From Burkholderiales bacterium (GTDB taxonomy: Bacteria > Pseudomonadota > Gammaproteobacteria > Burkholderiales > Usitatibacteraceae), in the NCBI GenBank assembly GCA_025359985.1, contig JANYDB010000128.1:1-64000 (forward strand): a stretch of 64,000 nt of DNA, written 5' to 3'. A model generated the notes under the pieces. The model made no database searches and was not told where the DNA came from. It saw only the letters and a program-made list of their open reading frames with translations. The position numbers were made by a program, and so were the translations under genes. Shown here piece by piece: positions 1 to 64,000 of this stretch. How positions within the stretch are numbered: the stretch's first letter is position 1; every line of letters starts with the position of its first letter.

Positions 1-199
1 AGCTGGTGCCATCGCCATGCTGAAAAATGACGCGGCGTTCAAACACATAGCGGTTATCGCGAAGCTCATCTGACGCCGGATGCGGCACTTCAAGCTCAAG
101 CAAGCCGCATAACTCCGTGATAAAAAGTTGCGCGTTCGCCAGCTCACTGCCGGAGGCGTTAGACCATCGGGAAATAAATTTTTCAGTGGCTGCCGTCAT
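1..199 (-). CDS. DNA methyltransferase, N-terminal fragment (class I SAM-dependent, type IIG-like), cut by window edge
   Basis: Reading the minus strand from an ATG at 199 gives 66 residues with no stop before the window edge. The fragment has the pattern FISRW, then NAQLFITELCGLLEL, then NRYVFERRVIFQHGDGTS. From memory this resembles the N-terminus of large class I SAM-dependent DNA methyltransferases of restriction-modification type, which start with a helical 'F..RW...ANxQLFLxELC' segment followed by 'YVFER..' strands. The catalytic domain lies outside the window, so activity and specificity cannot be judged. It is the outermost gene of an accessory-looking edge, next to a truncated dinD. 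Its upstream region carries an 11-bp tandem repeat at 239-282. Confidence is moderate because only the N-terminus is visible. Confidence 0.55.
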   Translation of the reverse strand, partial: MTAATEKFISRWSNASGSELANAQLFITELCGLLELEVPHPASDELRDNRYVFERRVIFQHGDGTS

Positions 200-238
200 G
201 GAATGCCGTGCTTTTTAGAGCTTATGAATATCATTTTC

Positions 239-282
239 ATTTCATCGCTATTTCGCTGTTATTTCGCCGTTATTTCACTGTT
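239..282. repeat. four imperfect 11-bp tandem repeats upstream of the methyltransferase
   Basis: Three clear copies (ATTTCGCTGTT at 250-260, ATTTCGCCGTT at 261-271, ATTTCACTGTT at 272-282) follow a more degenerate one (ATTTCATCGCT at 239-249). The array starts 40 bp upstream of the methyltransferase start codon at 199. The unit is close to one helical turn, so the A/T tracts recur on the same DNA face. That would suit bent DNA or a repeated protein-binding site; this role is inference. Confidence 0.75.
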
Positions 283-421
283 ATAGCGTTATAAAAGTTA
301 TTGCTATATTTAATCATGCCCTGAGGTGAAACAACAAATTGATCAAGAGTTTTCGATTTTTTTTAGTTGTTTGGCAACTTTGAATGGCCCTTGTTAATCA
401 AGCTTGCGCTTATCAATCGCA

Positions 422-970
422 TCACCCAGCAGGCCGCTTCAATCGCGCTTGGCTAGTTTCAGCTTTGGCGTCGTGGAACACGCCAAACATCTTGGTCTGC
501 ATGCCAGCATTTTGGGCTGCGCCGGATAATGCTCTGAACTCTTTAGAGGTTTGCTTGCGCAACTCCAGCCGCTCGACGTCGGCCGCCAACTGATCGGAAA
601 GCTCCTGCCGCCGGGTTTGAACCGCAAAATATTGCTGTGCACGCGCAATTTCCGGTTTGCGCGGATCGCCATTCTGTGCGATCAGGTAGCAGGCGAAGCG
701 CGAGAGTGGGTCGTCGTCGACTATCTGGACGGCACCTTTGCCACCGGTGATCGGTTTGCCAGCGTCGGCAAAGTGATGTTCAGGCGGGTTCCCTGACCCT
801 TTACAAGAAATTTCCGCGCGTTCAATCGCTTGTTCAAAGCGCCGCCTTTGGCTATAGCCGAGCAGGGGTTGCAGGTCGCGGGCGCTCCAGTATTTGGCAT
901 CGTATTCATTGACCTGCTTTAACGCTTTAAATGAATCGCCAACAATCGTAGCTTGATTTTTATTGGGCAT
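422..970 (-). pseudogene. dinD: DinD (DNA-damage-inducible protein D), truncated remnant
   Basis: The 182-residue product contains the diagnostic N-terminal and central part of DinD: YWSARDLQPLLGYSQRRRF near residues 26-45, LSRFACYLIAQNGDPRKPEIA near 89-109 and YFAVQTRRQEL near 114-124. E. coli DinD is a non-essential LexA-regulated protein of about 274 residues that affects RecA filaments. Here the family-like sequence stops around residue 165 and the tail is unrelated. A short DinD-like DAIDKRK stretch is readable just beyond the stop in another frame (about 385-420), and no equivalent of the last 80-90 residues follows. I read this as a decayed gene with a lost 3' end; a functional short form is possible. 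No clear LexA box was found upstream. Confidence 0.7.
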
Positions 971-1099
971 TGTTGCCGCTCTCGTTCAATGGTGAACCAT
1001 GGCTTTTCTTGTGCTTGTTGTTGCAATTGGGCTTGCAGTTGCATGTTTCTCGCAGGCAAATCATACCGCCACAAACTGGATTACCGATCTATGTACCCA

Positions 1100-1951
1100 T
1101 CACTGATCAATCGATTGTTTATACCGCTGCCGGGCGGCCTCTTCTTTGATCACTTCATCAATTTCGCGGATCAGACCTTTTACATCGGCGGATTTTTCGC
1201 TGCGTTTGAAGTGGCCGGTGAGCGGGGTATCGGTTACTAATTTTCCACTTTTGTAGATCGCCCAGATTTCACGCCCGTAGTCGGTGGTGAGTAGCCCGGG
1301 GGCGAAACGGCTGAACCATATTTTCAGGTTTTCGACATCACGCAGCAACAGCGCTTCGGCGCTGTTATTGCCGGCGGCGTCGACGGCTTGCGGCAGATCG
1401 ATGATGACCGGCCCATCGGCGTCGATCAGCACGTTGTATTCGGAGAGGTCGCCATGAATCATGCCAGCGCATAGCATCAGCACCACTTGCCGGATCAGGA
1501 AAAGATGATATTCACGCGCTTTGTCCGCACTCAGCTCGACATCATTGAGCCTCGGCGCAGCGTGGCCGTTTTCATCGGTTATAAGCTCCATTAGCAGCAC
1601 GCCATTGAGAAAATTGTAGGCCCTAGGAACCCGCACGCCAGCAGCGGCTAACCGGTGCAGCGCTTCAACTTCGGCGTTTTGCCAGGCTTCTTCCTGCTCT
1701 TGGCGCCCAAAGCGGGAACCCTTTTCCATGGCGCGTGCGCGACGGCTATTTTTGACCTTGCGACCTTCGGTGTATTGAACCGCTTGGCGAAAGCTGCGTT
1801 TATCGGCTTCTTTATAGACCTTGGCGCAGCGCACATCATCGCCACAACGCACCACAAAAACGATGGCCTCTTTGCCGCTCATAAGCTGGCGGATGACCTC
1901 GTCAATCAGGCCTTCTTCAACCAGCGGTTGTAATCTTGGGGGGATTTTCAT
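1100..1951 (-). CDS. RIO1-like serine protein kinase (PA4780 family)
   Basis: This 283-residue protein has the compact bacterial RIO-kinase layout. There is an ATP-lysine region RCAKVYKE (K44), a catalytic loop HGDLSEYN (residues 166-173, D168 and N173) and a metal-binding IIDLPQ with D185. RIO kinases lack the long activation loop of eukaryotic Ser/Thr kinases. Bacterial members of the PA4780 type are widespread in proteobacteria, but their substrates are not established to my knowledge. The residues needed for phosphotransfer are present, so it is probably an active soluble cytoplasmic kinase. It stands alone, divergent from rarA across a 369-bp gap. Confidence 0.85.
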   Translation of the reverse strand: MKIPPRLQPLVEEGLIDEVIRQLMSGKEAIVFVVRCGDDVRCAKVYKEADKRSFRQAVQYTEGRKVKNSRRARAMEKGSRFGRQEQEEAWQNAEVEALHRLAAAGVRVPRAYNFLNGVLLMELITDENGHAAPRLNDVELSADKAREYHLFLIRQVVLMLCAGMIHGDLSEYNVLIDADGPVIIDLPQAVDAAGNNSAEALLLRDVENLKIWFSRFAPGLLTTDYGREIWAIYKSGKLVTDTPLTGHFKRSEKSADVKGLIREIDEVIKEEAARQRYKQSIDQ

Positions 1952-1985
1952 GAATAGTGAGCGTTGCGTTTAGGTGGTGCTGTCG

Positions 1986-2007
1986 TGATGCTTTAGTGAT
2001 GCTTTAG
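1986..2007. repeat. 11-bp tandem duplication
   Basis: Two perfect copies of TGATGCTTTAG lie head to tail (1986-1996 and 1997-2007), 35-56 bp upstream of the RIO-kinase start. The unit length equals that of the array at 239-282. Confidence 0.8.
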
Positions 2008-2073
2008 TGGTACTTCGGTAACAGATTTTGTTAATTCTACTGGGTTTCTATCGATGCATAGCGAGCGTATGCG

Positions 2074-2121
2074 ACTCTTTGGCTCTCAACGCTGATCAGC
2101 GGCTCTCAGCGGTCAAAGAGT
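2074..2121. repeat. nested inverted repeat
   Basis: An 8-bp outer inverted repeat (ACTCTTTG at 2074-2081, CAAAGAGT at 2114-2121) encloses a perfect 12-bp palindrome CGCTGATCAGCG (2090-2101) and two copies of GGCTCTCA (2081-2088, 2101-2108). It could be a cruciform or operator cluster, or a transcript hairpin. No T-tract follows, so a terminator is unlikely. Confidence 0.6.
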
Positions 2122-2320
2122 TCAACGGGTTGTTGAAGTCTGTAAGGATCACGAGACGGCCAGGGTTGAGCGATTGGTGTTAAATTCTTGAGCAGGTTGA
2201 TTTCATCAGCGATGTATTGTTCATTAATTTTGATTAAACCCTAGCATCAGAGCGGTACAGGGAGCATTTTAGCCTGAAGATGCCCGCAGAATATAGACTT
2301 TTAAATTTTAGCGACAACAG

Positions 2321-3688
2321 ATGAGTGATTTATTTTCCACAGTTGGAGTTGAAGGTGGGGCCGCATTTCAGTCGCCGCCTGTACCGGTGGCCGATGTGTC
2401 CAGTACGTCCACGGTGCCGCTGGCAGAGCGGCTGCGCCCGCGTACGCTGGCGGATGTGATTGGGCAGGCACACCTGACCGGCGAAGGCATGCCGTTACGA
2501 ATCGCGTTTGATTCGGGCAAGCCGCATTCGATGATTTTGTGGGGGCCGCCCGGTGTCGGCAAGACGACGATTGCGCGGCTCATGGCGACGGCTTTTGAGG
2601 CAGATTTTATTGCGCTCTCGGCGGTGCTTTCCGGCGTGAAGGAAATTCGCGAAGCCATTGAGCGTGCGAATATGAATCGCAATAATTTGCAGCGGCGCAC
2701 GATTTTATTTGTCGATGAGGTGCATCGGTTTAATAAAAGCCAGCAGGATGCGTTTCTGCCGCATGTGGAATCGGGGCTGGTGACGTTTATCGGCGCAACC
2801 ACCGAGAACCCGTCTTTTGAATTAAACAATGCGCTGCTCTCACGCGCGGCAGTGTACGTGCTGAAATCGCTCGATGATGAGGCGCTGATGCTGATGTTTG
2901 AGCATGCCGCACTCGCCGTGCTGGGCGGCACGCTTATTGAGGATGAGGCGAAAAAGCAGATGGTGAGCATGGCCGACGGCGATGGTCGGCGTTTGCTGAA
3001 TCTGGTTGAGCAGCTTGCCACCGCGATTGAAAATAAAAACGTCGCGAGTGTGGATGTGGCTTTTGTCGAGACGGTGCTGGCACGTGCCGCCAAGCGTTTT
3101 GATAAAGGCGGCGATAATTTTTACGATCAGATTTCAGCATTGCACAAAAGCGTGCGCGGTTCTGATCCCGATGCATCGCTGTATTGGTTTTGCCGCATGC
3201 TTGATGGCGGGGCTGATCCGCGCTATCTGGCGCGGCGCATGATCCGTATGGCGACTGAAGATATTGGTCTGGCTGATCCACGTGCTCTTGAAATGACGAT
3301 GGCCGCCGCCACAGTTTATGAGCGGCTCGGTTCACCCGAAGGTGAATTAGCGCTGGCCGAAGCGGTCATTTATTTGGCCGTCGCGGCAAAATCAAACGCG
3401 GTCTATGCGGCCTATAACGAGGTGCGCGCCTTCATCAAGCAGGATGAATCGCGCCCCGTGCCGATGCAACTCCGCAACGCGCCCACCAAACTGATGAAAA
3501 ATCTGGGCATGGGTGCAGGCTATCGTTATGCGCATCAGGAGGAGGGCGCTTACGCCGCAGGTGAAACTTATTTGCCGGACGGCATCGGTGCACAGCAATG
3601 GTATCGCCCGACGGATCGCGGGCTGGAAGCAAAAATTCGTGAAAAACTTGCGCAATTGCGTGAGCTTGATTCAAACTATCGGAAATGA
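2321..3688 (+). CDS. rarA: Replication-associated recombination ATPase RarA (MgsA)
   Basis: RarA is a AAA+ ATPase related to clamp-loader subunits and RuvB that acts at stalled replication forks. The 455-residue length fits the family. A Walker A GPPGVGKT sits at residues 75-82, and a Walker B/box with DEVHRFNKSQQD near residue 130. A TTENPSFELNNALLSRA segment matches sensor-1 and the arginine-finger region. The C-terminal half (GADPRYLARRMIRMATEDIGLADP, quoted here only as a landmark from about residue 300) is the tetramerisation domain typical of RarA/WRNIP1. It is followed by serS, an arrangement frequent in betaproteobacteria. Start at the ATG at 2321; no strong Shine-Dalgarno is visible. 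Confidence 0.96.
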   Translation: MSDLFSTVGVEGGAAFQSPPVPVADVSSTSTVPLAERLRPRTLADVIGQAHLTGEGMPLRIAFDSGKPHSMILWGPPGVGKTTIARLMATAFEADFIALSAVLSGVKEIREAIERANMNRNNLQRRTILFVDEVHRFNKSQQDAFLPHVESGLVTFIGATTENPSFELNNALLSRAAVYVLKSLDDEALMLMFEHAALAVLGGTLIEDEAKKQMVSMADGDGRRLLNLVEQLATAIENKNVASVDVAFVETVLARAAKRFDKGGDNFYDQISALHKSVRGSDPDASLYWFCRMLDGGADPRYLARRMIRMATEDIGLADPRALEMTMAAATVYERLGSPEGELALAEAVIYLAVAAKSNAVYAAYNEVRAFIKQDESRPVPMQLRNAPTKLMKNLGMGAGYRYAHQEEGAYAAGETYLPDGIGAQQWYRPTDRGLEAKIREKLAQLRELDSNYRK

Positions 3689-3749
3689 AAACAATTTTGC
3701 TATTTCACTCAACTGTGCAACAAAGCAGTTCATCCAGCCGCTCCTCTCG

Positions 3750-3770
3750 GGCGCGCTAGCGCCGCCTTTA
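3750..3770 (+). terminator. possible weak rho-independent terminator after rarA
   Basis: GGCGC (3750-3754) and GCGCC (3759-3763) form a 5-bp GC stem with a GCTA loop, followed by GCCTTTATT. The stem is short and the T-tract poor, so this is tentative. Confidence 0.3.
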
Positions 3771-3783
3771 TTGACGTTACGCC

Positions 3784-3799
3784 ATATCAATATTGATAT
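3784..3799. promoter_or_regulatory. perfect 16-bp AT-rich palindrome upstream of serS
   Basis: ATATCAATATTGATAT reads identically on both strands. It lies 114 bp before the serS start in the 224-bp rarA-serS gap. A dimeric repressor site is possible, but no regulator can be named. Confidence 0.4.
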
Positions 3800-3912
3800 T
3801 AACAAGACCCGTTTGATTCAGGGCGAGCGCTTTAAAAATTTCTTTCATCGTTCTGCCGCTCCAGTCGGTAGTTCGTAATATTGCATAAGACAAACTCCAG
3901 GGAAATATTCAA

Positions 3913-5184
3913 ATGTTAGATCTCCAACAACTCCGCAAAGATTTACCCACCGTCGTCGCCGGTCTGGCGCGGCGCCATCACATTTTCGATGAGGCGCAAT
4001 TTCGCGCGCTCGAAGATGAACGCAAAAAACTGCAAATGCACACTGAAGAACTGCAAGCCAAGCGCAATGCCGCCTCAAAACAAATCGGCATGATGAAAGG
4101 TAAAGGCGACGACACAACCGCGGTGATGGCGGATGTGGCAGGGTTGGGCGAGAACCTGAAAGCGAATGAAATTGCGCTGAGTGAATTGCAGGAAAAACTC
4201 AATGCTTTTTTGCGGCAGATTCCCAATATTCCACGCGCAGAAGTGCCCGCCGGAAAATCAGAGCACGATAATGTAAAGGTTCGACAATGGGGCACCCCGA
4301 AAGTGTTCAACTTCACGGTAAAAGACCATGTGGATATTGGTGAAGCGCTCGGCGGAATTGATTTTGCAACGGCTGCAAAGCTAAGCGGGGCGCGGTTCTC
4401 GGTGCTTCGCGGCGGAGTCGCGCGGCTGCATCGGGCATTGGCGCAGTTCATGTTGAATACCCATACTCTGGAACATGGTTACACCGAAGTGTATGTGCCA
4501 TACATGGTGAACGATTATTGCATCGACGGCGTGACCAATCTTGAAAAATTTCGTGACGATGGATTCAAGATTGAAGGCCGCGATATGTATTTGATCCCGA
4601 CCGCCGAAGTACCGGTGACCAATTTTGTGCGTGATGAAATCGTGGATGCCAAACAATTGCCCATGAAGTATGCGTGTCACTCGCCCTGCTTTCGTTCGGA
4701 AGCGGGTAGCTATGGCAAAGACACACGCGGCATGATTCGCCAACATCAGTTTGACAAGGTTGAGGTGGTACAAATGGTGGCGCCGGAAAACTCGGTGGCG
4801 GCGCATGAGGAGCTAGTGCTGCACGCTGAAACCATTTTGCAAAAGCTGGATCTGCCCTACCGGACGATGTTGCTGTGTACCGGCGATATGGGTTTTGCAA
4901 GCGCAAAAACTTATGATCTTGAGGTTTGGCTTCCGGCGCAAAATGCGTATCGGGAAATTTCATCGTGCTCGTTATATGAAGCCTTTCAGGCGCGCCGCAT
5001 GATGGCGCGATGCAAAAATGCGCAAGGCAAAACTGAGTATCTGCATACTGTAAATGGCTCAGGTTTAGCCGTAGGCCGCACGCTGGTGGCGATACTGGAA
5101 AATTATCAGAACGCGGACGGTAGTGTGACGATACCGAGCGCTTTGGTGCCGTACATGGGTGGTATCACCAAGCTGGCTGCCTAG
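3913..5184 (+). CDS. serS: Seryl-tRNA synthetase
   Basis: This class II aminoacyl-tRNA synthetase charges tRNA-Ser and provides Ser-tRNA for selenocysteine formation where that pathway exists. The 423 residues begin with the tRNA-binding coiled-coil arm (about residues 1-110, [15 protein letters not shown] onward, rich in K/E heptads). The catalytic core includes the TAEVPVTNF serine-binding loop, the motif 2 region [22 protein letters not shown] and motif 3 [16 protein letters not shown] near the C-terminus. Length and order of motifs are normal. The gene after it overlaps or abuts its stop, implying cotranscription. Confidence 0.98.
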
Positions 5185-5824
5185 GTTGAGCAAGCCCACT
5201 ACCTTAATTCTAATCCGGCACGGTGAAACGGAGTGGAATCGTGAGGGCCGTATTCAAGGGCATACCGATTCCGCGTTAACGGCTGCGGGCATTGCGCAGG
5301 CCGAGGCCTGTGCTGCAAGGCTGGGCGATGATCATATCAACCACGCAATCGATCAGATCATCGCCAGCGATTTGGGGCGCACACGGCATACAGCGGCGCT
5401 ATTGAATAGTCGGCTGCAACAGCCCATTCATGTCGATGCGCGGCTGCGCGAACGCTCATTTGGTATTGCGGAAGGCAGCACCTACAGTGAGCTGGATAGC
5501 CAATACCCGGAGATGTTCTCAAGACTGCGTGAGGTTGATCCGCATTACGCCATCGAAGGTGCAGAGAGCCGCGCGCAATTTCATCAGCGGGTGCGCGAAT
5601 CAATACACGCGATTGCAGCTCAGCATGTGGGACAACGCGTACTCCTCGTCACCCATGGCGGGGTGCTCGGTGCGATTTATCGATGGTTGAATAATTTATC
5701 GATTGCCAGTCCGCACAAAATTGATATTCCCAATGTGGGCTATAACCGCATCAGCACGGTGGGTGATGAATGGCGGGTCGAGGTGTGGGGTGATGTTTCG
5801 CACCTGGTGAATGCGGCCGCTTAG
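5159..5824 (+). CDS. Histidine phosphatase family protein (phosphoglycerate mutase-like)
   Basis: This member of the histidine phosphatase superfamily has the catalytic [19 protein letters not shown] segment near the N-terminus (phospho-histidine in RHG) and a second VTHGGVLG histidine motif near the C-terminus. Such bacterial proteins are often named cofactor-dependent phosphoglycerate mutase or GpmB/CobC-like; the substrate cannot be told from sequence. At 221 residues from a GTG at 5159 it would overlap the serS end by 26 bp. A TTG at 5186, two bases after the serS stop, gives [14 protein letters not shown], which matches the usual family start better. I keep the longer limit and note that the true start is probably 5186. 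Confidence 0.85.
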
Positions 5825-5834
5825 CGTATGCAGC

Positions 5835-7457
5835 TCATTGCAACTTGGCAGGCGCTGCTGCCGGTGTCGTTGCGGGGGGAAGCACTGGCGAAAGTAGGTT
5901 CACCGGGGGCGGCAGTGGTAACGGCTTGGGTAATTTTAAACCGGGCTGTTTGGGTTTTGCCGCTTCAGATTTTGTTGTTTCAGTTCGGCCCATTTCAGTA
6001 TCGCTAAGCATTAAATCAAAACCATTCTCCGGCTCCAGCGGCTTTTCCAGCTTGGTCAGAATATCGCTGTAATTACGAATATTTTCGACAAACTGTACCG
6101 CCTCATCACCGCGCGCGGTGCCGTGCTTCAGGTTTTCATAATGCTCTGGCTCGCGCAGTTTTAAATATGCTTTTTTTACATCAAGCCATACATCGGCATT
6201 CAGATTGAGCCGTTTGGTGAGAATGCGCGCATCTTCCAAATGGCCGTAACCCTGGTTGTAAGCTGCTAATGCGAGCCAGGTACGATCAGGCTCCTGAATA
6301 CGGACCGGAACCGTATCGCGTAGCAGCGCCAAATAACGTGAGCCGCCGAGAATAGATTCACGTGCATCCAGCCGATTTTTGACACCCATGCGGTCGGCGG
6401 TATCTTCGGTTAGCATCATCAGGCCGCGCACGCCGGTGGGCGATGTTGCCAGCGGTTCCCAGTGCGATTCCTGATAGCCAATGGCTGCCAGTACGCGCCA
6501 GTCAATACCAGTGAGTTGTTGCGCCTCATGAAAATAGGGCCGCAGCTTGGGTAACACGCTTTGCATTTTTTCCAGTATCGCTTCGGAGTCCACTGCCTGA
6601 ATACGATTGGTGTGACCGTAATAGCGATCAATCAATCGGTTAAGCGTGCCGTTGCTGCGAATCTTATCGAAAAAAGCTGCAGATGTTTGCTGTGTTTCAA
6701 AATCAGTCTGCGGTGAGAATGCCCACGCTATTTTTGATTCGCGTCCCACATTAAACGCGCTGGCCAAATCAGGATGGACACGTTTGGCAACCTGGAACGC
6801 GAAACTATCCACTAACGAAAAATCACTTTTGCCGGATTCGATATGCGTCAGTAATTCATCGAGCGTGGTCTCAGCGGGCAACACATCCATCACGATGCTG
6901 GGTACTTCACCAGTTAAGCTACGTACTAAATCATGTGCGGGCGTCTCGGCAATTACGGCAACGCGCTTGCCAGCCAGCGCATTTAGCGCTTTTGGTTTGG
7001 GCTCAGCGACGCGATAAATCAACTGGTGCTGGAGTAATTTGTAGCTAGGACTAAACGAAAACTGCTGACGCAATTCAGGCGTGGGGGTTAAGCCCGCCAC
7101 CGCAACATGACCACGATTGTCTTTAAGCGCAGCCAGCAATGCAGGATAACTGGAGTACACCAAAAATTTGGGTGCGGCCCCCAGCTCGCGCGCAAATAAT
7201 GTCGCCAGATCATGTTCAAAACCGGTTTGGGTTTCGTCAGGCCCTTTACCGGCCTCAGCAATACTCTGCGTCGTGGTGGGGCCGCGGAGGGTGAGAAAAA
7301 TAACCTCGCCGGTTTGGCGCGGCGCTTTTAACGGCATTCGCAGCCAAAATGGCTCATAGGTTGTTTCCCGCACCCCAAACCCAAGCGATACGAAACCCGC
7401 CGCCACCGCTGCGGTGAGCAAACTACCGATAATAATTTTTCGACGCATGCGTTTCAT
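5835..7457 (-). CDS. mltF: Membrane-bound lytic murein transglycosylase F
   Basis: MltF cleaves the MurNAc-GlcNAc bond of peptidoglycan to give 1,6-anhydro ends. The 540-residue protein has an N-terminal positively charged signal/anchor (MKRMRRK followed by a hydrophobic stretch, residues 8-28). A periplasmic solute-binding-like (SBP_bac_3) domain covers about residues 50-285, and a C-terminal SLT domain about 305-465. The catalytic glutamate is E330 in GYQESHWEP, followed by the substrate-groove motif TGVRGLMML. A proline-rich tail (after about residue 495) is unusual in amount and probably unstructured. It is convergent with the phosphatase gene, only 10 bp apart. Confidence 0.95.
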   Translation of the reverse strand: MKRMRRKIIIGSLLTAAVAAGFVSLGFGVRETTYEPFWLRMPLKAPRQTGEVIFLTLRGPTTTQSIAEAGKGPDETQTGFEHDLATLFARELGAAPKFLVYSSYPALLAALKDNRGHVAVAGLTPTPELRQQFSFSPSYKLLQHQLIYRVAEPKPKALNALAGKRVAVIAETPAHDLVRSLTGEVPSIVMDVLPAETTLDELLTHIESGKSDFSLVDSFAFQVAKRVHPDLASAFNVGRESKIAWAFSPQTDFETQQTSAAFFDKIRSNGTLNRLIDRYYGHTNRIQAVDSEAILEKMQSVLPKLRPYFHEAQQLTGIDWRVLAAIGYQESHWEPLATSPTGVRGLMMLTEDTADRMGVKNRLDARESILGGSRYLALLRDTVPVRIQEPDRTWLALAAYNQGYGHLEDARILTKRLNLNADVWLDVKKAYLKLREPEHYENLKHGTARGDEAVQFVENIRNYSDILTKLEKPLEPENGFDLMLSDTEMGRTETTKSEAAKPKQPGLKLPKPLPLPPPVNLLSPVLPPATTPAAAPAKLQ

Positions 7458-7487
7458 TAGAGCGAGATATGCGTGCCGATAATCCCG

Positions 7488-8474
7488 CTAAGGGATAATC
7501 ACCAGCTTGCCGGTCGCGCGGCGGGCGAGTAAATCATTTAATGCTTGCGGTGCTTCATCAAGCGAATAGGTGCGTGAGATCAGCGGGCGAATTTTACCCT
7601 CGGCCATCCAGCCCATCATTTCTATGATCCCGCCCATATTGGCTTTAGGTTCGCGCTTGGCGAATTCGCCCCAGAACACACCCATAATCGACGCGCCTTT
7701 CAGCAACGGCAAATTCCATGGCAATGCCGGAATCGGGCCAGCTGCAAAACCAATCACCAGATAGCGCCCGCGCCACGCAATTGAGCGAAAGGCAGGCTCT
7801 GCGAACGGGCCACCGACAGGGTCAAAAATAACATCCGGGCCGCGACCTTCGGTAATACGTTTCAAGGCTTCACGCAAATCTTCTGTTTCATAATTGATGA
7901 GCGCATCGGCACCATGTTGTTTGCAAATATTGAGCTTCGCATCCGATGAAGCGGCGGCAATGACGCGCGCGCCGAGCGCTTTGCCGATTTCAACTGCGGC
8001 CAAACCCACACCACCGGCTGCGCCCAACACCAGCATGGTCTCACCCGCTTTCAATGCGGCGCGATCGCGCACGGCATGCCATGAAGTGCCGTATGCCAAG
8101 GTAAATACCGCAGCCACTTGTGCGTCCAGATTAGGTGGCATCGGCATGATGACCGCAGCAGGGGCAATGACTTCTTCAGCGAATCCACCGATGCCACAAA
8201 ACGCTACTACACGGTCACCGGCTTTAAAGTGTTTGACCCCATCACCGACTGAAATAATTTCGCCAGCCACTTCGGCACCTGGGGTGAAAGGGAAGGGCGG
8301 CTGCAATTGATATTTGCCCTGAACGATCAGTGCATCTGGAAAATTAACGCCAGCGGCTAATACCTGAATCCGCACCTCATCTGGTTTGGGTTCGCGCACC
8401 GCGATGTTAACAACACTGAGTTGATCGGGTGTGCCCCATTGCGCACAACTGACAGCACGGAAGAAAGCGCTCAT
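7488..8474 (-). CDS. NADPH:quinone oxidoreductase / zinc-type alcohol dehydrogenase-like protein (MDR superfamily)
   Basis: This is a medium-chain dehydrogenase/reductase of the quinone oxidoreductase branch. It has an N-terminal GroES-like domain with PGAEVAGEIISVGDGV, then a Rossmann fold with the NADP-binding LVLGAAGGVGLAAVEIGKALGA. No structural zinc cysteine cluster is seen, consistent with the zinc-free QOR group. The open frame extends to 8693. I start at 8474 (MSAFFRAVSCAQWGTP) because a GGAG Shine-Dalgarno sits at the right distance and the homologous N-terminus begins here, giving 328 residues. Upstream codons probably belong to the divergent promoter region shared with ispD. The physiological acceptor is unknown. 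Confidence 0.88.
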   Translation of the reverse strand: MSAFFRAVSCAQWGTPDQLSVVNIAVREPKPDEVRIQVLAAGVNFPDALIVQGKYQLQPPFPFTPGAEVAGEIISVGDGVKHFKAGDRVVAFCGIGGFAEEVIAPAAVIMPMPPNLDAQVAAVFTLAYGTSWHAVRDRAALKAGETMLVLGAAGGVGLAAVEIGKALGARVIAAASSDAKLNICKQHGADALINYETEDLREALKRITEGRGPDVIFDPVGGPFAEPAFRSIAWRGRYLVIGFAAGPIPALPWNLPLLKGASIMGVFWGEFAKREPKANMGGIIEMMGWMAEGKIRPLISRTYSLDEAPQALNDLLARRATGKLVIIP

Positions 8475-8598
8475 AACAACTCCAAAAATATTTTCAGGGA
8501 TAATACCAAAGATGCGCACAAGGTTATCACGGGCATACAACGATAAATTTAAGCCGTCGGCTATCAATCTATAATGAGCGCTGAATTCAAAAAATAAA

Positions 8599-9303
8599 AT
8601 GCCTATGAAATTAAAACTCATTGCCTTGGTGCCTGCAGCCGGTATGGGCACCCGCTTGGGCGATGCGTTGCCCAAGCAGTATCTGAATCTCAACGGCGTG
8701 CCGATGATTTTTCATGCGCTGAAAGCGCTCGCGGCGGTCAAGCGAATCGATAAAATCGTGGTGGTGCTGTCGCCCGAAGACAAGCATTGGCGGGCTTCTT
8801 CAGCCATTTTTGATAGTCTGGGCGCGCGTATTTCGGTGGCTTATATTGGCGGACAATCACGCGGCGAAAGCGTCGCTAATGGACTTGCTCACATCGAAGC
8901 GGAAATGGCCAAAGATGATTGGGTCATGGTGCATGATGCGGCGCGGCCGTGTATTCGCACTGAACTGGTAGAGCAGTTTATTGATGAGCTGGAAAGCGAT
9001 CTGGTCGGCGGTTTGTTGGCGCTACCGTTGGCTGACACCATCAAATTTGATGATGGTGATTTGCGTGTCGCAAAAACGATTCCGCGTGATGGTATCTGGC
9101 GCGCACAGACGCCACAAATGTTTCGCTTTGGCTTACTAAAAAATGCGCTGCGCAATTTTATGGAAGCAACCGATGAATCGCAAGCGATCGAATCTATCGG
9201 CCATCGACCCAAACTGGTCATGGGTGATAGCGCCAATCTTAAAGTCACCTACGCGCCAGACTTGCAACTGGCCGGGTTGCTGTTGAACGCCAATTCAAAA
9301 TAA
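8599..9303 (+). CDS. ispD: 2-C-methyl-D-erythritol 4-phosphate cytidylyltransferase
   Basis: IspD transfers CMP from CTP onto MEP in the non-mevalonate isoprenoid pathway. The N-terminus carries the nucleotide-binding VPAAGMGTRLGDALPKQY signature (residues 11-28), and the centre carries VHDAARPC, the conserved metal/substrate loop. Length is 234 residues from ATG 8599; a second in-frame ATG at 8605 is an equally plausible start. ispF follows after 12 bp, the common betaproteobacterial ispDF pair, so two steps of the MEP pathway (with the intervening IspE elsewhere) are cotranscribed. Confidence 0.97.
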   Translation: MPMKLKLIALVPAAGMGTRLGDALPKQYLNLNGVPMIFHALKALAAVKRIDKIVVVLSPEDKHWRASSAIFDSLGARISVAYIGGQSRGESVANGLAHIEAEMAKDDWVMVHDAARPCIRTELVEQFIDELESDLVGGLLALPLADTIKFDDGDLRVAKTIPRDGIWRAQTPQMFRFGLLKNALRNFMEATDESQAIESIGHRPKLVMGDSANLKVTYAPDLQLAGLLLNANSK

Positions 9304-9315
9304 GGGAAATCGCAT

Positions 9316-9804
9316 ATGAGCGCAGCTTTCAGAATCGGTCACGGCTTTGATGTGCACCCGCTAGTGCCGGGCCGAAAATGCATCATCGGCGGTGTTGAGA
9401 TTGCAAATGATCGCGGCCTGCTGGGTCACTCCGATGCGGATGTGCTGCTGCATGCCGTCTGCGATGCACTGCTGGGTGCGGCAGCACTCGGCGACATCGG
9501 TAAACATTTTCCGGACAGTGATACAAAATTCAAAGGCATCAACAGCCGTGAATTATTGAAGCATGTCGGTGCATTGATCCAGACGCAGGGCTATGAGGTG
9601 GGCAATATTGATGCAACCATTATTGCCCAGGCACCCCGCATGGCGACACACATACCTGCCATGGTCGGCAATATTGCGGCGGATCTTGGCTTGCATGTCA
9701 ATCAGGTTAATGTCAAAGCCACCACCACCGAGAAGCTTGGCTTTGCCGGACGTGGCGAAGGTATCGCCGCTGAAGCGGTCTGCTTAATTATTAAGCATCA
9801 CTGA
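9316..9804 (+). CDS. ispF: 2-C-methyl-D-erythritol 2,4-cyclodiphosphate synthase
   Basis: IspF cyclises CDP-ME 2-phosphate to MEcPP with release of CMP, as a Zn-dependent homotrimer. The 162 residues match the family length. The zinc ligands lie in GHGFDVHPL (D and H near residues 10-12) and in [20 protein letters not shown] (H about residue 44). [22 protein letters not shown] is the C-terminal nucleotide-site signature. The Shine-Dalgarno AAGGGAAA lies just upstream of ATG 9316. It is the last gene of the ispDF unit and is followed by a terminator candidate. Confidence 0.98.
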
Positions 9805-9814
9805 TCTGCTCGGC

Positions 9815-9850
9815 CCGCAGGTTTCGCCTGTCGGCGCATTTGCTTTTTTT
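9815..9850 (+). terminator. rho-independent terminator candidate after ispF
   Basis: CCGCAGG (9815-9821) pairs with CCTGTCGG (9827-9834) with one bulged T and a TTTCG loop. A run of seven Ts (9844-9850) follows about ten bases later. The stem-to-tract distance is longer than ideal, so efficiency may be partial. Confidence 0.55.
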
Positions 9851-9885
9851 CTTTAGAAGCATTCATTCAGAGCGCCTGAGGCACT

Positions 9886-9901
9886 TGGCACGGCGCTTGC
9901 A
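9886..9901 (+). promoter_or_regulatory. sigma-54 (RpoN) -24/-12 promoter
   Basis: TGGCAC (9886-9891), five bases, TTGCA (9897-9901) matches the RpoN consensus TGGCAC-N5-TTGCW. The invariant GG (9887-9888) and GC (9899-9900) have the required spacing. Transcription would start near 9912, giving a leader of about 220 nt before the DUF1800 gene. It lies in an intergenic region right after a terminator candidate and points at the downstream gene. An enhancer-binding-protein site was not identified. Confidence 0.75.
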
Positions 9902-10132
9902 AACAGTCATCCGGCATCTCGAATAGTTTGTTTTAACTAGACTTTGAGCGCGGGCAGTGACTGATTTCGGCACACCTGTCTCCGCTTAGAGACGATGGAT
10001 GATTTCGAACAAAACCGGCACAAACTCCATATTCAATTGAGATTGAATTTAGAGCTCACCTTGGCATCGGCGGACGCTAGAACAATTTCCACCATGATCA
10101 ATCGGGTTTTAAATATCAAAAAGGGAATGATA

Positions 10133-13100
10133 ATGAAACGATCAGCCACAGCCCGACTGTTTTATTCAAAACGCTTAAGGAATTTAAGACAGATTTTGTT
10201 TGCATTCGGTGTATTTTGCGCGGCACTGCTAATGGCATCACCGGCATTTGCGCAACAAGCTGCGTCGCAAACAGCACTGCAAGGTGCCACCGTCTCAATG
10301 TGGAACCTTTATAGCCCGATCCTCGATTCGCATGTGGTTGTTACTTCCAAAGTCAGCTATGATTTCCTGATCAGTGTTGGCTGGCAGGGGCAGGGCGTGG
10401 CTTACACGGCGCTGAGCGAACCAGGCCAGGTTGATGGTGTGCCGAGCATGCCGCTATATCGGCTTTACAGCGAAATCATTGGCACCCATTTTTACGCCAC
10501 CCAAAAATGGGCTTATGATTTTCTGGTCAGCCAGGGTTGGAAAGGCGAGGGCATCCGTGCTCATGTTCTGACGCGCGCCACACCATCAGCAATTGCGCTG
10601 GAACGGTTCTGGCATCCTGGCAAACGCCGTCACTTCTGGAGTACCGATCCAGCTGACCGCACCAGGCTGCCCGCCCAAGGCTGGGAATACAACGGTGTGG
10701 TGGGGTATGTTTTACCCGCCACGTTCAATCCCGTCAATGCGGTGCTGCCGCGTTTGCAGCTAGATAGTTCTGTGGCTCTGGGGGTTGTACCGCCTGCCAC
10801 GATTACGCTATCCGTTAAGTCGGCACAAAGCAGCATGGTATGGACCAAGGTCGAATACTATGCGAATAATTTACCCGGCAATACCAAGCTGGGCGAGACG
10901 GCTAATATAGCCATGCCATTTACGTGGAATCCCGGCAATATTGCACAGGGCATTTATGATTTCATGGCGATTGGCACGACCTCAACCGGTGAGCGCATCG
11001 TCACCAATACGGTCAGCATATCGGTGCGGCCTAGAGCTGCAGCGGCCCCGGCTAACATTCCACCTTTGATCAATCTGCAATCGCCCACCAACGGAATCAC
11101 AGTTTCTACTGCCAGTAATATCTCCATCAGTGCAGACGCCAGCGATAGTGATGGTGTCATTGCCCGCGTGGAATTTTTTGCAGATGGTCAAAAGTTAGGT
11201 GAGAAAAATCTGCCTCCTTATAGTTTTGCGTGGCAGCCTTCGGCAGGCGTGCACACCATTACCGTGATCGCCACCGACGATACCAGCGCTAAAAGCAGCA
11301 CAACGCCGGTGATCATTACGGCCAGTAACAGCGTGCTACCGCCGGTGAGCAATCAGCCGCCCACCATCAGCCTCTCAGCACCAGTCAGCAACTTAAACGT
11401 GACCGTCGGCGCGGCGATCAATATGGCGGCCACGGCAGCCGACAGCGACGGTACGGTGGCCAAGGTTGAATTTTTTGCCAATGGCAACAAACTTGGCGAA
11501 GCTACACAGTCTCCCTACACATTCATTTGGACTAATGCAGCCGCCGGTATTTATAGCATCACCGCCAAAGCGACTGACAATCTGGGCCTGAGCGCCACTA
11601 CAGCGCCGGTCAGCATTAATGTGAATGCGGCTGTGGTCATTCCACCGCCCCCTCCACCACCACCACCACCCGCGCCCGGCAATACAGCGCCCACCGTCAG
11701 TCTCACGGCACCAGCCAACAACGCCAGCATAAATGCAGGAACCGCGATTACTATTTCCGCCAACGCAGCCGATGCGAACGGGACTGTGAGCAAGGTGGAA
11801 TTCTTTGCTAACGGTGCCAAGCTCGGTGAGGATACGCAAACACCTTATACGTTTGTGTGGGTCAACGCGGCCGCAGGCTCATACAACCTTACCGCGAAGG
11901 CAACCGATAACGTGGGTGCTGCAACCACTAGCACAGGCATTAACGTGGTCGTCGTCGGCGCGGTTACGCCGCCGGTAGTCGGCAACGGCACAGGCTTGCT
12001 GGCAGAGTATTTTAATAATATTGATCTTATTGCGCCATCAACAGTGGTGCGGGTTGACAGCAATGTTGATTTTGCATGGCTCGATGCAACCATTCCTGCG
12101 CCCGGCATTAACGCCAGTAATTTCTCAGTGCGCTGGACGGGTGAAGTTATTGCCCCCGTTACCGGCGGTGTAATTTTTTCGACTTCCAGTGACGACGGTG
12201 TACGTCTCTGGATTAGCAATCAGCCCAACATCAATAACTGGACTGGGCATGGGGCCACAGTCGATACCGGGGCCGCCGTACAAATGGTGGCGGGGCAGCG
12301 TTATCCGATTCGCCTGGAATACTTTCAGGGCGGTGGCGGCAAGGAAATTAAGCTGCGCTGGGCGCATAGCAGTAACAGCAATATTGCCCAAGCCGTGCCG
12401 ATGGTGAATCTGATGCCGGCCACAACGGCTAATTTTACGCTGCTCCTCACGCTCGCGGCCACTTCACCGGACAGTTTTACGGCACCGAGTGCCATCACGC
12501 TCACCGCTAATCCCACGGTATCGGTTTCCGGTAGCCCGATTGCCAAAGTGGAATTTTTCCAAAGTGCGATGCAGGGCGCTACAAAGCTTGGCGAAGCAGT
12601 GGCTGCACCTTGGGTTTACAACTGGGCGAGCGTCGTCGAAGGTGCCTACAACGTAACGGCACGCGTCACCGATAGTAACGGCGCTACGGGTAGCTCGCTG
12701 CCTGTAAGCTTTACGGTGGCTGCGTCGCCATTAGCAATTTCGGCGGCCACCCGTGATGCGGCACGGTTTCTGGATCAGGCCAGCTTCGGCTCAACGCGTG
12801 AAGAAATTGCGCGGGTCGCCAGTATCGGCATTGATGCTTACCTGAATGAACAATTTGGCGCACCACAAACCTTGCATGTGGATACGGTGCGTAATGATCC
12901 GCTCTATCCCACCCAGCCTTATGCGGTCATGACGCCGTCAATCTGGAAGCAATATTTCGAGGCCAATGATCAACTGCGTCAGCGTGTTGTCTCTGCGTTG
13001 TCGCAAATATTGGTGATCTCGCAGCAGAACAATACGCTCGGTGATCAAGCATGCGCAACGGCGTCATACCTCGATATGCTGGGCCGCAATGCGTTTGGTA

Positions 13101-14401
13101 ATTTCCGCGATATTTTGAAACAAGTCACCCTCAGCCCGGCCATGGGTGAATACCTTGATATGAAGCGCAGCGCGAAAGCAGATGCGGTGCTTAAATCAAA
13201 TCCAAGCGAAAACTATGCGCGTGAATTGATGCAGTTGTTTTCGATCGGTACGGTCATGCTGAATATCGACGGCTCAGTACAATTCAGCAACGGTAAAGCC
13301 GTCGATTCCTACAATGAGGCGAGCGTCCAAGAAGTGGCGCGGGCATTAACCGGCTGGTTCTACGCGGGACAAGACCAAACCAAAACCTGGCGGTGGATAT
13401 ATCCCGATGTGCCGTATCCGAGTGATGCCGCAACGGCTGCCAAAGCTTGCACTGCATGGTCAACCCCGATGGAACCCTGGCGTGCAGCCTATCGCTCCAG
13501 CGACAACACCCGTGATATCACCGGCTCACCACATGACACGGGTGCCAAGACTTTGCTTAGCTATCCCGGCGCAGCCAGCCATAAGCAAAGTCTGCCCGCC
13601 AACCAAACGCCGGAGCAGGATCTGGATGATGTGATCGAAAATGTTTTTAACCATCCCAACGTCGGCACTTTTATCAGCGAGCTGATGATTCAGCGCCTGA
13701 CGGCCAGTAACCCCAGCGGTGCTTATGTGGCGCGGGTGGCGGGTATTTTTAATAACAACGGTACTGGTATTCGTGGCGATATGAAGGCGGTGGTGAGAGC
13801 TATTTTGATGGATGCCGAAGCACGTACTTCGGTGTCGAGTCAAGCGGCATCATTTGGCAAATTACGCGAGCCGATTCTCCGTTTTACGCAAATGCATCGT
13901 GCGTTTGGCGCGCGTATAGCCAGCGGTAATTATGCAAATATCTACGACCTTAGTAGCTCTGACAGCCTCAGCCAAAGCCCGTTGCGTGCGCCAAGTGTGT
14001 TTAATTTCTACCATCCAGATTTCTCGCCAACAGGCCCGGTTTCCCGCGCTTCATTGGTGGGGCCGGAGTTTGAAATTACTAATAGCGCCACGGTGGCCGG
14101 ATTTATGGAGTTCAGTAAATACGCCATCATTGGCGGCTTCGGTCAATATGAATCGGACAAAAATAAATGGCTCAAGCCAAATTATGATTATTACGTGGGC
14201 TTGGCGGGTACCCCGGCAGCCATGGTGGATGCGCTTAATTTGCTACTGCTGTCAGGCTCAATGAGTCCGCAATTCCGCACGCAGCTCGTCGATGTCGCAA
14301 CCAAATTGACCGATAGCAACGCGCTCACGCAAAGTAGCGAACGCTTCAGGCTCGTGCTGTGGCTGATTCTGAATTCGCCTGAATACTCCATACAAAAATA
14401 A
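10133..14401 (+). CDS. Large secreted DUF1800 protein with DUF5648-like, Ig-like and PA14 domains
   Basis: I start at ATG 10133 (1422 residues), which has AAGGGA upstream and opens a signal peptide: KR-rich n-region, FAFGVFCAALLMASPAFA, cleavage near residue 39. Residues about 56-196 hold three 'lyR.y....gTHFYat...y.fl...GW.geG' repeats of the DUF5648 type. Four to five bacterial Ig-like domains follow (about 200-300, 310-405, 409-500, 519-615, 768-862), with the repeated signature KVEFFANGxKLGE. The third and fourth are separated by a 10-proline linker (nt about 11643-11672). A PA14-type domain (GLLAEYFNN... to LRWAHSS, about 619-746) lies before the last Ig domain. From about 871 to the end is DUF1800 (ARFLDQASFGST...; SENYARELMQLFSIG; LTGWFY). 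DUF1800 function is not established; it is characteristically encoded next to DUF1501, as here. PA14 and Ig modules suggest carbohydrate or surface binding outside the cell. Confidence 0.88.
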   Translation: MKRSATARLFYSKRLRNLRQILFAFGVFCAALLMASPAFAQQAASQTALQGATVSMWNLYSPILDSHVVVTSKVSYDFLISVGWQGQGVAYTALSEPGQVDGVPSMPLYRLYSEIIGTHFYATQKWAYDFLVSQGWKGEGIRAHVLTRATPSAIALERFWHPGKRRHFWSTDPADRTRLPAQGWEYNGVVGYVLPATFNPVNAVLPRLQLDSSVALGVVPPATITLSVKSAQSSMVWTKVEYYANNLPGNTKLGETANIAMPFTWNPGNIAQGIYDFMAIGTTSTGERIVTNTVSISVRPRAAAAPANIPPLINLQSPTNGITVSTASNISISADASDSDGVIARVEFFADGQKLGEKNLPPYSFAWQPSAGVHTITVIATDDTSAKSSTTPVIITASNSVLPPVSNQPPTISLSAPVSNLNVTVGAAINMAATAADSDGTVAKVEFFANGNKLGEATQSPYTFIWTNAAAGIYSITAKATDNLGLSATTAPVSINVNAAVVIPPPPPPPPPPAPGNTAPTVSLTAPANNASINAGTAITISANAADANGTVSKVEFFANGAKLGEDTQTPYTFVWVNAAAGSYNLTAKATDNVGAATTSTGINVVVVGAVTPPVVGNGTGLLAEYFNNIDLIAPSTVVRVDSNVDFAWLDATIPAPGINASNFSVRWTGEVIAPVTGGVIFSTSSDDGVRLWISNQPNINNWTGHGATVDTGAAVQMVAGQRYPIRLEYFQGGGGKEIKLRWAHSSNSNIAQAVPMVNLMPATTANFTLLLTLAATSPDSFTAPSAITLTANPTVSVSGSPIAKVEFFQSAMQGATKLGEAVAAPWVYNWASVVEGAYNVTARVTDSNGATGSSLPVSFTVAASPLAISAATRDAARFLDQASFGSTREEIARVASIGIDAYLNEQFGAPQTLHVDTVRNDPLYPTQPYAVMTPSIWKQYFEANDQLRQRVVSALSQILVISQQNNTLGDQACATASYLDMLGRNAFGNFRDILKQVTLSPAMGEYLDMKRSAKADAVLKSNPSENYARELMQLFSIGTVMLNIDGSVQFSNGKAVDSYNEASVQEVARALTGWFYAGQDQTKTWRWIYPDVPYPSDAATAAKACTAWSTPMEPWRAAYRSSDNTRDITGSPHDTGAKTLLSYPGAASHKQSLPANQTPEQDLDDVIENVFNHPNVGTFISELMIQRLTASNPSGAYVARVAGIFNNNGTGIRGDMKAVVRAILMDAEARTSVSSQAASFGKLREPILRFTQMHRAFGARIASGNYANIYDLSSSDSLSQSPLRAPSVFNFYHPDFSPTGPVSRASLVGPEFEITNSATVAGFMEFSKYAIIGGFGQYESDKNKWLKPNYDYYVGLAGTPAAMVDALNLLLLSGSMSPQFRTQLVDVATKLTDSNALTQSSERFRLVLWLILNSPEYSIQK

Positions 14402-14411
14402 GGAATATGAC

Positions 14412-15932
14412 ATGAAAAAAATTGACCTTCATATGGATCGTCGCGGCTTTGTAAAAGCGATCGCAACAGCTGCCGCCGCACCGATGCTGGGCAGCATCAT
14501 GCAGGCAGCCCATGCAGCCGGGCCGTTCAGTGATTACCGCGCGATGGTATGTGTTTTTTTATTTGGTGGCAACGACAGCCAGAACATGATTATTCCGCTG
14601 GGAAGCGAATACGCGGGATACGCAGCAGGCCGTGGTAATTTGGCCATACCCGCCGCAAATGCATTACCGCTCAATGCGAATATATCGGGGCGTTCATTTG
14701 GTCTGCACCCGTCCATGACCGGATTGGCAAATATTTTTAATACAGATCGCAAGCTTGCCGTACTCTCCAATGTTGGGGTGTTACTGCAGCCGACAACGTT
14801 GACAGCTTATCAAGCGCGTTCCAATTTGCCACCGCAATTATTTTCACATTCAGATATGCAAACTCACTGGCAATCCGGTCGGCCTGATTATCCGGCGCTG
14901 AACGGCTGGGGAGGGCGGCTGGCAGACACGGTTGAAGCGGCCAACGGTAATAGCCAGGTATCGGTATCGATCAGTGTTGCGGGGCAGAACTTGCTGCAAA
15001 AAGGTGATCGTGTGGTGAGCTACACGGTATCAGGTTGGGGTGGGCCGAAAAACACGATTTCAAAACGGCTACGCGCTTACCGCGACTGGGATAATTATTC
15101 GGCTTCCCGCCCAGCTCCGCAGTCTGCGTTTGAAACCCAGCTCAATATCGCCCGCAGCAATATTCTGGAAGACCAGTGGGGCGATATGGCGGCACGCGCG
15201 CTGGGTAGCGGTGATTTTGTCAACGGTGTTCTCTATAACCTGGATGCCACGGGCAATCCGCTCAAAGACGCGGCTGGCAATATTTCTGAAAAGTTTGCCG
15301 TGAGCCCGGCACCGCCCACCACCTACACGGATTCTTCGGGCAATCTGCAGTCGAATCGTTTGGCAGGGCAGTTGCGCTCTGTGGCCAACATGATCGCTGC
15401 CCGCGATAGTTTGGGCGTGAAGCGCCAAATATTTTTTGTATCTATCGGCGGCTTTGATACCCATGGCGATCAATTCAAAAATTCAAACAACACGACTACG
15501 CCTATTTTGAGTGGTGCGCATGCTGATCTTTTGAAACAAATTGATGATGCGCTCAGCTGGTTTTATAACTGGACTAAAGCGCAAAATATTGCCAACAATG
15601 TCACCACCTTCACCATGTCTGATTTCGGTCGAACGCTGAGCTCGAACGGCGCTGGCAGTGATCATGGTTGGGGCGGACACCATTTTGCATTGGGTGGCGC
15701 GGTCAACGGCGGGACGCTCTATGGCGGGCCTGGTGCTGGGCAGGAGTTTCCGACTGTTGTTATCGGCGGCTCGACTGATGTGGGGCAAGGACGCTTGCTG
15801 CCGACTACATCGGTCGATGAATATGGTGCCACGTTGGCAAAGTGGATGGGGGCGTCAGCGAGCGATCTGACCACCATATTTCCTAACTTGGGCCGCTTCG
15901 CACGTTCAGGTGGGATGTCATTTTTGACTTGA
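14412..15932 (+). CDS. DUF1501 family protein, Tat-exported
   Basis: This 506-residue protein opens with a twin-arginine signal (DRRGFVKAIATAAAAPMLG, near residues 10-28, cleaved after a second Ala-rich stretch ending AHA). Tat export implies folding, possibly with a cofactor, before secretion. DUF1501 is a sulfatase/alkaline-phosphatase-like fold family. Signatures seen are VFLFGGNDSQNMIIPL near residue 47, SIGGFDTHGDQ in the centre and SDFGRTLSSNG with GSDHGWGGHHFALGG towards the C-terminus. The D/H-rich motifs look like metal ligands, though the reaction is unknown. It begins 10 bp after the DUF1800 gene and is surely cotranscribed. Confidence 0.9.
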   Translation: MKKIDLHMDRRGFVKAIATAAAAPMLGSIMQAAHAAGPFSDYRAMVCVFLFGGNDSQNMIIPLGSEYAGYAAGRGNLAIPAANALPLNANISGRSFGLHPSMTGLANIFNTDRKLAVLSNVGVLLQPTTLTAYQARSNLPPQLFSHSDMQTHWQSGRPDYPALNGWGGRLADTVEAANGNSQVSVSISVAGQNLLQKGDRVVSYTVSGWGGPKNTISKRLRAYRDWDNYSASRPAPQSAFETQLNIARSNILEDQWGDMAARALGSGDFVNGVLYNLDATGNPLKDAAGNISEKFAVSPAPPTTYTDSSGNLQSNRLAGQLRSVANMIAARDSLGVKRQIFFVSIGGFDTHGDQFKNSNNTTTPILSGAHADLLKQIDDALSWFYNWTKAQNIANNVTTFTMSDFGRTLSSNGAGSDHGWGGHHFALGGAVNGGTLYGGPGAGQEFPTVVIGGSTDVGQGRLLPTTSVDEYGATLAKWMGASASDLTTIFPNLGRFARSGGMSFLT

Positions 15933-15982
15933 TTAACTTAACGAAAAATTGTTCATGAGCATGCTGATTTAGTTTAAACGGC

Positions 15983-17038
15983 TTAATCTGCACCACTCAG
16001 ACGGTTTACGATCTTTCGGGAAATTTGCGATAGCGGGGCAACCACCTCTGCCGCGCCTAACTCGATAGCTTCTTTGGGCATGCCAAATACAATACTGCTG
16101 GTTTCGTCCTGCGCAATGGTGAACGCGCCGTTACTGCGCATGGCCAGTAAACCCTTTGCACCGTCTTTGCCCATGCCGGTAAGGATAACCCCGATGGCAT
16201 CAGCGCCTGCGGCTTCTGCAGCCGATTGAAACAAAACATCAACGGATGGCCGATGCAGATTGACCGGCGCATCAGCGCCCAGTTTGATGCCGTAACCGCG
16301 GCCAGCATAGCGTTCAACCCGCAAGTGAAACCCGCCAGGCGCAACATAGGCATGGCCGGGTAGTACCGCCTCCTCGTCTTCTGCTTCTTTAACGGTAATT
16401 TTGCAAAGTCCATCAAGGCGTTTTGCAAACAGTTTGGTGAAGGTGGCCGGCATATGCTGCGCAATTAGAATCGCCGGCGAGTCTTCCGGCATGGAAACCA
16501 GAATATCTTTTAATGCCTCTGCGCCGCCCGTTGAAGCGCCCATAAAAATAATACGGTTGGTCGATTGCAGGTTGTTGCCTAGCAGCGGTAATACCTCGTC
16601 TGCATCGACCGCCCGATTGATGTCAAGCGGCTCAATTTTGTCGCGTGCCGCATACGCGCCGCGAATTTTTTCAACGATCAATTGCGCGTAGTCTTCATCA
16701 GCGCCCGATACCGAGGTTGGCTTGCCGACGAAATCAACAGCGCCCATTGCAAGTGCACGGAAGGCAACATCTGAGCCTTCCTGAGTGTGCGAGGAGAGCA
16801 TGACCACCGGCATTGGTCGTACCCGCATCAGGCGGCGCAAAAAAGACAGCCCGTTCATGTTGGGCATTTCAATATCCAGGGTGAGAACATCCGGGTTCAG
16901 GGTGCGAATCATTTCCCGTGCAATTAACGGATCAGGCGCTGCGCCGACCACCATCATGTCAGTTTGCTCGTTGATGATTTCTTTCAGGATGTTACGGATC
17001 AGCGCCGAATCATCAATCACTAAAACTTTAATTTTCAT
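15983..17038 (-). CDS. cheB: Chemotaxis protein-glutamate methylesterase/deamidase CheB
   Basis: CheB removes methyl groups from receptor glutamates when phosphorylated by CheA. The 351-residue protein has an N-terminal receiver domain (acidic pair D9-D10, phospho-acceptor D55 in LTLDIEMPNMNG). A C-terminal methylesterase follows with the Ser nucleophile in MGASTGGAEAL, the His in AQHMPATFT and the Asp in LTGMGKDG. All catalytic elements are intact. It is the last gene of the nine-gene minus-strand chemotaxis operon and is convergent with the DUF1501 gene. Confidence 0.97.
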   Translation of the reverse strand: MKIKVLVIDDSALIRNILKEIINEQTDMMVVGAAPDPLIAREMIRTLNPDVLTLDIEMPNMNGLSFLRRLMRVRPMPVVMLSSHTQEGSDVAFRALAMGAVDFVGKPTSVSGADEDYAQLIVEKIRGAYAARDKIEPLDINRAVDADEVLPLLGNNLQSTNRIIFMGASTGGAEALKDILVSMPEDSPAILIAQHMPATFTKLFAKRLDGLCKITVKEAEDEEAVLPGHAYVAPGGFHLRVERYAGRGYGIKLGADAPVNLHRPSVDVLFQSAAEAAGADAIGVILTGMGKDGAKGLLAMRSNGAFTIAQDETSSIVFGMPKEAIELGAAEVVAPLSQISRKIVNRLSGAD

Positions 17039-17095
17039 TTCCTGTATTCCAAATTTGGGTGCGCTAGCATCGTTTGATGCGCTGCACAGTTTTAA

Positions 17096-17764
17096 TTATT
17101 TAAATATTTCTATATCGCCGCCGACCACCACATTACGTAAACGCATGTCGTATTCGCTTTCACGTTCAGCAATAGTGTGGTTATGCAGCTCTTTGATTTT
17201 TTTAACCAGCACGCGGCCCGTTGTCGGGAAATAGTAAATTTTACGCGGATGTACGCCCAACAAGTCTTCGGCGACCATTTTGATACGTTCATTACGCAAA
17301 TACTCGCCCACAAAATTGGCGTTGGCTTCACCTATGCTGTTCATCGTAAAGCCCCGCAGTACATTGCCGCCACCGAAAACTTTGGCCTCCATATTCTCGC
17401 GCCGGGCCCCCATTTTTATCAGCTGGTTGATGAGAATTTCCATCGCAAAAGTACCGTAGCGCGCGGACATCGAAACGGGGTTGTGCGGGTCTTGCTCGCG
17501 GCGCGGCAGCATAAAGTGATTCATGCCGCCGATATTGAGGCGCGTGTCTTGAATACAGGCGGCTACACAAGAGCCCAGCACCGTCACTAGCACCATATTT
17601 TTATCAGTTGCAAAATATTCACCAGGCAATATTTTGGCCGCCTCGCATTGAAAGTGGCGATCAAAATAGCGGCTCGGTGATCCGTTGGCAGATGCCTTAT
17701 TCAGACTGCCGACATCAATATCCCCAGTGCTGCCGAAGCTTTTGGTACCGCTGGTCGTGTTCAC
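17096..17764 (-). CDS. cheD: Chemoreceptor glutamine deamidase CheD
   Basis: CheD deamidates receptor glutamines and in some bacteria interacts with CheC. The 222-residue protein has the catalytic cysteine in TVLGSCVAACIQD, the histidine in GGMNHFMLP and a VFGGGNVL motif, so the Cys-His-Thr site looks complete. It starts at a GTG that overlaps the cheR stop by four bases (GTGA), indicating translational coupling. The N-terminal 35 residues are family-atypical and probably disordered. A co-present CheB means both a dedicated deamidase and a methylesterase serve this pathway. Confidence 0.95.
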   Translation of the reverse strand: MNTTSGTKSFGSTGDIDVGSLNKASANGSPSRYFDRHFQCEAAKILPGEYFATDKNMVLVTVLGSCVAACIQDTRLNIGGMNHFMLPRREQDPHNPVSMSARYGTFAMEILINQLIKMGARRENMEAKVFGGGNVLRGFTMNSIGEANANFVGEYLRNERIKMVAEDLLGVHPRKIYYFPTTGRVLVKKIKELHNHTIAERESEYDMRLRNVVVGGDIEIFK

Positions 17765-18762
17765 GTTGCTCTCGCCAAATAACCTGAGGGATTCGTAATG
17801 GCGGGCATATTGTCAGAGTTGCCGTTCTCTACCTCATAAACTGTTTTACCGCGAATCCTGAAATAATCGCTAGCGTTATAAAAGAAATTTTCCGAGTGTC
17901 CGGCAAATAAAAGGCCATCCGGTGCCAGTAGAGGGGCAAAGCGCCGCAGAATAGCAGCTTGGGTCTGCTTGTTGAAATAAATCATCACGTTGCGGCAAAA
18001 AATAGCGGCTAACGGCGCTTTGACAGGCCACTCAGGTTCATTCAAATTGATCTGCTGAAACTCAACCAATCGTTGTAGCTGGGGTCGAACGTGCGCGAAG
18101 CCCTGATGTGCACCAGTGCCTTTCAGAAAAAATCGTTTGAGCTGAACCTGTGTCAGAGATGCAACTCTTTCCATGGCGTACACACCTTGACGTGCTGCTG
18201 AAAGTGCTTCTGTATCAAGGTCTGAGGCAATGATGCGCACCGGTGGTTCATCGCTACCAAAGGCTTCAACAATGGCCATCGCGATTGAATAAGGCTCTTC
18301 TCCCGTCGAGCAGGCGGCACTCCACACATTCAATATTTTATTCGGCTGAGCCTCATGCATTTTCAGCAAATGCTCGGTCAGCAACGGGAAATGATGGGCT
18401 TCACGAAAAAACGCGGTCAGATTAGTCGTGAGGGCATTAATAAAGGCAATACGTTCGCCAGGCTCGCCCGTCTCCGCACTGCTGGCGGCCACCACATCGA
18501 GATATTCACCAAACGATGTAAGGCCAAGCTTACGCAGCCGCTTGGTGAGGCGGCTATACGCCATGCTGCGCTTGGAATCGTTGAGCGATATACCTGCGTA
18601 ATCAAAAATCATTTTTTGCAACCGTTGAAAATCAACGTCCAAAAACGGAAACTGCTGGAACGGCTGGAAAGGCGGCGCGCTTGTCTCTGGCAATGCTGGC
18701 GGGCGCTTTGCAGTTTGTTTGCCGATCGGCTTGGCCATCGATTTATTGAAAAAAAAATTCAT
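17761..18762 (-). CDS. cheR: Chemotaxis protein methyltransferase CheR
   Basis: CheR methylates receptor glutamates using SAM. The 333-residue protein has the N-terminal all-alpha CheR domain (FDYAGISLNDSKRSMAYSRL) and a C-terminal SAM-binding domain with NVWSAACSTGEEPYSIAM (SAM motif I) and IFCRNVMIYF. About 45 N-terminal residues, rich in Lys and Pro, precede the domain. Its ATG overlaps the stop of the preceding gene (ATGA). The receptor of this operon ends in EWEEF, a plausible docking pentapeptide for this enzyme. Confidence 0.97.
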   Translation of the reverse strand: MNFFFNKSMAKPIGKQTAKRPPALPETSAPPFQPFQQFPFLDVDFQRLQKMIFDYAGISLNDSKRSMAYSRLTKRLRKLGLTSFGEYLDVVAASSAETGEPGERIAFINALTTNLTAFFREAHHFPLLTEHLLKMHEAQPNKILNVWSAACSTGEEPYSIAMAIVEAFGSDEPPVRIIASDLDTEALSAARQGVYAMERVASLTQVQLKRFFLKGTGAHQGFAHVRPQLQRLVEFQQINLNEPEWPVKAPLAAIFCRNVMIYFNKQTQAAILRRFAPLLAPDGLLFAGHSENFFYNASDYFRIRGKTVYEVENGNSDNMPAITNPSGYLARAT

Positions 18763-19337
18763 GACTCGGCTGCCGAAATATCACGCCAGGCGGTAAGGAT
18801 TTTTTTGGCGTCCTGCCAAAACGCTTTGCTGCGTTCTAGCCCTGCAGACATAGATAATTTATTGGCCACTGATTTTGCGGTAGCCGCTAATTCACGCAGT
18901 GTTTTCGCCTCCAACAACTCGGCACCCAGCAAATCAATGTCGGCAGAGGGAATACTCTCAAGCCTGAGCAATAATTGCATTTTTGCGGCGACCAACGGCG
19001 GCAAATCCTGCGCTTTCCCGGCATGACTGCGCGCAAATGGCGTAGTGGCATCAACTGCCGTAGCGCGATACCCGCTAATGGCTGGCTCAACAGCAGCCAC
19101 CAAGCCTAAGCGGACCAGTTCACGCAATTGGGTTTCCAATAAACTTGACAGGCTGCCAGCCCGATCCAACAATTGCCGGAAGGTGGTTTGACCGTCAATT
19201 AAAAATAGGACAGAGCGAAGCTTCGGTGAAATATCGGATGCGCGCGCACGCATTTTTTCGGTGCCATCTAACGTGCGTATCAGCGGGCTGTCATAGTGCA
19301 GTATTGGCGATGCGTTATCAGCCATAGGGTTTTGCAT
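18759..19337 (-). CDS. Uncharacterised protein in chemotaxis operon
   Basis: I do not recognise a named family. The 192-residue protein is soluble, with no signal peptide or membrane segment. Residues about 33-80 (SPKLRSVLFLIDGQTTFRQL, then a helix with LETQLRELVRLGLV) look like a winged-helix-type fold of the sort used for protein-protein contact or DNA binding. The C-terminal half is helical and Ala/Leu/Lys rich. Its start lies inside the last 20 bp of cheA and its end overlaps cheR by four bases, so it is translated together with the signalling core. An accessory role in chemotaxis or motility control is inference from position only. Confidence 0.75.
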   Translation of the reverse strand: MQNPMADNASPILHYDSPLIRTLDGTEKMRARASDISPKLRSVLFLIDGQTTFRQLLDRAGSLSSLLETQLRELVRLGLVAAVEPAISGYRATAVDATTPFARSHAGKAQDLPPLVAAKMQLLLRLESIPSADIDLLGAELLEAKTLRELAATAKSVANKLSMSAGLERSKAFWQDAKKILTAWRDISAAES

Positions 19338-21513
19338 TCAAGTCGATATCAACCGTGTGTGCGACCCCGACGATGTAGGCCGCGTCGAGAATAAACGCAA
19401 CGCGTCCGTCACCCATGATGGTGGCGCCAGACAAACCTTTTACGCGTCGGTAATTGGCTTCAATACTTTTTAGAACTACCTGGTGTTGACCGAGTAATGC
19501 ATCCACTCTGAGCGCCGCGCGTTTGCCATCAATATCCAGTATAACCAGCAAATCACTGATGGCTTTTGCCTTGCTATTTTCGCTCTCCATGGCTGGCTGC
19601 AAGCTGGATAAATTGAACAGTTGCTCGAGTGACGTGATGGGCAAATACTCATCACGCAGCCTGACGACCTCTTGACTATTGACCGTCTTGAGGTCATGTG
19701 CTTCGGGCTGCATCGATTGTGCAATGTGTGCCAGCGGCAAAATATAAGTCTCGCCGCATACGCTTATGGACATGCCGTCCAAAATTGCCAGCGTCAGCGG
19801 CAGTCGGATAATAATCGTGGTGCCGGTGCCCGGATTTGACGCGATGTCGACAGTGCCGCCGAGGGAATGGACGTTCTGCCACACCACATCCATGCCAACT
19901 CCTCGTCCAGAAATATCACTTACCGATTCGGCAGTCGAGAAGCCCGGCGTAAAAATCAGTGGCCAGATTTCATCATCACGCCATTGATCTGTAACCGCCA
20001 AACCAAGCTCATTGGCTTTGCGAACGATTCGTTCACGGTTAAGGCCTGCACCATCGTCGGCGACTGTAATCATGATGCCGCCGCTATGGTAAGCCGCGCG
20101 CACACTGAGCAGCCCGACGCGTGGTTTGCCATGGCGTTGGCGTTCATCGGGTGTTTCAATGCCGTGGTCAAGCGCGTTGCGCACCAAATGTGTAAGAGGA
20201 TCAGCGATTTTTTCAATGACGCTTTTGTCAAGTTCAGTATCTTCGCCGTACATTTCCAGTTCAACTTCTTTGCTTAATCGGTCTGCAAGATCGCGTGTCA
20301 TACGAGGCAGGCGGCTGAATACAAAACTGATCGGCAGCATACGAATAGCCAACACGGCTTCCTGCAGCTCACGGGTGTTGCGCGCAAGCTGACTTAAGCC
20401 ATAAGCCAGTCGCGCCTTGTCAGTTTCATTTATGTCCGCAGCAGACTGGATCAGCATCGCTTCGGCAATGACCAATTCGCCAACGAGGTTTATCAGTTGA
20501 TCCACCTTGGCGACATTGACGCGAATTGAGCTCGCATCGGCAAGCGAGGCCAGCGCAATATCGTTGACCGGCGCGTTGGCATACGCTTCATGAGCAATAA
20601 AATCTTTTGCGATGTTTGCTGAGAGGTCTTTATGCAGAAGTGTGTTTATATCAACATCAGGTTCGTTACCGGTCTCGTCTTCCAACGGGGCAAAAAATTC
20701 ATAGGCATTTTCATCTTCAATATTGATGGCATCAATCACGGATGGTAAGGCGGTGAATGGCGCGGCAATTGATGGGCTGGTGATGTAAATAGAATCAGCT
20801 GGTGCCAAAAACTCTAGACTTTCGCGTAATTCATCTTCTGCAATATCGGCATGAAGAGAAAAACGTAATTCCCATTGGGTAGCGCTGATGGCTTCGCAAT
20901 CGTGGCTAGCGACTTCACCCAGACCGCGTATGTCCGCCAACAAATTATTGATCGCGGCGGTATCTGCATAGTCGGTTTTCATCAGCCGCATGGCTACCTG
21001 AAGCGATGTTGCAGGACTCGTTGCGCTTGTTCTAGCGGCGTCGGTACTGGTACTGTTGATTGGGGCAAGTGCGACGTGGGCGGATGTGGTAAGTGCCGGT
21101 GTGGTGTGCGCTATGGGGCGATCTGCGTTGTCGGCAATATCGATTAATGCTTCCTGCATGCAAGCAAGCTCGGTTAGATCAGGTGCTCGCTCCTGTTCTA
21201 ACGCTGCTAAATGTCGTCGCATGATGTCGCTTGCGGTCAAACATAAATCAACCAGGCGTTTGGTGAGAACCAGTTTGCGTTTGCGTACGCGATCCAGAAT
21301 CGATTCAAACTCATGCGTAAAGGTGGTCAATGCGGTGTGCCCGAAAGCGGCAGCACCTCCTTTGACTGAATGTACAGCGCGAAAAATCGCATTCAGCGCT
21401 TCGTCATCCGGTGCATTGATATTAACTGCAATCAATAAAGATTCAAGCGCATAAAGGTGCTCGTGCGCTTCTTCAAAAAACGCCTTTGCAAACCGGGACA
21501 GATCCAGTGCCAT
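19318..21513 (-). CDS. cheA: Chemotaxis sensor histidine kinase CheA
   Basis: CheA autophosphorylates and passes phosphate to CheY and CheB. The 731 residues show an N-terminal HPt domain with H48 in AVHSVKGGAAAFG, then a long linker/P2-like region with low-complexity Ala/Thr/Asp sequence (about 130-330). A dimerisation helix pair follows (VDQLINLVGELVIAEAML). The HATPase domain has NALDHGIE, DDGAGLNRERI and GRGVGMDVV, and the C-terminal CheW-like domain ends near KGLSGATIMGDGRVAFILD. All motifs are intact. It sits between the cheY-like gene and the unknown gene. Confidence 0.97.
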   Translation of the reverse strand: MALDLSRFAKAFFEEAHEHLYALESLLIAVNINAPDDEALNAIFRAVHSVKGGAAAFGHTALTTFTHEFESILDRVRKRKLVLTKRLVDLCLTASDIMRRHLAALEQERAPDLTELACMQEALIDIADNADRPIAHTTPALTTSAHVALAPINSTSTDAARTSATSPATSLQVAMRLMKTDYADTAAINNLLADIRGLGEVASHDCEAISATQWELRFSLHADIAEDELRESLEFLAPADSIYITSPSIAAPFTALPSVIDAINIEDENAYEFFAPLEDETGNEPDVDINTLLHKDLSANIAKDFIAHEAYANAPVNDIALASLADASSIRVNVAKVDQLINLVGELVIAEAMLIQSAADINETDKARLAYGLSQLARNTRELQEAVLAIRMLPISFVFSRLPRMTRDLADRLSKEVELEMYGEDTELDKSVIEKIADPLTHLVRNALDHGIETPDERQRHGKPRVGLLSVRAAYHSGGIMITVADDGAGLNRERIVRKANELGLAVTDQWRDDEIWPLIFTPGFSTAESVSDISGRGVGMDVVWQNVHSLGGTVDIASNPGTGTTIIIRLPLTLAILDGMSISVCGETYILPLAHIAQSMQPEAHDLKTVNSQEVVRLRDEYLPITSLEQLFNLSSLQPAMESENSKAKAISDLLVILDIDGKRAALRVDALLGQHQVVLKSIEANYRRVKGLSGATIMGDGRVAFILDAAYIVGVAHTVDIDLNAKPYG

Positions 21514-21545
21514 AGGGTACGTGCAGATTCAGGCTGAGGGCTTGG

Positions 21546-21914
21546 TCAAGCCGACCCCAGCGCCTTCCTGAGCATCTCGAGCAGTTTGTCGGGATCAAAT
21601 GGTTTTACCATCCACCCGGTCGCGCCGGCCTCACGTCCAGCCTGTTTTAGTTCCGGTGAAGATTCGGTGGACAACATCATGATTGGAACCTTGCGGTAGG
21701 CCGGTAGTGCTCGCAGTGCCTTGGTCAGTGTAACGCCGTCCATTCTGGGCATATTGTGATCGGTCAGCACCAAGTCGATAGTATGGGCCTGTGCTAATGC
21801 GAGGCCTTCTTCACCATCGGCAGCCTCAAGAACACGATAGCCCGAATTAGTAAGAACATAGGCCAGCATTTGTCTAATCGAGGGAGAGTCATCAACAGTC
21901 AGAATGGTTTTCAT
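21546..21914 (-). CDS. cheY: Single-domain response regulator, CheY-like
   Basis: This 122-residue stand-alone receiver domain has the acidic pair D8-D9, phospho-acceptor D52 (VLTDHNMPRMDG), the switch Ser/Thr in MLSTESS and the conserved Lys in GWMVKPFDPDKL. Position directly upstream of cheA identifies it as the output or regulatory CheY of this pathway. Its target (flagellar motor or another device) is not shown, because no motor genes lie in the window. Confidence 0.92.
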   Translation of the reverse strand: MKTILTVDDSPSIRQMLAYVLTNSGYRVLEAADGEEGLALAQAHTIDLVLTDHNMPRMDGVTLTKALRALPAYRKVPIMMLSTESSPELKQAGREAGATGWMVKPFDPDKLLEMLRKALGSA

Positions 21915-22024
21915 GTTTTTTTAATGAGGGTTTTAGGTCAGGTTTAATTAAATAGGCGGCGAGTTAAGTAGCGGTCTTCGAAATGGTCGCCAGATGAGTC
22001 AGGCGAGCCGAAATGCAAGCACCC

Positions 22025-22642
22025 TCAAAATAATTCCATCTCACCGATACCAAGATGGGCTTTGCTAACAGGCTTGGAAAGTGAAATGTCCAGTTCGGCC
22101 AAGTTGTCGTTGACTTGTTCGACTTGATGAAGCAGGTGCAGCAAGATGCCATCACGGCGAATTAGATTGGCCGGTTCTACACTCTGGGCAATGCGGTCAA
22201 GTTCGCGAACCAGCGCGTTCAGGCGGCACTGCGCATGCGCCAGCAACTGATCTGAAATATCCTGAAATTGGAGCGCATTAAATGCGGAGACGGTAGCCGC
22301 ATCCCGGGTTTGATTGATACGCTCAGCGGTATCGGCATTGGGTGTTTGCGCATCCGCAGATGGGGTGTTCAAGGGAGTTTTGACCGTATTGCCAGGTTGG
22401 GTAAAGGCTGGCATGAGACGCTCGATAGCATCTCGCAAAATAGCGCGAGTTTCACCGATTTCATCGTGCGCTGCATGCACATGTGATGCCAGCCGGGAGA
22501 CAAGCTCCTGCAAGGTAAGTAACGATGCGTAGGTGGGAACTGAGTTGGCTGGAGAGCTGGGTACAGACGTGTCGGCGATCGCTGCCGATTTTGTTGTAAC
22601 TATCGTCGCTGCTGCGTCGATCATCTCTTTGCTCGCTATCAT
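22025..22642 (-). CDS. Probable CheZ-like phosphatase of CheY-P
   Basis: The 205-residue protein is largely helical, with an Ala/Thr/Ser-rich N-terminus. Residues 125-134 read [10 protein letters not shown]. The spacing D128-x3-Q132 equals the catalytic Asp-x3-Gln of E. coli CheZ (FQDLTGQ). The length is close to CheZ (about 214), and the protein ends in a short isolated acidic-hydrophobic peptide (GEMELF) that could bind CheY as the CheZ tail does. Overall similarity to classical CheZ appears low, so a simple profile search might miss it. Its start overlaps the cheW stop (ATGA) and cheY follows. Function is inferred from motif plus context. Confidence 0.6.
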
Positions 22643-23169
22643 CGCGCGCTGCCTGCATCATCCATAAGCGCCATTTCTGCGCTGCTCATCAAACGTTCAA
22701 TATCGAGCAAGATGAGCATCCTGCCTTCAACGCTGGCCAGCCCCAGTAAAAATTCGGTATCGAACATCGCAAAGGCGGGCGCTGCACTAATGGCATCGAC
22801 TGGCAGGCTCATGACATCAGAAACGCTATCGACCACAATGCCGATAATGCGGCGGCCTATATTGAGCACAATAACCACTGTGAACTTGTTGTAAACAGCT
22901 TCCCCAAGATTAAATTTAATGCGCATATCCACAATAGGCACGATAGTGCCACGCAGATTTATAACGCCTTTGATAAACGGCGGTGTGTTTGCGATCCGCG
23001 TGACGGCATCGTAGCCCCGAATTTCCTGTACCTTGAGAATATCAATGGCGTATTCTTCTTCACCTAATGTGAAGGTGAGGAATTCCTGAATAGCCATTTC
23101 ATCTTTCTGGCGGTCATTCTGGCGATGATGGTGGGCATCACGGTGCGGGGGGGGGCTCTGGTTTTGCAT
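22639..23169 (-). CDS. cheW: Chemotaxis coupling protein CheW
   Basis: CheW is an SH3-like adaptor linking receptors to CheA. The 176-residue protein has the typical core [24 protein letters not shown], followed by [14 protein letters not shown] and [12 protein letters not shown]. The N-terminal 25 residues are rich in His, Gln and Asp, with a short run of eight Gs in the DNA near 23148-23155, an irregular leader that differs from normal CheW. A later start is possible: M26 begins the conserved part (MAIQEFLTF). Confidence 0.95.
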
Positions 23170-23199
23170 AGTTGAGTGGTGAGGATAATAAGGCGTGAA

Positions 23200-24927
23200 T
23201 TAAAATTCTTCCCACTCGCCATCAAGGTCTTTTGGCAATGACGGTGTTTTATGGCGGGCATTCTCATTGGCCAGCCTGTTCGTACCGGCAGTCTGATGTC
23301 CGGACGAGGACTTAAAATTGCTGGATTCTGCGAGTGCCGCTGTGCGTCGTGCGCGGATCTGATCATCACGCAGCTTGCCGTCATCTAATTTGAATCGCGA
23401 CACTAAATCGGATAACGCTTCTGCCTGTTCGCGCATTGATTCCGCCGCCGCGGCCGCTTCTTCAACTAGCGCTGCATTTTGTTGAGTCACATCTTCCATC
23501 TGCACAATCGCGCGATTCACCTGTTCAATACCGGCTGCTTGTTCGTGTGAGGCCACCGAAATTTCAGTAATGATTTCGGTGGTTTGCTGAATGCCCACCA
23601 CAATGTTTTGCATGGCAGTGCCGGCTTCATTTACGAGCTTGGTGCCGTCTTCTACCTGTTCAACTGAGGTGCGGATCAAGTCCTTGATTTCCTTCGCGGC
23701 AGCAGCGCTACGCTGCGCCAAGGCACGCACTTCAGCGGCCACCACCGCAAAACCGCGGCCTTGTTCGCCCGCCCGAGCGGCTTCCACAGCAGCATTTAGG
23801 GCCAGAATATTGGTTTGAAATGCGATGCTGTCAATCACGCTGATGATTTCCCCAATCTTGCGTGAGCTGGTGCTGATGGCCGCCATTTTATCCACCGCTT
23901 TACCCGCCACCACGCCACCTTTTTTGGCGGCTTCAGTTGCGTTGGCAGCCAATCCGTTGGCGAGCTTGGTATTGTCCGCATTCTGACGAATCGTCGAGGT
24001 AAATTGTTCCATGCTCGATGCGGTTTCTTCAAGCGTTGAGGCTTGCTCCTCGGTACGCGCGGAGAGGTCGGTATTGCCGGCGCTGATTTGCCGGGCGGCG
24101 TTCGCGATTTCGCCGGCATTAATGGCAACCTGCGCGATCAAATTGTGCAGTTGCCCTACAAAGCCATTCATAGAGGTTGACAGTCGCCCAAATTCGCCTG
24201 ACATGGCGGGCAGTTTTTTGGTTAAATCGGCTTCACCTGCGCGCAAATCTTCGGTCGCACGCAGCACCTGATCAATCGGCCCGGTGATATTGCGATACAT
24301 CCAATAGGCAACCGCACCAAAAATCAGCAAGCCCAAAATGACGCTGAGCGTAACGGCCAAGCCCGCTTTAATGCCCATACTGCGCGCGTTTTCCTGGAAG
24401 CTGCGATTTTCTGATTCCAACTGATCTGAGAGCGCATCCAGGCGGCCAGAAATAGTGGCAAATTTGGATTCAAACTCGTTCATGCGGGCAAGGGCTGCCA
24501 CCAGGTCGGTTTTGGTTAAGGCAAATAATTCATCTGATTCTGTAATGTAGGCTTTCATCGCCGGGCTGACTTCGTCTACCGCTTTGCGAATATTGGGTGC
24601 AGCCTTTGCCTCACCAATAATCACCATGGCTCTGGACAGTGCGGCTTTATGATTTTCGAATTGCTTCTCCAACCGCGCCATCCAGGCGGTTTCACCACGT
24701 TCAAAAGCAAGTATAAAAGTGACGACATCGCCTCGAATAGCGTCATGAACGATAGCGACATCGCTGCTGGCGCGCATTAGAGTGGTGTTGCTCGACGCTT
24801 CACGCAAGGTGTCATTAAAGCGATCCACCGTTAGATATGCAATCAAACCCACGACGATAAATATAATCGCCGCAACTCCAACAAAGGCAGCCAGCGCGCC
24901 TTTAATTGAGACATTATTTTTTATCAT
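23200..24927 (-). CDS. Methyl-accepting chemotaxis protein
   Basis: This transmembrane chemoreceptor of 575 residues has TM1 at about 11-34, a periplasmic four-helix-bundle-like sensor (35-186), TM2 at about 187-211, HAMP at about 212-265, and a long cytoplasmic coiled coil. The invariant hairpin tip reads [33 protein letters not shown] (landmark, shown in parts in the family). Methylation-type E/Q pairs occur in [17 protein letters not shown]. The last five residues, EWEEF (571-575), fit the xWxxF tether that recruits CheR/CheB in E. coli Tar/Tsr. It is the first gene of the che operon and probably its dedicated receptor. The ligand is unknown. Confidence 0.96.
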
Positions 24928-25070
24928 AATTTTTATTTAAAACAGGGTATTAAGCTGTTTTTCTAAAGTTAATTATAGTTAATAAAATTTTTCACATACC
25001 GCTGCGCTCGTTAAATTTTACAAATAATTCTAACGATTAATTTATTATTTCATGCCACGTCATGGCTGGG

Positions 25071-25086
25071 CGTGATCTTCGTCACA
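25071..25086. promoter_or_regulatory. CRP/Vfr-type palindrome upstream of mcp-che operon
   Basis: CGTGA-TCTTCG-TCACA has one mismatch to the CRP consensus TGTGA-N6-TCACA. The centre lies about 151 bp upstream of the mcp start, in the 249-bp gap between the kinase gene and mcp. No clear -10/-35 or sigma-28 promoter was found near it. Confidence 0.5.
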
Positions 25087-25176
25087 GTCAAACACTTTGA
25101 AGGCAGTTTGGGAGATGTTGTAACGATTGTTAACAATACAGCTAGGCGTTATTGGAATGCGGCCGGTGTGCCCAGA

Positions 25177-26466
25177 TTATTTTTTGACCTGTGCCAATAC
25201 CGTACTGGTCCATGCCAAACGGTCGATCAAGGTACGCAAAAACTGCCGATTAAAGCGCAACTGACAGGCATCCGAAAGCTGATCTAGCTGAACATCCTGA
25301 ATCTTCAACAGCTGAACTTCCGAAACTGAAAAAATCGAGGCCGAACGCCGTGCGCGATCGCCCGACAAGTAGGCCATTTCACCAAAGCAGTCACCATCTT
25401 TAAGCACGTTGAGCAGCTTGTCGTCCTTAACCACTTTTACCTGGCCGGAGACAATAATAAAAAATGCGCGGCTAACATCGCCTTCAAGCAGTAAATTTTG
25501 CTCGCGCGAGTGATTTTCCCAAATGGCACCGCGCAATACTTCCCAAAGTTCCGAATCACGAAAATCTTTAAAAAACTCCAACTTGCGGAGTGAATTAAAT
25601 TTTTCTGCGGATGATATTTCGAATGAGTATTTTTCCAGCTGCGGAAAAGTTTCAGCTAAATCACGGGCCATCGCGTACCAAGCTGGATAGCGTTTGGCAA
25701 CATCCTTAGCCATAGCCTTTTCAACAATCTCGATCAATCGATCCGGCAAATCAGGGCGTATTGATTTCAGCGGTATGGCTTCCTCATTCAGAATTTTGTT
25801 AATCATAGCCACTGAATTAGTTGCCTGAAACGGGAGACGGCCTGCGAGAAGCTCATACATCGTGACGCCCAGTGAATAAATATCGCTTTGCGCGCTGGGC
25901 GGCTCTTCATTGATCATCTCGGGCGCCATATAGGCGGGCGAGCCGACAAAACCATCAATCTGGGTATGGGTGGAAGTCGAGATTTGCGCCGTACCAAAGT
26001 CAGAAATTTTTATATCGTCGCGCTCATCCAGGAGAACATTGGCGGCTTTGATATCCCGATGGATCACGCCGTTTTGAAACGCATAGTCGAGTGCGCGACA
26101 AGCTTTGAAAATCATCAAAACAGTTTGGCGTACGGGTAGTAAATTAGTTTCAGTACAATACTTTTTTAAGCTGCCACCGCCTACATATTCCATGACGATA
26201 TAACTCATGTCCCCGTCAACGACAGCGTCAAACACACCCACGATATTGGGGTGGGACATTTTGCCGACCAGAGCGGCCTCATTTAAAAAAAGTTTTTCAA
26301 ATCGCCGGGCCTCTTCAGGGCCCGCGCTATCGTCTTTTACCTGGACTTTAATCGCTACCTTGCGATCATTAAACTTGTCTTCACCCAAATAGACGACCGC
26401 CGTAGCACCGCGACCGAGCTCGGAAAGAATGTCGTACTTGCCAATTTTTACGGGACGCCCTGACAT
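25177..26466 (-). CDS. Ser/Thr protein kinase fused to a cyclic-nucleotide-binding domain
   Basis: The N-terminal Hanks-type kinase (about 8-275) has the G-loop LGRGATAVVYLGE, VAIK (K40), catalytic HRDIKAANVLL (135-146) and DFG at 156-158, followed by APE. All needed catalytic residues are present. The C-terminal part (about 290-425) is a CRP-like cNMP-binding domain with an intact phosphate-binding cassette FGEMAYLSGDRARRSAS (E363, R374), so binding of cAMP or cGMP is plausible. No membrane segment is present. Total length is 429. It lies upstream of, and in the same direction as, the chemotaxis operon, with CRP-like boxes on both sides. Kinase activation by a cyclic nucleotide is inferred by analogy with eukaryotic PKG, where the order of domains is reversed. 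Confidence 0.92.
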   Translation of the reverse strand: MSGRPVKIGKYDILSELGRGATAVVYLGEDKFNDRKVAIKVQVKDDSAGPEEARRFEKLFLNEAALVGKMSHPNIVGVFDAVVDGDMSYIVMEYVGGGSLKKYCTETNLLPVRQTVLMIFKACRALDYAFQNGVIHRDIKAANVLLDERDDIKISDFGTAQISTSTHTQIDGFVGSPAYMAPEMINEEPPSAQSDIYSLGVTMYELLAGRLPFQATNSVAMINKILNEEAIPLKSIRPDLPDRLIEIVEKAMAKDVAKRYPAWYAMARDLAETFPQLEKYSFEISSAEKFNSLRKLEFFKDFRDSELWEVLRGAIWENHSREQNLLLEGDVSRAFFIIVSGQVKVVKDDKLLNVLKDGDCFGEMAYLSGDRARRSASIFSVSEVQLLKIQDVQLDQLSDACQLRFNRQFLRTLIDRLAWTSTVLAQVKK

Positions 26467-26549
26467 ATCGCTTTTTTATAGATCGTACTTTTAAGTTTTT
26501 CGAGATATTGCTTGCTAAGCGCTGATTTACAACGAGTTTAACTGAAGAG

Positions 26550-26565
26550 TGTGAACTGTGTCACA
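26550..26565. promoter_or_regulatory. perfect CRP-consensus palindrome upstream of the kinase gene
   Basis: TGTGA-ACTGTG-TCACA matches TGTGA-N6-TCACA exactly. It lies 84-99 bp before the kinase start codon (26466) in a 175-bp intergenic region. Activation by a CRP/Vfr-type regulator is likely if such a protein is encoded; the core promoter itself is not clear. Confidence 0.65.
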
Positions 26566-26641
26566 TTTTTTCAAAGTTTATTAAACACTAAATCAGCCGC
26601 TGGCTAACATTGAGTTCATGCGTCAACGCTTGATTTACCCT

Positions 26642-27778
26642 TTATAACCCTAACGCGGATTGGTTAATCAGAAATCGAGCCTGCTTACTGAAACCCTGGT
26701 TAGAAATATCTGACACATGGATCGCCGCAGCAGTATCTATGTTGAGATAGTTTTTAAACATGGAACGATCATAAGCGGGGTCATAATGGGTATTAAGCAT
26801 GTTGGCGACAAATGCATGCCATTGACCGCTGTGGGCTAAATCTTTCCATGTCAGAATTTGTTCTTTGGAATGAAGCGCCGCTAGACAGTCCAGCTTGAAA
26901 AAAAGTAGTTCGCGGTCGGCGATGAGATGCGCATATTCCTCGTGCAGCAGATCAACTCGCAGCGGCTGTGGGGTAATAACTTCGAAGCAGCGGCCTTGCC
27001 ACATCGCGCGTATGAGCGGATCAGGCACACGCAAGACGCCGATTTTTTTGCTTTCAGCTTCCACAAAAACGGGCTGAGTTCGGCCAAATAGTGAAAGCTG
27101 AGACCAAATAAGGCTATCAAACATTTTTTGAGAGGGTTGCGGCTGATCAGGCAAATTACCCAAGACCGAGCCTTTATGCGCCGCTAATTTTTCAAGGTCA
27201 AGCACTTGCGCGCCGTGTTCGGCCATGGCTTCCAGCAAACGGCTTTTACCGGACCCCGTGCGTCCGCAAATTACGTTGTAGGTGAACTTGCTCGGCATCG
27301 TTTCCAAGTCATTCACCACTTGTGCGCGCCACGCTTTATAGCCGCCTTCGAGCTGGACCGCGCCCCAACCAATTGCACGAAATATATGGGTCATCGCACC
27401 AGATCGCGAACCGCCTCGCCAACAATAAATGAGCGGCTTCCAATGCTTGGGCTTAGCGCGAAATTGTGCGTCGATATTAAGGGCGATATTGCGGGCCACC
27501 ATTGCTGCGCCGACCTTCTTGGCTTCAAATGGTGAAACCTGTTGGTGCAATGAGCCAACAATGATGCGTTCTTCGTTCGTCAGCACCGGACAATTGACCG
27601 CGCCAGGCAAATGATCAAGTGCGAATTCAGCCGGGCTGCGGGTGTCGATAATGGTGTCAAATTGTGCCAGCTCAGCCCATGTCAGCGGCAGTAGCTGAAG
27701 GTTAGGGCGATCCGAACGAATGACCGGTTTGGGCTCGGCCTGTTGAGTGAGTGGTACTACTGCATCAGTGATATTCAC
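26642..27778 (-). CDS. mnmH: tRNA 2-selenouridine/geranyl-2-thiouridine synthase
   Basis: MnmH (SelU, YbbB) replaces sulfur by selenium at the wobble 2-thiouridine of tRNA-Lys, -Glu and -Gln, using selenophosphate and a geranylated intermediate. The 378-residue protein has the N-terminal rhodanese domain with the catalytic C119 in LIYCWRGGSRSG, then a P-loop domain GRTGSGKS (172-179). Both essential elements are intact. It starts at a GTG that overlaps the upstream esterase stop (GTGA). The partner selD is often adjacent but is not in this window. Confidence 0.95.
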   Translation of the reverse strand: MNITDAVVPLTQQAEPKPVIRSDRPNLQLLPLTWAELAQFDTIIDTRSPAEFALDHLPGAVNCPVLTNEERIIVGSLHQQVSPFEAKKVGAAMVARNIALNIDAQFRAKPKHWKPLIYCWRGGSRSGAMTHIFRAIGWGAVQLEGGYKAWRAQVVNDLETMPSKFTYNVICGRTGSGKSRLLEAMAEHGAQVLDLEKLAAHKGSVLGNLPDQPQPSQKMFDSLIWSQLSLFGRTQPVFVEAESKKIGVLRVPDPLIRAMWQGRCFEVITPQPLRVDLLHEEYAHLIADRELLFFKLDCLAALHSKEQILTWKDLAHSGQWHAFVANMLNTHYDPAYDRSMFKNYLNIDTAAAIHVSDISNQGFSKQARFLINQSALGL

Positions 27779-28551
27779 AGTTTTACTTTTTGCGTGGGTT
27801 GACTATTTTTCTTGAGTATTTGCTCTATAGTCGGCATCACGTTTTGCAGAATACGCGGTTGGGCAATCGCAGCAGGATGCAGGCGATCCGTTTGAAAAAG
27901 CTCCAGCTTGTCGGCAATTCCATCGAGCAGAAAAGGTATCAGCGGCAATTTATATCGGGTCGCAAGTGTTGAGTAAGCGGCACTAAAATGCTGTGTATAT
28001 TCGATGCCGTAGTTGGGTGGAATTTGCATGCCAACCATGATCACGCGCGCGCCCGCTTTTAGACTGGCCAAGGTGATGGCTTCAAGATTTTTCTGCATCG
28101 CCGTCACAGGCAAGCCGCGCAGGCCATCATTGGCCCCGAGTGCCAGCAGCACAATAGTGGGTTTTTGCAACGCTAAATCGGCCTTGATACGCGCCGCTCC
28201 GCCGATGGAAGTTTCGCCGCTCACGCTTGCGTTAATCACCTCCACGCCGCGAGGTTTTAATTGCTTGGCCATTAGCGACACCCAGCCTTCAGCCGGATTG
28301 AGTCCGTAAGCCGCAGACAAACTGTCGCCGTAGACGAGAATGCGTTCTTGCTTATGCAGGGCGGTTTGAACGGGTTGACCGGATTGGATGCCGGATGCTG
28401 CGGCATACGCTAACGCTGGGAACATTAATGCGGTCGCTATAATCATTTGGGTTGGTTTCGCGATTGAATTCGGTATTGAACTCAGCATTGAATTCCCGAT
28501 TGAATCTAGCGCGGCCCTTGAAAAACAAAATAATCGTGCAATATTGTTCAT
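27775..28551 (-). CDS. TesA-like arylesterase / lysophospholipase (SGNH hydrolase), exported
   Basis: This periplasmic GDSL hydrolase has block I VYGDSLSAAYGL with nucleophile S77, block II/III VINASVSGETSIGGA and ALGANDGLRG, and catalytic Asp-His in TDRLHPAA. It resembles E. coli TesA (thioesterase I/protease I/lysophospholipase L1). The frame from 28551 gives 258 residues, about 50 before the mature domain. The hydrophobic signal MIIATALMFPALAYA starts only at residue 36, and codons 15-30 are made of four 12-bp repeats. The real start may therefore be M22 (28488) or M36 (28446). It is divergent from ybbA, the arrangement known for tesA-ybbAP. Confidence 0.88.
   Translation of the reverse strand: MNNIARLFCFSRAALDSIGNSMLSSIPNSIAKPTQMIIATALMFPALAYAAASGIQSGQPVQTALHKQERILVYGDSLSAAYGLNPAEGWVSLMAKQLKPRGVEVINASVSGETSIGGAARIKADLALQKPTIVLLALGANDGLRGLPVTAMQKNLEAITLASLKAGARVIMVGMQIPPNYGIEYTQHFSAAYSTLATRYKLPLIPFLLDGIADKLELFQTDRLHPAAIAQPRILQNVMPTIEQILKKNSQPTQKVKL
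28463..28510. repeat. four 12-bp tandem repeats in the 5' end of the esterase gene
   Basis: Units ATTGAATTCGGT, ATTGAACTCAGC, ATTGAATTCCCG and ATTGAATCTAGC run head to tail. They sit in the poorly conserved N-terminal coding or leader segment before the signal peptide. Twelve base pairs keeps the reading frame. Confidence 0.8.
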
Positions 28552-28742
28552 GTATTTTCAAAATCTCTCAAAAATTTAAATTTTGGCTTTGATTCGCGCT
28601 CTTAATCACGGTCCTAATTTACGTTGCTAGTTTGTCTTATTCTTTCGTCTTGTCATTTCACCCATCATGCCAGATTGCCTGTGGCGTTTTGCTCAAGTTT
28701 TTTCAATATCTTTCGCTTAATAAAAATACTTAATGGCCCACC

Positions 28743-29480
28743 ATGCCTGATTTGACCAATTCTTTTAATGCAGATTCCAGATCATCCGTACCAATCATTC
28801 GTGTCGATCATTTAAGTAAACGCGTACCTACCACCGATGGTTTATTAACCATTGTCAACAATGCTCACTTTAGCGTGGCAGCGGGTGAGGCCGTTGCGGT
28901 CGTGGGTGCTTCAGGCTCCGGTAAATCTACTTTGCTGGGACTTTTGGCAGGTTTGGACAATCCCAGTACAGGCAAGGTTTTCATTAATGGCGAAGATTTA
29001 TTTGCGCTGAGTGAAGATGGTCGTGCAAAGCTGCGTGGCAGATTAGTTGGGTTCGTATTCCAGTCTTTTCAACTGCTGCCGTCATTAAACGCGTTGGAAA
29101 ACATCATGCTGCCGCTGGAATTGTCCGGTGCAGCCGATGCTGATGCGCGCGCGAGGAGCATTTTGGGCCGCGTTGGTTTGGCGGCCCGCGCTACCCATTA
29201 CCCTAAACAGTTATCGGGCGGTGAGCAGCAGCGTGTGGCGATTGCGCGCGCATTTGTAACCGAGCCCAAGCTTTTGTTTGCGGATGAGCCCACCGGCAAT
29301 CTGGACGCTAAAACGGGGAGGGCCATGATTGATCTGCTGTTTGAATTAAATCGTGAACGCGGCACGACTCTAATTTTGGTTACCCATGATTTAAACTTGG
29401 CCGCGCGCTGTGGTCGCAGGCTCACCATCGATGAAGGCATCGTCAGCACCGAAGACGAACAAGCCGCGATGGCGATGTAA
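28743..29480 (+). CDS. ybbA: ABC transporter ATP-binding protein, YbbA/LolD type
   Basis: This 245-residue ATPase belongs to the MacB/LolD/FtsE-like group. It has Walker A GASGSGKST, a Q-loop FVFQSFQLLPSLNALEN, the ABC signature LSGGEQQRVAIARAF, Walker B LLFADEPTGNLD and an H-loop VTHD. It lies 23 bp before its permease and forms the ybbA-ybbP pair next to the TesA-like gene, as in E. coli. The substrate of YbbAP is unsettled; proposals include lipid or hydrophobic compounds. Confidence 0.94.
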   Translation: MPDLTNSFNADSRSSVPIIRVDHLSKRVPTTDGLLTIVNNAHFSVAAGEAVAVVGASGSGKSTLLGLLAGLDNPSTGKVFINGEDLFALSEDGRAKLRGRLVGFVFQSFQLLPSLNALENIMLPLELSGAADADARARSILGRVGLAARATHYPKQLSGGEQQRVAIARAFVTEPKLLFADEPTGNLDAKTGRAMIDLLFELNRERGTTLILVTHDLNLAARCGRRLTIDEGIVSTEDEQAAMAM

Positions 29481-29503
29481 TCGTCTGCCTGATACCGACG
29501 CCC

Positions 29504-32005
29504 ATGAAAAAACTACTGCTGGCATTCAAGCTGCTGCGTCGTAACGCTAAATCAAGCGAAGCGAAAGTATTGCTGGTCGCGTTATTTATCGCCGTTACCA
29601 GTGTCACCACGGTTTCGTTTTTTGCGGATCGGGTCGAATCCGCGCTTAACACCCAAGCGAACGAATTAATCGCAGCCGATGTGGTGGTGATCAGCGATAA
29701 ACCGACGCCCGACCGATTCCGTGATGAAGCCAAGCGCCTGCAATTAAACACCGCGGAATCCGCGACTTTTCCCAGCATGGTGGCGGGTGATGAGGCGAAA
29801 GGTCAGGGCGTCAATCTAGCCGAAATCAAAGCGATTACGGATGGCTTTCCGTTACGCGGCAAAATCCGGATCGCGGATGCGTTTGGCGCGCCTGATCATG
29901 AAGCTACGGGCATTCCGTCGGCGGGAACGGTATGGGCGCCGGCGGTGCTGCTTAACCGGATTAACGCCACTATCGGGGATGATTTGCGAGTCGGCGCGGT
30001 CAAGCTCAAAATTACCGCGATCATTACCAAAGAGCCGGATAGCGTGCTCGATTATTTTGGGATCGCACCGAGGGTCATGTTAAATAGTCAAGATCTTGTC
30101 GCCACAGGTCTGGTCCAGGTTGGCAGTCGGGTGACCTACCGGTTGCTGCTGTCGGGCGATAAAAAATCGGTTGCCGAATTCATTGCCACCTTTAAAGGTA
30201 ATACGCTGCGCGGTGAGCGGCTGGAAAGTGTGCGCGATGCACGTTCCGAGGTGCGTGTTGCGCTGGAACGATCGCAGAATTTTTTGGGCCTTGCGGCGTT
30301 GTTATCGGTCATTTTGGCCTCGGTAGCCGTGGCGCTGGCCGCACGTCGCTACTCACAGCGGCAGCTCGATAGCGCGGCCATGATGCGCTGCCTGGGCGCT
30401 ACTCAAGCCGATATTTTCAAACTGAATTTATGGCAATTTTTAACCCTCGGTCTCATCGCCTGTGCACTCGGGGTGCTGGCAGGTTTTGGTGCGCAAACCG
30501 GGCTGGCGGCAATGCTGTCGGGCATTTTTACCGTGGCGCTGCCCACCCCCACCCTCATGCCTGCACTGCAAGGCTTGGCGATCGGGATGGTGCTGCTGCT
30601 GGGCTTTACGCTGCCACCGTTACTCGCCCTGCGTAAAGTGTCCACACTGCGCGTACTGCGCCGCGATCTTGATCCGTTTGATGCAGGAGCAACATTTGCC
30701 TACCTGCTCGGCTTTGCGACGCTGGCCGGGCTGATTATCTGGCGCGCGGGCGATTTGAAATTGGGCGTCATTGCCGTAGGAGGTTTTGTGATCGCGCTTG
30801 GCGTGGCGGCACTGGCGGGATGGCTGCTGATTCGCGCGGCATCTAGCCTGCGCGGCGCGACTTCAGGGTCATGGCGCTATGGCATCGCCAACATGAAGCG
30901 CAATTCAGGTGGCAGTCTGGTGCAAATCATGGCATTAGGCTTGGGCATTATGGCGATGCTGATGTTGACTCTGGTCCGTACCGATCTTATTTCGCGCTGG
31001 CAGGATAGTGTTGGCGACAATATGCCGAACCGTTTCGTGATCAATATCCAGGGCGATCAGCTCAATGCGGTGAAATCTTATTTCAAGGCGCGCAATAGGG
31101 AGACGCCTGATTTATATCCGATGGTGCGCGGACGATTAGTTGAGATCAATGCAAAAAAAGTCGTTCCGTCTGACTATAAAGACGAACGCGCCAAGCGAAC
31201 TTCCGAGCGGGAATTTAATCTATCATGGGCCGCCACCATGCAGGCCGACAATAAAATTTTGGATGGCAAATTTTGGCCAGCTGACACCAAAGAGAAAGAA
31301 TTTTCAGTCGAAGAGGGTATCGCCAAAAGCCTTGGCATCAAAGTCGGCGACAGCCTGACTTACGACATCGCGGGTTCGCGTTTTGCGGCAACCGTCACCA
31401 ATATACGCAAGGTTGAGTGGGGTTCATTCAAGCCGAATTTCTTCGTCATTGCCAGCCCCGGTGTGCTCGAAAGTTATCCGGCCAGCTATATCACCAGCTT
31501 CAATCTGCCCGCGGGCAATGAACAGATCGTGAATGGCCTCATCCAAAAATTTCCCAATCTGTCAGTGATCGATCTAACCGCCATCATGAATCAGGTGCGC
31601 ACCATCACCAACCAGGTCGCAAACGCGGTCAGCTATGTATTCATGTTCGCGCTCGCTGCAGGACTGGTGGTGCTTTACGCCGCGATTGCCAGCACCCAGG
31701 ATGAGCGAATTTTCGATGCCGCCATCATGCGCACGCTTGGTGCAAGCCGTAAACAAATGATCGTGGTGCAGCTGGCTGAATTTCTGGCGATTGGCTTGCT
31801 GTCGGGGCTCATCGCCTCGGCCGGCGCAATGGCATTGGCCAAGCTGCTAAGCGATAAAGTGTTGAACGTGCCGTATGTGATCAACTGGTGGATTCCGGTG
31901 ATCGGTATAGTGGGTGGCGGGTTGGGCGTTGCTATCGCGGGTTTGTTGGGCACCAGGAAGGCGGTCGATTCGCCACCGCTGGCAACCATACGGGAACTGA
32001 CGTAA
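29504..32005 (+). CDS. ybbP: ABC transporter permease, FtsX-like, YbbP type
   Basis: The 833-residue inner-membrane permease has two FtsX-like modules. The layout is an N-terminal TM helix (about 22-42), a large periplasmic domain, a three-helix FtsX unit (about 262-385), further TM helices near 400-450, a second periplasmic domain, and a C-terminal FtsX unit (about 715-825) containing DAAIMRTLGASRKQM. Such type VII ABC systems usually perform mechanotransmission or substrate extraction rather than classical transport. It is cotranscribed with ybbA. Confidence 0.93.
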   Translation: MKKLLLAFKLLRRNAKSSEAKVLLVALFIAVTSVTTVSFFADRVESALNTQANELIAADVVVISDKPTPDRFRDEAKRLQLNTAESATFPSMVAGDEAKGQGVNLAEIKAITDGFPLRGKIRIADAFGAPDHEATGIPSAGTVWAPAVLLNRINATIGDDLRVGAVKLKITAIITKEPDSVLDYFGIAPRVMLNSQDLVATGLVQVGSRVTYRLLLSGDKKSVAEFIATFKGNTLRGERLESVRDARSEVRVALERSQNFLGLAALLSVILASVAVALAARRYSQRQLDSAAMMRCLGATQADIFKLNLWQFLTLGLIACALGVLAGFGAQTGLAAMLSGIFTVALPTPTLMPALQGLAIGMVLLLGFTLPPLLALRKVSTLRVLRRDLDPFDAGATFAYLLGFATLAGLIIWRAGDLKLGVIAVGGFVIALGVAALAGWLLIRAASSLRGATSGSWRYGIANMKRNSGGSLVQIMALGLGIMAMLMLTLVRTDLISRWQDSVGDNMPNRFVINIQGDQLNAVKSYFKARNRETPDLYPMVRGRLVEINAKKVVPSDYKDERAKRTSEREFNLSWAATMQADNKILDGKFWPADTKEKEFSVEEGIAKSLGIKVGDSLTYDIAGSRFAATVTNIRKVEWGSFKPNFFVIASPGVLESYPASYITSFNLPAGNEQIVNGLIQKFPNLSVIDLTAIMNQVRTITNQVANAVSYVFMFALAAGLVVLYAAIASTQDERIFDAAIMRTLGASRKQMIVVQLAEFLAIGLLSGLIASAGAMALAKLLSDKVLNVPYVINWWIPVIGIVGGGLGVAIAGLLGTRKAVDSPPLATIRELT

Positions 32006-32099
32006 ATCTTTTCTGAGCAATTAATGGCAGACTAAAAACTTAATGCTCCAGCATTGGCGGATATTTTGAAGCATTTTTGCTCCAAATAGACCGACTAGC

Positions 32100-32630
32100 C
32101 TAGCGTTTTATATTTTCAATCAGCCATTTCGCCGTATGCGATGCGCCCAGCACATCGCAGCCAAAACGCTCCTTCATACTGCGTTTCAGGCCGAGCACAG
32201 CATGGTCTTTGCTGATCAACGCAACAGCACACGCGTGTGCTGCCAGCTGCACAAATTTTTGATCATCGCGATCACGGCAGCGCGGCACAATGCCCAACAG
32301 TGATGCGCGTTCCGGCGTGATTTTGACGAAGGCGTCGTATTGTGCCGAGGCTCGTTGTTGTGCCTCGATATCGAGTTTGAAAATGGGGTAATTCAGCACC
32401 CGAATAAGCTCATCGCGGCATTCGGCGTTACTCACAATCTGTACCTGTTGATGCGCAATCGCCGTCATTAATTCTGGCATGCCACCGTCTTCGAAGACCA
32501 GCCAATCCAGCACAATATTGGTATCGAGTACGATGATGGGTTTTGACTCCCCTGATATCGGCGTGGGCACTAAATATGTGTTTGCGTAAATGGCATGCGC
32601 GGCATCTTGGCTCGATCTGCGCCTAACCAT
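32100..32630 (-). CDS. PIN-domain protein, putative toxin of COG1569 type, no visible antitoxin
   Basis: PIN domains are metal-dependent RNases. The acidic residues are present: IVLDTNIVLDWLVF near residue 34, CRDELIRVLNYP in the centre and CRDRDDQKFVQLAAHACAVALISKDHAVL near the C-terminus. The 176 residues include about 30 N-terminal residues ahead of the domain, so the true start may be a later GTG such as 32570. Neighbouring ORFs do not resemble an antitoxin, and no small partner gene could be found within 100 bp either side. It may be a solitary or housekeeping PIN protein. Confidence 0.8.
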   Translation of the reverse strand: MVRRRSSQDAAHAIYANTYLVPTPISGESKPIIVLDTNIVLDWLVFEDGGMPELMTAIAHQQVQIVSNAECRDELIRVLNYPIFKLDIEAQQRASAQYDAFVKITPERASLLGIVPRCRDRDDQKFVQLAAHACAVALISKDHAVLGLKRSMKERFGCDVLGASHTAKWLIENIKR

Positions 32631-32638
32631 ATCAGGGA

Positions 32639-33127
32639 CTATTTGGGCGGAAGTGGTGACGTTGCAGTGGTCGGCACGGGTTGTGGTAATGGTGGGGATA
32701 ATGGTGAAGGTAAAGGTAAAGGGCTATCTTGCATTACAGCAACGCCTTTTACAAAATATTCGGTCTCGCCAAAACAAGAGCTGGGCAGCCCGATGTGCTG
32801 TTCGTACTGCACCGCCACTCGTCTGCCCATGACCTTATTGATCTGCTCGGCGGCTTGCTCATCGCGAATCGTGAACAGGAATTTTTCGGGTACCGAACCA
32901 GGCAGCGAAACCATCGCCATCTCGCCTTCCCAAGTCTTGCAAAGGTAGCCTTTTTTAGAGAGCTTCTGAATCCAGCCCGCGCGCTCACCGTAGGAATAAC
33001 TCCAGCTCAGCATTACCCAGGTGTAAAGCACAAACAGCAATATCGCGCCTGCCAATATTCCCGCAAGCCATCCTACGATGACCCAACCGTGCTGGCGCTG
33101 AAGTGATTTCATGAGGGAATCTTTCAT
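32639..33127 (-). CDS. Small membrane protein of unknown function
   Basis: This 162-residue protein has one clear transmembrane helix (about 16-40, VIVGWLAGILAGAILLFVLY) and a globular part with KKGYLCKTWEGEMAMVSLPG and FLFTIRDEQAA. The C-terminal tail is Pro/Leu/Ser rich and encoded by simple GGTAAA/GGTAAT-like repeats (about 32655-32722, plus-strand view). I recognise it only as a conserved hypothetical type seen in betaproteobacteria and cannot assign a function. It precedes the PIN gene by 8 bp, so the two may be cotranscribed. Confidence 0.7.
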   Translation of the reverse strand: MKDSLMKSLQRQHGWVIVGWLAGILAGAILLFVLYTWVMLSWSYSYGERAGWIQKLSKKGYLCKTWEGEMAMVSLPGSVPEKFLFTIRDEQAAEQINKVMGRRVAVQYEQHIGLPSSCFGETEYFVKGVAVMQDSPLPLPSPLSPPLPQPVPTTATSPLPPK

Positions 33128-33234
33128 TTATATTTTGTGTCAAGTTTCATATCGAATTTAATTTAATTTTGATTATAAGACAGCGCGGATGAATTCACGC
33201 ATGAAAAAATTGACTTAGATTGAGCGCTGCAAGG

Positions 33235-34422
33235 CTAGCCTGCTGCTGATCCTGCAGCCACCCCGGAAGCCCAGGCCCACTGAAAATTAAATCCTCCCAA
33301 GTGGCCGGTCACATCAACCACTTCGCCAATAAAGTAGAGGCCTTTTACGGTCGCGGCTTCCATGGTTTTTGATGATAGTTTACGGGTGTCTACGCCGCCT
33401 AATGTGACCTCGGCTTTGTTGTATCCCAGCGTGCCTGAGGGTTTTACGGACCAGCTTTCCAATGCGCCAATCGCCGCCTCATAGGCCTTATCGGTGAATT
33501 GATTATTAACTTTGATGAGCTGATTCGCCTCGCTCCACTGTTGAGCCAAGCGCTTCGGAAAAATCTCGGCCAGCACATTATTGAATTGCGCTTTGGCATG
33601 ACGTTGCTCGCGCAGCCAATGCGCTTGTTGAGGATTAGGTAGCAGATTGATATGGATCGGATGCTGCGCCAGACCGTCTTGCCAGTAAGATGAAATCTGC
33701 AGAATCGCTGGGCCAGAAATACCGCGATGGGTGAGCAGTACGGCTTCGCGAAAACGGCCGCCATGGCAGGTAACTTCTGCATCGAGTGAGATGCCGGAAA
33801 GATCGCCGTAGCGCGCCAATGTTTCCGGGTCAAAACTGAGCGGAACCAGCGCAGGCCGAGGTGGCACAATCTTCAAACCGAATTGTTCAGCGACCTTATA
33901 GCCGAACGCGGTAGCGCCAATTTTAGGCACCGTAAGCCCGCCAGTTGCAATCACCAGGCTTGCTGAACTGACGACGCCTTGCTCGGAGTGAATGCAGTAA
34001 TTTTCGCCTTCGCGGGTAATTCCGGTGACGCCACACGGCATTTTCCACTCCACATGGCCGCGATCACATTCGATTTTAAGCATTTGAATAATCTCGGTCG
34101 CGCTGTTGTCGCAAAACAGTTGGCCGAGGGTTTTTTCATGGAATTGAATACCGTGCTGTTCGACCAGCTTGATAAAATCCTGCGGGCTGTAACGGGCCAG
34201 TGCGGAGCGACAAAAGTGCGGATTTTGCGAGAGGAAATTTTCAGGCTTGGTGTGGAGGTTGGTAAAGTTGCAGCGCCCGCCGCCGGAGATGCGAATTTTT
34301 TCACCGAGCTTGTGATAATGATCGATGAGCAATACCCTTTTGCCACGCTGCCCCGCCACCCCCGCACACATCATGCCCGCAGCACCAGCACCGATGATGA
34401 TGACGTCGTAATGGGCGCTCAC
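33235..34422 (-). CDS. yhiN: HI0933/YhiN family flavoprotein (NAD(P)/FAD-dependent oxidoreductase)
   Basis: The protein starts with a dinucleotide fold SAHYDVIIIGAGAAGMMCAG. It has the family signature ISGGGRCNFTN early on, LVIATGGLTVPKIGATAFGY in the centre and GEVVDVTGHLGGFNFQWAWASG at the C-terminus. The open frame extends to 34548, but a GTG at 34422 overlaps the tag stop as GTGA and begins exactly at the conserved N-terminus, so I use it (395 residues). The family's reaction is not established. Confidence 0.88.
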   Translation of the reverse strand: MSAHYDVIIIGAGAAGMMCAGVAGQRGKRVLLIDHYHKLGEKIRISGGGRCNFTNLHTKPENFLSQNPHFCRSALARYSPQDFIKLVEQHGIQFHEKTLGQLFCDNSATEIIQMLKIECDRGHVEWKMPCGVTGITREGENYCIHSEQGVVSSASLVIATGGLTVPKIGATAFGYKVAEQFGLKIVPPRPALVPLSFDPETLARYGDLSGISLDAEVTCHGGRFREAVLLTHRGISGPAILQISSYWQDGLAQHPIHINLLPNPQQAHWLREQRHAKAQFNNVLAEIFPKRLAQQWSEANQLIKVNNQFTDKAYEAAIGALESWSVKPSGTLGYNKAEVTLGGVDTRKLSSKTMEAATVKGLYFIGEVVDVTGHLGGFNFQWAWASGVAAGSAAG

Positions 34423-34988
34423 CGGTGCACCGCCAAGTGACGCGGACAGTCCACTAGGTGATCGTTGACCATGCCGGTAGCCTGCATGAAAGCGTAACAA
34501 ATAGTGGAGCCGACAAAGGTGAAGCCGCGTTTTTTCAAGTCTTTGCACATCGTGTCCGAGATGTCGGTTTTAGCCGGGGCCTCGCTCATAAAGCGCCATT
34601 TATTTTGGATGGGGTTGCCACCCACGAAGGCCCAGATATAGGCATCAAAACTGCCGAATTCTTTTTGTACTGCGATGAAGGCCTGGGCGTTTTTTATGGC
34701 GCTGGCAATTTTCAGGCGATTGCGAATGATGCCAACATTTTGCATCAGCGATTCAATTTTGGCGTCATTAAAGCGGGCGACTTTAGCCACATCAAAATGA
34801 TCAAACGCGTGCCGATAATTCTCGCGCTTTGCCAACACGGTTGACCATGAAAGGCCCGCCTGCGCACCTTCCAGAATTAAAAATTCAAACAGCAGCCGGT
34901 CATCATGCAACGGCGCGCCCCATTCCTCATCGTGGTATTGGGCATCAAGCGGATTTTTGGTGGCCCAGGGGCAGCGTTCCAATTTCAT
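34419..34988 (-). CDS. tag: DNA-3-methyladenine glycosylase I
   Basis: Tag excises 3-methyladenine from alkylated DNA. The 189-residue protein has the N-terminal zinc-site RCPWATKNPLDAQYHDEEWG, the core FEFLILEGAQAGLSW (helix-hairpin-helix region with the base-recognition Glu) and the C-terminal GFTFVGSTICYAFMQATGMVNDH with the second zinc ligands. Length matches E. coli Tag (187). It is coupled to yhiN through a GTGA overlap and follows attH by 15 bp in a minus-strand run. Confidence 0.96.
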   Translation of the reverse strand: MKLERCPWATKNPLDAQYHDEEWGAPLHDDRLLFEFLILEGAQAGLSWSTVLAKRENYRHAFDHFDVAKVARFNDAKIESLMQNVGIIRNRLKIASAIKNAQAFIAVQKEFGSFDAYIWAFVGGNPIQNKWRFMSEAPAKTDISDTMCKDLKKRGFTFVGSTICYAFMQATGMVNDHLVDCPRHLAVHR

Positions 34989-35003
34989 ATTATTTTTACA
35001 AGG

Positions 35004-36191
35004 TTAAAATTTAATCGATTTTGCATAGCCAGTGAGTTCCAGATAACCACGCCCCAAGCGCTGCTGGTTGCGCACAATATCGACTGCACCTTCCCAATAA
35101 ATAACCCCGGTTGAGCGTGAGCTATCAAGCTCCTGATCATTAAACCAGGGTCGTATTTCAAACACCTCATCACCGACCTTAAGGGTTGTACCCACTGGCC
35201 AGAGTGCCCCGGTGCGCGGCGATTTCCATGTGGTGTTTGCCTGGAATGCAACGGCTTCGCGGCCGAGTTTCAAAATCGTGCCATCGGCCAATACCCGCGT
35301 ACCGCCGGCCCACAAAATAGCGCCTTTAAGATCGCGCATCTGAAATGCCATCAGTGCGCCGCCATCATCAAAATTTGCACCTAACCAATCCCAGCCGACG
35401 GCATCACTGGCTAAGTATTCACTTGACCACTCATGATCAAACCATGCAGTGCCGGTGACGGCTTCGGCTTTGCCGTTAATCCTGATATGGCCTGATACTT
35501 TTAATTGCGGCAAGCTCACATAATAGCTCGCCTGACTTGATGCTGGTCCTTTGCGGCTAAAGCCTGCATCGCCTTGCAACAATGGCTGGCGGGTGATTGC
35601 CATGCGCAAATCCAGATTGAAATCGCGAGCCGGAATATGGGCAATGATATTGTCGCCTTCCATTTTCATCGTCCAGTGATCCAGCTTGATATTCATCTCA
35701 TCGGTTTTAGCGGCATAGCCAAAACCGGCGCGGCCTGCACGTTCATCATGGCGCAATTTACCCCATGCTGGATCGGCGATTGCGGCATGGGCAAACAGGA
35801 TTTGTGAAGGTGCAAATTGGCTCTTGCTGTCTTCGCCAATGCCGCTACGAGAGCGAAAAAAAGTCACCTGAAAACCAAATGGTTTACCGCTGGCTGTTTG
35901 CACCTGCCCGGTGACGTACCACCACTCGGTGCGAAAAGCCGGGTGTGCGCCGTGATCGCGAGGAAAGGCTAAATTCGGGTTCGGCGTCACGGCTGCAAAT
36001 GCGGTAGCCGTGGGAGCAGTCGCCATCGCAGTGGTCACATTGGTCGCTGTAGTTGAAGTAGTTGCAGTAATAGCAGTAGCTTTCGTAGACGCAGTAAAAA
36101 CGGCGGGCTCCGCATTCACCCAAAAAGGCGTGCAAAAAATTATGGAAAATAGCAAATGAGTAAGCATTTTTTTATGCATTTTTTTAAGCAT
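35004..36191 (-). CDS. attH: AttH-like lipocalin / CrtC-type protein, exported
   Basis: This protein has a signal peptide (MLKKMHKKMLTHLLFSIIF then cleavage after VNA). A mature part with two lipocalin-like halves follows: DHGAHPAFRTEWWYVTGQ near residue 80, TGTAWFDHEWSS near 245 and TGVIYWEGAVDI near 360. This is the AttH/carotenoid 1,2-hydratase family, whose general role is unclear. Residues about 30-66 are a low-complexity Ala/Thr repeat that the family does not need and that looks like recent repeat expansion. It overlaps the permease gene by 8 bp and is the presumed periplasmic component of the transporter. Confidence 0.85.
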   Translation of the reverse strand: MLKKMHKKMLTHLLFSIIFCTPFWVNAEPAVFTASTKATAITATTSTTATNVTTAMATAPTATAFAAVTPNPNLAFPRDHGAHPAFRTEWWYVTGQVQTASGKPFGFQVTFFRSRSGIGEDSKSQFAPSQILFAHAAIADPAWGKLRHDERAGRAGFGYAAKTDEMNIKLDHWTMKMEGDNIIAHIPARDFNLDLRMAITRQPLLQGDAGFSRKGPASSQASYYVSLPQLKVSGHIRINGKAEAVTGTAWFDHEWSSEYLASDAVGWDWLGANFDDGGALMAFQMRDLKGAILWAGGTRVLADGTILKLGREAVAFQANTTWKSPRTGALWPVGTTLKVGDEVFEIRPWFNDQELDSSRSTGVIYWEGAVDIVRNQQRLGRGYLELTGYAKSIKF

Positions 36192-38745
36192 CTTCTTTTA
36201 CCGCCATCACGGCCAATCTTGAGAGCGCGAAGCGGCCGCTGATGATGGCGGACAACGCGGTCAAGGCAATTAGCACCATCGATAAAATAACTAATACCAA
36301 CCAGGGAATATGCAGCTCCATACTCCAATGAAATGATTGTCGATTCACTATAAAAATTAACACCAGCGCAATTGCGAACCCGAGTGCAAGCCCAATCGCC
36401 GCGCCGATACTGCCGAGTAAAGCACCTTCTACACTCAATAATTTTTTGATTTCGGCCCGCGTCATGCCCAGATGCCGCAACATGCCAAACTCGCGCCGTC
36501 GTGACCATGCCTGCGCTGAAAAAGTGGCGCTAATACCCGCCAGGCCGACGAAGATGGCCGCGATTTCAAGCGCATAGGTGACGGCAAAACTTCGATCAAA
36601 TGCGCTGAGAGATAGTTTGCGGATTTCACTGGCATCAATAATTTCAAGGCGTTCCCCTCCACGCAATAAACGGATGGCGCTGATCACGCCAAGTTTATCT
36701 GCATCGGTCCTAAGTTTGAGCGCGGCGTCGTTAATACGGGTATCGCCCGTTATGGCGATATAAGCGTCACGATCAATTGTCATCGCACCGTTACTGCGGG
36801 CATAATCCCGCCATACACCGCCCACGATTAACGTTCGCGCGACGCCATCAATGGGCACCGTAATGATCTGGCCCGCCTTAAATCCGTAGAGGTCAACCAT
36901 TGCTTCTGTGATCCAGACGCTAGCAAGACCCGAGCGAACGATGGCCTCAGTGTTGACGCGGTTTAATAGGGTCAGTGAAGCCAACACATCTTCGCGCAGC
37001 GGTCGTGCGATCAGCGTAACCGGCGGCATATCGTATTTGAGCAGGATGCTGCGATAGCGTAAAAAATCAACTTTTTCTACGCCTGAAAGTGCCTGAAGAG
37101 CCACGCCAGTGCTAGGGTTTAGGGTATTTGCTTCGCCTGCATTAAGGCTGCCTGCCATGCGTACATAGACATCTGCTGTCAGCGCACCGGTAAGCCAATC
37201 CTCCAGCGATGCACGGAACGACACCACCATAATTAGCATCGCAATCATCAAGCTAAAGCTCGCCACAATACCGGTAATCGCGGCGGCGGCAGGGCCAGGA
37301 GATTTTTCAATATGACGGACGGCAAGCTGGCGAATCACAGAGGTTGAAAGGGGCAACATTGACAACACGCGCGCGCAAATCGTTGGTGCCAGCGCAATCA
37401 CGCCAAACAGCATGCTCGCAATCGACGCATAAGCTGCCCAGGGGATTCCACCCATCGCGGGCACGGCCAGCAACACGGCACCCAGCAGTAATAGTCCAAG
37501 CCCAATCCAGAGTGGAGGCACCTGCGCTGCGCCATCTCCGGCATCATCAGTGGCTTTTAGCGCGCGTGCAGGTGCTTCAAAAGCGGCTTGTTGTGCGGGC
37601 AACCATGCGCCCACCCCCCCGGCGGCGATGCCGAGCAATATAAAAAACACGACAACACCCATATGCCAGTCAGCCTCGGGTGTGACCCCGGCAAAAAAAC
37701 CACTGCCTAAATCAGCACCGAATTTTTTTAGCGCAATGGTTGCAATCGCTAGGCCCAGCACGCATCCCAGCGCACCGCCCATTGCGCCCAGGATCGCACC
37801 CTCGGCCAGCAATACACGCATCAATTCGGATCGCGTTACCCCAAGAGTACGATACAGCGCGAACTGCGCGCGTCGCCGCACCACGGAAAGAGATTGTGTG
37901 GAAAATACCAAAAACCCGCCGGTGAAAAGTGCAACCATGGACAACACGGTCAAGTTGATTCGGTAGGCCCGGGAAACGGCTGCACTCTGCTCATCGGCTT
38001 GCTGCGGCGTAATGAGTGTAAGCCCGGGTGGCAAACGTGGCAGCAGGTCGGCGCGAAATTGTTCGATATTCACACCCGGCTGCAAGCGCAAATCAATGCG
38101 TGATAAATAGCCGACTTGATTGAATAATGCTTGCGCACCGGCGATGTCCATCACCGCCAAAGGTTCTTTAAATTGGGGTAGCTCGATCTTGCCGGCAATG
38201 CTCAGGGTTTTCCGCTCTAGGCTAACCGGGACTACCAAACTTGCCGGTGGAATTGGGGAGTCTGGCAAACCTTGTGTATTAGTGGGCAACAATGCGCGCG
38301 CAGCGCGATTTAAAAAAAGCTGATTGGGCTCCAGCACGGCATAGCGATTAGCCGATGCATTTTGATCAAACATCTCGCCAACAAATCCCGGCTGCAGACG
38401 TGCCGCCTGAAAAATATCGATGCCGATAAATTTGATTGCTTGCCGGAAGCTTTCAGGTGTGGCGCTCATTTCCAGAACCGGGCTGGCCACCGCAATGCGC
38501 TCGTCATTGAGAAATGTTTCGAGGATGCGTTCATCAAAACCGCCGATGCTGGCCCGCCCGCCGCGCAAGGCGAGGTCAGCGTCGCCACTCAAAGTGCGTG
38601 AGGCCTGCTGCATTTCGCTGATGGCGGATTGATTGATCACATGCACGGCGAGTCCGAGTGCGACTCCCAGCGCAATACCGGCCACACTCAACGCGGTGCG
38701 TCCCAGATTAGCGCGAATAGATGCGATAAAAAGGCGAGTCAGCAT
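36184..38745 (-). CDS. ABC transporter permease, FtsX-like, AttF-AttG fusion type
   Basis: The 853-residue protein has two complete FtsX/MacB-like units. There is an N-terminal TM (about 12-32), a periplasmic domain, a first three-TM block (about 265-395), further TM segments near 412-465, a second TM and periplasmic domain (about 490-715), and a final FtsX block (about 725-840). Both blocks contain an FtsX-type turn: FALYRTLGVTRSEL and FGMLRHLGMTRAEI. In the AttEFGH nomenclature, permeases F and G may be separate; here one chain covers both. It lies between the ATPase and the lipocalin gene, giving a plausible three-protein system for moving a hydrophobic compound across the periplasm. Confidence 0.88.
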   Translation of the reverse strand: MLTRLFIASIRANLGRTALSVAGIALGVALGLAVHVINQSAISEMQQASRTLSGDADLALRGGRASIGGFDERILETFLNDERIAVASPVLEMSATPESFRQAIKFIGIDIFQAARLQPGFVGEMFDQNASANRYAVLEPNQLFLNRAARALLPTNTQGLPDSPIPPASLVVPVSLERKTLSIAGKIELPQFKEPLAVMDIAGAQALFNQVGYLSRIDLRLQPGVNIEQFRADLLPRLPPGLTLITPQQADEQSAAVSRAYRINLTVLSMVALFTGGFLVFSTQSLSVVRRRAQFALYRTLGVTRSELMRVLLAEGAILGAMGGALGCVLGLAIATIALKKFGADLGSGFFAGVTPEADWHMGVVVFFILLGIAAGGVGAWLPAQQAAFEAPARALKATDDAGDGAAQVPPLWIGLGLLLLGAVLLAVPAMGGIPWAAYASIASMLFGVIALAPTICARVLSMLPLSTSVIRQLAVRHIEKSPGPAAAAITGIVASFSLMIAMLIMVVSFRASLEDWLTGALTADVYVRMAGSLNAGEANTLNPSTGVALQALSGVEKVDFLRYRSILLKYDMPPVTLIARPLREDVLASLTLLNRVNTEAIVRSGLASVWITEAMVDLYGFKAGQIITVPIDGVARTLIVGGVWRDYARSNGAMTIDRDAYIAITGDTRINDAALKLRTDADKLGVISAIRLLRGGERLEIIDASEIRKLSLSAFDRSFAVTYALEIAAIFVGLAGISATFSAQAWSRRREFGMLRHLGMTRAEIKKLLSVEGALLGSIGAAIGLALGFAIALVLIFIVNRQSFHWSMELHIPWLVLVILSMVLIALTALSAIISGRFALSRLAVMAVKEDA

Positions 38746-38759
38746 GCCAGCACTTTGAG

Positions 38760-39449
38760 CTATCCGTAATGACGTGGCAACAGGCCGCGTTTGCTTAATT
38801 CCACCGCGCGATCTGCTGAACGTGCGGCGATTTCGCTATGCGTTACTAAAATCGCGGTGGTGCCATTACGTTGAATCTCGATGCGTAACAATGCCATGAT
38901 TTGTGCGGCGGTGTCGGGATCAAGATTGCCGGTAGGCTCGTCAGCAAGCAACAGCTGCGGACGATGGGCCAGTGCGCGGGCGATCGCGACGCGCTGCATT
39001 TCGCCGCCGGATAGCTCGCGCGGCAGGGCCGCGGTTTTTTCATCCAGCCCGACAGATGCCAGCATTTCCTGCACACGGGTTTTGATTTCCGCTGCGGCCC
39101 AGTTATTGAGCCGCAACGGCAGCGCAATATTTTCGAACACATTCAAATAAGGCAGCAAATGAAACGCCTGGAAAACAAAGCCAATTTTTTGGCGGCGAAA
39201 TAAGGTGACGCGATCATCGTCATGCGGCTGGTTAGCCGCGTTCAGTAATTGGCCTGCAAGCCTGATCTCACCGTTGGTGGCAGGTTCCAGGCCAGCGATG
39301 ATGTTCAGCAGAGTAGATTTTCCGGCGCCTGATTCGCCCATCAACGCAATGTATTCGCCAGTATTGAGCGTGAAATCCAGGTTTTCAAAAATCGGGGCAG
39401 AAGATAAATCAGGGCCGAAGCGTTTGGTGAGTTTATGTATGAGCAGCAT
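38760..39449 (-). CDS. ABC transporter ATP-binding protein, AttE/LolD type
   Basis: This 229-residue ATPase has Walker A GESGAGKST, a Q-loop FVFQAFHLLPYLNVFEN, the signature LSGGEMQRVAIARAL, Walker B LLLADEPTGNLD and an H-loop VTHS. It resembles LolD/MacB/YbbA and partners the fused permease 14 bp downstream. The run attE-attFG-attH-tag-yhiN is closely spaced on the minus strand and may be one transcript. Confidence 0.93.
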   Translation of the reverse strand: MLLIHKLTKRFGPDLSSAPIFENLDFTLNTGEYIALMGESGAGKSTLLNIIAGLEPATNGEIRLAGQLLNAANQPHDDDRVTLFRRQKIGFVFQAFHLLPYLNVFENIALPLRLNNWAAAEIKTRVQEMLASVGLDEKTAALPRELSGGEMQRVAIARALAHRPQLLLADEPTGNLDPDTAAQIMALLRIEIQRNGTTAILVTHSEIAARSADRAVELSKRGLLPRHYG

Positions 39450-39520
39450 GCCGTAATGTAGCTGCTCTGTGCCAATGAGGCAACGATATTTACGATGGTA
39501 TAAAAGCGGGTGCAGCAGGA

Positions 39521-39958
39521 TCAGCCGTTGATGTAGCTTTCCAGTTGCGCTATCGTAAATTCATGATCGGCGATCAGATCATTCATGAGGTCGCGAATCG
39601 AAATCATGCCGAGAACCATGCTGCCGTCCATAACCGGCAGGTGGCGAATTTTTTTCTCACTCATCAGTGCCATGCAGTCGCGAGTACGGGTGTAGGGCGA
39701 TACCACCAAAACATTGCGCGTCATGATGTCGGCAACTCTGGTTTCTTTTGAATTTTTATTCTGGAGCGCAATTTTTCGAGTGTAATCACGCTCGGATAGT
39801 ATGCCAACGAGTTGGCCGCGCTCCATCACCATGAGCGCACCGACTTCATAATCGGCCAGCAATTTCAGCGCATCAAAAACCGTATCGTCAGGCTTGACGT
39901 GGTAAAGCGTGGAATTTGCGGCGTGGCGTTTGGAGAGCAGTTCCGAGACGGGTTTCAT
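39521..39958 (-). CDS. CBS-domain protein
   Basis: The 145 residues consist of a CBS pair (about 10-65 and 75-130) with motifs GALMVMERGQLVGILSERDY and IRHLPVMDGSMVLGMISIRDL. There is no attached enzyme domain. CBS pairs sense adenine nucleotides or SAM. A perfect AGGAGG Shine-Dalgarno precedes ATG 39958. Its partner protein is unknown. A 15-bp tandem duplication sits about 40 bp upstream. Confidence 0.92.
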   Translation of the reverse strand: MKPVSELLSKRHAANSTLYHVKPDDTVFDALKLLADYEVGALMVMERGQLVGILSERDYTRKIALQNKNSKETRVADIMTRNVLVVSPYTRTRDCMALMSEKKIRHLPVMDGSMVLGMISIRDLMNDLIADHEFTIAQLESYING

Positions 39959-39997
39959 ATTGCCTCCTGTGGGACTTTATGAGCTGACGGGATTTAA

Positions 39998-40027
39998 AGC
40001 ATATCGAAAAATAGCATATCGAAAAAA
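39998..40027. repeat. 15-bp tandem duplication upstream of the CBS gene
   Basis: AGCATATCGAAAAAT (39998-40012) is followed by AGCATATCGAAAAAA (40013-40027), in the 125-bp gap between the CBS gene and ETF-QO. Confidence 0.85.
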
Positions 40028-40083
40028 CGTATTGATAACGAGGTTTAAATCGTTATACGGCGCGCTGCCAAGGCCGGCCAGGG

Positions 40084-41730
40084 CTACATATTGGGATAAT
40101 TCGGGCCACCGCCTCCTTCGGGAACGACCCAGACAATATTCTGCGTGGGGTCTTTGATATCGCAGGTTTTGCAATGTACGCAGTTTTGCGCGTTGATTTG
40201 CAGTTTTTGCCCGCCTGCCTGATTGTCAACATACTCATATACGCCTGCCGGGCAGTAACGCGCTTCAGGGCCGTCATAAAGCGCCAGATTTATCTTCACC
40301 GGCACCTCCGCATTCTTTAACGTAAGGTGCGCAGGCTGATCCTCTTCATGATTGGTATTTGAAATAAACACAGACGACAGCCGATCAAAAGTTAACACGC
40401 CGTCTGGTTTGGGATAGGTGATGGGCGTCGAATCAGCCGCTTTCAAGAGAGTCTCGTGATCAGCGTGTTGATGGTGCATGGTCCATGGCGCTTTGCCGCG
40501 AAACAAGATTTGATCAACGCCTACCATCAAGCTACCCGTGTAGAGCCCCTTTGCCATCGCGGGCTTGAAGTTGCGTGCGCGATGCAGCTCGTCATGCAGC
40601 CAGCTATGCTTAAAAGCTTCCGGGTAATCAGTCAGCTCATCGCTGGTGCGCCCGGCAGTAACAGCCGCAAATGCAGCCTCAGCAGCCAACATCCCGGTCT
40701 TGATCGCGGCGTGACTGCCTTTGATGCGCGGCGCATTCAGAAACCCCGCGTCATCACCGATCAAGACGCCACCCGGAACGATGAGCTTGGGCAGCGATTG
40801 CAGGCCGCCTGCGGTGAGGGCGCGTGCGCCATAGGCAATGCGTTTGCCGCCGTCAAAAAATCCACGGATCGCGGTGTGAGTTTTGTAGCGCTGAAATTCT
40901 TCAAATGGTGACAGGAACGGATTGGTATAAGCAAGCCCCACCACAAAGCCCACCGCCACCAGATTGTTCTCAAGATGATACATAAACGAGCCGCCGTAAG
41001 TTGCGCTATCCAGCGGCCAACCCGCGCTGTGCATGACCAGGCCGGGCACATGTTTGGCGGTTTTAACTTCCCACAATTCCTTCAGGCCCAAGCCATAGGT
41101 CTGCGGATCGTGGCCATCGTTGAGCGCAAATTTTGCCTGAAGTGTTTTGCCTAAATTGCCACGACAGCCTTCAGCAAAAAAAGTGTATTTGGCGTGAAGC
41201 TCCATACCTCGCGCATAGCGGCTGGTATGCTCGCCCAGCTTGCCAATGCCCATATCGCCGGTAGCAATGCCTTTGACCGCGTTATTGTCATGAAATAAAA
41301 CCTCTGATGCCGCAAAGCCGGGATAAATTTCCACACCTAAAGTCTCAGCCTGCACACCCAGCCAGCGACATACATTTGCCAGGCTGATCACATAGTTGCC
41401 ATGATTTTTAAAACAGGCGGGCAGCATCCAGCTAGGAACCTGCATGCTGCCGGTTTCAGAAAGGAACATAAACCGATCTTCTGTCACCTGCTGATTAAGC
41501 GGCGCACCCATAGCTTGCCAATCCGGAAACAGCTCCGTTATCGCGCGTGGATCCATCACCGCGCCCGAAAGAATATGGGCGCCGACCTCAGAGCCTTTTT
41601 CGACAATGCACACGGAAATTTCGCTGCCGGCGGCGGCGGCTTGCTGCTTGAGTCGTATCGCAGCACTCAAGCCCGCCGGGCCAGCACCTACAATGACGAC
41701 ATCGTATTCCATTGATTCGCGTTCGGACAT
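40084..41730 (-). CDS. etfD: Electron-transfer flavoprotein:ubiquinone oxidoreductase
   Basis: ETF-QO passes electrons from acyl-CoA and other dehydrogenases, via ETF, to the ubiquinone pool. The 548-residue membrane-associated protein has an N-terminal FAD fold (YDVVIVGAGPAGLSAAIRL), GAHILSGAVMDPRA, and a C-terminal 4Fe-4S site with cysteines in RYCPAGVYEY and NAQNCVHCKTCDIKDP. It ends in the usual GGGGPNY motif. It implies fatty-acid or branched-chain amino-acid oxidation in the host. It is divergent from a thioesterase gene with a repeat-bearing gap between them. Confidence 0.97.
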   Translation of the reverse strand: MSERESMEYDVVIVGAGPAGLSAAIRLKQQAAAAGSEISVCIVEKGSEVGAHILSGAVMDPRAITELFPDWQAMGAPLNQQVTEDRFMFLSETGSMQVPSWMLPACFKNHGNYVISLANVCRWLGVQAETLGVEIYPGFAASEVLFHDNNAVKGIATGDMGIGKLGEHTSRYARGMELHAKYTFFAEGCRGNLGKTLQAKFALNDGHDPQTYGLGLKELWEVKTAKHVPGLVMHSAGWPLDSATYGGSFMYHLENNLVAVGFVVGLAYTNPFLSPFEEFQRYKTHTAIRGFFDGGKRIAYGARALTAGGLQSLPKLIVPGGVLIGDDAGFLNAPRIKGSHAAIKTGMLAAEAAFAAVTAGRTSDELTDYPEAFKHSWLHDELHRARNFKPAMAKGLYTGSLMVGVDQILFRGKAPWTMHHQHADHETLLKAADSTPITYPKPDGVLTFDRLSSVFISNTNHEEDQPAHLTLKNAEVPVKINLALYDGPEARYCPAGVYEYVDNQAGGQKLQINAQNCVHCKTCDIKDPTQNIVWVVPEGGGGPNYPNM

Positions 41731-41775
41731 GATGGCTTTGCGATTAAATAATCATTAAAATAAATTTACGAAAGA

Positions 41776-41824
41776 GCACTATCAAAGACGACCGTGCAGT
41801 TGCACTATCAGGTTTGTTAGTGCA
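41776..41824. promoter_or_regulatory. repeated half-sites in ETF-QO/thioesterase intergenic region
   Basis: GCACTATCA occurs at 41776-41784 and again at 41802-41810. TAGTGCA (41818-41824) is the inverted copy of TGCACTA (41801-41807), with a 10-bp spacer. This looks like an operator with two or three half-sites shared by the divergent genes. The regulator is unknown. Confidence 0.4.
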
Positions 41825-41861
41825 CTTGCTATTATAGCGACAACCTGCCGCACTGTAGCCA

Positions 41862-42302
41862 ATGAAAAGGCAATTTTCAGATATGTCCGTACCGATTATG
41901 GCATCACCCGGCAAGCTGCTTTTTACTCAACAATTTCCGATCCGGTGGGGAGAAATGGATGTGTTGGGCCACGTCAACAATGCGCAGTACCTCCGCTATT
42001 TTGAGGAAAGCCGCGTTGTATGGTTTGAGGGTATCGGCAGACCATTGCGTTCCAGCGGGCAGGGCATGATCTTGTTGAAAGCCACCGTGACTTATAAAAA
42101 ACCGGTGGGCTATCCTGCCAACGCCGTAGTTGAACTACGTGCAGGGTGCATCGGCAACACCAGCTTTAATCTCGTCAATACGTTGACCATCGAAGGTGAC
42201 TCATCGCCTGCCTGCATCGGTGAATTTGTAATCGTCTCGTTTGATTATGTAAATAACAAGCCGTTGCGCGTGCCAGATGAAATGCGTCAATTACTAGGTT
42301 GA
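41862..42302 (+). CDS. Acyl-CoA thioesterase, hot-dog fold
   Basis: This 146-residue protein of the 4-hydroxybenzoyl-CoA thioesterase/YbgC-like type has the catalytic-region motif FPIRWGEMDVLGHVNNAQYL and then YFEESR, with the conserved Asp in EMDVLGHVNN. A second start at 41883 (MSVPIMASPGK) is as likely as 41862. It is divergent from ETF-QO, consistent with a role in acyl-CoA metabolism. The physiological substrate is not known. Confidence 0.88.
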   Translation: MKRQFSDMSVPIMASPGKLLFTQQFPIRWGEMDVLGHVNNAQYLRYFEESRVVWFEGIGRPLRSSGQGMILLKATVTYKKPVGYPANAVVELRAGCIGNTSFNLVNTLTIEGDSSPACIGEFVIVSFDYVNNKPLRVPDEMRQLLG

Positions 42303-42326
42303 ACTCCTAAATCGTGAATTACTAAC

Positions 42327-42731
42327 ATGAATACAAATTTCCTCACCTCGACCATCGGGTTTACAGCGGTTGGTGCAGGCGCTGCCGTGGGCGCATGGCT
42401 GCGCTGGGGCTTATCGCTATGGCTAAATGCCCGCAATGTGAGCGTCCCACTTGGCACGCTTGCAGCCAATTTAATCGGCGGTTTTTTAGTGGGTTTAGCG
42501 GTTGCTTATTTCAGTAAACATCCCGAGCTTTCGCCGACCTGGCAATTATTCATGATCACTGGTTTTTTAGGTGGCCTCACCACCTTTTCAACCTATTCGG
42601 CAGAGGTCGTCACGCTGTTTGAACGCGGTGATTTTTTATCAGCGCTCATGGTGGCATGTGCTCATTTGATTGGGTCGTTTGCGCTGACTGCGCTGGGTTT
42701 TTGGACTTACCGTACACTGGCGGCAGGATAA
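42327..42731 (+). CDS. crcB: Fluoride channel CrcB/Fluc
   Basis: CrcB (Fluc) exports fluoride as a dual-topology dimer. The 134 residues form four TM helices with [12 protein letters not shown], the core [14 protein letters not shown] (pore Asn) and [16 protein letters not shown] (Phe-box and the central Na-site region). It has normal length. No fluoride riboswitch is visible in the 24 bp before it. It lies just downstream of the thioesterase and may be cotranscribed. Confidence 0.96.
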
Positions 42732-42774
42732 AATTAAAGTGATTAGTATTGGCAATAAATACGAAGCATGACTA

Positions 42775-42816
42775 TAGCGATAGCGATAGCGATAGCGATA
42801 ACGGTAACGGTAAGGA
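42775..42816. repeat. hexamer tandem repeat
   Basis: Four TAGCGA units (42775-42798) run into two TAACGG units and a TAAGGA (42799-42816), seven hexamers in all. Confidence 0.85.
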
Positions 42817-42897
42817 TTAAGAAATATTTTAAGAAATGGATAATCTCTGCCGCGTCCCTAGCAGTGGTGATGGTCCCGCTCGTCGTCACTTCAAATA

Positions 42898-42940
42898 AAA
42901 AACGAAAGTCGCCTAGCCAAGACGACTTTCAGCCATTTTT
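42898..42940. terminator. bidirectional rho-independent terminator between crcB and the glutaredoxin gene
   Basis: GAAAGTCG (42904-42911) and CGACTTTC (42923-42930) form an 8-bp stem. On the minus strand a T-rich tract (complement of AAAAAAC at 42897-42903) follows directly, which is strong for the glutaredoxin gene. On the plus strand ATTTTT follows after four bases, weaker, for crcB. Confidence 0.75.
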
Positions 42941-43043
42941 GCTCCATGAAGCCGCAGAATGGCGTTCTATCATTCTTGATGCGGGCTTACAAATACAAGC
43001 AAAGTTCGTCATGTTTAACGCACCAATCGATCCCGCCTTAATC

Positions 43044-43595
43044 CTAACTATTGCGCACCCATTTCGTCAGCTTTCGCCGCAACTTGGGTTCATTAAAGCC
43101 GTGAATCGTTTCGTTGCCGATGATGATTAATGGCACGCCGCCGCCCTCGCTGAATTTTTTGAAGCCTTCCATGCCTTCAGCGGTATTTTCCACATCGTAT
43201 TCGGTCACTTGAATACGGTTGTCTTTGAAAAATTGGCGCGCGGCAGTGCAGTAGCCGCACCATGTGGCGCTGTAGAGAATGATATCTGGCTGCCCCGACG
43301 ATTGAACTGACTGTTCATCTGTGCTGACAGGTGGCCGCTTGAATAACGATTTCCCCTGCCAAGCCACCATGACCACGACAACCAACACCAGCGACCATTT
43401 CCATCCGCCGCCAGATACTTCAGGCGCTGCACGAAACCCGGCGCTCGGCCTGCGTTCATTCGCACTTTCCGTATATGAGCCATACGAGGTATCGCCTACT
43501 TTGCTATACGCGACCTGACAGGACGGGCATTGCCACAGTGGCGCGGTGTCAGATTCTTTTCGGGCGTAGCTGCATTTGGGGCAGATGGTTGGCAT
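43044..43595 (-). CDS. Glutaredoxin-like protein with N-terminal zinc ribbon and membrane anchor
   Basis: From ATG 43595 (183 residues) the protein begins with a two-CxxC zinc ribbon, TICPKCSYA and WQCPSCQVAYSK. A linker and one TM helix follow (WKWSLVLVVVVMVAW, about 68-84). A C-terminal glutaredoxin domain has the redox motif in YSATWCGYCTAARQFF and GVPLIIIGNETIHGF. The frame opens at 43625, but the extra ten residues are not family-like. The topology would put the thioredoxin fold on the opposite side of the membrane from the ribbon. Partner proteins are unknown. Confidence 0.85.
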   Translation of the reverse strand: MPTICPKCSYARKESDTAPLWQCPSCQVAYSKVGDTSYGSYTESANERRPSAGFRAAPEVSGGGWKWSLVLVVVVMVAWQGKSLFKRPPVSTDEQSVQSSGQPDIILYSATWCGYCTAARQFFKDNRIQVTEYDVENTAEGMEGFKKFSEGGGVPLIIIGNETIHGFNEPKLRRKLTKWVRNS

Positions 43596-43762
43596 GGTCT
43601 CAGGACTAGATAGGGTAACGGGCAATTAGATTATGGAAATACTAGTATGCGCAACCTTTATGAACACGCCGTTGTAGCAAACATTTGAGCGATTGTACGA
43701 GCGAATTAAAGGATTCAGCGATAATTATTTTCCGCTAATATACAAATCTCTTAAATATATTA

Positions 43763-43782
43763 AGTTGGTTACGTATCCAACT
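43763..43782. promoter_or_regulatory. 20-bp near-perfect palindrome upstream of the tricorn gene
   Basis: AGTTGG-TTACGTAT-CCAACT is symmetric except for a single mismatched pair. It lies 100-119 bp before the protease start, in a 256-bp intergenic region. It could be an operator; no regulator can be named. Confidence 0.4.
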
Positions 43783-43881
43783 AGGAAACGTTTTCTGCAC
43801 GTTTTGCAGCGAGGTCATAACAATGAATTTTTTATTTTCGTTAAATAATAAAAACATACGCACTTTGTTGAGGAAACCAAC

Positions 43882-46800
43882 ATGAAATTTATTCGCTTTG
43901 CTGCTCCGGCGCTGTACATCTGCGCCGCCTTGCTATCCGTCTTGGCTTCAGCGGGAGCATCGGCATTACCCAATACCACCGACACTCGCATGCTCAGCGA
44001 GCCTGCGGTGTCGGCAAAGCATTTGGCGTTCGCGTATGCCGGTGATTTGTGGGTGGCCAATCTTGATGGCAGCAATGTGCGGCGGCTGACATCCGATATT
44101 GGTGAAGAATCATCGCCTGTGTTTTCGCCGGATGGAAAATTGATTGCGTTCAATGCGCAATACGAGGGTAATACGGATGTGTATGTGGTGCCGGTTGAAG
44201 GCGGCGTGCCAAAGCGGCTCACGTTTCATCCCGGACCTGACTTGGTGCAGGCGTTTACGCCTGACGGAAAATCGGTTTTATTTACTTCGGCGCGTGCAGT
44301 GTTTACCGGTCGTTATCGCCAACTGTTTACGGTGCCGATTGAGGGTGGGGTTGAAACTCAACTGGAAATTCCGCACGGCGCAAAAGCCACTTATTCGCCC
44401 GACGGCAAACGCATCGCTTATAACCCGATCGCACCGGCGTTCATGCAGTGGAAGCATTACCGCGGCGGCACGCATTCACAACTTTGGTTGTTTACGCTGG
44501 CTGATCGCAGTATCGAAAAAATTCCGCAGCTCGGCGTCGACATCGGTGTGAACCCGAAAGCGCGTTCAAATGATGTGGATCCCCTATGGATAGGCGACAC
44601 GATTTATTTCCGCTCGGACCGAAATGGTGAATTTAATATTTTTGCGTTCAATACCAAGACCAAAGCCGTAATCCAGATTACCAAGCATACGGATTTCCCG
44701 GTGCTGAGCTTGGCGGGGGCAGCAACCGGTGCAACAACAGCGGCGGGCATGATCATTTATGAACAGGCTGGCTACTTGCATGCGCTTGACCTTAGCAGCG
44801 GCACAGCCAAAAAACTAACCATTGGCGTGACCACTGATTTAGCCGCGTCGCGCTCACGCTTTGTGAAGGGAAATAAATACATTCGCGATGCGGCGCTGTC
44901 GCCTTCAGGTGCGCGCGTGGCCATCGAATTCCGCGGTGAGATTGTGACGGTGCCGGCCGAAAAAGGCGATGTACGCAATCTGACGCAAACCGTTGCTGCG
45001 CATGAGCGCTCGCCGATCTGGTCGCCTGACGGTAAGTTAATTGCGTATTTTTCGGATGAATCAGGCGAGTATGAGTTACATGTTCGTGCGCAAGACGGCA
45101 AGGGTGTCGTCAAAAAATTCAAGCTGTCTGGTGCGGGTTTTTATGATCGCGCAGTATGGTCGCCTGACAGCAAAAAAATCGTGTTCACGGACAATGGCTG
45201 GAGCTTGTTTGTGATTGATATTGCCAACGGCGGCACTAACGTCGGCATTAAAAAAATCGCGACTGAACCGCTCTATGGCCCGCGAAAAACCTTGCGCGCT
45301 GCATGGGCACCGGATTCGCGCTGGATTGCCTACACCCTGAATTCGCAGGCATATATTCAAACCGCCTATGTCTATTCGATCGACCAGGATAAATCGTTTG
45401 CAATTACCGATGGTTTATCGGATGTCACGCAGCCAGTATTCGACAAGAGCGGCAAGTATCTTTACTTTTTTGCCTCGACCGATGCGGGGCCGAGCAACAA
45501 CTGGTTCTCGTTACAAAATCAGGACAACCGCATCACGCATACGGTGTGGATAGCCGTGTTAAGAAGCGATTTAATTTCGCCGTTAGCCAAGGAAAGCGAT
45601 GAAGAAAAAGGCATCACCAAAGATGCTGTCAAGGACCCGCTTGATAATATTGACAAGGTCGCAGGCGCGGACGATAAAATGGAATCGAAAAGCAGCGGCG
45701 CCAGCGCCAAGGTAAACAAATCGGCTGCGTCCGCACCTTTATCTATTCCGCCTATACGCATCGATTTCGACGGTATCGCTACTCGCATCGTAGATTTGCC
45801 GATTCCCGTTGCAGAGCTTTCATTATTGGCCTCAGGTGCGGCGGGCCAAATATTTTTTCTGCGTGAAACCGATGGTAAAAGGGCGCTGCAGCGATTTGAC
45901 TTAAAAGATCGCAAGACTGAAACCCTGGTGGCCGAGGCGGATGATTTTGAGGTCTCTTTCGATGGCAAAAAAGTGCTTTATCGGCAAAAAGACAGCTGGT
46001 TGACGGGCTCAGCGTTAGGCAAAACACTGCCGCTCAACGAAGGCAAATTAAAGCTCGATGCGGTCGAAGTAAAAGTCGATCCGCGTGCTGAATGGCCGCA
46101 GATTTTTAATGAGGTGTGGCGAATCAACCGGGATTATTTTTATGATCCCGGCATGCATAGTGTGGACTGGAAAGCGATGCGCGCCAAGTATGCGGCGTTC
46201 CTGCCTGAGCTCGCGACCCGTGCTGATTTAAACCGGGTGATTATGTGGATGTGTTCTGAGCTGGCGGTGGGCCACCATCGAGGCGGTGGCGGCGACAGTT
46301 TTGCCGAGATCAAGCTGGTGACAGGGGGCTTGTTGGGCGCGGATTATGAGGTGGCTAACAATCGATATCGTTTTAAAAAAATCTATGGCGGTTTGAACTG
46401 GAACCCGCTGTTGCGTTCGCCTTTGACCGAGCCTGGGGTGAATGCAAAGGCCGGCGAATACCTGATTGCGGTTGATGGACGCGCTATCTCGCCACCGGCT
46501 AATTTGTACAGTTTTTTTGAAAATACGGCTGGTAAATCTATTGAGCTGACCCTAGGCCCGAATGCGGACGGAACCGGCGCGAGGACTGTATTGGTCGTGC
46601 CTGTGGCAACCGAAGATGCTTTGCGTAATCGTGATTGGGTGGAGGGCAATATTCGTAAAGTAGATGCCGCTACCGGCGGGCGGGTGGCTTATGTTTATGT
46701 GCCGAATACGGCAGGTTTGGGACACACCTATTTCAAACGCTATTTTTTCCCGCAAGCCTATAAAGATGCGGTGATTATTGATGAGCGTTTTAACGGCGGC

Positions 46801-47283
46801 GGCAGCGTGGCTGATTACTACACCGAAATTCTGCAAAAGAAAGAAATCGCGTGGTGGGCAATGCGCTATGGTGCCGATATGAAGACGCCTTCCGCATCGA
46901 TTCAAGGCCCCAAAGCGATGCTGATTGACGAGAACGCAGGCTCGGGCGGCGATTTGCTGCCGTGGATGTTCCGCAAATTTGGTATCGGCCCACTGATTGG
47001 CAAACCAACCTGGGGTGGGCTGGTGGGCATTTTGGGTTTCCCGGTGCTGATGGACGGTGGCAATATTACCGCACCAAATTTAGCGTTCTGGACACGCGAA
47101 GGCGGCTGGGGCGTGGAGAACGAAGGTGTAGCGCCCGATATTGAGGTGGAACAAACGCCTGCTGAGGTGATTGCCGGACGAGATCCACAACTTGAAAAAG
47201 CGATTGAAATAATAAAAGCCGAGCTGATCAAAAATCCGCCTGTAAAGCCTTTACGGCCAGCTTATCCGGATAAGAGCCGGTAG
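43882..47283 (+). CDS. Tricorn-type S41 protease, exported
   Basis: This 1133-residue protein has a signal peptide (KFIRFAAPALYICAALLSVL..., cleavage after ASA near residue 28). A long beta-propeller region follows (about 30-560) with repeated FSPDGK/WSPDGKLIAY-type WD40-like motifs. An Ala/Ser/Lys linker (about 570-620), a second propeller, a helical C1 domain and a PDZ (about 835-900) precede the C-terminal S41 peptidase. The nucleophile Ser is in NAGSGGDLLP (about residue 1021), and a candidate base His is in ELAVGHHRGGGGD (about 797). Tricorn proteases degrade oligopeptides; here the signal peptide suggests a periplasmic or secreted location. A GAGG Shine-Dalgarno precedes ATG 43882. Confidence 0.93.
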   Translation: MKFIRFAAPALYICAALLSVLASAGASALPNTTDTRMLSEPAVSAKHLAFAYAGDLWVANLDGSNVRRLTSDIGEESSPVFSPDGKLIAFNAQYEGNTDVYVVPVEGGVPKRLTFHPGPDLVQAFTPDGKSVLFTSARAVFTGRYRQLFTVPIEGGVETQLEIPHGAKATYSPDGKRIAYNPIAPAFMQWKHYRGGTHSQLWLFTLADRSIEKIPQLGVDIGVNPKARSNDVDPLWIGDTIYFRSDRNGEFNIFAFNTKTKAVIQITKHTDFPVLSLAGAATGATTAAGMIIYEQAGYLHALDLSSGTAKKLTIGVTTDLAASRSRFVKGNKYIRDAALSPSGARVAIEFRGEIVTVPAEKGDVRNLTQTVAAHERSPIWSPDGKLIAYFSDESGEYELHVRAQDGKGVVKKFKLSGAGFYDRAVWSPDSKKIVFTDNGWSLFVIDIANGGTNVGIKKIATEPLYGPRKTLRAAWAPDSRWIAYTLNSQAYIQTAYVYSIDQDKSFAITDGLSDVTQPVFDKSGKYLYFFASTDAGPSNNWFSLQNQDNRITHTVWIAVLRSDLISPLAKESDEEKGITKDAVKDPLDNIDKVAGADDKMESKSSGASAKVNKSAASAPLSIPPIRIDFDGIATRIVDLPIPVAELSLLASGAAGQIFFLRETDGKRALQRFDLKDRKTETLVAEADDFEVSFDGKKVLYRQKDSWLTGSALGKTLPLNEGKLKLDAVEVKVDPRAEWPQIFNEVWRINRDYFYDPGMHSVDWKAMRAKYAAFLPELATRADLNRVIMWMCSELAVGHHRGGGGDSFAEIKLVTGGLLGADYEVANNRYRFKKIYGGLNWNPLLRSPLTEPGVNAKAGEYLIAVDGRAISPPANLYSFFENTAGKSIELTLGPNADGTGARTVLVVPVATEDALRNRDWVEGNIRKVDAATGGRVAYVYVPNTAGLGHTYFKRYFFPQAYKDAVIIDERFNGGGSVADYYTEILQKKEIAWWAMRYGADMKTPSASIQGPKAMLIDENAGSGGDLLPWMFRKFGIGPLIGKPTWGGLVGILGFPVLMDGGNITAPNLAFWTREGGWGVENEGVAPDIEVEQTPAEVIAGRDPQLEKAIEIIKAELIKNPPVKPLRPAYPDKSR

Positions 47284-47301
47284 GAAATACCGATACGGGA
47301 T

Positions 47302-48921
47302 TCATTCATCGTGGTGATTTTTAAGTCCCGTATTCAATAATGTTCGCGCTTCAAAAATAACTTCTGACGCGGTTAAACCATGCGGCCCCATGCCGTGATG
47401 ACAGGCGCAATCGGCAGCGGCGCCGTGCAGATAAACGCCTAACTTTGCGGCATCCAGGGTGCTCAAGCCCTGCGCCATGAAGGCCGCAATCATGCCTGAT
47501 AGCGCATCGCCCATGCCGCCGGATGCCATGCCTGGATTGCCGGTGGGGCTTATAAAATAGTGGCCAGCATGAGCACTGCCTTGCACTGCGTTCGTCAGCG
47601 TGCCCGGCATGACAATGACGGTACCGTTACCTTTCAGCACCACCACTGCGCCGGTAGAGCGTGCGATTGATTGTGCGGCGCTGATGCGATCCTGCTGCAC
47701 CTCGGCGGTGCTGATGTTCAACAAACGCGCCGCTTCGCCAGGATGCGGTGTTAAAACTATTTTTGAATTAAAACTCAAGGAAAGACAGGTGTTTCCAGCC
47801 ACTTTTTCCTGAAGGGCCGCTCCAGTGCTAGACTTTTTTGCTACGATTGGCGGGATAACCCAACGCAAAGCATCCGCATCAATTAGCATCAGCATCTGTC
47901 GTGCCCTGATTTTTGTCATGATGGATTTGGCGGCTGCGCTCTGACCCATCCCCATGCCGATGGCAAACACCGTGATCGCTTCATTTGCCGCTAAATCACG
48001 CGCCGTGCGCATCATGATTTCCGGATTGATCGGATCGTGCGACAGAGCTTGATCGGCCATTAGCCCGACATACACTTTGCCAGGCCCCATATGTAATGCG
48101 GCCCGCGCCGCCAGGATGGCAGCACCGACCATGCCATCGGCCCCACCGATAATGCCCACTTGGCCGTAAGTGCCTTTGTGCGAATGATGGCGACGTTGCG
48201 GAATCAGCGCAGCGCAATCGCTTTCGGTCAGCAGCGTGCCTGAAGATGGCGGCAATTTAGCGCCTAGCGTATCAATCAAAATCTCGCCACAGCAATCGCT
48301 GCCGTCTGCCGTATACAGGCCAGGTTTGGCGCCGAGAAAGGTGAGGGTGGTGGTGGCGTGAATCACTGCGCCAGGGGCCGCACCAGTATCAGCTATAAGG
48401 CCGCTCGGGATATCGATAGCCAAAATCGGGATGTCGTGTTTTTCACTGAGCGCGTTGGCCGCATCAATGATGTGGGCGAATTCGCCAGCCGGTCGTTGTG
48501 TAAGACCAATACCAAAAATGCCATCAATTATTAGACCGTAACCAGATGTAGACGTAGACGTAGACCCAACCGCAGACCCAAATTCCAAGCCTGGCGTGGC
48601 TTTGACGAAACTTCCTTTGGCCTTGATATATTCTGCGCAGGCTGTTTTAGCCACGGGGCCAGGATGTTTTTGCTCGCCTACCGACACTACGGTGATGTTT
48701 ATTTTCTGCTTTTGCAGGATGCGCGCAGCCACCCAGGCATCGCCACCATTGTTGCCAGGTCCGACAAGAATCAGCACATTTTTTTTGCGCTTGTGCAGCA
48801 GCTTGATGGCGCAGGCCGCGATCGCTTCCCCAGCAGCTTGCATCAGCGAGATCCGCGAATGAGCGGTGGTGTGAGCAGTTTCGATTTGCCGGATTTCGGC
48901 AACAGTGTAAAGAGCAGTCAT
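47302..48921 (-). CDS. nnr: Bifunctional NAD(P)H-hydrate epimerase / ADP-dependent dehydratase
   Basis: Nnr repairs damaged NADH and NADPH hydrates. The N-terminal YjeF_N epimerase domain (about 1-220) has GNNGGDAWVAARIL, GIFGIGLTQRP and AIDIPSGLIADTG. The C-terminal ribokinase-like dehydratase (about 235-530) has KGTYGQVGIIGGADGMVGAA, VLTPHPGEAARLL, VVLKGNGTVI and the late GNPGMASGGMGDALSG motif. Both active domains are complete. Residues near 120-130 are a Ser/Thr stretch encoded by a GTAGAC hexamer repeat. It is convergent with the tricorn gene, 18 bp apart. Confidence 0.95.
   Translation of the reverse strand: MTALYTVAEIRQIETAHTTAHSRISLMQAAGEAIAACAIKLLHKRKKNVLILVGPGNNGGDAWVAARILQKQKINITVVSVGEQKHPGPVAKTACAEYIKAKGSFVKATPGLEFGSAVGSTSTSTSGYGLIIDGIFGIGLTQRPAGEFAHIIDAANALSEKHDIPILAIDIPSGLIADTGAAPGAVIHATTTLTFLGAKPGLYTADGSDCCGEILIDTLGAKLPPSSGTLLTESDCAALIPQRRHHSHKGTYGQVGIIGGADGMVGAAILAARAALHMGPGKVYVGLMADQALSHDPINPEIMMRTARDLAANEAITVFAIGMGMGQSAAAKSIMTKIRARQMLMLIDADALRWVIPPIVAKKSSTGAALQEKVAGNTCLSLSFNSKIVLTPHPGEAARLLNISTAEVQQDRISAAQSIARSTGAVVVLKGNGTVIVMPGTLTNAVQGSAHAGHYFISPTGNPGMASGGMGDALSGMIAAFMAQGLSTLDAAKLGVYLHGAAADCACHHGMGPHGLTASEVIFEARTLLNTGLKNHHDE
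48548..48565. repeat. GTAGAC hexamer x3 inside nnr
   Basis: Three perfect hexamers encode a Ser-Thr dipeptide repeat in a loop of the epimerase domain. The unit preserves frame. Confidence 0.8.
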
Positions 48922-48985
48922 TGCTAGACATTCATTGTTTTGAAAACTATTTGGTTGCGCGATGTTAGCTGACAGTTCGCGGGCT

Positions 48986-50587
48986 TTAGGTGGCAGGTGT
49001 TAATACGGTATCTTTTGCTACCGCCAGCATTTGCGGATAATCCGCACTGTAATGCAGGCCACGACTTTCTTTGCGCTCAATCGCTGAACGTACAATCAGC
49101 TCGGCAGTTTGCAATAAATTACGCATCTCGATCAAATCATTGGAGACACGAAAATTGGCGTAGTACTCGTGAATTTCGGCTTTCAGCAAATTGATGCGAT
49201 GCATCGCGCGCTCAAGGCGTTTGTCCGTGCGCACAATGCCGACGTAATCCCACATGAACCGGCGCAGCTCGTCCCAATTGTGGGAAATGATTACCTCTTC
49301 ATCCGCGTTTGTGACGCGACTTTCATCCCAAGCAGGGAGCGCAGGCATCAACGTGGCGACAGAAGACTGAATATCGTTCACCACCGCGTCTGAAAAGACC
49401 AGGCACTCGAGCAGCGAATTACTCGCCAGGCGGTTCGCACCGTGCAAACCGGTGCAGGAGACTTCACCGATCGCGTACAGATTATCAACATCGGTGCGAC
49501 CACGTAAATCAGTCACCAGACCGCCGCAGGTATAGTGGGCCGCCGGCACAATCGGAATGGCGTCCTTGGTAATATCGATACCGAGGGTCAGGCATTTTTC
49601 GTAAATATTGGGGAAATGGGATTTCAAAAAATCAGCGGGTTTGTGCGAAATATCGAGATAAACAAAATCGATACCGCGCTTTTTCATTTCATAGTCGATC
49701 GCGCGGGCAACGATGTCGCGTGGCGCCAGCTCGGCACGCTCATCATGCGCGGGCATGAAACGCTCGCCTGGTTTGGTTTTGTCGTTTACGTCAGGTAGTT
49801 TTAATAGGCCGCCCTCACCGCGCACCGCTTCGGTGATGAGATACGATTTGGCCGCAGGATGATAAAGGCACGTCGGATGAAACTGCATGAACTCCATATT
49901 AGCCACTCGACAACCCGCTCGCCAACCCATCGCTACACCGTCGCCGGTAGCAACATCAGGGTTAGTGGTGTAAAGATAGACCTTGCCTGCGCCGCCGGTG
50001 GCCAGTGCCGTAAAACGCGCTGAAACCGTAGAGACCCGGCCGGTCTTGTTATTTAACGCATACGCCCCGAAGCAGCGGTTTTCATCGCGGCGTTTGAGCT
50101 GCTTACTGGTAATTAAATCGACCGCAATATGGTGCTCAAGCACCTCAATATTCGGGTGCGATTTTAATTGCGACACCAGGGTTTTTTGTACCGCGCGTCC
50201 AGTTGCATCGGCGGCATGCACAATCCGCCGATGCGAATGTCCGCCCTCGCGAGTGAGATGAAGCTCATCGTGGTTGTTGTCATCGCGAGTAAAAGGCACG
50301 CCCTGGTTTACCAGCCATTCCACCGCTTCCCGGCCATGTTCAACCACGAAACGCACCGCATCGTCTTTGCACAGGCCAGCGCCGGCAATATGGGTGTCAC
50401 GGATATGGTTTTCAGCGGAATCATCATCGCTCAAAACGGCGGCTATTCCACCCTGTGCCCAGGCGCTCGCGGCATCCAGCAGCTCATGCTTGGTCAAGAG
50501 TGCCACTTTTTGAGTTTCAGCCAAGCGCAACGCCAAGGACATGCCCGCTAAACCGCTGCCAATAATCAAAACATCGTATTTTTTCAT
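48986..50587 (-). CDS. nadB: L-aspartate oxidase
   Basis: NadB oxidises L-aspartate to iminoaspartate in de novo NAD synthesis. The 533-residue flavoprotein has the FAD fold [30 protein letters not shown], and the active-site motifs [14 protein letters not shown] and [15 protein letters not shown], then [25 protein letters not shown] (landmark). The fumarate-reductase-like C-terminal helical domain is present. It is divergent from the rpoE operon, the common betaproteobacterial nadB-rpoE arrangement. Confidence 0.97.
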
Positions 50588-51061
50588 TGAAAAATAATTC
50601 TTGTGGAAGGTGAAGGTTCAAAAAATCAGCAGGCCAAAATGCGACGGGAGAGCCTGCAATAGTATTCCGGATGGAACTATTGTTTACCGAGTCGGTCTGT
50701 CTTGTAGCGCTAAAATAAGGTTATTAATGCAAAAAATTTTAGGGTGTGAAGCAAAATATGTGGCGATTGCCTTAGTCAGGATCGTAGGTGCGCAAATCAG
50801 GCTAAAAACCACAACACAGGCGAGTAGAATACAAAAAGGATTACAGAGATGACTGCGACGACTGACGTGACGTTTATAATACCTGACGGTATTGATATTC
50901 ATTCGAGAATTAAGCGCGGCCTTGGGCTGGGCACGAAATCCGCGGCTATTGTTGGGAAATCAGTGCAGACTGGCACTGCAACCTCGACCAAGCAAGTCGT
51001 GCAAAAAAGTGTTGCCGAAGTTGTAGGCAAGGGGTCAACACCGTTTCAGGGAAAATCATTG
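50588..51061. other. 474-bp nadB/rpoE intergenic region with long leader
   Basis: It contains the sigma-E-type promoter (50673-50700) and about 355 nt of leader. The leader is open in the rpoE frame from an ATG at 50849, which would add 71 residues to RpoE. I treat this as leader because the remaining protein has the family length of 199. No riboswitch or RNA gene was recognised. Confidence 0.5.
50673..50700 (+). promoter_or_regulatory. sigma-E-type promoter of the rpoE operon
   Basis: GGAACTA (50673-50679), 16 bases, TCTGT (50696-50700) matches the RpoE consensus GGAACTT-N16-TCTGA at all but one base in each element. The location upstream of rpoE fits known autoregulation of this sigma factor. 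Confidence 0.65.
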
Positions 51062-51661
51062 ATGAGTGATCGCGAAGTCGATCAACAATTGGTAGAGCGA
51101 GCACAGGCGGGCGACAAAAAAGCGTTCGAATTGCTCGTTATTAAATACCAGCGCAAGGTAGAGCGTCTGTTATCGCGGATTATTCGTGACCATGCAGAGG
51201 TTGAAGATATATCCCAGGAAGCGTTTATAAAAGCTTATCGCGCCTTGGCCAATTTCCGTGGAGATAGCGCTTTTTATACATGGCTGTACCGTATCGCAAT
51301 CAATACCGCCAAAAATTATCTCGTCAGCAAAGGGCGGCGCGCACCGACCACCACCGAATTTGATATAGAAGAAGCCGAAGGGTTTGAGGACGCGACCGGG
51401 CTGCGTGACGTAGCGACCCCCGATGCCGAACTAATGTCGAAACAAATTGGCCAGATCGTGAATCGAACAATTGATAACCTGCCTGAAGAATTAAGAACCG
51501 CGATTACGTTGCGCGAAATCGATGGTTTGAGTTACGAAGAAATCGCGCAAATCATGGATTGCCCGATCGGTACAGTACGATCAAGAATCTTTCGCGCCCG
51601 GGAGGCGGTAGCAGAACAGTTACGTCCGCAACTCGAAACGTCGAAAGACAGGAGATGGTGA
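51062..51661 (+). CDS. rpoE: RNA polymerase sigma-E factor (RpoE/AlgU)
   Basis: This ECF sigma factor controls the envelope-stress response. From ATG 51062 it has 199 residues, starting MSDREVDQQLVERAQAGD. Region 2 carries DISQEAFIKAYRALANFRGDSAFYTWLYRIAIN (landmark) and region 4 has LREIDGLSYEEIAQIMDCPIGTVRSRIFRARE, the -35-recognising helix-turn-helix. A Shine-Dalgarno AGGGA lies 9 nt before the start. The frame is open upstream to 50849 but that part is low-complexity and not family-like. rseA follows after one base. Confidence 0.96.
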   Translation: MSDREVDQQLVERAQAGDKKAFELLVIKYQRKVERLLSRIIRDHAEVEDISQEAFIKAYRALANFRGDSAFYTWLYRIAINTAKNYLVSKGRRAPTTTEFDIEEAEGFEDATGLRDVATPDAELMSKQIGQIVNRTIDNLPEELRTAITLREIDGLSYEEIAQIMDCPIGTVRSRIFRAREAVAEQLRPQLETSKDRRW

Positions 51662-51662
51662 A

Positions 51663-52274
51663 ATGAACGAAAAATTATCGGCCCTGATGGATGGCGAGCT
51701 TGACCGCGAAACAGCGGCGATTGCGATCAGAGCGCTCGGCAACAGTGATCCGCAGAGGCAGCATTGGGATTGTTATCATTTGATCGGCGATGTTTTGCGC
51801 GGCGTAGAACAAACGCGGGATGCGCATCTTAATTTGACCGAACAAACCGTTTGCTCGATAGTTAGGCGTCGTGCTTCGGCGGATATTATTTTCGCGCAGC
51901 TTGCCGCTGAGCCGACCGTGTTGGCGCCAGCCGCGATCCGTCAGGCTCGCTCAGCTACAAGAGCAACGCCTATTCAGCAGCGAACGCGTTTTGCGCTTGC
52001 TATGGCGGCCTCAGTGGTTACCGTTTCAGCGATCGGCGTCATTGCATTCAAACAACAACAAGGTTCACTTTCTGCGCCGTCCCAAATTGCACAGCAAACA
52101 CCGACTAGGCCTTTAGCAGGGACAGCCGCAGCGCCCTTAAGCACAGCAACACTCAAAGGTCCTGAAACGAGGGTCAACGATTATCTTTTGGTGCATCGTC
52201 AATTTGCCAATCCCGCTGCACTACAGGCGGCAGTGCTGAAACGTAGTGAGCAGCGTCAGGCAACAGGGCAGTGA
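51663..52274 (+). CDS. rseA: Anti-sigma-E factor RseA (MucA)
   Basis: This single-pass inner-membrane anti-sigma factor has an N-terminal cytoplasmic domain NEKLSALMDGELDRETA...WDCYHLIGDVLRG that binds RpoE. A TM helix lies at about 116-134 (FALAMAASVVTVSAIGVIAF), and a periplasmic tail follows that would be cut by DegS/RseP-type proteases. At 203 residues it has normal length. It is translationally coupled to mucB by a GTGA overlap. Regulated proteolysis is known for the family; here it is inferred. Confidence 0.92.
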   Translation: MNEKLSALMDGELDRETAAIAIRALGNSDPQRQHWDCYHLIGDVLRGVEQTRDAHLNLTEQTVCSIVRRRASADIIFAQLAAEPTVLAPAAIRQARSATRATPIQQRTRFALAMAASVVTVSAIGVIAFKQQQGSLSAPSQIAQQTPTRPLAGTAAAPLSTATLKGPETRVNDYLLVHRQFANPAALQAAVLKRSEQRQATGQ

Positions 52275-53434
52275 GCTTCATTGTAATTTCTAAATATTTG
52301 GGCATATTCGACGGTGTACAGCAGAAATCCATGAAAGTACCAGGCGATCAATTCATTCAGTGGCGCGCAGATTTATTTGAATTATGCCGTTTGCAAAGAT
52401 TAACGGCATTTGTTTTGGCAGTCCGTGCAGCTTTTAGCTTAATCACGCTTTTTTCTCTGTTTATGCTTTTTGCCAATGCGTTCTGGGTAGAAATAGCAGC
52501 GGCACGAGATAATCGTGACGGACGCGATCCTGAAGCCGTTGAGTGGCTCGAGCGCATTTCCAAGGCATCCCGGGACTTGCTCTATACCGGCGTGTTTGTG
52601 CATCAGACGTTGGATAACAGCAGCACATCACGTGTGACTCATATGCTGGATCGCCAGGGCGTTGAGCACGAAAAAATAGAAGCGCTTGATGGCCCATTGC
52701 GCGAGATCATTCGCCGTAACGAGGAAATGTTTTGCTATCAGCCGGATCTAAAGACGGTGCGTCTTGACCGGCGCGCTACGGGGCGATTTTTCCCCTCGTT
52801 AATTACGGGAAACCCAAAGGCGGTAGCTGAAAATTATCGTGTCAAGATGGGGCCTGTAGAACGTATCGCTGGCTACGACTGTCAATGGATTTTTCTGGAA
52901 CCCAAAGACGAGATGCGCTACGCACAAAAGCTGTGTGCCGAAATGGGTACCGGGCTGTTACTGCGCGCGCGCACCTACAACGACCGTAACCAGATGCTTG
53001 AACAATTTATGTTTACGCAGCTTGATGTCAGCGGCAGCGTGGCTAAGCTGTCTTTGAAATCCCGCTATGAGCAGAGCCCCGGTTGGCAACGTGATTATTC
53101 GGTTAAATCGCAAACGGCTGACACTGATACAGGCTGGATTGTGAAAAATTTGCCAGCCGGTTTCAAGAAGGTGATGGAGATGGTGCGTTCACTAACCGGA
53201 CAAACACAGCCGATCTCGCATCTGGTGTTTTCTGATGGGCTCTCGCATGTTTCGGTTTTTGCGGAGCCCTCTGCAGTCTCAGGCAAAGTCACTGCTTCGG
53301 GCGCGTCAGATGATGCGCCTACCACTTTTGCGATTCGCACTGTGGCAGATTATCAGGTCACAGTGATGGGTGAAGTGCCGCTCGCGACGGTCCAACTGAT
53401 TGCGGATGGTGTAAGCCGACGGGGCCGCCAGTAA
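52271..53434 (+). CDS. mucB: Sigma-E regulatory protein MucB/RseB
   Basis: RseB is the periplasmic lipid-binding protein that shields RseA from cleavage. The frame starts with GTG 52271 (overlapping rseA), giving 387 residues. A hydrophobic export segment lies at about 43-72 (FVLAVRAAFSLITLFSLFMLFANAF). The mature part has SKASRDLLYTGVFVHQ, the EHEKIEALDGPLREIIRRNEE signature and a C-terminal HISHLVFSDGLSHVSVF-type region. The N-terminal 42 residues before the export signal are unusually long; ATG 52331 is an alternative start. Confidence 0.9.
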   Translation: MSFIVISKYLGIFDGVQQKSMKVPGDQFIQWRADLFELCRLQRLTAFVLAVRAAFSLITLFSLFMLFANAFWVEIAAARDNRDGRDPEAVEWLERISKASRDLLYTGVFVHQTLDNSSTSRVTHMLDRQGVEHEKIEALDGPLREIIRRNEEMFCYQPDLKTVRLDRRATGRFFPSLITGNPKAVAENYRVKMGPVERIAGYDCQWIFLEPKDEMRYAQKLCAEMGTGLLLRARTYNDRNQMLEQFMFTQLDVSGSVAKLSLKSRYEQSPGWQRDYSVKSQTADTDTGWIVKNLPAGFKKVMEMVRSLTGQTQPISHLVFSDGLSHVSVFAEPSAVSGKVTASGASDDAPTTFAIRTVADYQVTVMGEVPLATVQLIADGVSRRGRQ

Positions 53435-53567
53435 CCGGTTTGTAGTCATGTTTGGAATGAGATGGGTATAGAAATTGTGGCGCGTTGTTTAATTAGTAGC
53501 GTGTGATGGTGGCAGATGATGAATCGGATACAGTGGATCAGCGGTAGGATTTCAATATAAACATTGC

Positions 53568-53591
53568 CGCCGGGTGGTTGCCCGGCGTTTG
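53568..53591 (+). terminator. hairpin between mucB and mucD, possible attenuating terminator
   Basis: CGCCGGG (53568-53574) and CCCGGCG (53581-53587) form a perfect 7-bp GC stem with a TGGTTG loop, followed by TTTGT. It lies 18 bp before the mucD Shine-Dalgarno. The T-tract is short, so partial termination or transcript protection is more likely than a full stop. Confidence 0.5.
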
Positions 53592-53608
53592 TATTAACGG
53601 AGAGCGGA

Positions 53609-55135
53609 ATGAATAATCATGTTGCCAATGTTGCCAGTGCTAGCAAAGTGCTGAATTTTAAATGGGTTATTGCGGCCTTTTTTGTCGTAGCTTGTTCTTT
53701 GCTGGTGGCTATGCCGCATGCTGGTGCCAAAGAACTGCCGGACTTTACTGAGTTGGTCGATAAATTCGGGCCTTCTGTTGTTAATGTAAGCACCAAAGCG
53801 CGACCTCGGCAGGCGCAAGCACAGTTTGACGAAAATGATCCGATGTATGAATTTTTCCGCAGGTTTATGCCGCCAGGTGCTGTGCCCAATCCGAGTAACC
53901 CCAATACACCGGGCAATCCAAATGCGCCGCGCCGCAAATCCCCGCGGACAGTGCCACCTGGCACGGCCGAAGAGGCTCCTCTACGTAACCTCGGGGTAGG
54001 CTCTGGCTTTATTTTTTCTAGTGACGGTTATGTCCTAACAAATGCACATGTGGTGGCTGATGCGGATGAAGTCACCGTAACGTTAACGGATAAACGTGAG
54101 TTCAAGGCTAAAGTCATCGGCGCCGATCAGCGCACAGATATCGCAGTGTTGAAACTGGCGGCGACTGATTTGCCAAAAGTAAATATTGGCGACTCCGATA
54201 AAGTTCGTGTCGGCGAATGGGTAATGGCGATAGGCTCACCATTTGGATTTGAAAATACGGTGACAGCCGGTATCGTTAGCGCTAAAACCCGCGATACCGG
54301 TGATTTTGTACCGTTTATTCAAACTGATGCCGCCGTCAACCCGGGTAACTCTGGCGGCCCATTGTTTAATATAAAAGGCGAAGTGGTAGGTATAAATTCG
54401 CAGATTTTTTCGGGTGGTGGCGGCTATATCGGCATCTCGTTTGCAATACCGATCAATACGGCAGTGGATACCGCAAACCAGATTATTAAAAGCGGCAAAG
54501 TAACGCGCGGCCGTATAGCCATCGAGATGATGCCCGCACCGATCACCGATGATTTGGCTAGCGCCCTTGGCCTGCCTGCATCGCCTGGCGTGATGATCAA
54601 AACGGTTGAAGAAGGCGGGCCAGCTGATAAAGTTGGCGTCAAGGCGCGCGATATTATTCGCAAGGTTGATGGCAGCGCAGTCAAAAACAATATTGACGTC
54701 ATCCGGAATATCTCCAGTAAAGCACCCGGTAGCCAGGTCACATTAACCATCTGGCGCAAAGGTGTGGAAAAAGACTATGTTGTTACCATTGCTGAGGCTC
54801 CCGCTGATGCCGCACCGGTAGCGAGCAAAAAGGATGATGGCACTCCCTTTCAGGAGGCTGATCGCCTCGGTTTGGTGGTCAGGGATCTAATTGCCAAAGA
54901 CAAAATTGAGCAAAAGTTGACACTGGGCGTGATTATTGAAGATGTGGATGGACCCGCAGAGCGGGCTGGTCTTCAGGCAGGCGACGCAATTTTGGCGCTC
55001 AATAATACAGAAATAAAAAACGCAGCTCAATTCAATCAGCTAGTCACTAAAATTGATAGCAAAAAAGCGATTGCATTGCTGGTACAGCGTGGCAAAGAAA
55101 CTCGATATATCACGTTGAAGCCTGATTCCAAATAG
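53609..55135 (+). CDS. mucD: Periplasmic serine protease MucD (DegP/HtrA family)
   Basis: This Do-type protease of 508 residues from ATG 53609 (GGAGAG upstream) has a signal/TM segment (about 15-35, WVIAAFFVVACSLLVAM). The trypsin-like domain has the triad His in VLTNAHVVADADEV, Asp in RTDIAVLKL and Ser in NPGNSGGPLF. Two PDZ domains follow (about 295-395 and 420-505). A Pro/Asn-rich loop (about 87-125) is inserted in the N-terminal part. It sits at the end of the rpoE cluster, consistent with periplasmic protein quality control. Confidence 0.96.
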   Translation: MNNHVANVASASKVLNFKWVIAAFFVVACSLLVAMPHAGAKELPDFTELVDKFGPSVVNVSTKARPRQAQAQFDENDPMYEFFRRFMPPGAVPNPSNPNTPGNPNAPRRKSPRTVPPGTAEEAPLRNLGVGSGFIFSSDGYVLTNAHVVADADEVTVTLTDKREFKAKVIGADQRTDIAVLKLAATDLPKVNIGDSDKVRVGEWVMAIGSPFGFENTVTAGIVSAKTRDTGDFVPFIQTDAAVNPGNSGGPLFNIKGEVVGINSQIFSGGGGYIGISFAIPINTAVDTANQIIKSGKVTRGRIAIEMMPAPITDDLASALGLPASPGVMIKTVEEGGPADKVGVKARDIIRKVDGSAVKNNIDVIRNISSKAPGSQVTLTIWRKGVEKDYVVTIAEAPADAAPVASKKDDGTPFQEADRLGLVVRDLIAKDKIEQKLTLGVIIEDVDGPAERAGLQAGDAILALNNTEIKNAAQFNQLVTKIDSKKAIALLVQRGKETRYITLKPDSK

Positions 55136-55140
55136 CCGCA

Positions 55141-55173
55141 CAGGTTGAATTCAGGTTGAAAACAGGTTGAAAA
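55141..55173 (+). repeat. three 11-bp tandem repeats spanning the start of the glutaredoxin-like gene
   Basis: CAGGTTGAATT, CAGGTTGAAAA and CAGGTTGAAAA run head to tail, 6 bp after the mucD stop. Each copy contains AGG and a TTG codon; only the third TTG (55167) opens the gene, while the first two run into TGA. Confidence 0.85.
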
Positions 55174-55505
55174 AGCTGACGGTTTTATCCCGAACCTATT
55201 GTCACCTCTGTGATGACATGATCGCGGCCTTGCAAGCACTGCAAGGCCGCGCACAGCATGAGCCGCATCATGCGCATGATGCGCATAAGGCTGGTGTGAG
55301 CAGCGACATCAAAGCCAAAACGGAAACGGCGCAGTTTATGTGGGAGGTTCTCGATATTGACCTCCATCCCGAGCTGGAATCGCAATACGGCGACAAAGTG
55401 CCCGTTTTGCTTGCCCACAAAGACGGGATAAAAGTTGAGCTTTGCCATCACTTCATGGATGAAAAAAAGCTGTTGACCTACCTGCGTCAAGAGGCAGGCA
55501 GTTAG
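55167..55505 (+). CDS. Glutaredoxin-like protein (DUF836 family)
   Basis: This 112-residue thioredoxin-fold protein begins at TTG with MKKLTVLSRTYCHLCDDM, where CHLC is the redox CxxC. It continues with WEVLDIDLHPELESQYGDKVPVLL, the conserved cis-Pro strand. A His/Ala-rich insertion (about residues 30-45, HEPHHAHDAHKAG) is extra to the family. The same gene is commonly found between mucD and lepA in betaproteobacteria. Its partner is unknown. Confidence 0.85.
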   Translation: MKKLTVLSRTYCHLCDDMIAALQALQGRAQHEPHHAHDAHKAGVSSDIKAKTETAQFMWEVLDIDLHPELESQYGDKVPVLLAHKDGIKVELCHHFMDEKKLLTYLRQEAGS

Positions 55506-55610
55506 CGGTGTAGCAAAGCGGTTTTAGTCTTGCTTTGAGTTCCCTTTGAATTAACTCGTGGGATGGCTCAGTTATGCGTTAAAATTGTGAGTTGTCCAGC
55601 AGTACAGACC

Positions 55611-55642
55611 AATAAGGGCACGATGTCGTGCCCTTATTTTTT
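55611..55642 (+). terminator. strong rho-independent terminator directly upstream of lepA
   Basis: AATAAGGGCACGA (55611-55623) pairs perfectly with TCGTGCCCTTATT (55626-55638), a 13-bp stem with a minimal loop, followed by more Ts to 55642. It ends the rpoE-mucD-grx unit. The lepA ATG is only 18 nt away, leaving no room for a conventional promoter between them. Confidence 0.9.
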
Positions 55643-55659
55643 GCCAGAACCGTAAAATC

Positions 55660-57453
55660 ATGAATCACATCAGAAATTTTTCAATTATCGCGCACATCGA
55701 CCACGGTAAATCGACCTTGGCTGATCGTATTATTGAGCGTTGTGGTGGCTTATCGTCGCGCGAAATGGCATCGCAAGTGCTGGATTCAATGGATCTCGAA
55801 CGCGAGCGCGGCATTACGATAAAAGCGCAAACAGCGGCGTTGACCTATAAGGCCCGCGACGGCAACACTTACGACCTGAACCTGATTGATACGCCGGGGC
55901 ACGTTGATTTTTCTTACGAGGTTTCGCGATCACTATCTGCTTGTGAGGGTGCCTTGCTGGTAGTGGATGTATCGCAAGGTGTGGAAGCACAGACCGTGGC
56001 TAATTGCTATACGGCGGTCGAGCTAGGGGTGGAAGTCGTTCCTGTTTTAAATAAAATCGATTTGCCCTCGGCTGACCCTGTGCGAGTGATCGCTGAAATT
56101 GAAGATATTGTCGGCATTTATGCGTCTGATGCCGTTCAATGCAGTGCCAAGACAGGCTTGGGCATTGAGGACGTGATCGAAACTGTGATTGCCAAGATTC
56201 CACCGCCAAAGGGGGATCGTGATGCGCCTTTGAAAGCGTTGATTATTGATTCATGGTTTGATAACTATGTCGGCGTGGTAATGCTCGTGCGCGTGGTTGA
56301 TGGCGTCCTGAAACCTAAAGATAAAATTCTGCTGATGGCTACCGGAGCACAAAATCTGGTTGAACAAGTTGGCGTATTTACGCCGAAGTCGGTGGCGCGT
56401 ACCGAGCTCGCAGCCGGTGGTGTAGGCTTTATCATTGCGGGTATCAAAGAGCTGAAGGCTGCCAAGGTGGGTGACACGGTCACTCATGTAGAGCGTCCTG
56501 CGGATGCAGCGCTGCCGGGTTTCAAGGAAATTAAGCCGCAGGTTTTTGCAGGTCTTTATCCGATTGAATCAAATCAATATGACGCTTTGCGTGACGCGCT
56601 CACCAAGCTGCAATTAAATGATTCCAGTTTACGTTTTGAACCAGAGACCTCGCAGGCACTTGGTTTTGGCTTTCGCTGTGGTTTCCTCGGCCTGCTGCAC
56701 ATGGAAATTGTGCAAGAACGGCTTGAGCGTGAGTACAACATGGATTTGATCACCACCGCACCCACGGTGATTTACCAGATTGTGAAGATGGACAATACGG
56801 TTATCGAGATCGAGAATCCATCCAAGTTGCCCGAGTTGTCCAAGGTGCAGGAAATTCGCGAGCCCATTATTACCGCCACCATGCTGATGCCACAGGAATA
56901 TGTGGGGGCCGTAATCACGCTGTGCAATCAAAAGCGCGGTAGCCAGGTTGATATGCAATATGCCGGCCGACAGGTAATCTTGACCTATGAAATGCCCATG
57001 AATGAAGTGGTGATGGATTTTTTTGATAAATTGAAATCAGTTTCGCGTGGTTATGCCTCGCTTGATTATGAATTCAAGGAATATCGCACTTCGGATCTAG
57101 TGAAGCTCGACATCATGATTAACGGTGAAAAAGTCGACGCGCTGTCGTTGATTGTGCACCGTGCCAACAGCCAGTATCGTGGTCGGGAATTGGCCGCTAA
57201 AATGCGCGAGCTGATTCCGCGTCAGATGTTTGATGTGGCCGTGCAAGCAGCCATTGGTGCCAACATCATTGCCCGTGAAAACATAAAAGCGTTACGAAAA
57301 AACGTAATTGCCAAGTGCTATGGCGGCGATATTTCGCGTAAGCGCAAGCTGCTTGAAAAACAAAAAGCCGGCAAGAAGCGCATGAAACAAGTTGGTAGCG
57401 TAGAGATTCCACAGGAAGCATTTTTAGCGATTCTGCAGGTCGATGGCAAATAG
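55660..57453 (+). CDS. lepA: Elongation factor 4 (LepA)
   Basis: EF4 is a ribosome-associated translational GTPase that acts in initiation or back-translocation. The 597 residues show G1 [10 protein letters not shown]2 with [12 protein letters not shown]3 DTPGHVD, G4 NKIDLP and G5 SAKTG. The EF-G-like domains follow, then the LepA-specific C-terminal domain ([42 protein letters not shown] as a landmark). Length is normal. lepB follows after a 159-bp gap, an order known in many proteobacteria. Confidence 0.98.
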
Positions 57454-57612
57454 GCGGGCGCAACAGGCTGACGGGTTTGATCCCTGTTTTTGGGTTGTTG
57501 GTCGCAAATCAGGTGACATGATGATTACTAAAAATGAAAATGATGATTGGCTCTTTTTTAGCTTCAAAGGCCAGCTTATAAATCAGGTTAATAGATATAG
57601 ATAGGGTCAAGC

Positions 57613-58629
57613 ATGAATTGGGAATTAATCGGTTGGATTGCAATAGTCGCCAGTGGTGCGATTATTTTGGCCAGTTTTTTATTACCTCGAGCTAAAACAA
57701 TAGCCGCTTCAGAAAATACACATTCACCAGCGGGATCAGCGTCAACTCTGCATTTATTGCTGGAAATTGCGTGGCCGATTTTTTTTATTGCTGTGATGGG
57801 AATGCTCACGCTGAAAGAAGTGCTGGGTTTTGCCGCCGTACTGCTGCTGGCTACCGTGATTACAGGTTCAATCTGGTTAATTGACGGTTTGATCAAAAGT
57901 AAAACCAAAGCAAAAGACAGTGGTGAGCCGGTATTGGTTGAAATGGCCCGAAGTTTTTTCCCGGTTATTCTGATTGTGTTTTTGCTACGTTCATTTTTGT
58001 ACGAGCCTTTTAAAATCCCCTCTGGATCCATGGAGCCAACGCTTCTGGTGGGCGACTTTATTTTGGTAAACAAATACACTTTCGGGGTGAGAGTGCCCGT
58101 GATCAACAAAAAAATCATGAATGTTAACTTGCCCCAACGCGGTGATGTCATGGTGTTTCGCTATCCGATCAACCCTGGCCGTGATTACATTAAGCGTGTG
58201 GTCGGGATTCCAGGCGATACCGTCACCTATCAAAACAAACAATTGATCATTAACGGCAAAGCAGTCAAGCAGGAAAAGGCGGGCATTTTTACCCAGATTA
58301 ATGAGCGTCTTGAAATGCGCCAATTTGAAGTCTTTAAAGAATCATTAAGCGCGAAACCACACACCATGATGGTGGACTCAAAAGCTGCCGCGTTCAATCT
58401 GGGCGGCGTCTTTTCCAAATTCGCCTACAAGAACAATTGCGCTTACAATGAAGATGGTTTCAGTTGCACAGTGCCGCCCGGAAATTATTTTATGATGGGT
58501 GATAGTCGTGACAACAGTGAAGATGGCCGCTATTGGGGTTTTGTGCCCGAAGAAAATATCGTGGGAAAAGCTGTCTTGGTGTGGATGAATTTCAGCGCCT
58601 TCAAGCGCGTCGGCACTACCATTGAATAG
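57613..58629 (+). CDS. lepB: Signal peptidase I
   Basis: LepB removes signal peptides of secreted proteins at the periplasmic face. The 338-residue protein has N-terminal TM segments (about 4-24, 52-70, 73-97, 115-130). The nucleophile is S139 in IPSGSMEPTLLVGDFILVNK and the general base K194 in RDYIKRVVGIPGD. Box E GDSRDNSEDGRYWGFVP lies near the C-terminus. It is somewhat longer than E. coli LepB (324), with extra N-terminal TM sequence. The long hydrophobic N-terminus fits a type with three or four TM helices. Confidence 0.96.
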   Translation: MNWELIGWIAIVASGAIILASFLLPRAKTIAASENTHSPAGSASTLHLLLEIAWPIFFIAVMGMLTLKEVLGFAAVLLLATVITGSIWLIDGLIKSKTKAKDSGEPVLVEMARSFFPVILIVFLLRSFLYEPFKIPSGSMEPTLLVGDFILVNKYTFGVRVPVINKKIMNVNLPQRGDVMVFRYPINPGRDYIKRVVGIPGDTVTYQNKQLIINGKAVKQEKAGIFTQINERLEMRQFEVFKESLSAKPHTMMVDSKAAAFNLGGVFSKFAYKNNCAYNEDGFSCTVPPGNYFMMGDSRDNSEDGRYWGFVPEENIVGKAVLVWMNFSAFKRVGTTIE

Positions 58630-58677
58630 CACGCTTAATTTTTATCTGATCTGTAGCAATTTGCGAGGAAAAAGCTG

Positions 58678-59076
58678 ATGATAAAAAAAATCCACTCCCA
58701 CTCCCACTCCCGTCCTCTTGCCCGCCAGCGCGGCGTAAGCTTTCTGGTGCTCATCGTCATTTTTGCAATGATTGCGATGGTTGGCTTGGTTGGGCTGAAA
58801 ATATTGCCGGCCTATTTGGATGCATTTTCGGTTAAAAAAATTCTTGCATCGATGGCGAGTGGCGAAGAAGTCAAATCTGGCACGGTGAAAGAAATACGTG
58901 ACAGTTTTGATCGTCGCGCCAACATTGATAACGTGAATTCAATCAAGGGCTCTGACCTCGAAATCACCAAGGAAAATAATGAAGCCGTGGTGGTGGCAGC
59001 CTGGACACAGCGGATCTCATTGTTTACCAATTACACCTTGCTTATTGATTTCAATATGAGCACGTCTGATAAGTAG
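58678..59076 (+). CDS. DUF4845 membrane protein
   Basis: This 132-residue protein has one N-terminal TM helix (about 21-43, SFLVLIVIFAMIAMVGLVGL) and a short extracytoplasmic domain (LKILPAYLDAFSVKKIL... NEAVVVAAWTQRISLF). It is the conserved small gene between lepB and rnc in betaproteobacteria and resembles pilin-like or TadE-type anchors in its layout. Its function is unknown. The first 18 residues include a His-Ser repeat from CCACTC hexamers and are probably variable. Confidence 0.88.
   Translation: MIKKIHSHSHSRPLARQRGVSFLVLIVIFAMIAMVGLVGLKILPAYLDAFSVKKILASMASGEEVKSGTVKEIRDSFDRRANIDNVNSIKGSDLEITKENNEAVVVAAWTQRISLFTNYTLLIDFNMSTSDK
58694..58711 (+). repeat. ACTCCC hexamer x3 at the start of the DUF4845 gene
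   Basis: Three perfect hexamers encode the N-terminal His-Ser repeats. They keep the reading frame. Confidence 0.8.
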
Positions 59077-59080
59077 ACAT

Positions 59081-59830
59081 TTGCATAATCCCCCGCCATT
59101 ATTGGCCAGCACCTTAGAGATTAAGCTTGGGTATACTTTTACTGAGCCCGCACTGCTTATTCAGGCGACGACACACCGTAGTTTTGGCGCACACCATAAT
59201 GAGCGGCTGGAGTTTTTAGGCGATAGTGTTCTGAATTGTGCCATCGCCAAACTGATTTTTGATAGTCACCCCGCCATGCCCGAAGGCGAGCTGAGCCGAC
59301 TACGTGCCAATCTGGTTAACCAAAGTGTTCTGGCTGAAATAGCAGCAGAACTAGGTGTTGGTCCATTGCTGCGTTTAGGCGAGGGCGAACTAAAAACCGG
59401 CGGCGCGAGTCGCCCCTCAATTTTGGCAGACGCAGTTGAAGCATTGCTGGGCGCTGCATTTTTGGATGCCGGATTTGATTGTGCATGCGCGATGGTGAAA
59501 CGTCTGTTTGCCGTACGTTTGAGTACGGTAGACGGTAAAACAGCGCCCGATAAAGATGGTAAAACTGCACTTCAGGAGTGGTTGCAAGCGCGTCATTTGC
59601 CGCTACCGCAATATGCGGTTACCAGAATCGATGGTGAGGCGCATCAACAGATATTTGAAGTTCATTGCAATATCGTGTCGGAAAGCATAGCAACCTCCGG
59701 TAGCGGGCACAGCAGACGCGCTGCCGAGCAGGATGCCGCTACCAAAGCTTATGCGGCGTTGCTGCAACGAAAAGCGGGCACAACATTAACCTCGCCTGCC
59801 AAACAAAATAAGGTCAAATCACGTGGCTAA
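59081..59830 (+). CDS. rnc: Ribonuclease III
   Basis: RNase III cuts double-stranded RNA and processes rRNA precursors. The 249-residue protein starts at TTG 59081, four bases after the previous stop. The catalytic domain has HNERLEFLGDSVL (signature motif with the metal-binding Glu/Asp) and ILADAVEALLGAAFLDAG. The dsRBD lies at about 158-235 (KTALQEWLQARHLPLPQY; RRAAEQDAATKAYAALL). The C-terminal end is basic. It overlaps era by eight bases. Confidence 0.96.
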   Translation: MHNPPPLLASTLEIKLGYTFTEPALLIQATTHRSFGAHHNERLEFLGDSVLNCAIAKLIFDSHPAMPEGELSRLRANLVNQSVLAEIAAELGVGPLLRLGEGELKTGGASRPSILADAVEALLGAAFLDAGFDCACAMVKRLFAVRLSTVDGKTAPDKDGKTALQEWLQARHLPLPQYAVTRIDGEAHQQIFEVHCNIVSESIATSGSGHSRRAAEQDAATKAYAALLQRKAGTTLTSPAKQNKVKSRG

Positions 59831-60776
59831 ATCCAAAATTAATGAAGCGCAAACTAGTCCAGCATCGGTATTAGTATTCGAAACTGCGGTTGCTGAAGCA
59901 TTCCGCTGCGGAACAGTTGCGATTGTCGGACGCCCCAATGTGGGTAAATCTACTTTGCTGAATCATTTGATTGGTCAGAAGGTCAGCATTACATCGAAAA
60001 AAGCCCAGACAACGCGCCATCGCATTACCGGTATTTTTACCGATGTGCGCTCGCAGTTCTTGTTTTTAGATACGCCTGGTTTTCAAAAAACGCATGAAAA
60101 TGCGCTGAATAAAATTTTGAATCGCACGGTCAGTCAGGCCGCCGCCGATGCTGATGTGCTTTTATTTGTGACCGAAGCGCTGAAATTTTCAGAGCTTGAT
60201 GAAGTCGTGCTGAAAGCGATTGATAAAACAACGCCCACCATTCTGGTGGTAAATAAAATTGATCGCATTGAGGACAAAACCCGCCTCATGACTTTCTTGC
60301 AGGAGATGCAAGCCAGGTTTATGTTCGCAGCTATTGTTCCCACCAGCGTCAAGAGCGCGCAGACCATTGTTGCGCTTAAAGATGCTATTCGTCCCTTGTT
60401 ACCGTTAGCGCCAGCGGTTTATTCAGGGGATGAGATTACGGATAAATCAGAACGTTTTATGGCTTCTGAATTTATTCGTGAAAAAGTATTTCGCCAACTA
60501 GGTGATGAGCTTCCCTATAGCGTTAGTGTTGTGATTGAGAAATACGAACAGGAAGGCGATTTACGGCGGATATTTGCCAATATTGTGGTAGATAAAAACA
60601 GCCAAAAAGCTATTTTGATTGGCACCAAAGGCGAACGGATGAAACGCATCGGCACCGATGCCCGTAAAGATATGGAAACAACTTTTGGCGGCAAAGTGTA
60701 TCTTGAGCTTTTTGTGAAAGTGAAAAAAGGCTGGGCTGATGATCAGGCTTTGCTGCGACAGTACGGCTACGAATAA
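59823..60776 (+). CDS. era: GTPase Era
   Basis: Era is an essential GTPase for 16S rRNA maturation and 30S assembly. The 317-residue protein from GTG 59823 has G1 GRPNVGKS, G2 with TTRHRITGI, G3 DTPGF, G4 NKID and SVKSAQTIVAL (G5). A C-terminal KH domain follows with LIGTKGERMKRIGTDARKDME (landmark). The N-terminus has about 27 extra residues before the G domain. It overlaps the end of rnc, the standard rnc-era pair. Confidence 0.97.
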   Translation: MAKSKINEAQTSPASVLVFETAVAEAFRCGTVAIVGRPNVGKSTLLNHLIGQKVSITSKKAQTTRHRITGIFTDVRSQFLFLDTPGFQKTHENALNKILNRTVSQAAADADVLLFVTEALKFSELDEVVLKAIDKTTPTILVVNKIDRIEDKTRLMTFLQEMQARFMFAAIVPTSVKSAQTIVALKDAIRPLLPLAPAVYSGDEITDKSERFMASEFIREKVFRQLGDELPYSVSVVIEKYEQEGDLRRIFANIVVDKNSQKAILIGTKGERMKRIGTDARKDMETTFGGKVYLELFVKVKKGWADDQALLRQYGYE

Positions 60777-60858
60777 AGCCGGGCGACGCATCATGTGCCC
60801 TGGTTATTTAGTGTCATTAAAGTCGGTGTTTGCTGCGTTTGTTAGCAGGCCTATTTAA

Positions 60859-61650
60859 TTGAGATCAATTGGCGAATCCAGTGCGGGTTTTGTGCTTCAC
60901 AGCTATCCTTATCGGGAAACCAGCCTGATTCTCGAAGCCTTTACGCAATCTCACGGCCGTATTGTGTTCGTCGCCAAAGGTGCGAAGCGTCCGACGAGCG
61001 CGATGAAAAGCGTGCTCAATCCGTTCCAGCAGTTGAGCTTTAAGTGGTTCGGTAAAACCGATATGAAAACCCTGAAATCGGCTGAACACGAGCGCATTTT
61101 TCCGCAGCTTAGCGGCGCTACTTTGATGTCGGCGTTTTACATGAATGAGTTATTGCTGAAACTGACGCATCGCGAAGAGGCACATGATGTGCTTTTTCAT
61201 TCGTATGAAAATGCGGTCATGCAATTGTCGGGTGTGGCGGGATCCACCTCTTTTACTGAGAGCAGAAAAATGGATGTACCCAGTATTGCGGCGGTGCTCC
61301 GGCGCTTTGAAATTTCGCTTTTGCAGGAAATCGGCTATGCGCTTAGCTTGAAAGAAGAGTCTGAAACACATGAAGCAGTGGTGGCAACCCGGCAATATTT
61401 TTATGTGTTTGAGCAAGGGCCTGTGGCGTGTGATCGTAATCCCCGGGAGAGTAGGGATCGCAACGGGAGTGGCATTATTGATGGATTACAATTACAAGGC
61501 AAGACCCTACTCGATATGGCGGCTGGTGATTTTTCTGATCCGGTGACGCAAACGCAATCCAAGCAATTAATGCGGCGCGCCATCAATCATGTTCTGGGCG
61601 ATAAAACCCTTCATACACGACAGTTGATTCGTGATTTGCAGGTTAATTAA
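60859..61650 (+). CDS. recO: DNA repair protein RecO
   Basis: RecO works with RecR to load RecA on SSB-coated DNA in RecF-pathway repair. The 263-residue protein has an N-terminal OB fold (GFVLHSYPYRETSLILEAFTQSHGRI, landmark; FVAKGAKRPTS) and a helical C-terminal domain. A TTG at 60859 is the only good start, since no ATG precedes the conserved residues. The gene follows era after 82 bp and comes before pdxJ, as usual in betaproteobacteria. Confidence 0.95.
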   Translation: MRSIGESSAGFVLHSYPYRETSLILEAFTQSHGRIVFVAKGAKRPTSAMKSVLNPFQQLSFKWFGKTDMKTLKSAEHERIFPQLSGATLMSAFYMNELLLKLTHREEAHDVLFHSYENAVMQLSGVAGSTSFTESRKMDVPSIAAVLRRFEISLLQEIGYALSLKEESETHEAVVATRQYFYVFEQGPVACDRNPRESRDRNGSGIIDGLQLQGKTLLDMAAGDFSDPVTQTQSKQLMRRAINHVLGDKTLHTRQLIRDLQVN

Positions 61651-61673
61651 TCAATATTTAGTGTTTCCCCGTT

Positions 61674-62474
61674 ATGACCCAACTTAGCGTAAATCTGAAT
61701 AAAATCGCACTGCTTCGCAATACGCGTTCTCTCGGTATACCTAGCGTGCTTCGCGCGGCCCGTATTGCACTTGAAGCCGGTGCAAGCGGCATCACGGTGC
61801 ATCCGCGTCCCGATGGGCGACATGTGCGCGCGCATGATGTCCGCGAATTGTCTGTTTTATTGCGCGACTGGCCGCACGCTGAATTTAATATTGAAGGTAA
61901 TCCTTTCCATGGTCTGCTTGAATTTGTGCGCGAAGTTCGGCCACAGCAGTGCACCTTGGTACCTGATGAATCTGGGCAGTTTACCTCTGATCATGGCTGG
62001 AATATGCATGCCGATGCGGCAAGACTGGTGCCCGTTATTGCCGAATTAAAATCAATGGGAGTGCGGGTAAGTTTGTTTATGGATGCGGTGCCTGATGCCA
62101 TGATGGCGGTAAAAAAGCTGGGGGCCGACCGTATTGAACTCTACACTGAGCCCTACGCTCAAGCCTTTGATAAATATAATCAGGCGGTGGTGTTGCAGCA
62201 ATACATCGATACCGCTAAGGCCGCGCAAAAGCTGGGGCTGGGCGTGAATGCAGGTCATGATCTCAATCTGCTAAATCTGCAACTGTTTTTGCAGGCGGTG
62301 ACAGGCGTGATGGAGGTATCCATAGGGCATGCCTTAATTGCCGATGCGCTTGAACTGGGACTGGCAGAAACGGTGCGTCGCTATCTAAGTGTGGCGGCTT
62401 CGACTGACAAATCGGTGCATACTTCAATTTACACATCAACCCACACATCGCCCTTAATCGAGGGAGCTCCGTGA
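61674..62474 (+). CDS. pdxJ: Pyridoxine 5'-phosphate synthase
   Basis: PdxJ condenses 1-deoxyxylulose 5-phosphate with 3-amino-2-oxopropyl phosphate to make PNP, the last ring-forming step of the DXP-dependent vitamin B6 pathway. The 266 residues include SVNLNKIALLRNTR, GITVHPRPDGRHV, FNIEGNP and GVNAGHDLN near the C-terminus, all family signatures of the TIM barrel. The last 30 residues are a low-complexity Thr/Ser/His tail. The acpS start overlaps its stop (GTGA). Confidence 0.97.
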   Translation: MTQLSVNLNKIALLRNTRSLGIPSVLRAARIALEAGASGITVHPRPDGRHVRAHDVRELSVLLRDWPHAEFNIEGNPFHGLLEFVREVRPQQCTLVPDESGQFTSDHGWNMHADAARLVPVIAELKSMGVRVSLFMDAVPDAMMAVKKLGADRIELYTEPYAQAFDKYNQAVVLQQYIDTAKAAQKLGLGVNAGHDLNLLNLQLFLQAVTGVMEVSIGHALIADALELGLAETVRRYLSVAASTDKSVHTSIYTSTHTSPLIEGAP

Positions 62475-62851
62475 TCTTTGGCATCGGCACCGATATTGTC
62501 AATATCAAGCGGATTGAAGATTCTTTATTTCGTTTTGGGGATCGTTTTTTGCACCGGATTTTGAACGATTCTGAGGTCGCTGAATATGCTCAAACCTCAC
62601 AGCCGGCGCGGTTCCTGGCTAAACGGTTTGCGGTAAAGGAAGCATTTTCGAAAGCGTTCGGTACCGGCATTGGCGCCGAAATCGGCTGGCATGATGTAGC
62701 CGTTACACATGATGCGCTGGGCAAACCGCTGATCGCTACTTCCAGCGTATTAACCGAGCGACTTCATCAACATTTAATTTCAGCTTCGCATGTGTCAATT
62801 TCGGACGAATCTGAGCACGCTATTGCGTTCATTATTTTGGAAAAAAAATGA
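62471..62851 (+). CDS. acpS: Holo-[acyl-carrier-protein] synthase
   Basis: AcpS transfers 4'-phosphopantetheine from CoA to ACP. The 126-residue trimeric-type enzyme has FGIGTDIVNIKRIE (metal-binding Asp) and FLAKRFAVKEAFSKAFGTGI (metal-binding Glu). It ends with VSISDESEHAIAFIILE. Length is normal. It starts at a GTG overlapping pdxJ and ends in an ATGA overlap with nagZ, so the three genes are translationally coupled. Confidence 0.97.
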   Translation: MIFGIGTDIVNIKRIEDSLFRFGDRFLHRILNDSEVAEYAQTSQPARFLAKRFAVKEAFSKAFGTGIGAEIGWHDVAVTHDALGKPLIATSSVLTERLHQHLISASHVSISDESEHAIAFIILEKK

Positions 62852-63957
62852 CTTTAAAAATCCCGCTAGGGTTAGTAATGGCTGATGTGGTCGGCTTCGA
62901 ATTAACGCCGGACGACATAAAGAGATTGCAGCATCCCTTGATCGGCGCGGTCATTTTATTCGCACGAAATTATCAATCACCTGACCAGTTAAAACAGCTA
63001 ACCGCGAGTATCCACGGTCTTCGTGAGCCATCGCTGCCGATTGCGGTGGACCACGAGGGGGGCCGCGTGCAACGTTTTCGTGAAGGCTTCACCACTATCC
63101 CGCCCATGCGTACATTGGGTGAGCGCTGGCAGCAATCGACAGCGGATGCTAAGTCGGATGCCAAACGCGTGGCTGAGGCTTGCGGCTATGTTATCGGCGC
63201 CGAGCTTACGGCACATGGCGTGGATTTTACTTTTGCGCCGGTGCTGGATCTGGATTGGGGTGAAAGCGGGGTGATTGGCGATCGCTCATTTCATCGTTCG
63301 CCAGCTATCGTAACCGCACTTGCGCGTGAATTAATGAATGGTATGCGTGATGCCGGTATGGCGAACTGCGGCAAGCATTATCCTGGGCATGGCTATGTGC
63401 GTGCTGATTCACATCACGAAATCCCCCACGATGCACGCAGCCTCGCTGATATTTCAGCCGACGATATGATGCCTTTCAGTGAACTCGCGAACGAGCTTGA
63501 TTCAGTGATGCCTGCGCATGTCATCTACGATCAGATCGATAGTCAGCCTGCTGGATTCTCAGCGTTTTGGCTGCAACAAAAGTTGCGCGGCGAATTGGCC
63601 TTCAAAGGGGTTATCTTCTCCGATGATCTGACCATGGAGGGCGCTTCAGTGGCCGGCGGTATGGTGGCTCGTGCCGAAATAGCCCTCGCAGCCGGTTGCG
63701 ATATGGTGCTGCTCTGTAACGACCCGGTGCGCTGTGACGAGCTGTTAAACGGATTGTGGGCGGCTGGTCATCGGGCTCGGCCGGAGACTTCGCAGCATCT
63801 TGCGCGGATGCGCGCGCGGCCTAACTTGCCTGGCGTCGCACTGGCTGACGATGGCCGCTATATCGCCGCGCGGAGCATAGTGTTGGCGGCGGCGGCGGCG
63901 GGGTCAGCGGGGGCAGGAACGGAGCGGGTTGCAAAGGAAAGTAGCGGCATCGATTGA
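62848..63957 (+). CDS. nagZ: Beta-N-acetylhexosaminidase NagZ
   Basis: This cytoplasmic GH3 enzyme removes GlcNAc from anhydro-muropeptides in cell-wall recycling. The 369-residue protein contains AVDHEGGRVQRF, GVDFTFAPVLDLDW, the catalytic-loop motif KHYPGHGYVRADSHHE (general acid His/Asp dyad) and IFSDDLTMEGA with the nucleophile Asp. About 20 Ala/Gly-rich residues at the C-terminus (encoded by a GGC-type repeat near 63889-63905) are extra to the family. It is the last gene of the window. Together with mltF it indicates active murein turnover. Confidence 0.97.
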   Translation: MTLKIPLGLVMADVVGFELTPDDIKRLQHPLIGAVILFARNYQSPDQLKQLTASIHGLREPSLPIAVDHEGGRVQRFREGFTTIPPMRTLGERWQQSTADAKSDAKRVAEACGYVIGAELTAHGVDFTFAPVLDLDWGESGVIGDRSFHRSPAIVTALARELMNGMRDAGMANCGKHYPGHGYVRADSHHEIPHDARSLADISADDMMPFSELANELDSVMPAHVIYDQIDSQPAGFSAFWLQQKLRGELAFKGVIFSDDLTMEGASVAGGMVARAEIALAAGCDMVLLCNDPVRCDELLNGLWAAGHRARPETSQHLARMRARPNLPGVALADDGRYIAARSIVLAAAAAGSAGAGTERVAKESSGID

Positions 63958-64000
63958 TACCGTTTTTGCGCATTGCGCCGACCATCACCTGCGATATTTT

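What the first reader, a model, noticed from the sequence alone, without database searches (positions are those of the whole stretch)
9886..9901. Consensus sigma-54 promoter drives the DUF1800/DUF1501 pair
The sequence shows TGGCAC-N5-TTGCA with the exact spacing RpoN requires, placed just after the ispDF terminator candidate and upstream of a two-gene unit of unknown role. RpoN promoters need an enhancer-binding protein, so the unit should be switched on by a specific signal. I know of no described RpoN regulation for DUF1800/DUF1501 pairs. The 220-nt leader is also unusual.
Basis: partly seen in the sequence, partly recalled or inferred. Interest (0 to 1): 0.68.

Follow-up and report, generated by a model that had tools for sequence, protein, structure and literature searches.

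The report
RpoN-QseF switch for secreted protein pair
A textbook RpoN (sigma-54) promoter sits in front of two exported proteins of unknown function, and comparison with relatives suggests that the envelope-sensing QseE-QseG-QseF system switches it on, a link that our literature searches did not find described.

Summary
The element is real: TTGGCACGGCGCTTGCA, 9885-9901, is the only exact -24/-12 match in the window, between ispF and a DUF1800/DUF1501 pair. Exactness alone proves little (5 exact sites in 3.43 Mb, near chance). Conservation is the evidence: sigma-54 elements recur before genes of the two DUF1800 clades that hold the window gene and close relatives (15 of 18 rows with upstream sequence, 4 of them weak) and before a second pair of this genome; other clades reach the same score in 0 of 35 rows. 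Most carry a dyad, usually 50-54 bp upstream, fitting the published QseF consensus TGT-N12-ACA. The same dyads, in pairs, precede a sigma-54 promoter beside qseF in 19 of 19 genomes read. Rows in qseEF genomes have the site in 16 of 40 cases, rows in other genomes in 0 of 15. In the window the dyad lies downstream, at 9977-9994 in the leader: the best QseF-box match in 64 kb (18.5, next 10.2). Weak points: the assembly has qseE but breaks off in qseG, so qseF is not seen; no transcription data. In passing: a structured sRNA beside qseF, without Rfam match.

The parts
   Evidence: ORF listed; relatives found with it
9813..9850 (+). candidate intrinsic terminator of ispDF (hairpin 9813-9837, T run 9844-9850)
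   Evidence: fold (-15.6 kcal/mol, z -1.25); not called by the scan
9885..9901 (+). sigma-54 (-24/-12) promoter element TTGGCACGGCGCTTGCA
   Evidence: score 19.7 of 21.0 with my approximate matrix; conserved in relatives
9912..10132 (+). predicted 5' leader (about 221 nt) from the expected transcription start to the likely start codon
   Evidence: inferred from the -12 position and the start codon; no unusual structure; no Rfam family over threshold
9977..9994 (.). candidate QseF box TGTCTCCGCTTAGAGACG (inverted repeat), 75 nt downstream of the sigma-54 element
   Evidence: best match in the whole window to a matrix made from qseF-adjacent promoters: 18.5, next best 10.2; also best with the first matrix, 12.4 against 11.3
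10133..14401 (+). exported DUF1800 protein with DUF5648, Ig-like (Big_7) and PA14 domains
   Evidence: Pfam; start codon and signal peptide by inspection
14412..15932 (+). DUF1501 protein with twin-arginine N-terminus
   Evidence: Pfam; RR invariant in 9 of 9 aligned proteins

Best explanation
TTGGCACGGCGCTTGCA is a working RpoN promoter for the DUF1800-DUF1501 unit, and the unit belongs to the regulon of QseE-QseG-QseF (GlrK-GlrR), the envelope-sensing three-component system. RpoN polymerase waits at 9885-9901; phosphorylated QseF binds dyads of the type TGTCGC-N6-GCGACA and opens the complex. In most relatives the dyad lies 50-75 bp upstream of the -24 element; in the window the best candidate lies in the leader (9977-9994), so looping from downstream would be needed. 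The products are a Sec-type exported multidomain DUF1800 protein and a Tat-type DUF1501 protein, presumably acting on the cell surface or its glycans. Shown by computation: the element, its conservation, the dyads, their link to the qseF locus, the domains. Inferred: transcription, QseF binding, action from downstream, the biochemical role.
For: Site exact and intergenic. rpoN present. Of 61 DUF1800 rows of the family, 55 have at least 150 bases upstream; scores of 13 or more occur in 4 of 6 rows of the window clade, 7 of 12 of the neighbouring clade 4b and the C13 pair of this genome, 0 of 35 in the other clades; random windows of the scanned length, 800 bases, reach 13 in 2.1%. Published QseF consensus TGT-N12-ACA (PMC6075780, passages) within 140 bp upstream of the best site: 9 of 18 rows in the two clades, 1 of 35 in the others, 2.0% of random pieces. 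Anchor: the 3' flank of qseF has a sigma-54 element with two such dyads at 74-77 and 138-143 bp in 19 of 19 genomes read. A matrix from 36 of those boxes puts the best hit of the 64-kb window at 9977-9994 (18.5 against 10.2); the same TGTCTC-N6-GAGACA form is the distal box beside qseF in six genomes. qseE and qseF occur together; DUF1800 sites: 16 of 40 rows with qseEF, 0 of 15 without. The three other enhancer-binding proteins of this genome have orthologues (66-78% identity) in G010, G013 and G014, whose 8 DUF1800 rows lack the element. Own genome: qseE has an exact sigma-54 element, and qseG aligns to the last base of contig C25. Order-wide pattern search (dyad plus promoter): 11 of 399 genomes, reversed control 1; 3 of the 11 places precede DUF1800 genes, one in another family.
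Against: qseF is not found in this assembly, nor is the qseF-linked sRNA; an assembly gap is inferred, not shown. In the window no dyad lies upstream (best 0.2); the candidate is downstream and ends in ACG, not ACA. The orthologue in G018 has its box 129 bp upstream, so position is not fixed in this clade. 24 of 40 rows in qseEF genomes lack the element. Corrected for kinship the qseEF association is not significant (about 2 informative pairs for, 0 against). L125 and L194, of another clade, have a dyad without a good sigma-54 element, and L205, in a qseEF-less but only 73%-complete genome, has a dyad alone. The qseE promoter of this genome shows no dyad. My sigma-54 matrix is approximate and from recall.
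Confidence: 0.68

Rival explanations
1. The RpoN promoter is real but another enhancer-binding protein serves it in this strain: NtrC (C126), the PilR-like protein (C16, with sensor) or the one beside a pilus/type II-like cluster (C45).
For: These three are the only strong matches to the enhancer-binding-protein domain in the assembly; a pilin-like gene has an exact sigma-54 element too.
Against: The dyad matches QseF and recurs at the qseF locus; orthologues of all three (66-78% identity) are in G010, G013 and G014, whose 8 DUF1800 rows lack the element.
Confidence: 0.17
2. Relic: the strain, like some of its genus, has lost qseF, and the promoter is silent or decaying.
For: qseF and its sRNA were not found in the assembly; seven of 28 family genomes, three of them under 90% complete, show neither qseE nor qseF.
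Against: qseE is a full-length frame with an exact sigma-54 element, and qseG is in frame and alignable to the very end of the contig; the -24/-12 element here scores highest of all 61 rows.
Confidence: 0.08
3. Chance match; the pair is read from ispDF or from an unseen sigma-70 promoter.
For: 5 exact sites per genome is near chance; two of the five lie in places without an obvious target.
Against: Conservation of the element in orthologues with changed spacers and context; the sigma-70 scan shows no site on the + strand between 9805 and 10132.
Confidence: 0.05
4. The dyad in the leader acts as an RNA hairpin or a repressor site rather than as an enhancer (can hold together with an RpoN promoter).
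For: It is downstream of the promoter and transcribed; most of it is paired in the predicted fold.
Against: Leader fold is ordinary (z -0.99); the fit to the qseF-locus boxes is 8 bits above any other place in the window.
Confidence: 0.15

Closest known systems
QseF (GlrR)-dependent sigma-54 promoters of glmY and rpoE in Escherichia coli
   Same: -24/-12 element plus dyads TGT-N12-ACA (also given as TGTC-N10-GACA); envelope-related targets; one target beside the qseEGF operon (PMC6075780 and PMC8745638, passages)
   Different: Target here is a secreted DUF1800/DUF1501 pair; the window box lies downstream of the promoter; in relatives the RNA gene follows qseF instead of preceding qseE and matched no Rfam family
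DUF1800-DUF1501 operons next to bacterial chitin synthase genes
   Same: Same gene pair in one unit; Tat motif on DUF1501 (PMC5122149, passages)
   Different: No chitin synthase among the seven genes from 5835 to 17038 (ispD and ispF named from recall); the passages seen say nothing on regulation
Sigma-54 as controller of the bacterial exterior (comparative study)
   Same: General rule that RpoN targets are surface functions; lists QseF-like regulators (PMC3162934, start of abstract and one passage)
   Different: Its main text does not contain DUF1800 or DUF1501
qseEGF clusters across Pseudomonadota, Betaproteobacteria included
   Same: Same operon order qseE-qseG-qseF (PMC12691602, passages; G018 locus)
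   Different: The passages seen name no DUF1800/DUF1501 target

Membership tests
sigma-54 (-24/-12) promoter | GG and GC at fixed spacing in a TGGCACG-N4-TTGCW context | tested here: met
sigma-54 (-24/-12) promoter | conserved upstream of orthologous genes | tested here: met
   window clade: 4 of 6 rows with upstream sequence (3 further rows lack it because contigs end); the 2 without are in qseEF-less genomes
sigma-54 (-24/-12) promoter | rpoN and enhancer-binding proteins encoded in the genome | tested here: met
sigma-54 (-24/-12) promoter | transcription start 12 bases behind GC and dependence on RpoN | not testable with these tools
   needs RNA data and a mutant
QseF regulon | dyad TGT-N12-ACA near the promoter | tested here: inconclusive
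   window: TGTCTCCGCTTAGAGACG, one base off at the end (ACG), as in 3 of 36 qseF-locus boxes; relatives: exact consensus in 9 of 18 rows of the two clades
QseF regulon | dyad upstream of the -24 element | tested here: not met
   window: best upstream score 0.2. The other 15 rows counted as sites all have an upstream dyad over the 95% level of random pieces (7.3), 10 of them over the 99% level (14.6)
QseF regulon | QseF encoded in the same genome | tested here: inconclusive
   qseE and part of qseG present, contig ends there, qseF not found
QseF regulon | QseF binds and activates | not testable with these tools
   needs protein and reporter work

The most novel reading that the evidence does not exclude
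In this betaproteobacterial family QseEGF runs a regulon made of a structured sRNA beside qseF and one or more secreted DUF1800/DUF1501 pairs, so that an envelope signal is answered both by RNA control and by a surface-acting enzyme pair; in the window lineage the enhancer has moved into the transcribed leader and QseF activates RpoN from downstream.
Probability: 0.3. Interest if true: 0.72.

Novelty: new member of a known kind. Interest (0 to 1): 0.58.

Why it matters
DUF1800 and DUF1501 proteins are widespread and, as far as the searches here show, without known function; only four papers of the open-access library mention DUF1800 at all. A defined sensor, activator, promoter and partner RNA give a condition under which to look for their role, and they extend QseEGF, studied in enteric bacteria, to a secreted output in another group of bacteria.

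Tried and rejected
Raw motif counts as proof of the promoter: rejected, since exact sites are near chance. Counting enhancer-binding proteins by Pfam alone did not decide; the QseF- and QseE-specific searches did, and a first classification script missed the three G000 proteins, which was made good. A strict combined pattern in the family found only 3 places in 28 genomes, one of them inside a gene. The hairpin at 9822-9839 as the QseF box: rejected (score 0.2). A known RNA in the leader: none over threshold, ordinary fold. Structure of the DUF1501 protein from its single sequence: mean pLDDT 31.9, unusable, so no fold search was made. PDB sequence search: none for DUF1501 up to E 0.1; for the DUF1800 protein five chains, matched over its N-terminal modules (Ig, fibronectin-type, a chitodextrinase and a glycoside hydrolase). 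The genome-contig scan with ispF was not useful for the question. S17 of Bordetella (PMC11722255, passages) was considered for the sRNA: different place (next to coq7) and a sigma-A promoter; its sequence was not compared.

The DUF1800 counts leave out 6 of 61 rows whose contigs end within 150 bases of the frame start (L187, L195, L196, L199, L200, L218); short fragments listed (G000:C26, G015:C242, G012:C4) were not used as rows. The four weak sites (L184, L188, L216, L217; scores 10.3-11.9) were counted as sites because a dyad lies 53 bp upstream, a choice made after seeing the data; 10% of random 800-base windows reach 10. G000 was counted as qseEF-bearing on the strength of qseE; without its 4 rows the count is 14 of 36 against 0 of 15 (Fisher p 0.0045). 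The first dyad matrix was built from the DUF1800 sites themselves; the second from qseF-locus boxes, but those were picked with the first matrix at two fixed spacings, so it is not wholly independent; the test with the published consensus is.

Full report
What was claimed. A consensus sigma-54 element at 9886-9901 drives a DUF1800/DUF1501 pair; such control is undescribed; the 220-nt leader is unusual.

The observation. The sequence is there, with correct spacing and orientation, between ispF (stop at 9804) and the DUF1800 gene (likely start 10133). It is the only exact match in the window. In the whole assembly the exact pattern TGGCAC-N5-TTGCW occurs five times, close to what equal base use predicts; with one mismatch allowed there are 174 matches against 94 for the reversed pattern. 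Of the five, one is upstream of the gene identified below as qseE (C25), one upstream of a pilin-like gene (C45), one is the window site, one lies inside an open frame (C30) and one between two genes that point the other way (C59). So the motif alone is suggestive, not proof.

The machinery. The genome has one rpoN match and three strong matches to the sigma-54 activator domain, of eight over the Pfam cut-off: NtrC (over the NCBIfam cut-off), a PilR-like protein with a sensor kinase beside it, and a third beside a pilus/type II-like cluster (the name PilR-like is from context and recall).

Conservation. DUF1800 genes were found in 26 of 28 genomes of the family. 57 of the matches were fetched with upstream sequence and joined by three of G000 and the window gene: 61 rows. 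A tree of the DUF1800 domain separates short proteins (20 rows), a group of about 690-1140 aa (11 rows), the window clade (9 rows), a clade 4a (7 rows) and a clade 4b (12 rows), with L124 (second pair of this genome, C13) and L219 on long branches (clade names mine). Of the 55 rows with at least 150 bases upstream, scores of 13 or more occur in 4 of 6 of the window clade (window, L202, L215, L220), 7 of 12 of 4b, and L124; none of 20, 10 and 5 in the other clades, and not L219. Four further rows of 4b score 10.3-11.9 and have a dyad at 53 bp; one, L211, has nothing. Rows were scanned over up to 800 bases of one strand; random 800-base windows of the same loci reach 10 in 10%, 13 in 2.1% and 15 in 1.2%. 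The G018 orthologue (77% and 78% identity for the two proteins) is not next to ispDF, so the element travels with the pair.

The enhancer. Reading the upstream regions side by side showed a recurring inverted repeat, TGTYGC-N6-GCRACA, 52-54 bp before the -24 element in ten loci of four genera, at 75 in L210 and 129 in L215; L220 has it at 50, L124 a weaker one at 73. E. coli QseF binds TGT-N12-ACA (PMC6075780, passages), also given as TGTC-N10-GACA (PMC8745638, passages). With the published consensus, exact dyads within 140 bp upstream of the best site are found in 2 of 6 rows of the window clade and 7 of 12 of 4b, against 1 of 35 rows of the other clades, 0 of 2 for L124 and L219, and 2.0% of random 140-bp pieces; one at 50-54 bp occurs in 0.02% of pieces.

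Who binds it. A QseF orthologue (64-81% identity to the G018 protein, one cut by a contig end) is found in 20 of 28 genomes, G018 included; QseE in the same 20 plus G000. The 3' flank of qseF was read in 19 genomes: a sigma-54 element (scores 11.6-20.0 in 18; in G012 a TGGCAT type read by eye) is preceded by two dyads at 74-77 and 138-143 bp in 19 of 19. Rows of DUF1800 genes in qseEF genomes (G000 counted for its qseE) have the site in 16 of 40 cases, rows in the other genomes in 0 of 15 (Fisher p 0.0025 without correction for kinship; 14 of 36 and p 0.0045 without G000; in tree-independent pairs about 2 for, 0 against, not significant). In the window clade the two members in qseEF-less genomes with upstream sequence (L213, L214) have neither element nor dyad. 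Orthologues of the three other enhancer-binding proteins are present in G010, G013 and G014 (66-78% identity), which lack qseEF and whose DUF1800 rows lack the element; that speaks against those three as the regulator.

The window itself. Upstream of 9885 there is no dyad. A matrix made from 36 qseF-locus boxes gives its best score in all 64 kb at 9977-9994, TGTCTCCGCTTAGAGACG, 18.5 bits against 10.2 for the next place. The same TGTCTC-N6-GAGACA form is the distal box beside qseF in G001, G002, G004, G005, G007 and G008. Activation from downstream is known for sigma-54 systems (recall), but here it is inference.

Does this strain have QseF? qseE is a full-length frame, and qseG runs, in frame and aligned with its G018 relative, to the very first base of contig C25. 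No further trace of qseF or the linked RNA was found. A gap in a 129-contig assembly is the simplest reading, but loss is not excluded.

Wider view. An unbiased search of 399 genomes of the order for dyad plus promoter at 48-58 bp gave 11 genomes, against 1 for the reversed pattern. Three of the 11 places stand before DUF1800 genes, two in this family and one in G108 of another family. Others stand before a nitrite-reductase-like gene, a His-rich secreted protein (two genomes) and a glycine-zipper lipoprotein; at least two lie inside genes and look like chance, two were not resolved (names by eye, not by family search).

What the pair may do. The DUF1800 protein has DUF5648, Ig-like and PA14 domains and a signal peptide by eye; the nine DUF1501 proteins aligned share an N-terminal RR motif and invariant D, H and R residues. 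DUF1800/DUF1501 pairs also travel with bacterial chitin synthase genes (PMC5122149, passages). With QseEGF as an envelope system, action on the surface or its glycans is the likeliest role; this is inference.

Verdict. The promoter call is supported by conservation and is best read as a QseF-type RpoN promoter. The QseF part is well supported for the family and less so for this strain.

Noticed in passing
L290 (G018:C65, 3' of qseF) and L273-L291: A conserved RNA, read as about 114-141 nt in 16 flanks (two shorter, one cut by a contig end), follows qseF behind the sigma-54 promoter with two QseF boxes; core AGAGTGCGCCTT in 18 of 19 flanks, terminator hairpin with 4 of 8 pairs showing changes on both sides, G018 RNA folds at z -6.65 with C/U-rich loops; no Rfam family over threshold in the 5 flanks searched. 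Order-wide, 38 of 399 genomes match at E up to 0.001; the 8 strong ones (E below 1e-14) are all of this family and have qseF, the other 30 are weak. By position and control it looks like an analogue of GlmY.
   Followed up: partly
G000:C25:1857-1872 (-), locus L128: Exact sigma-54 element 24 bases upstream of the listed qseE start in the window's genome, without a recognisable QseF dyad.
   Followed up: partly
G000:C45:18908-18923 (-), locus L130: Exact sigma-54 element upstream of a prepilin-like gene, with two TGTC-N9-GACA repeats upstream, a spacing different from the QseF dyad.
   Followed up: no
L125 (G000:C115) and L194 (G018): DUF1800 genes of another clade carry a QseF-type dyad upstream but no good sigma-54 element.
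   Followed up: no
L254, L255, L256 (G136, G380, G156): In other families the dyad-plus-promoter arrangement (two dyads in G136 and G156) precedes genes of a His-rich secreted protein and of a glycine-zipper lipoprotein: possible QseF targets.
   Followed up: no
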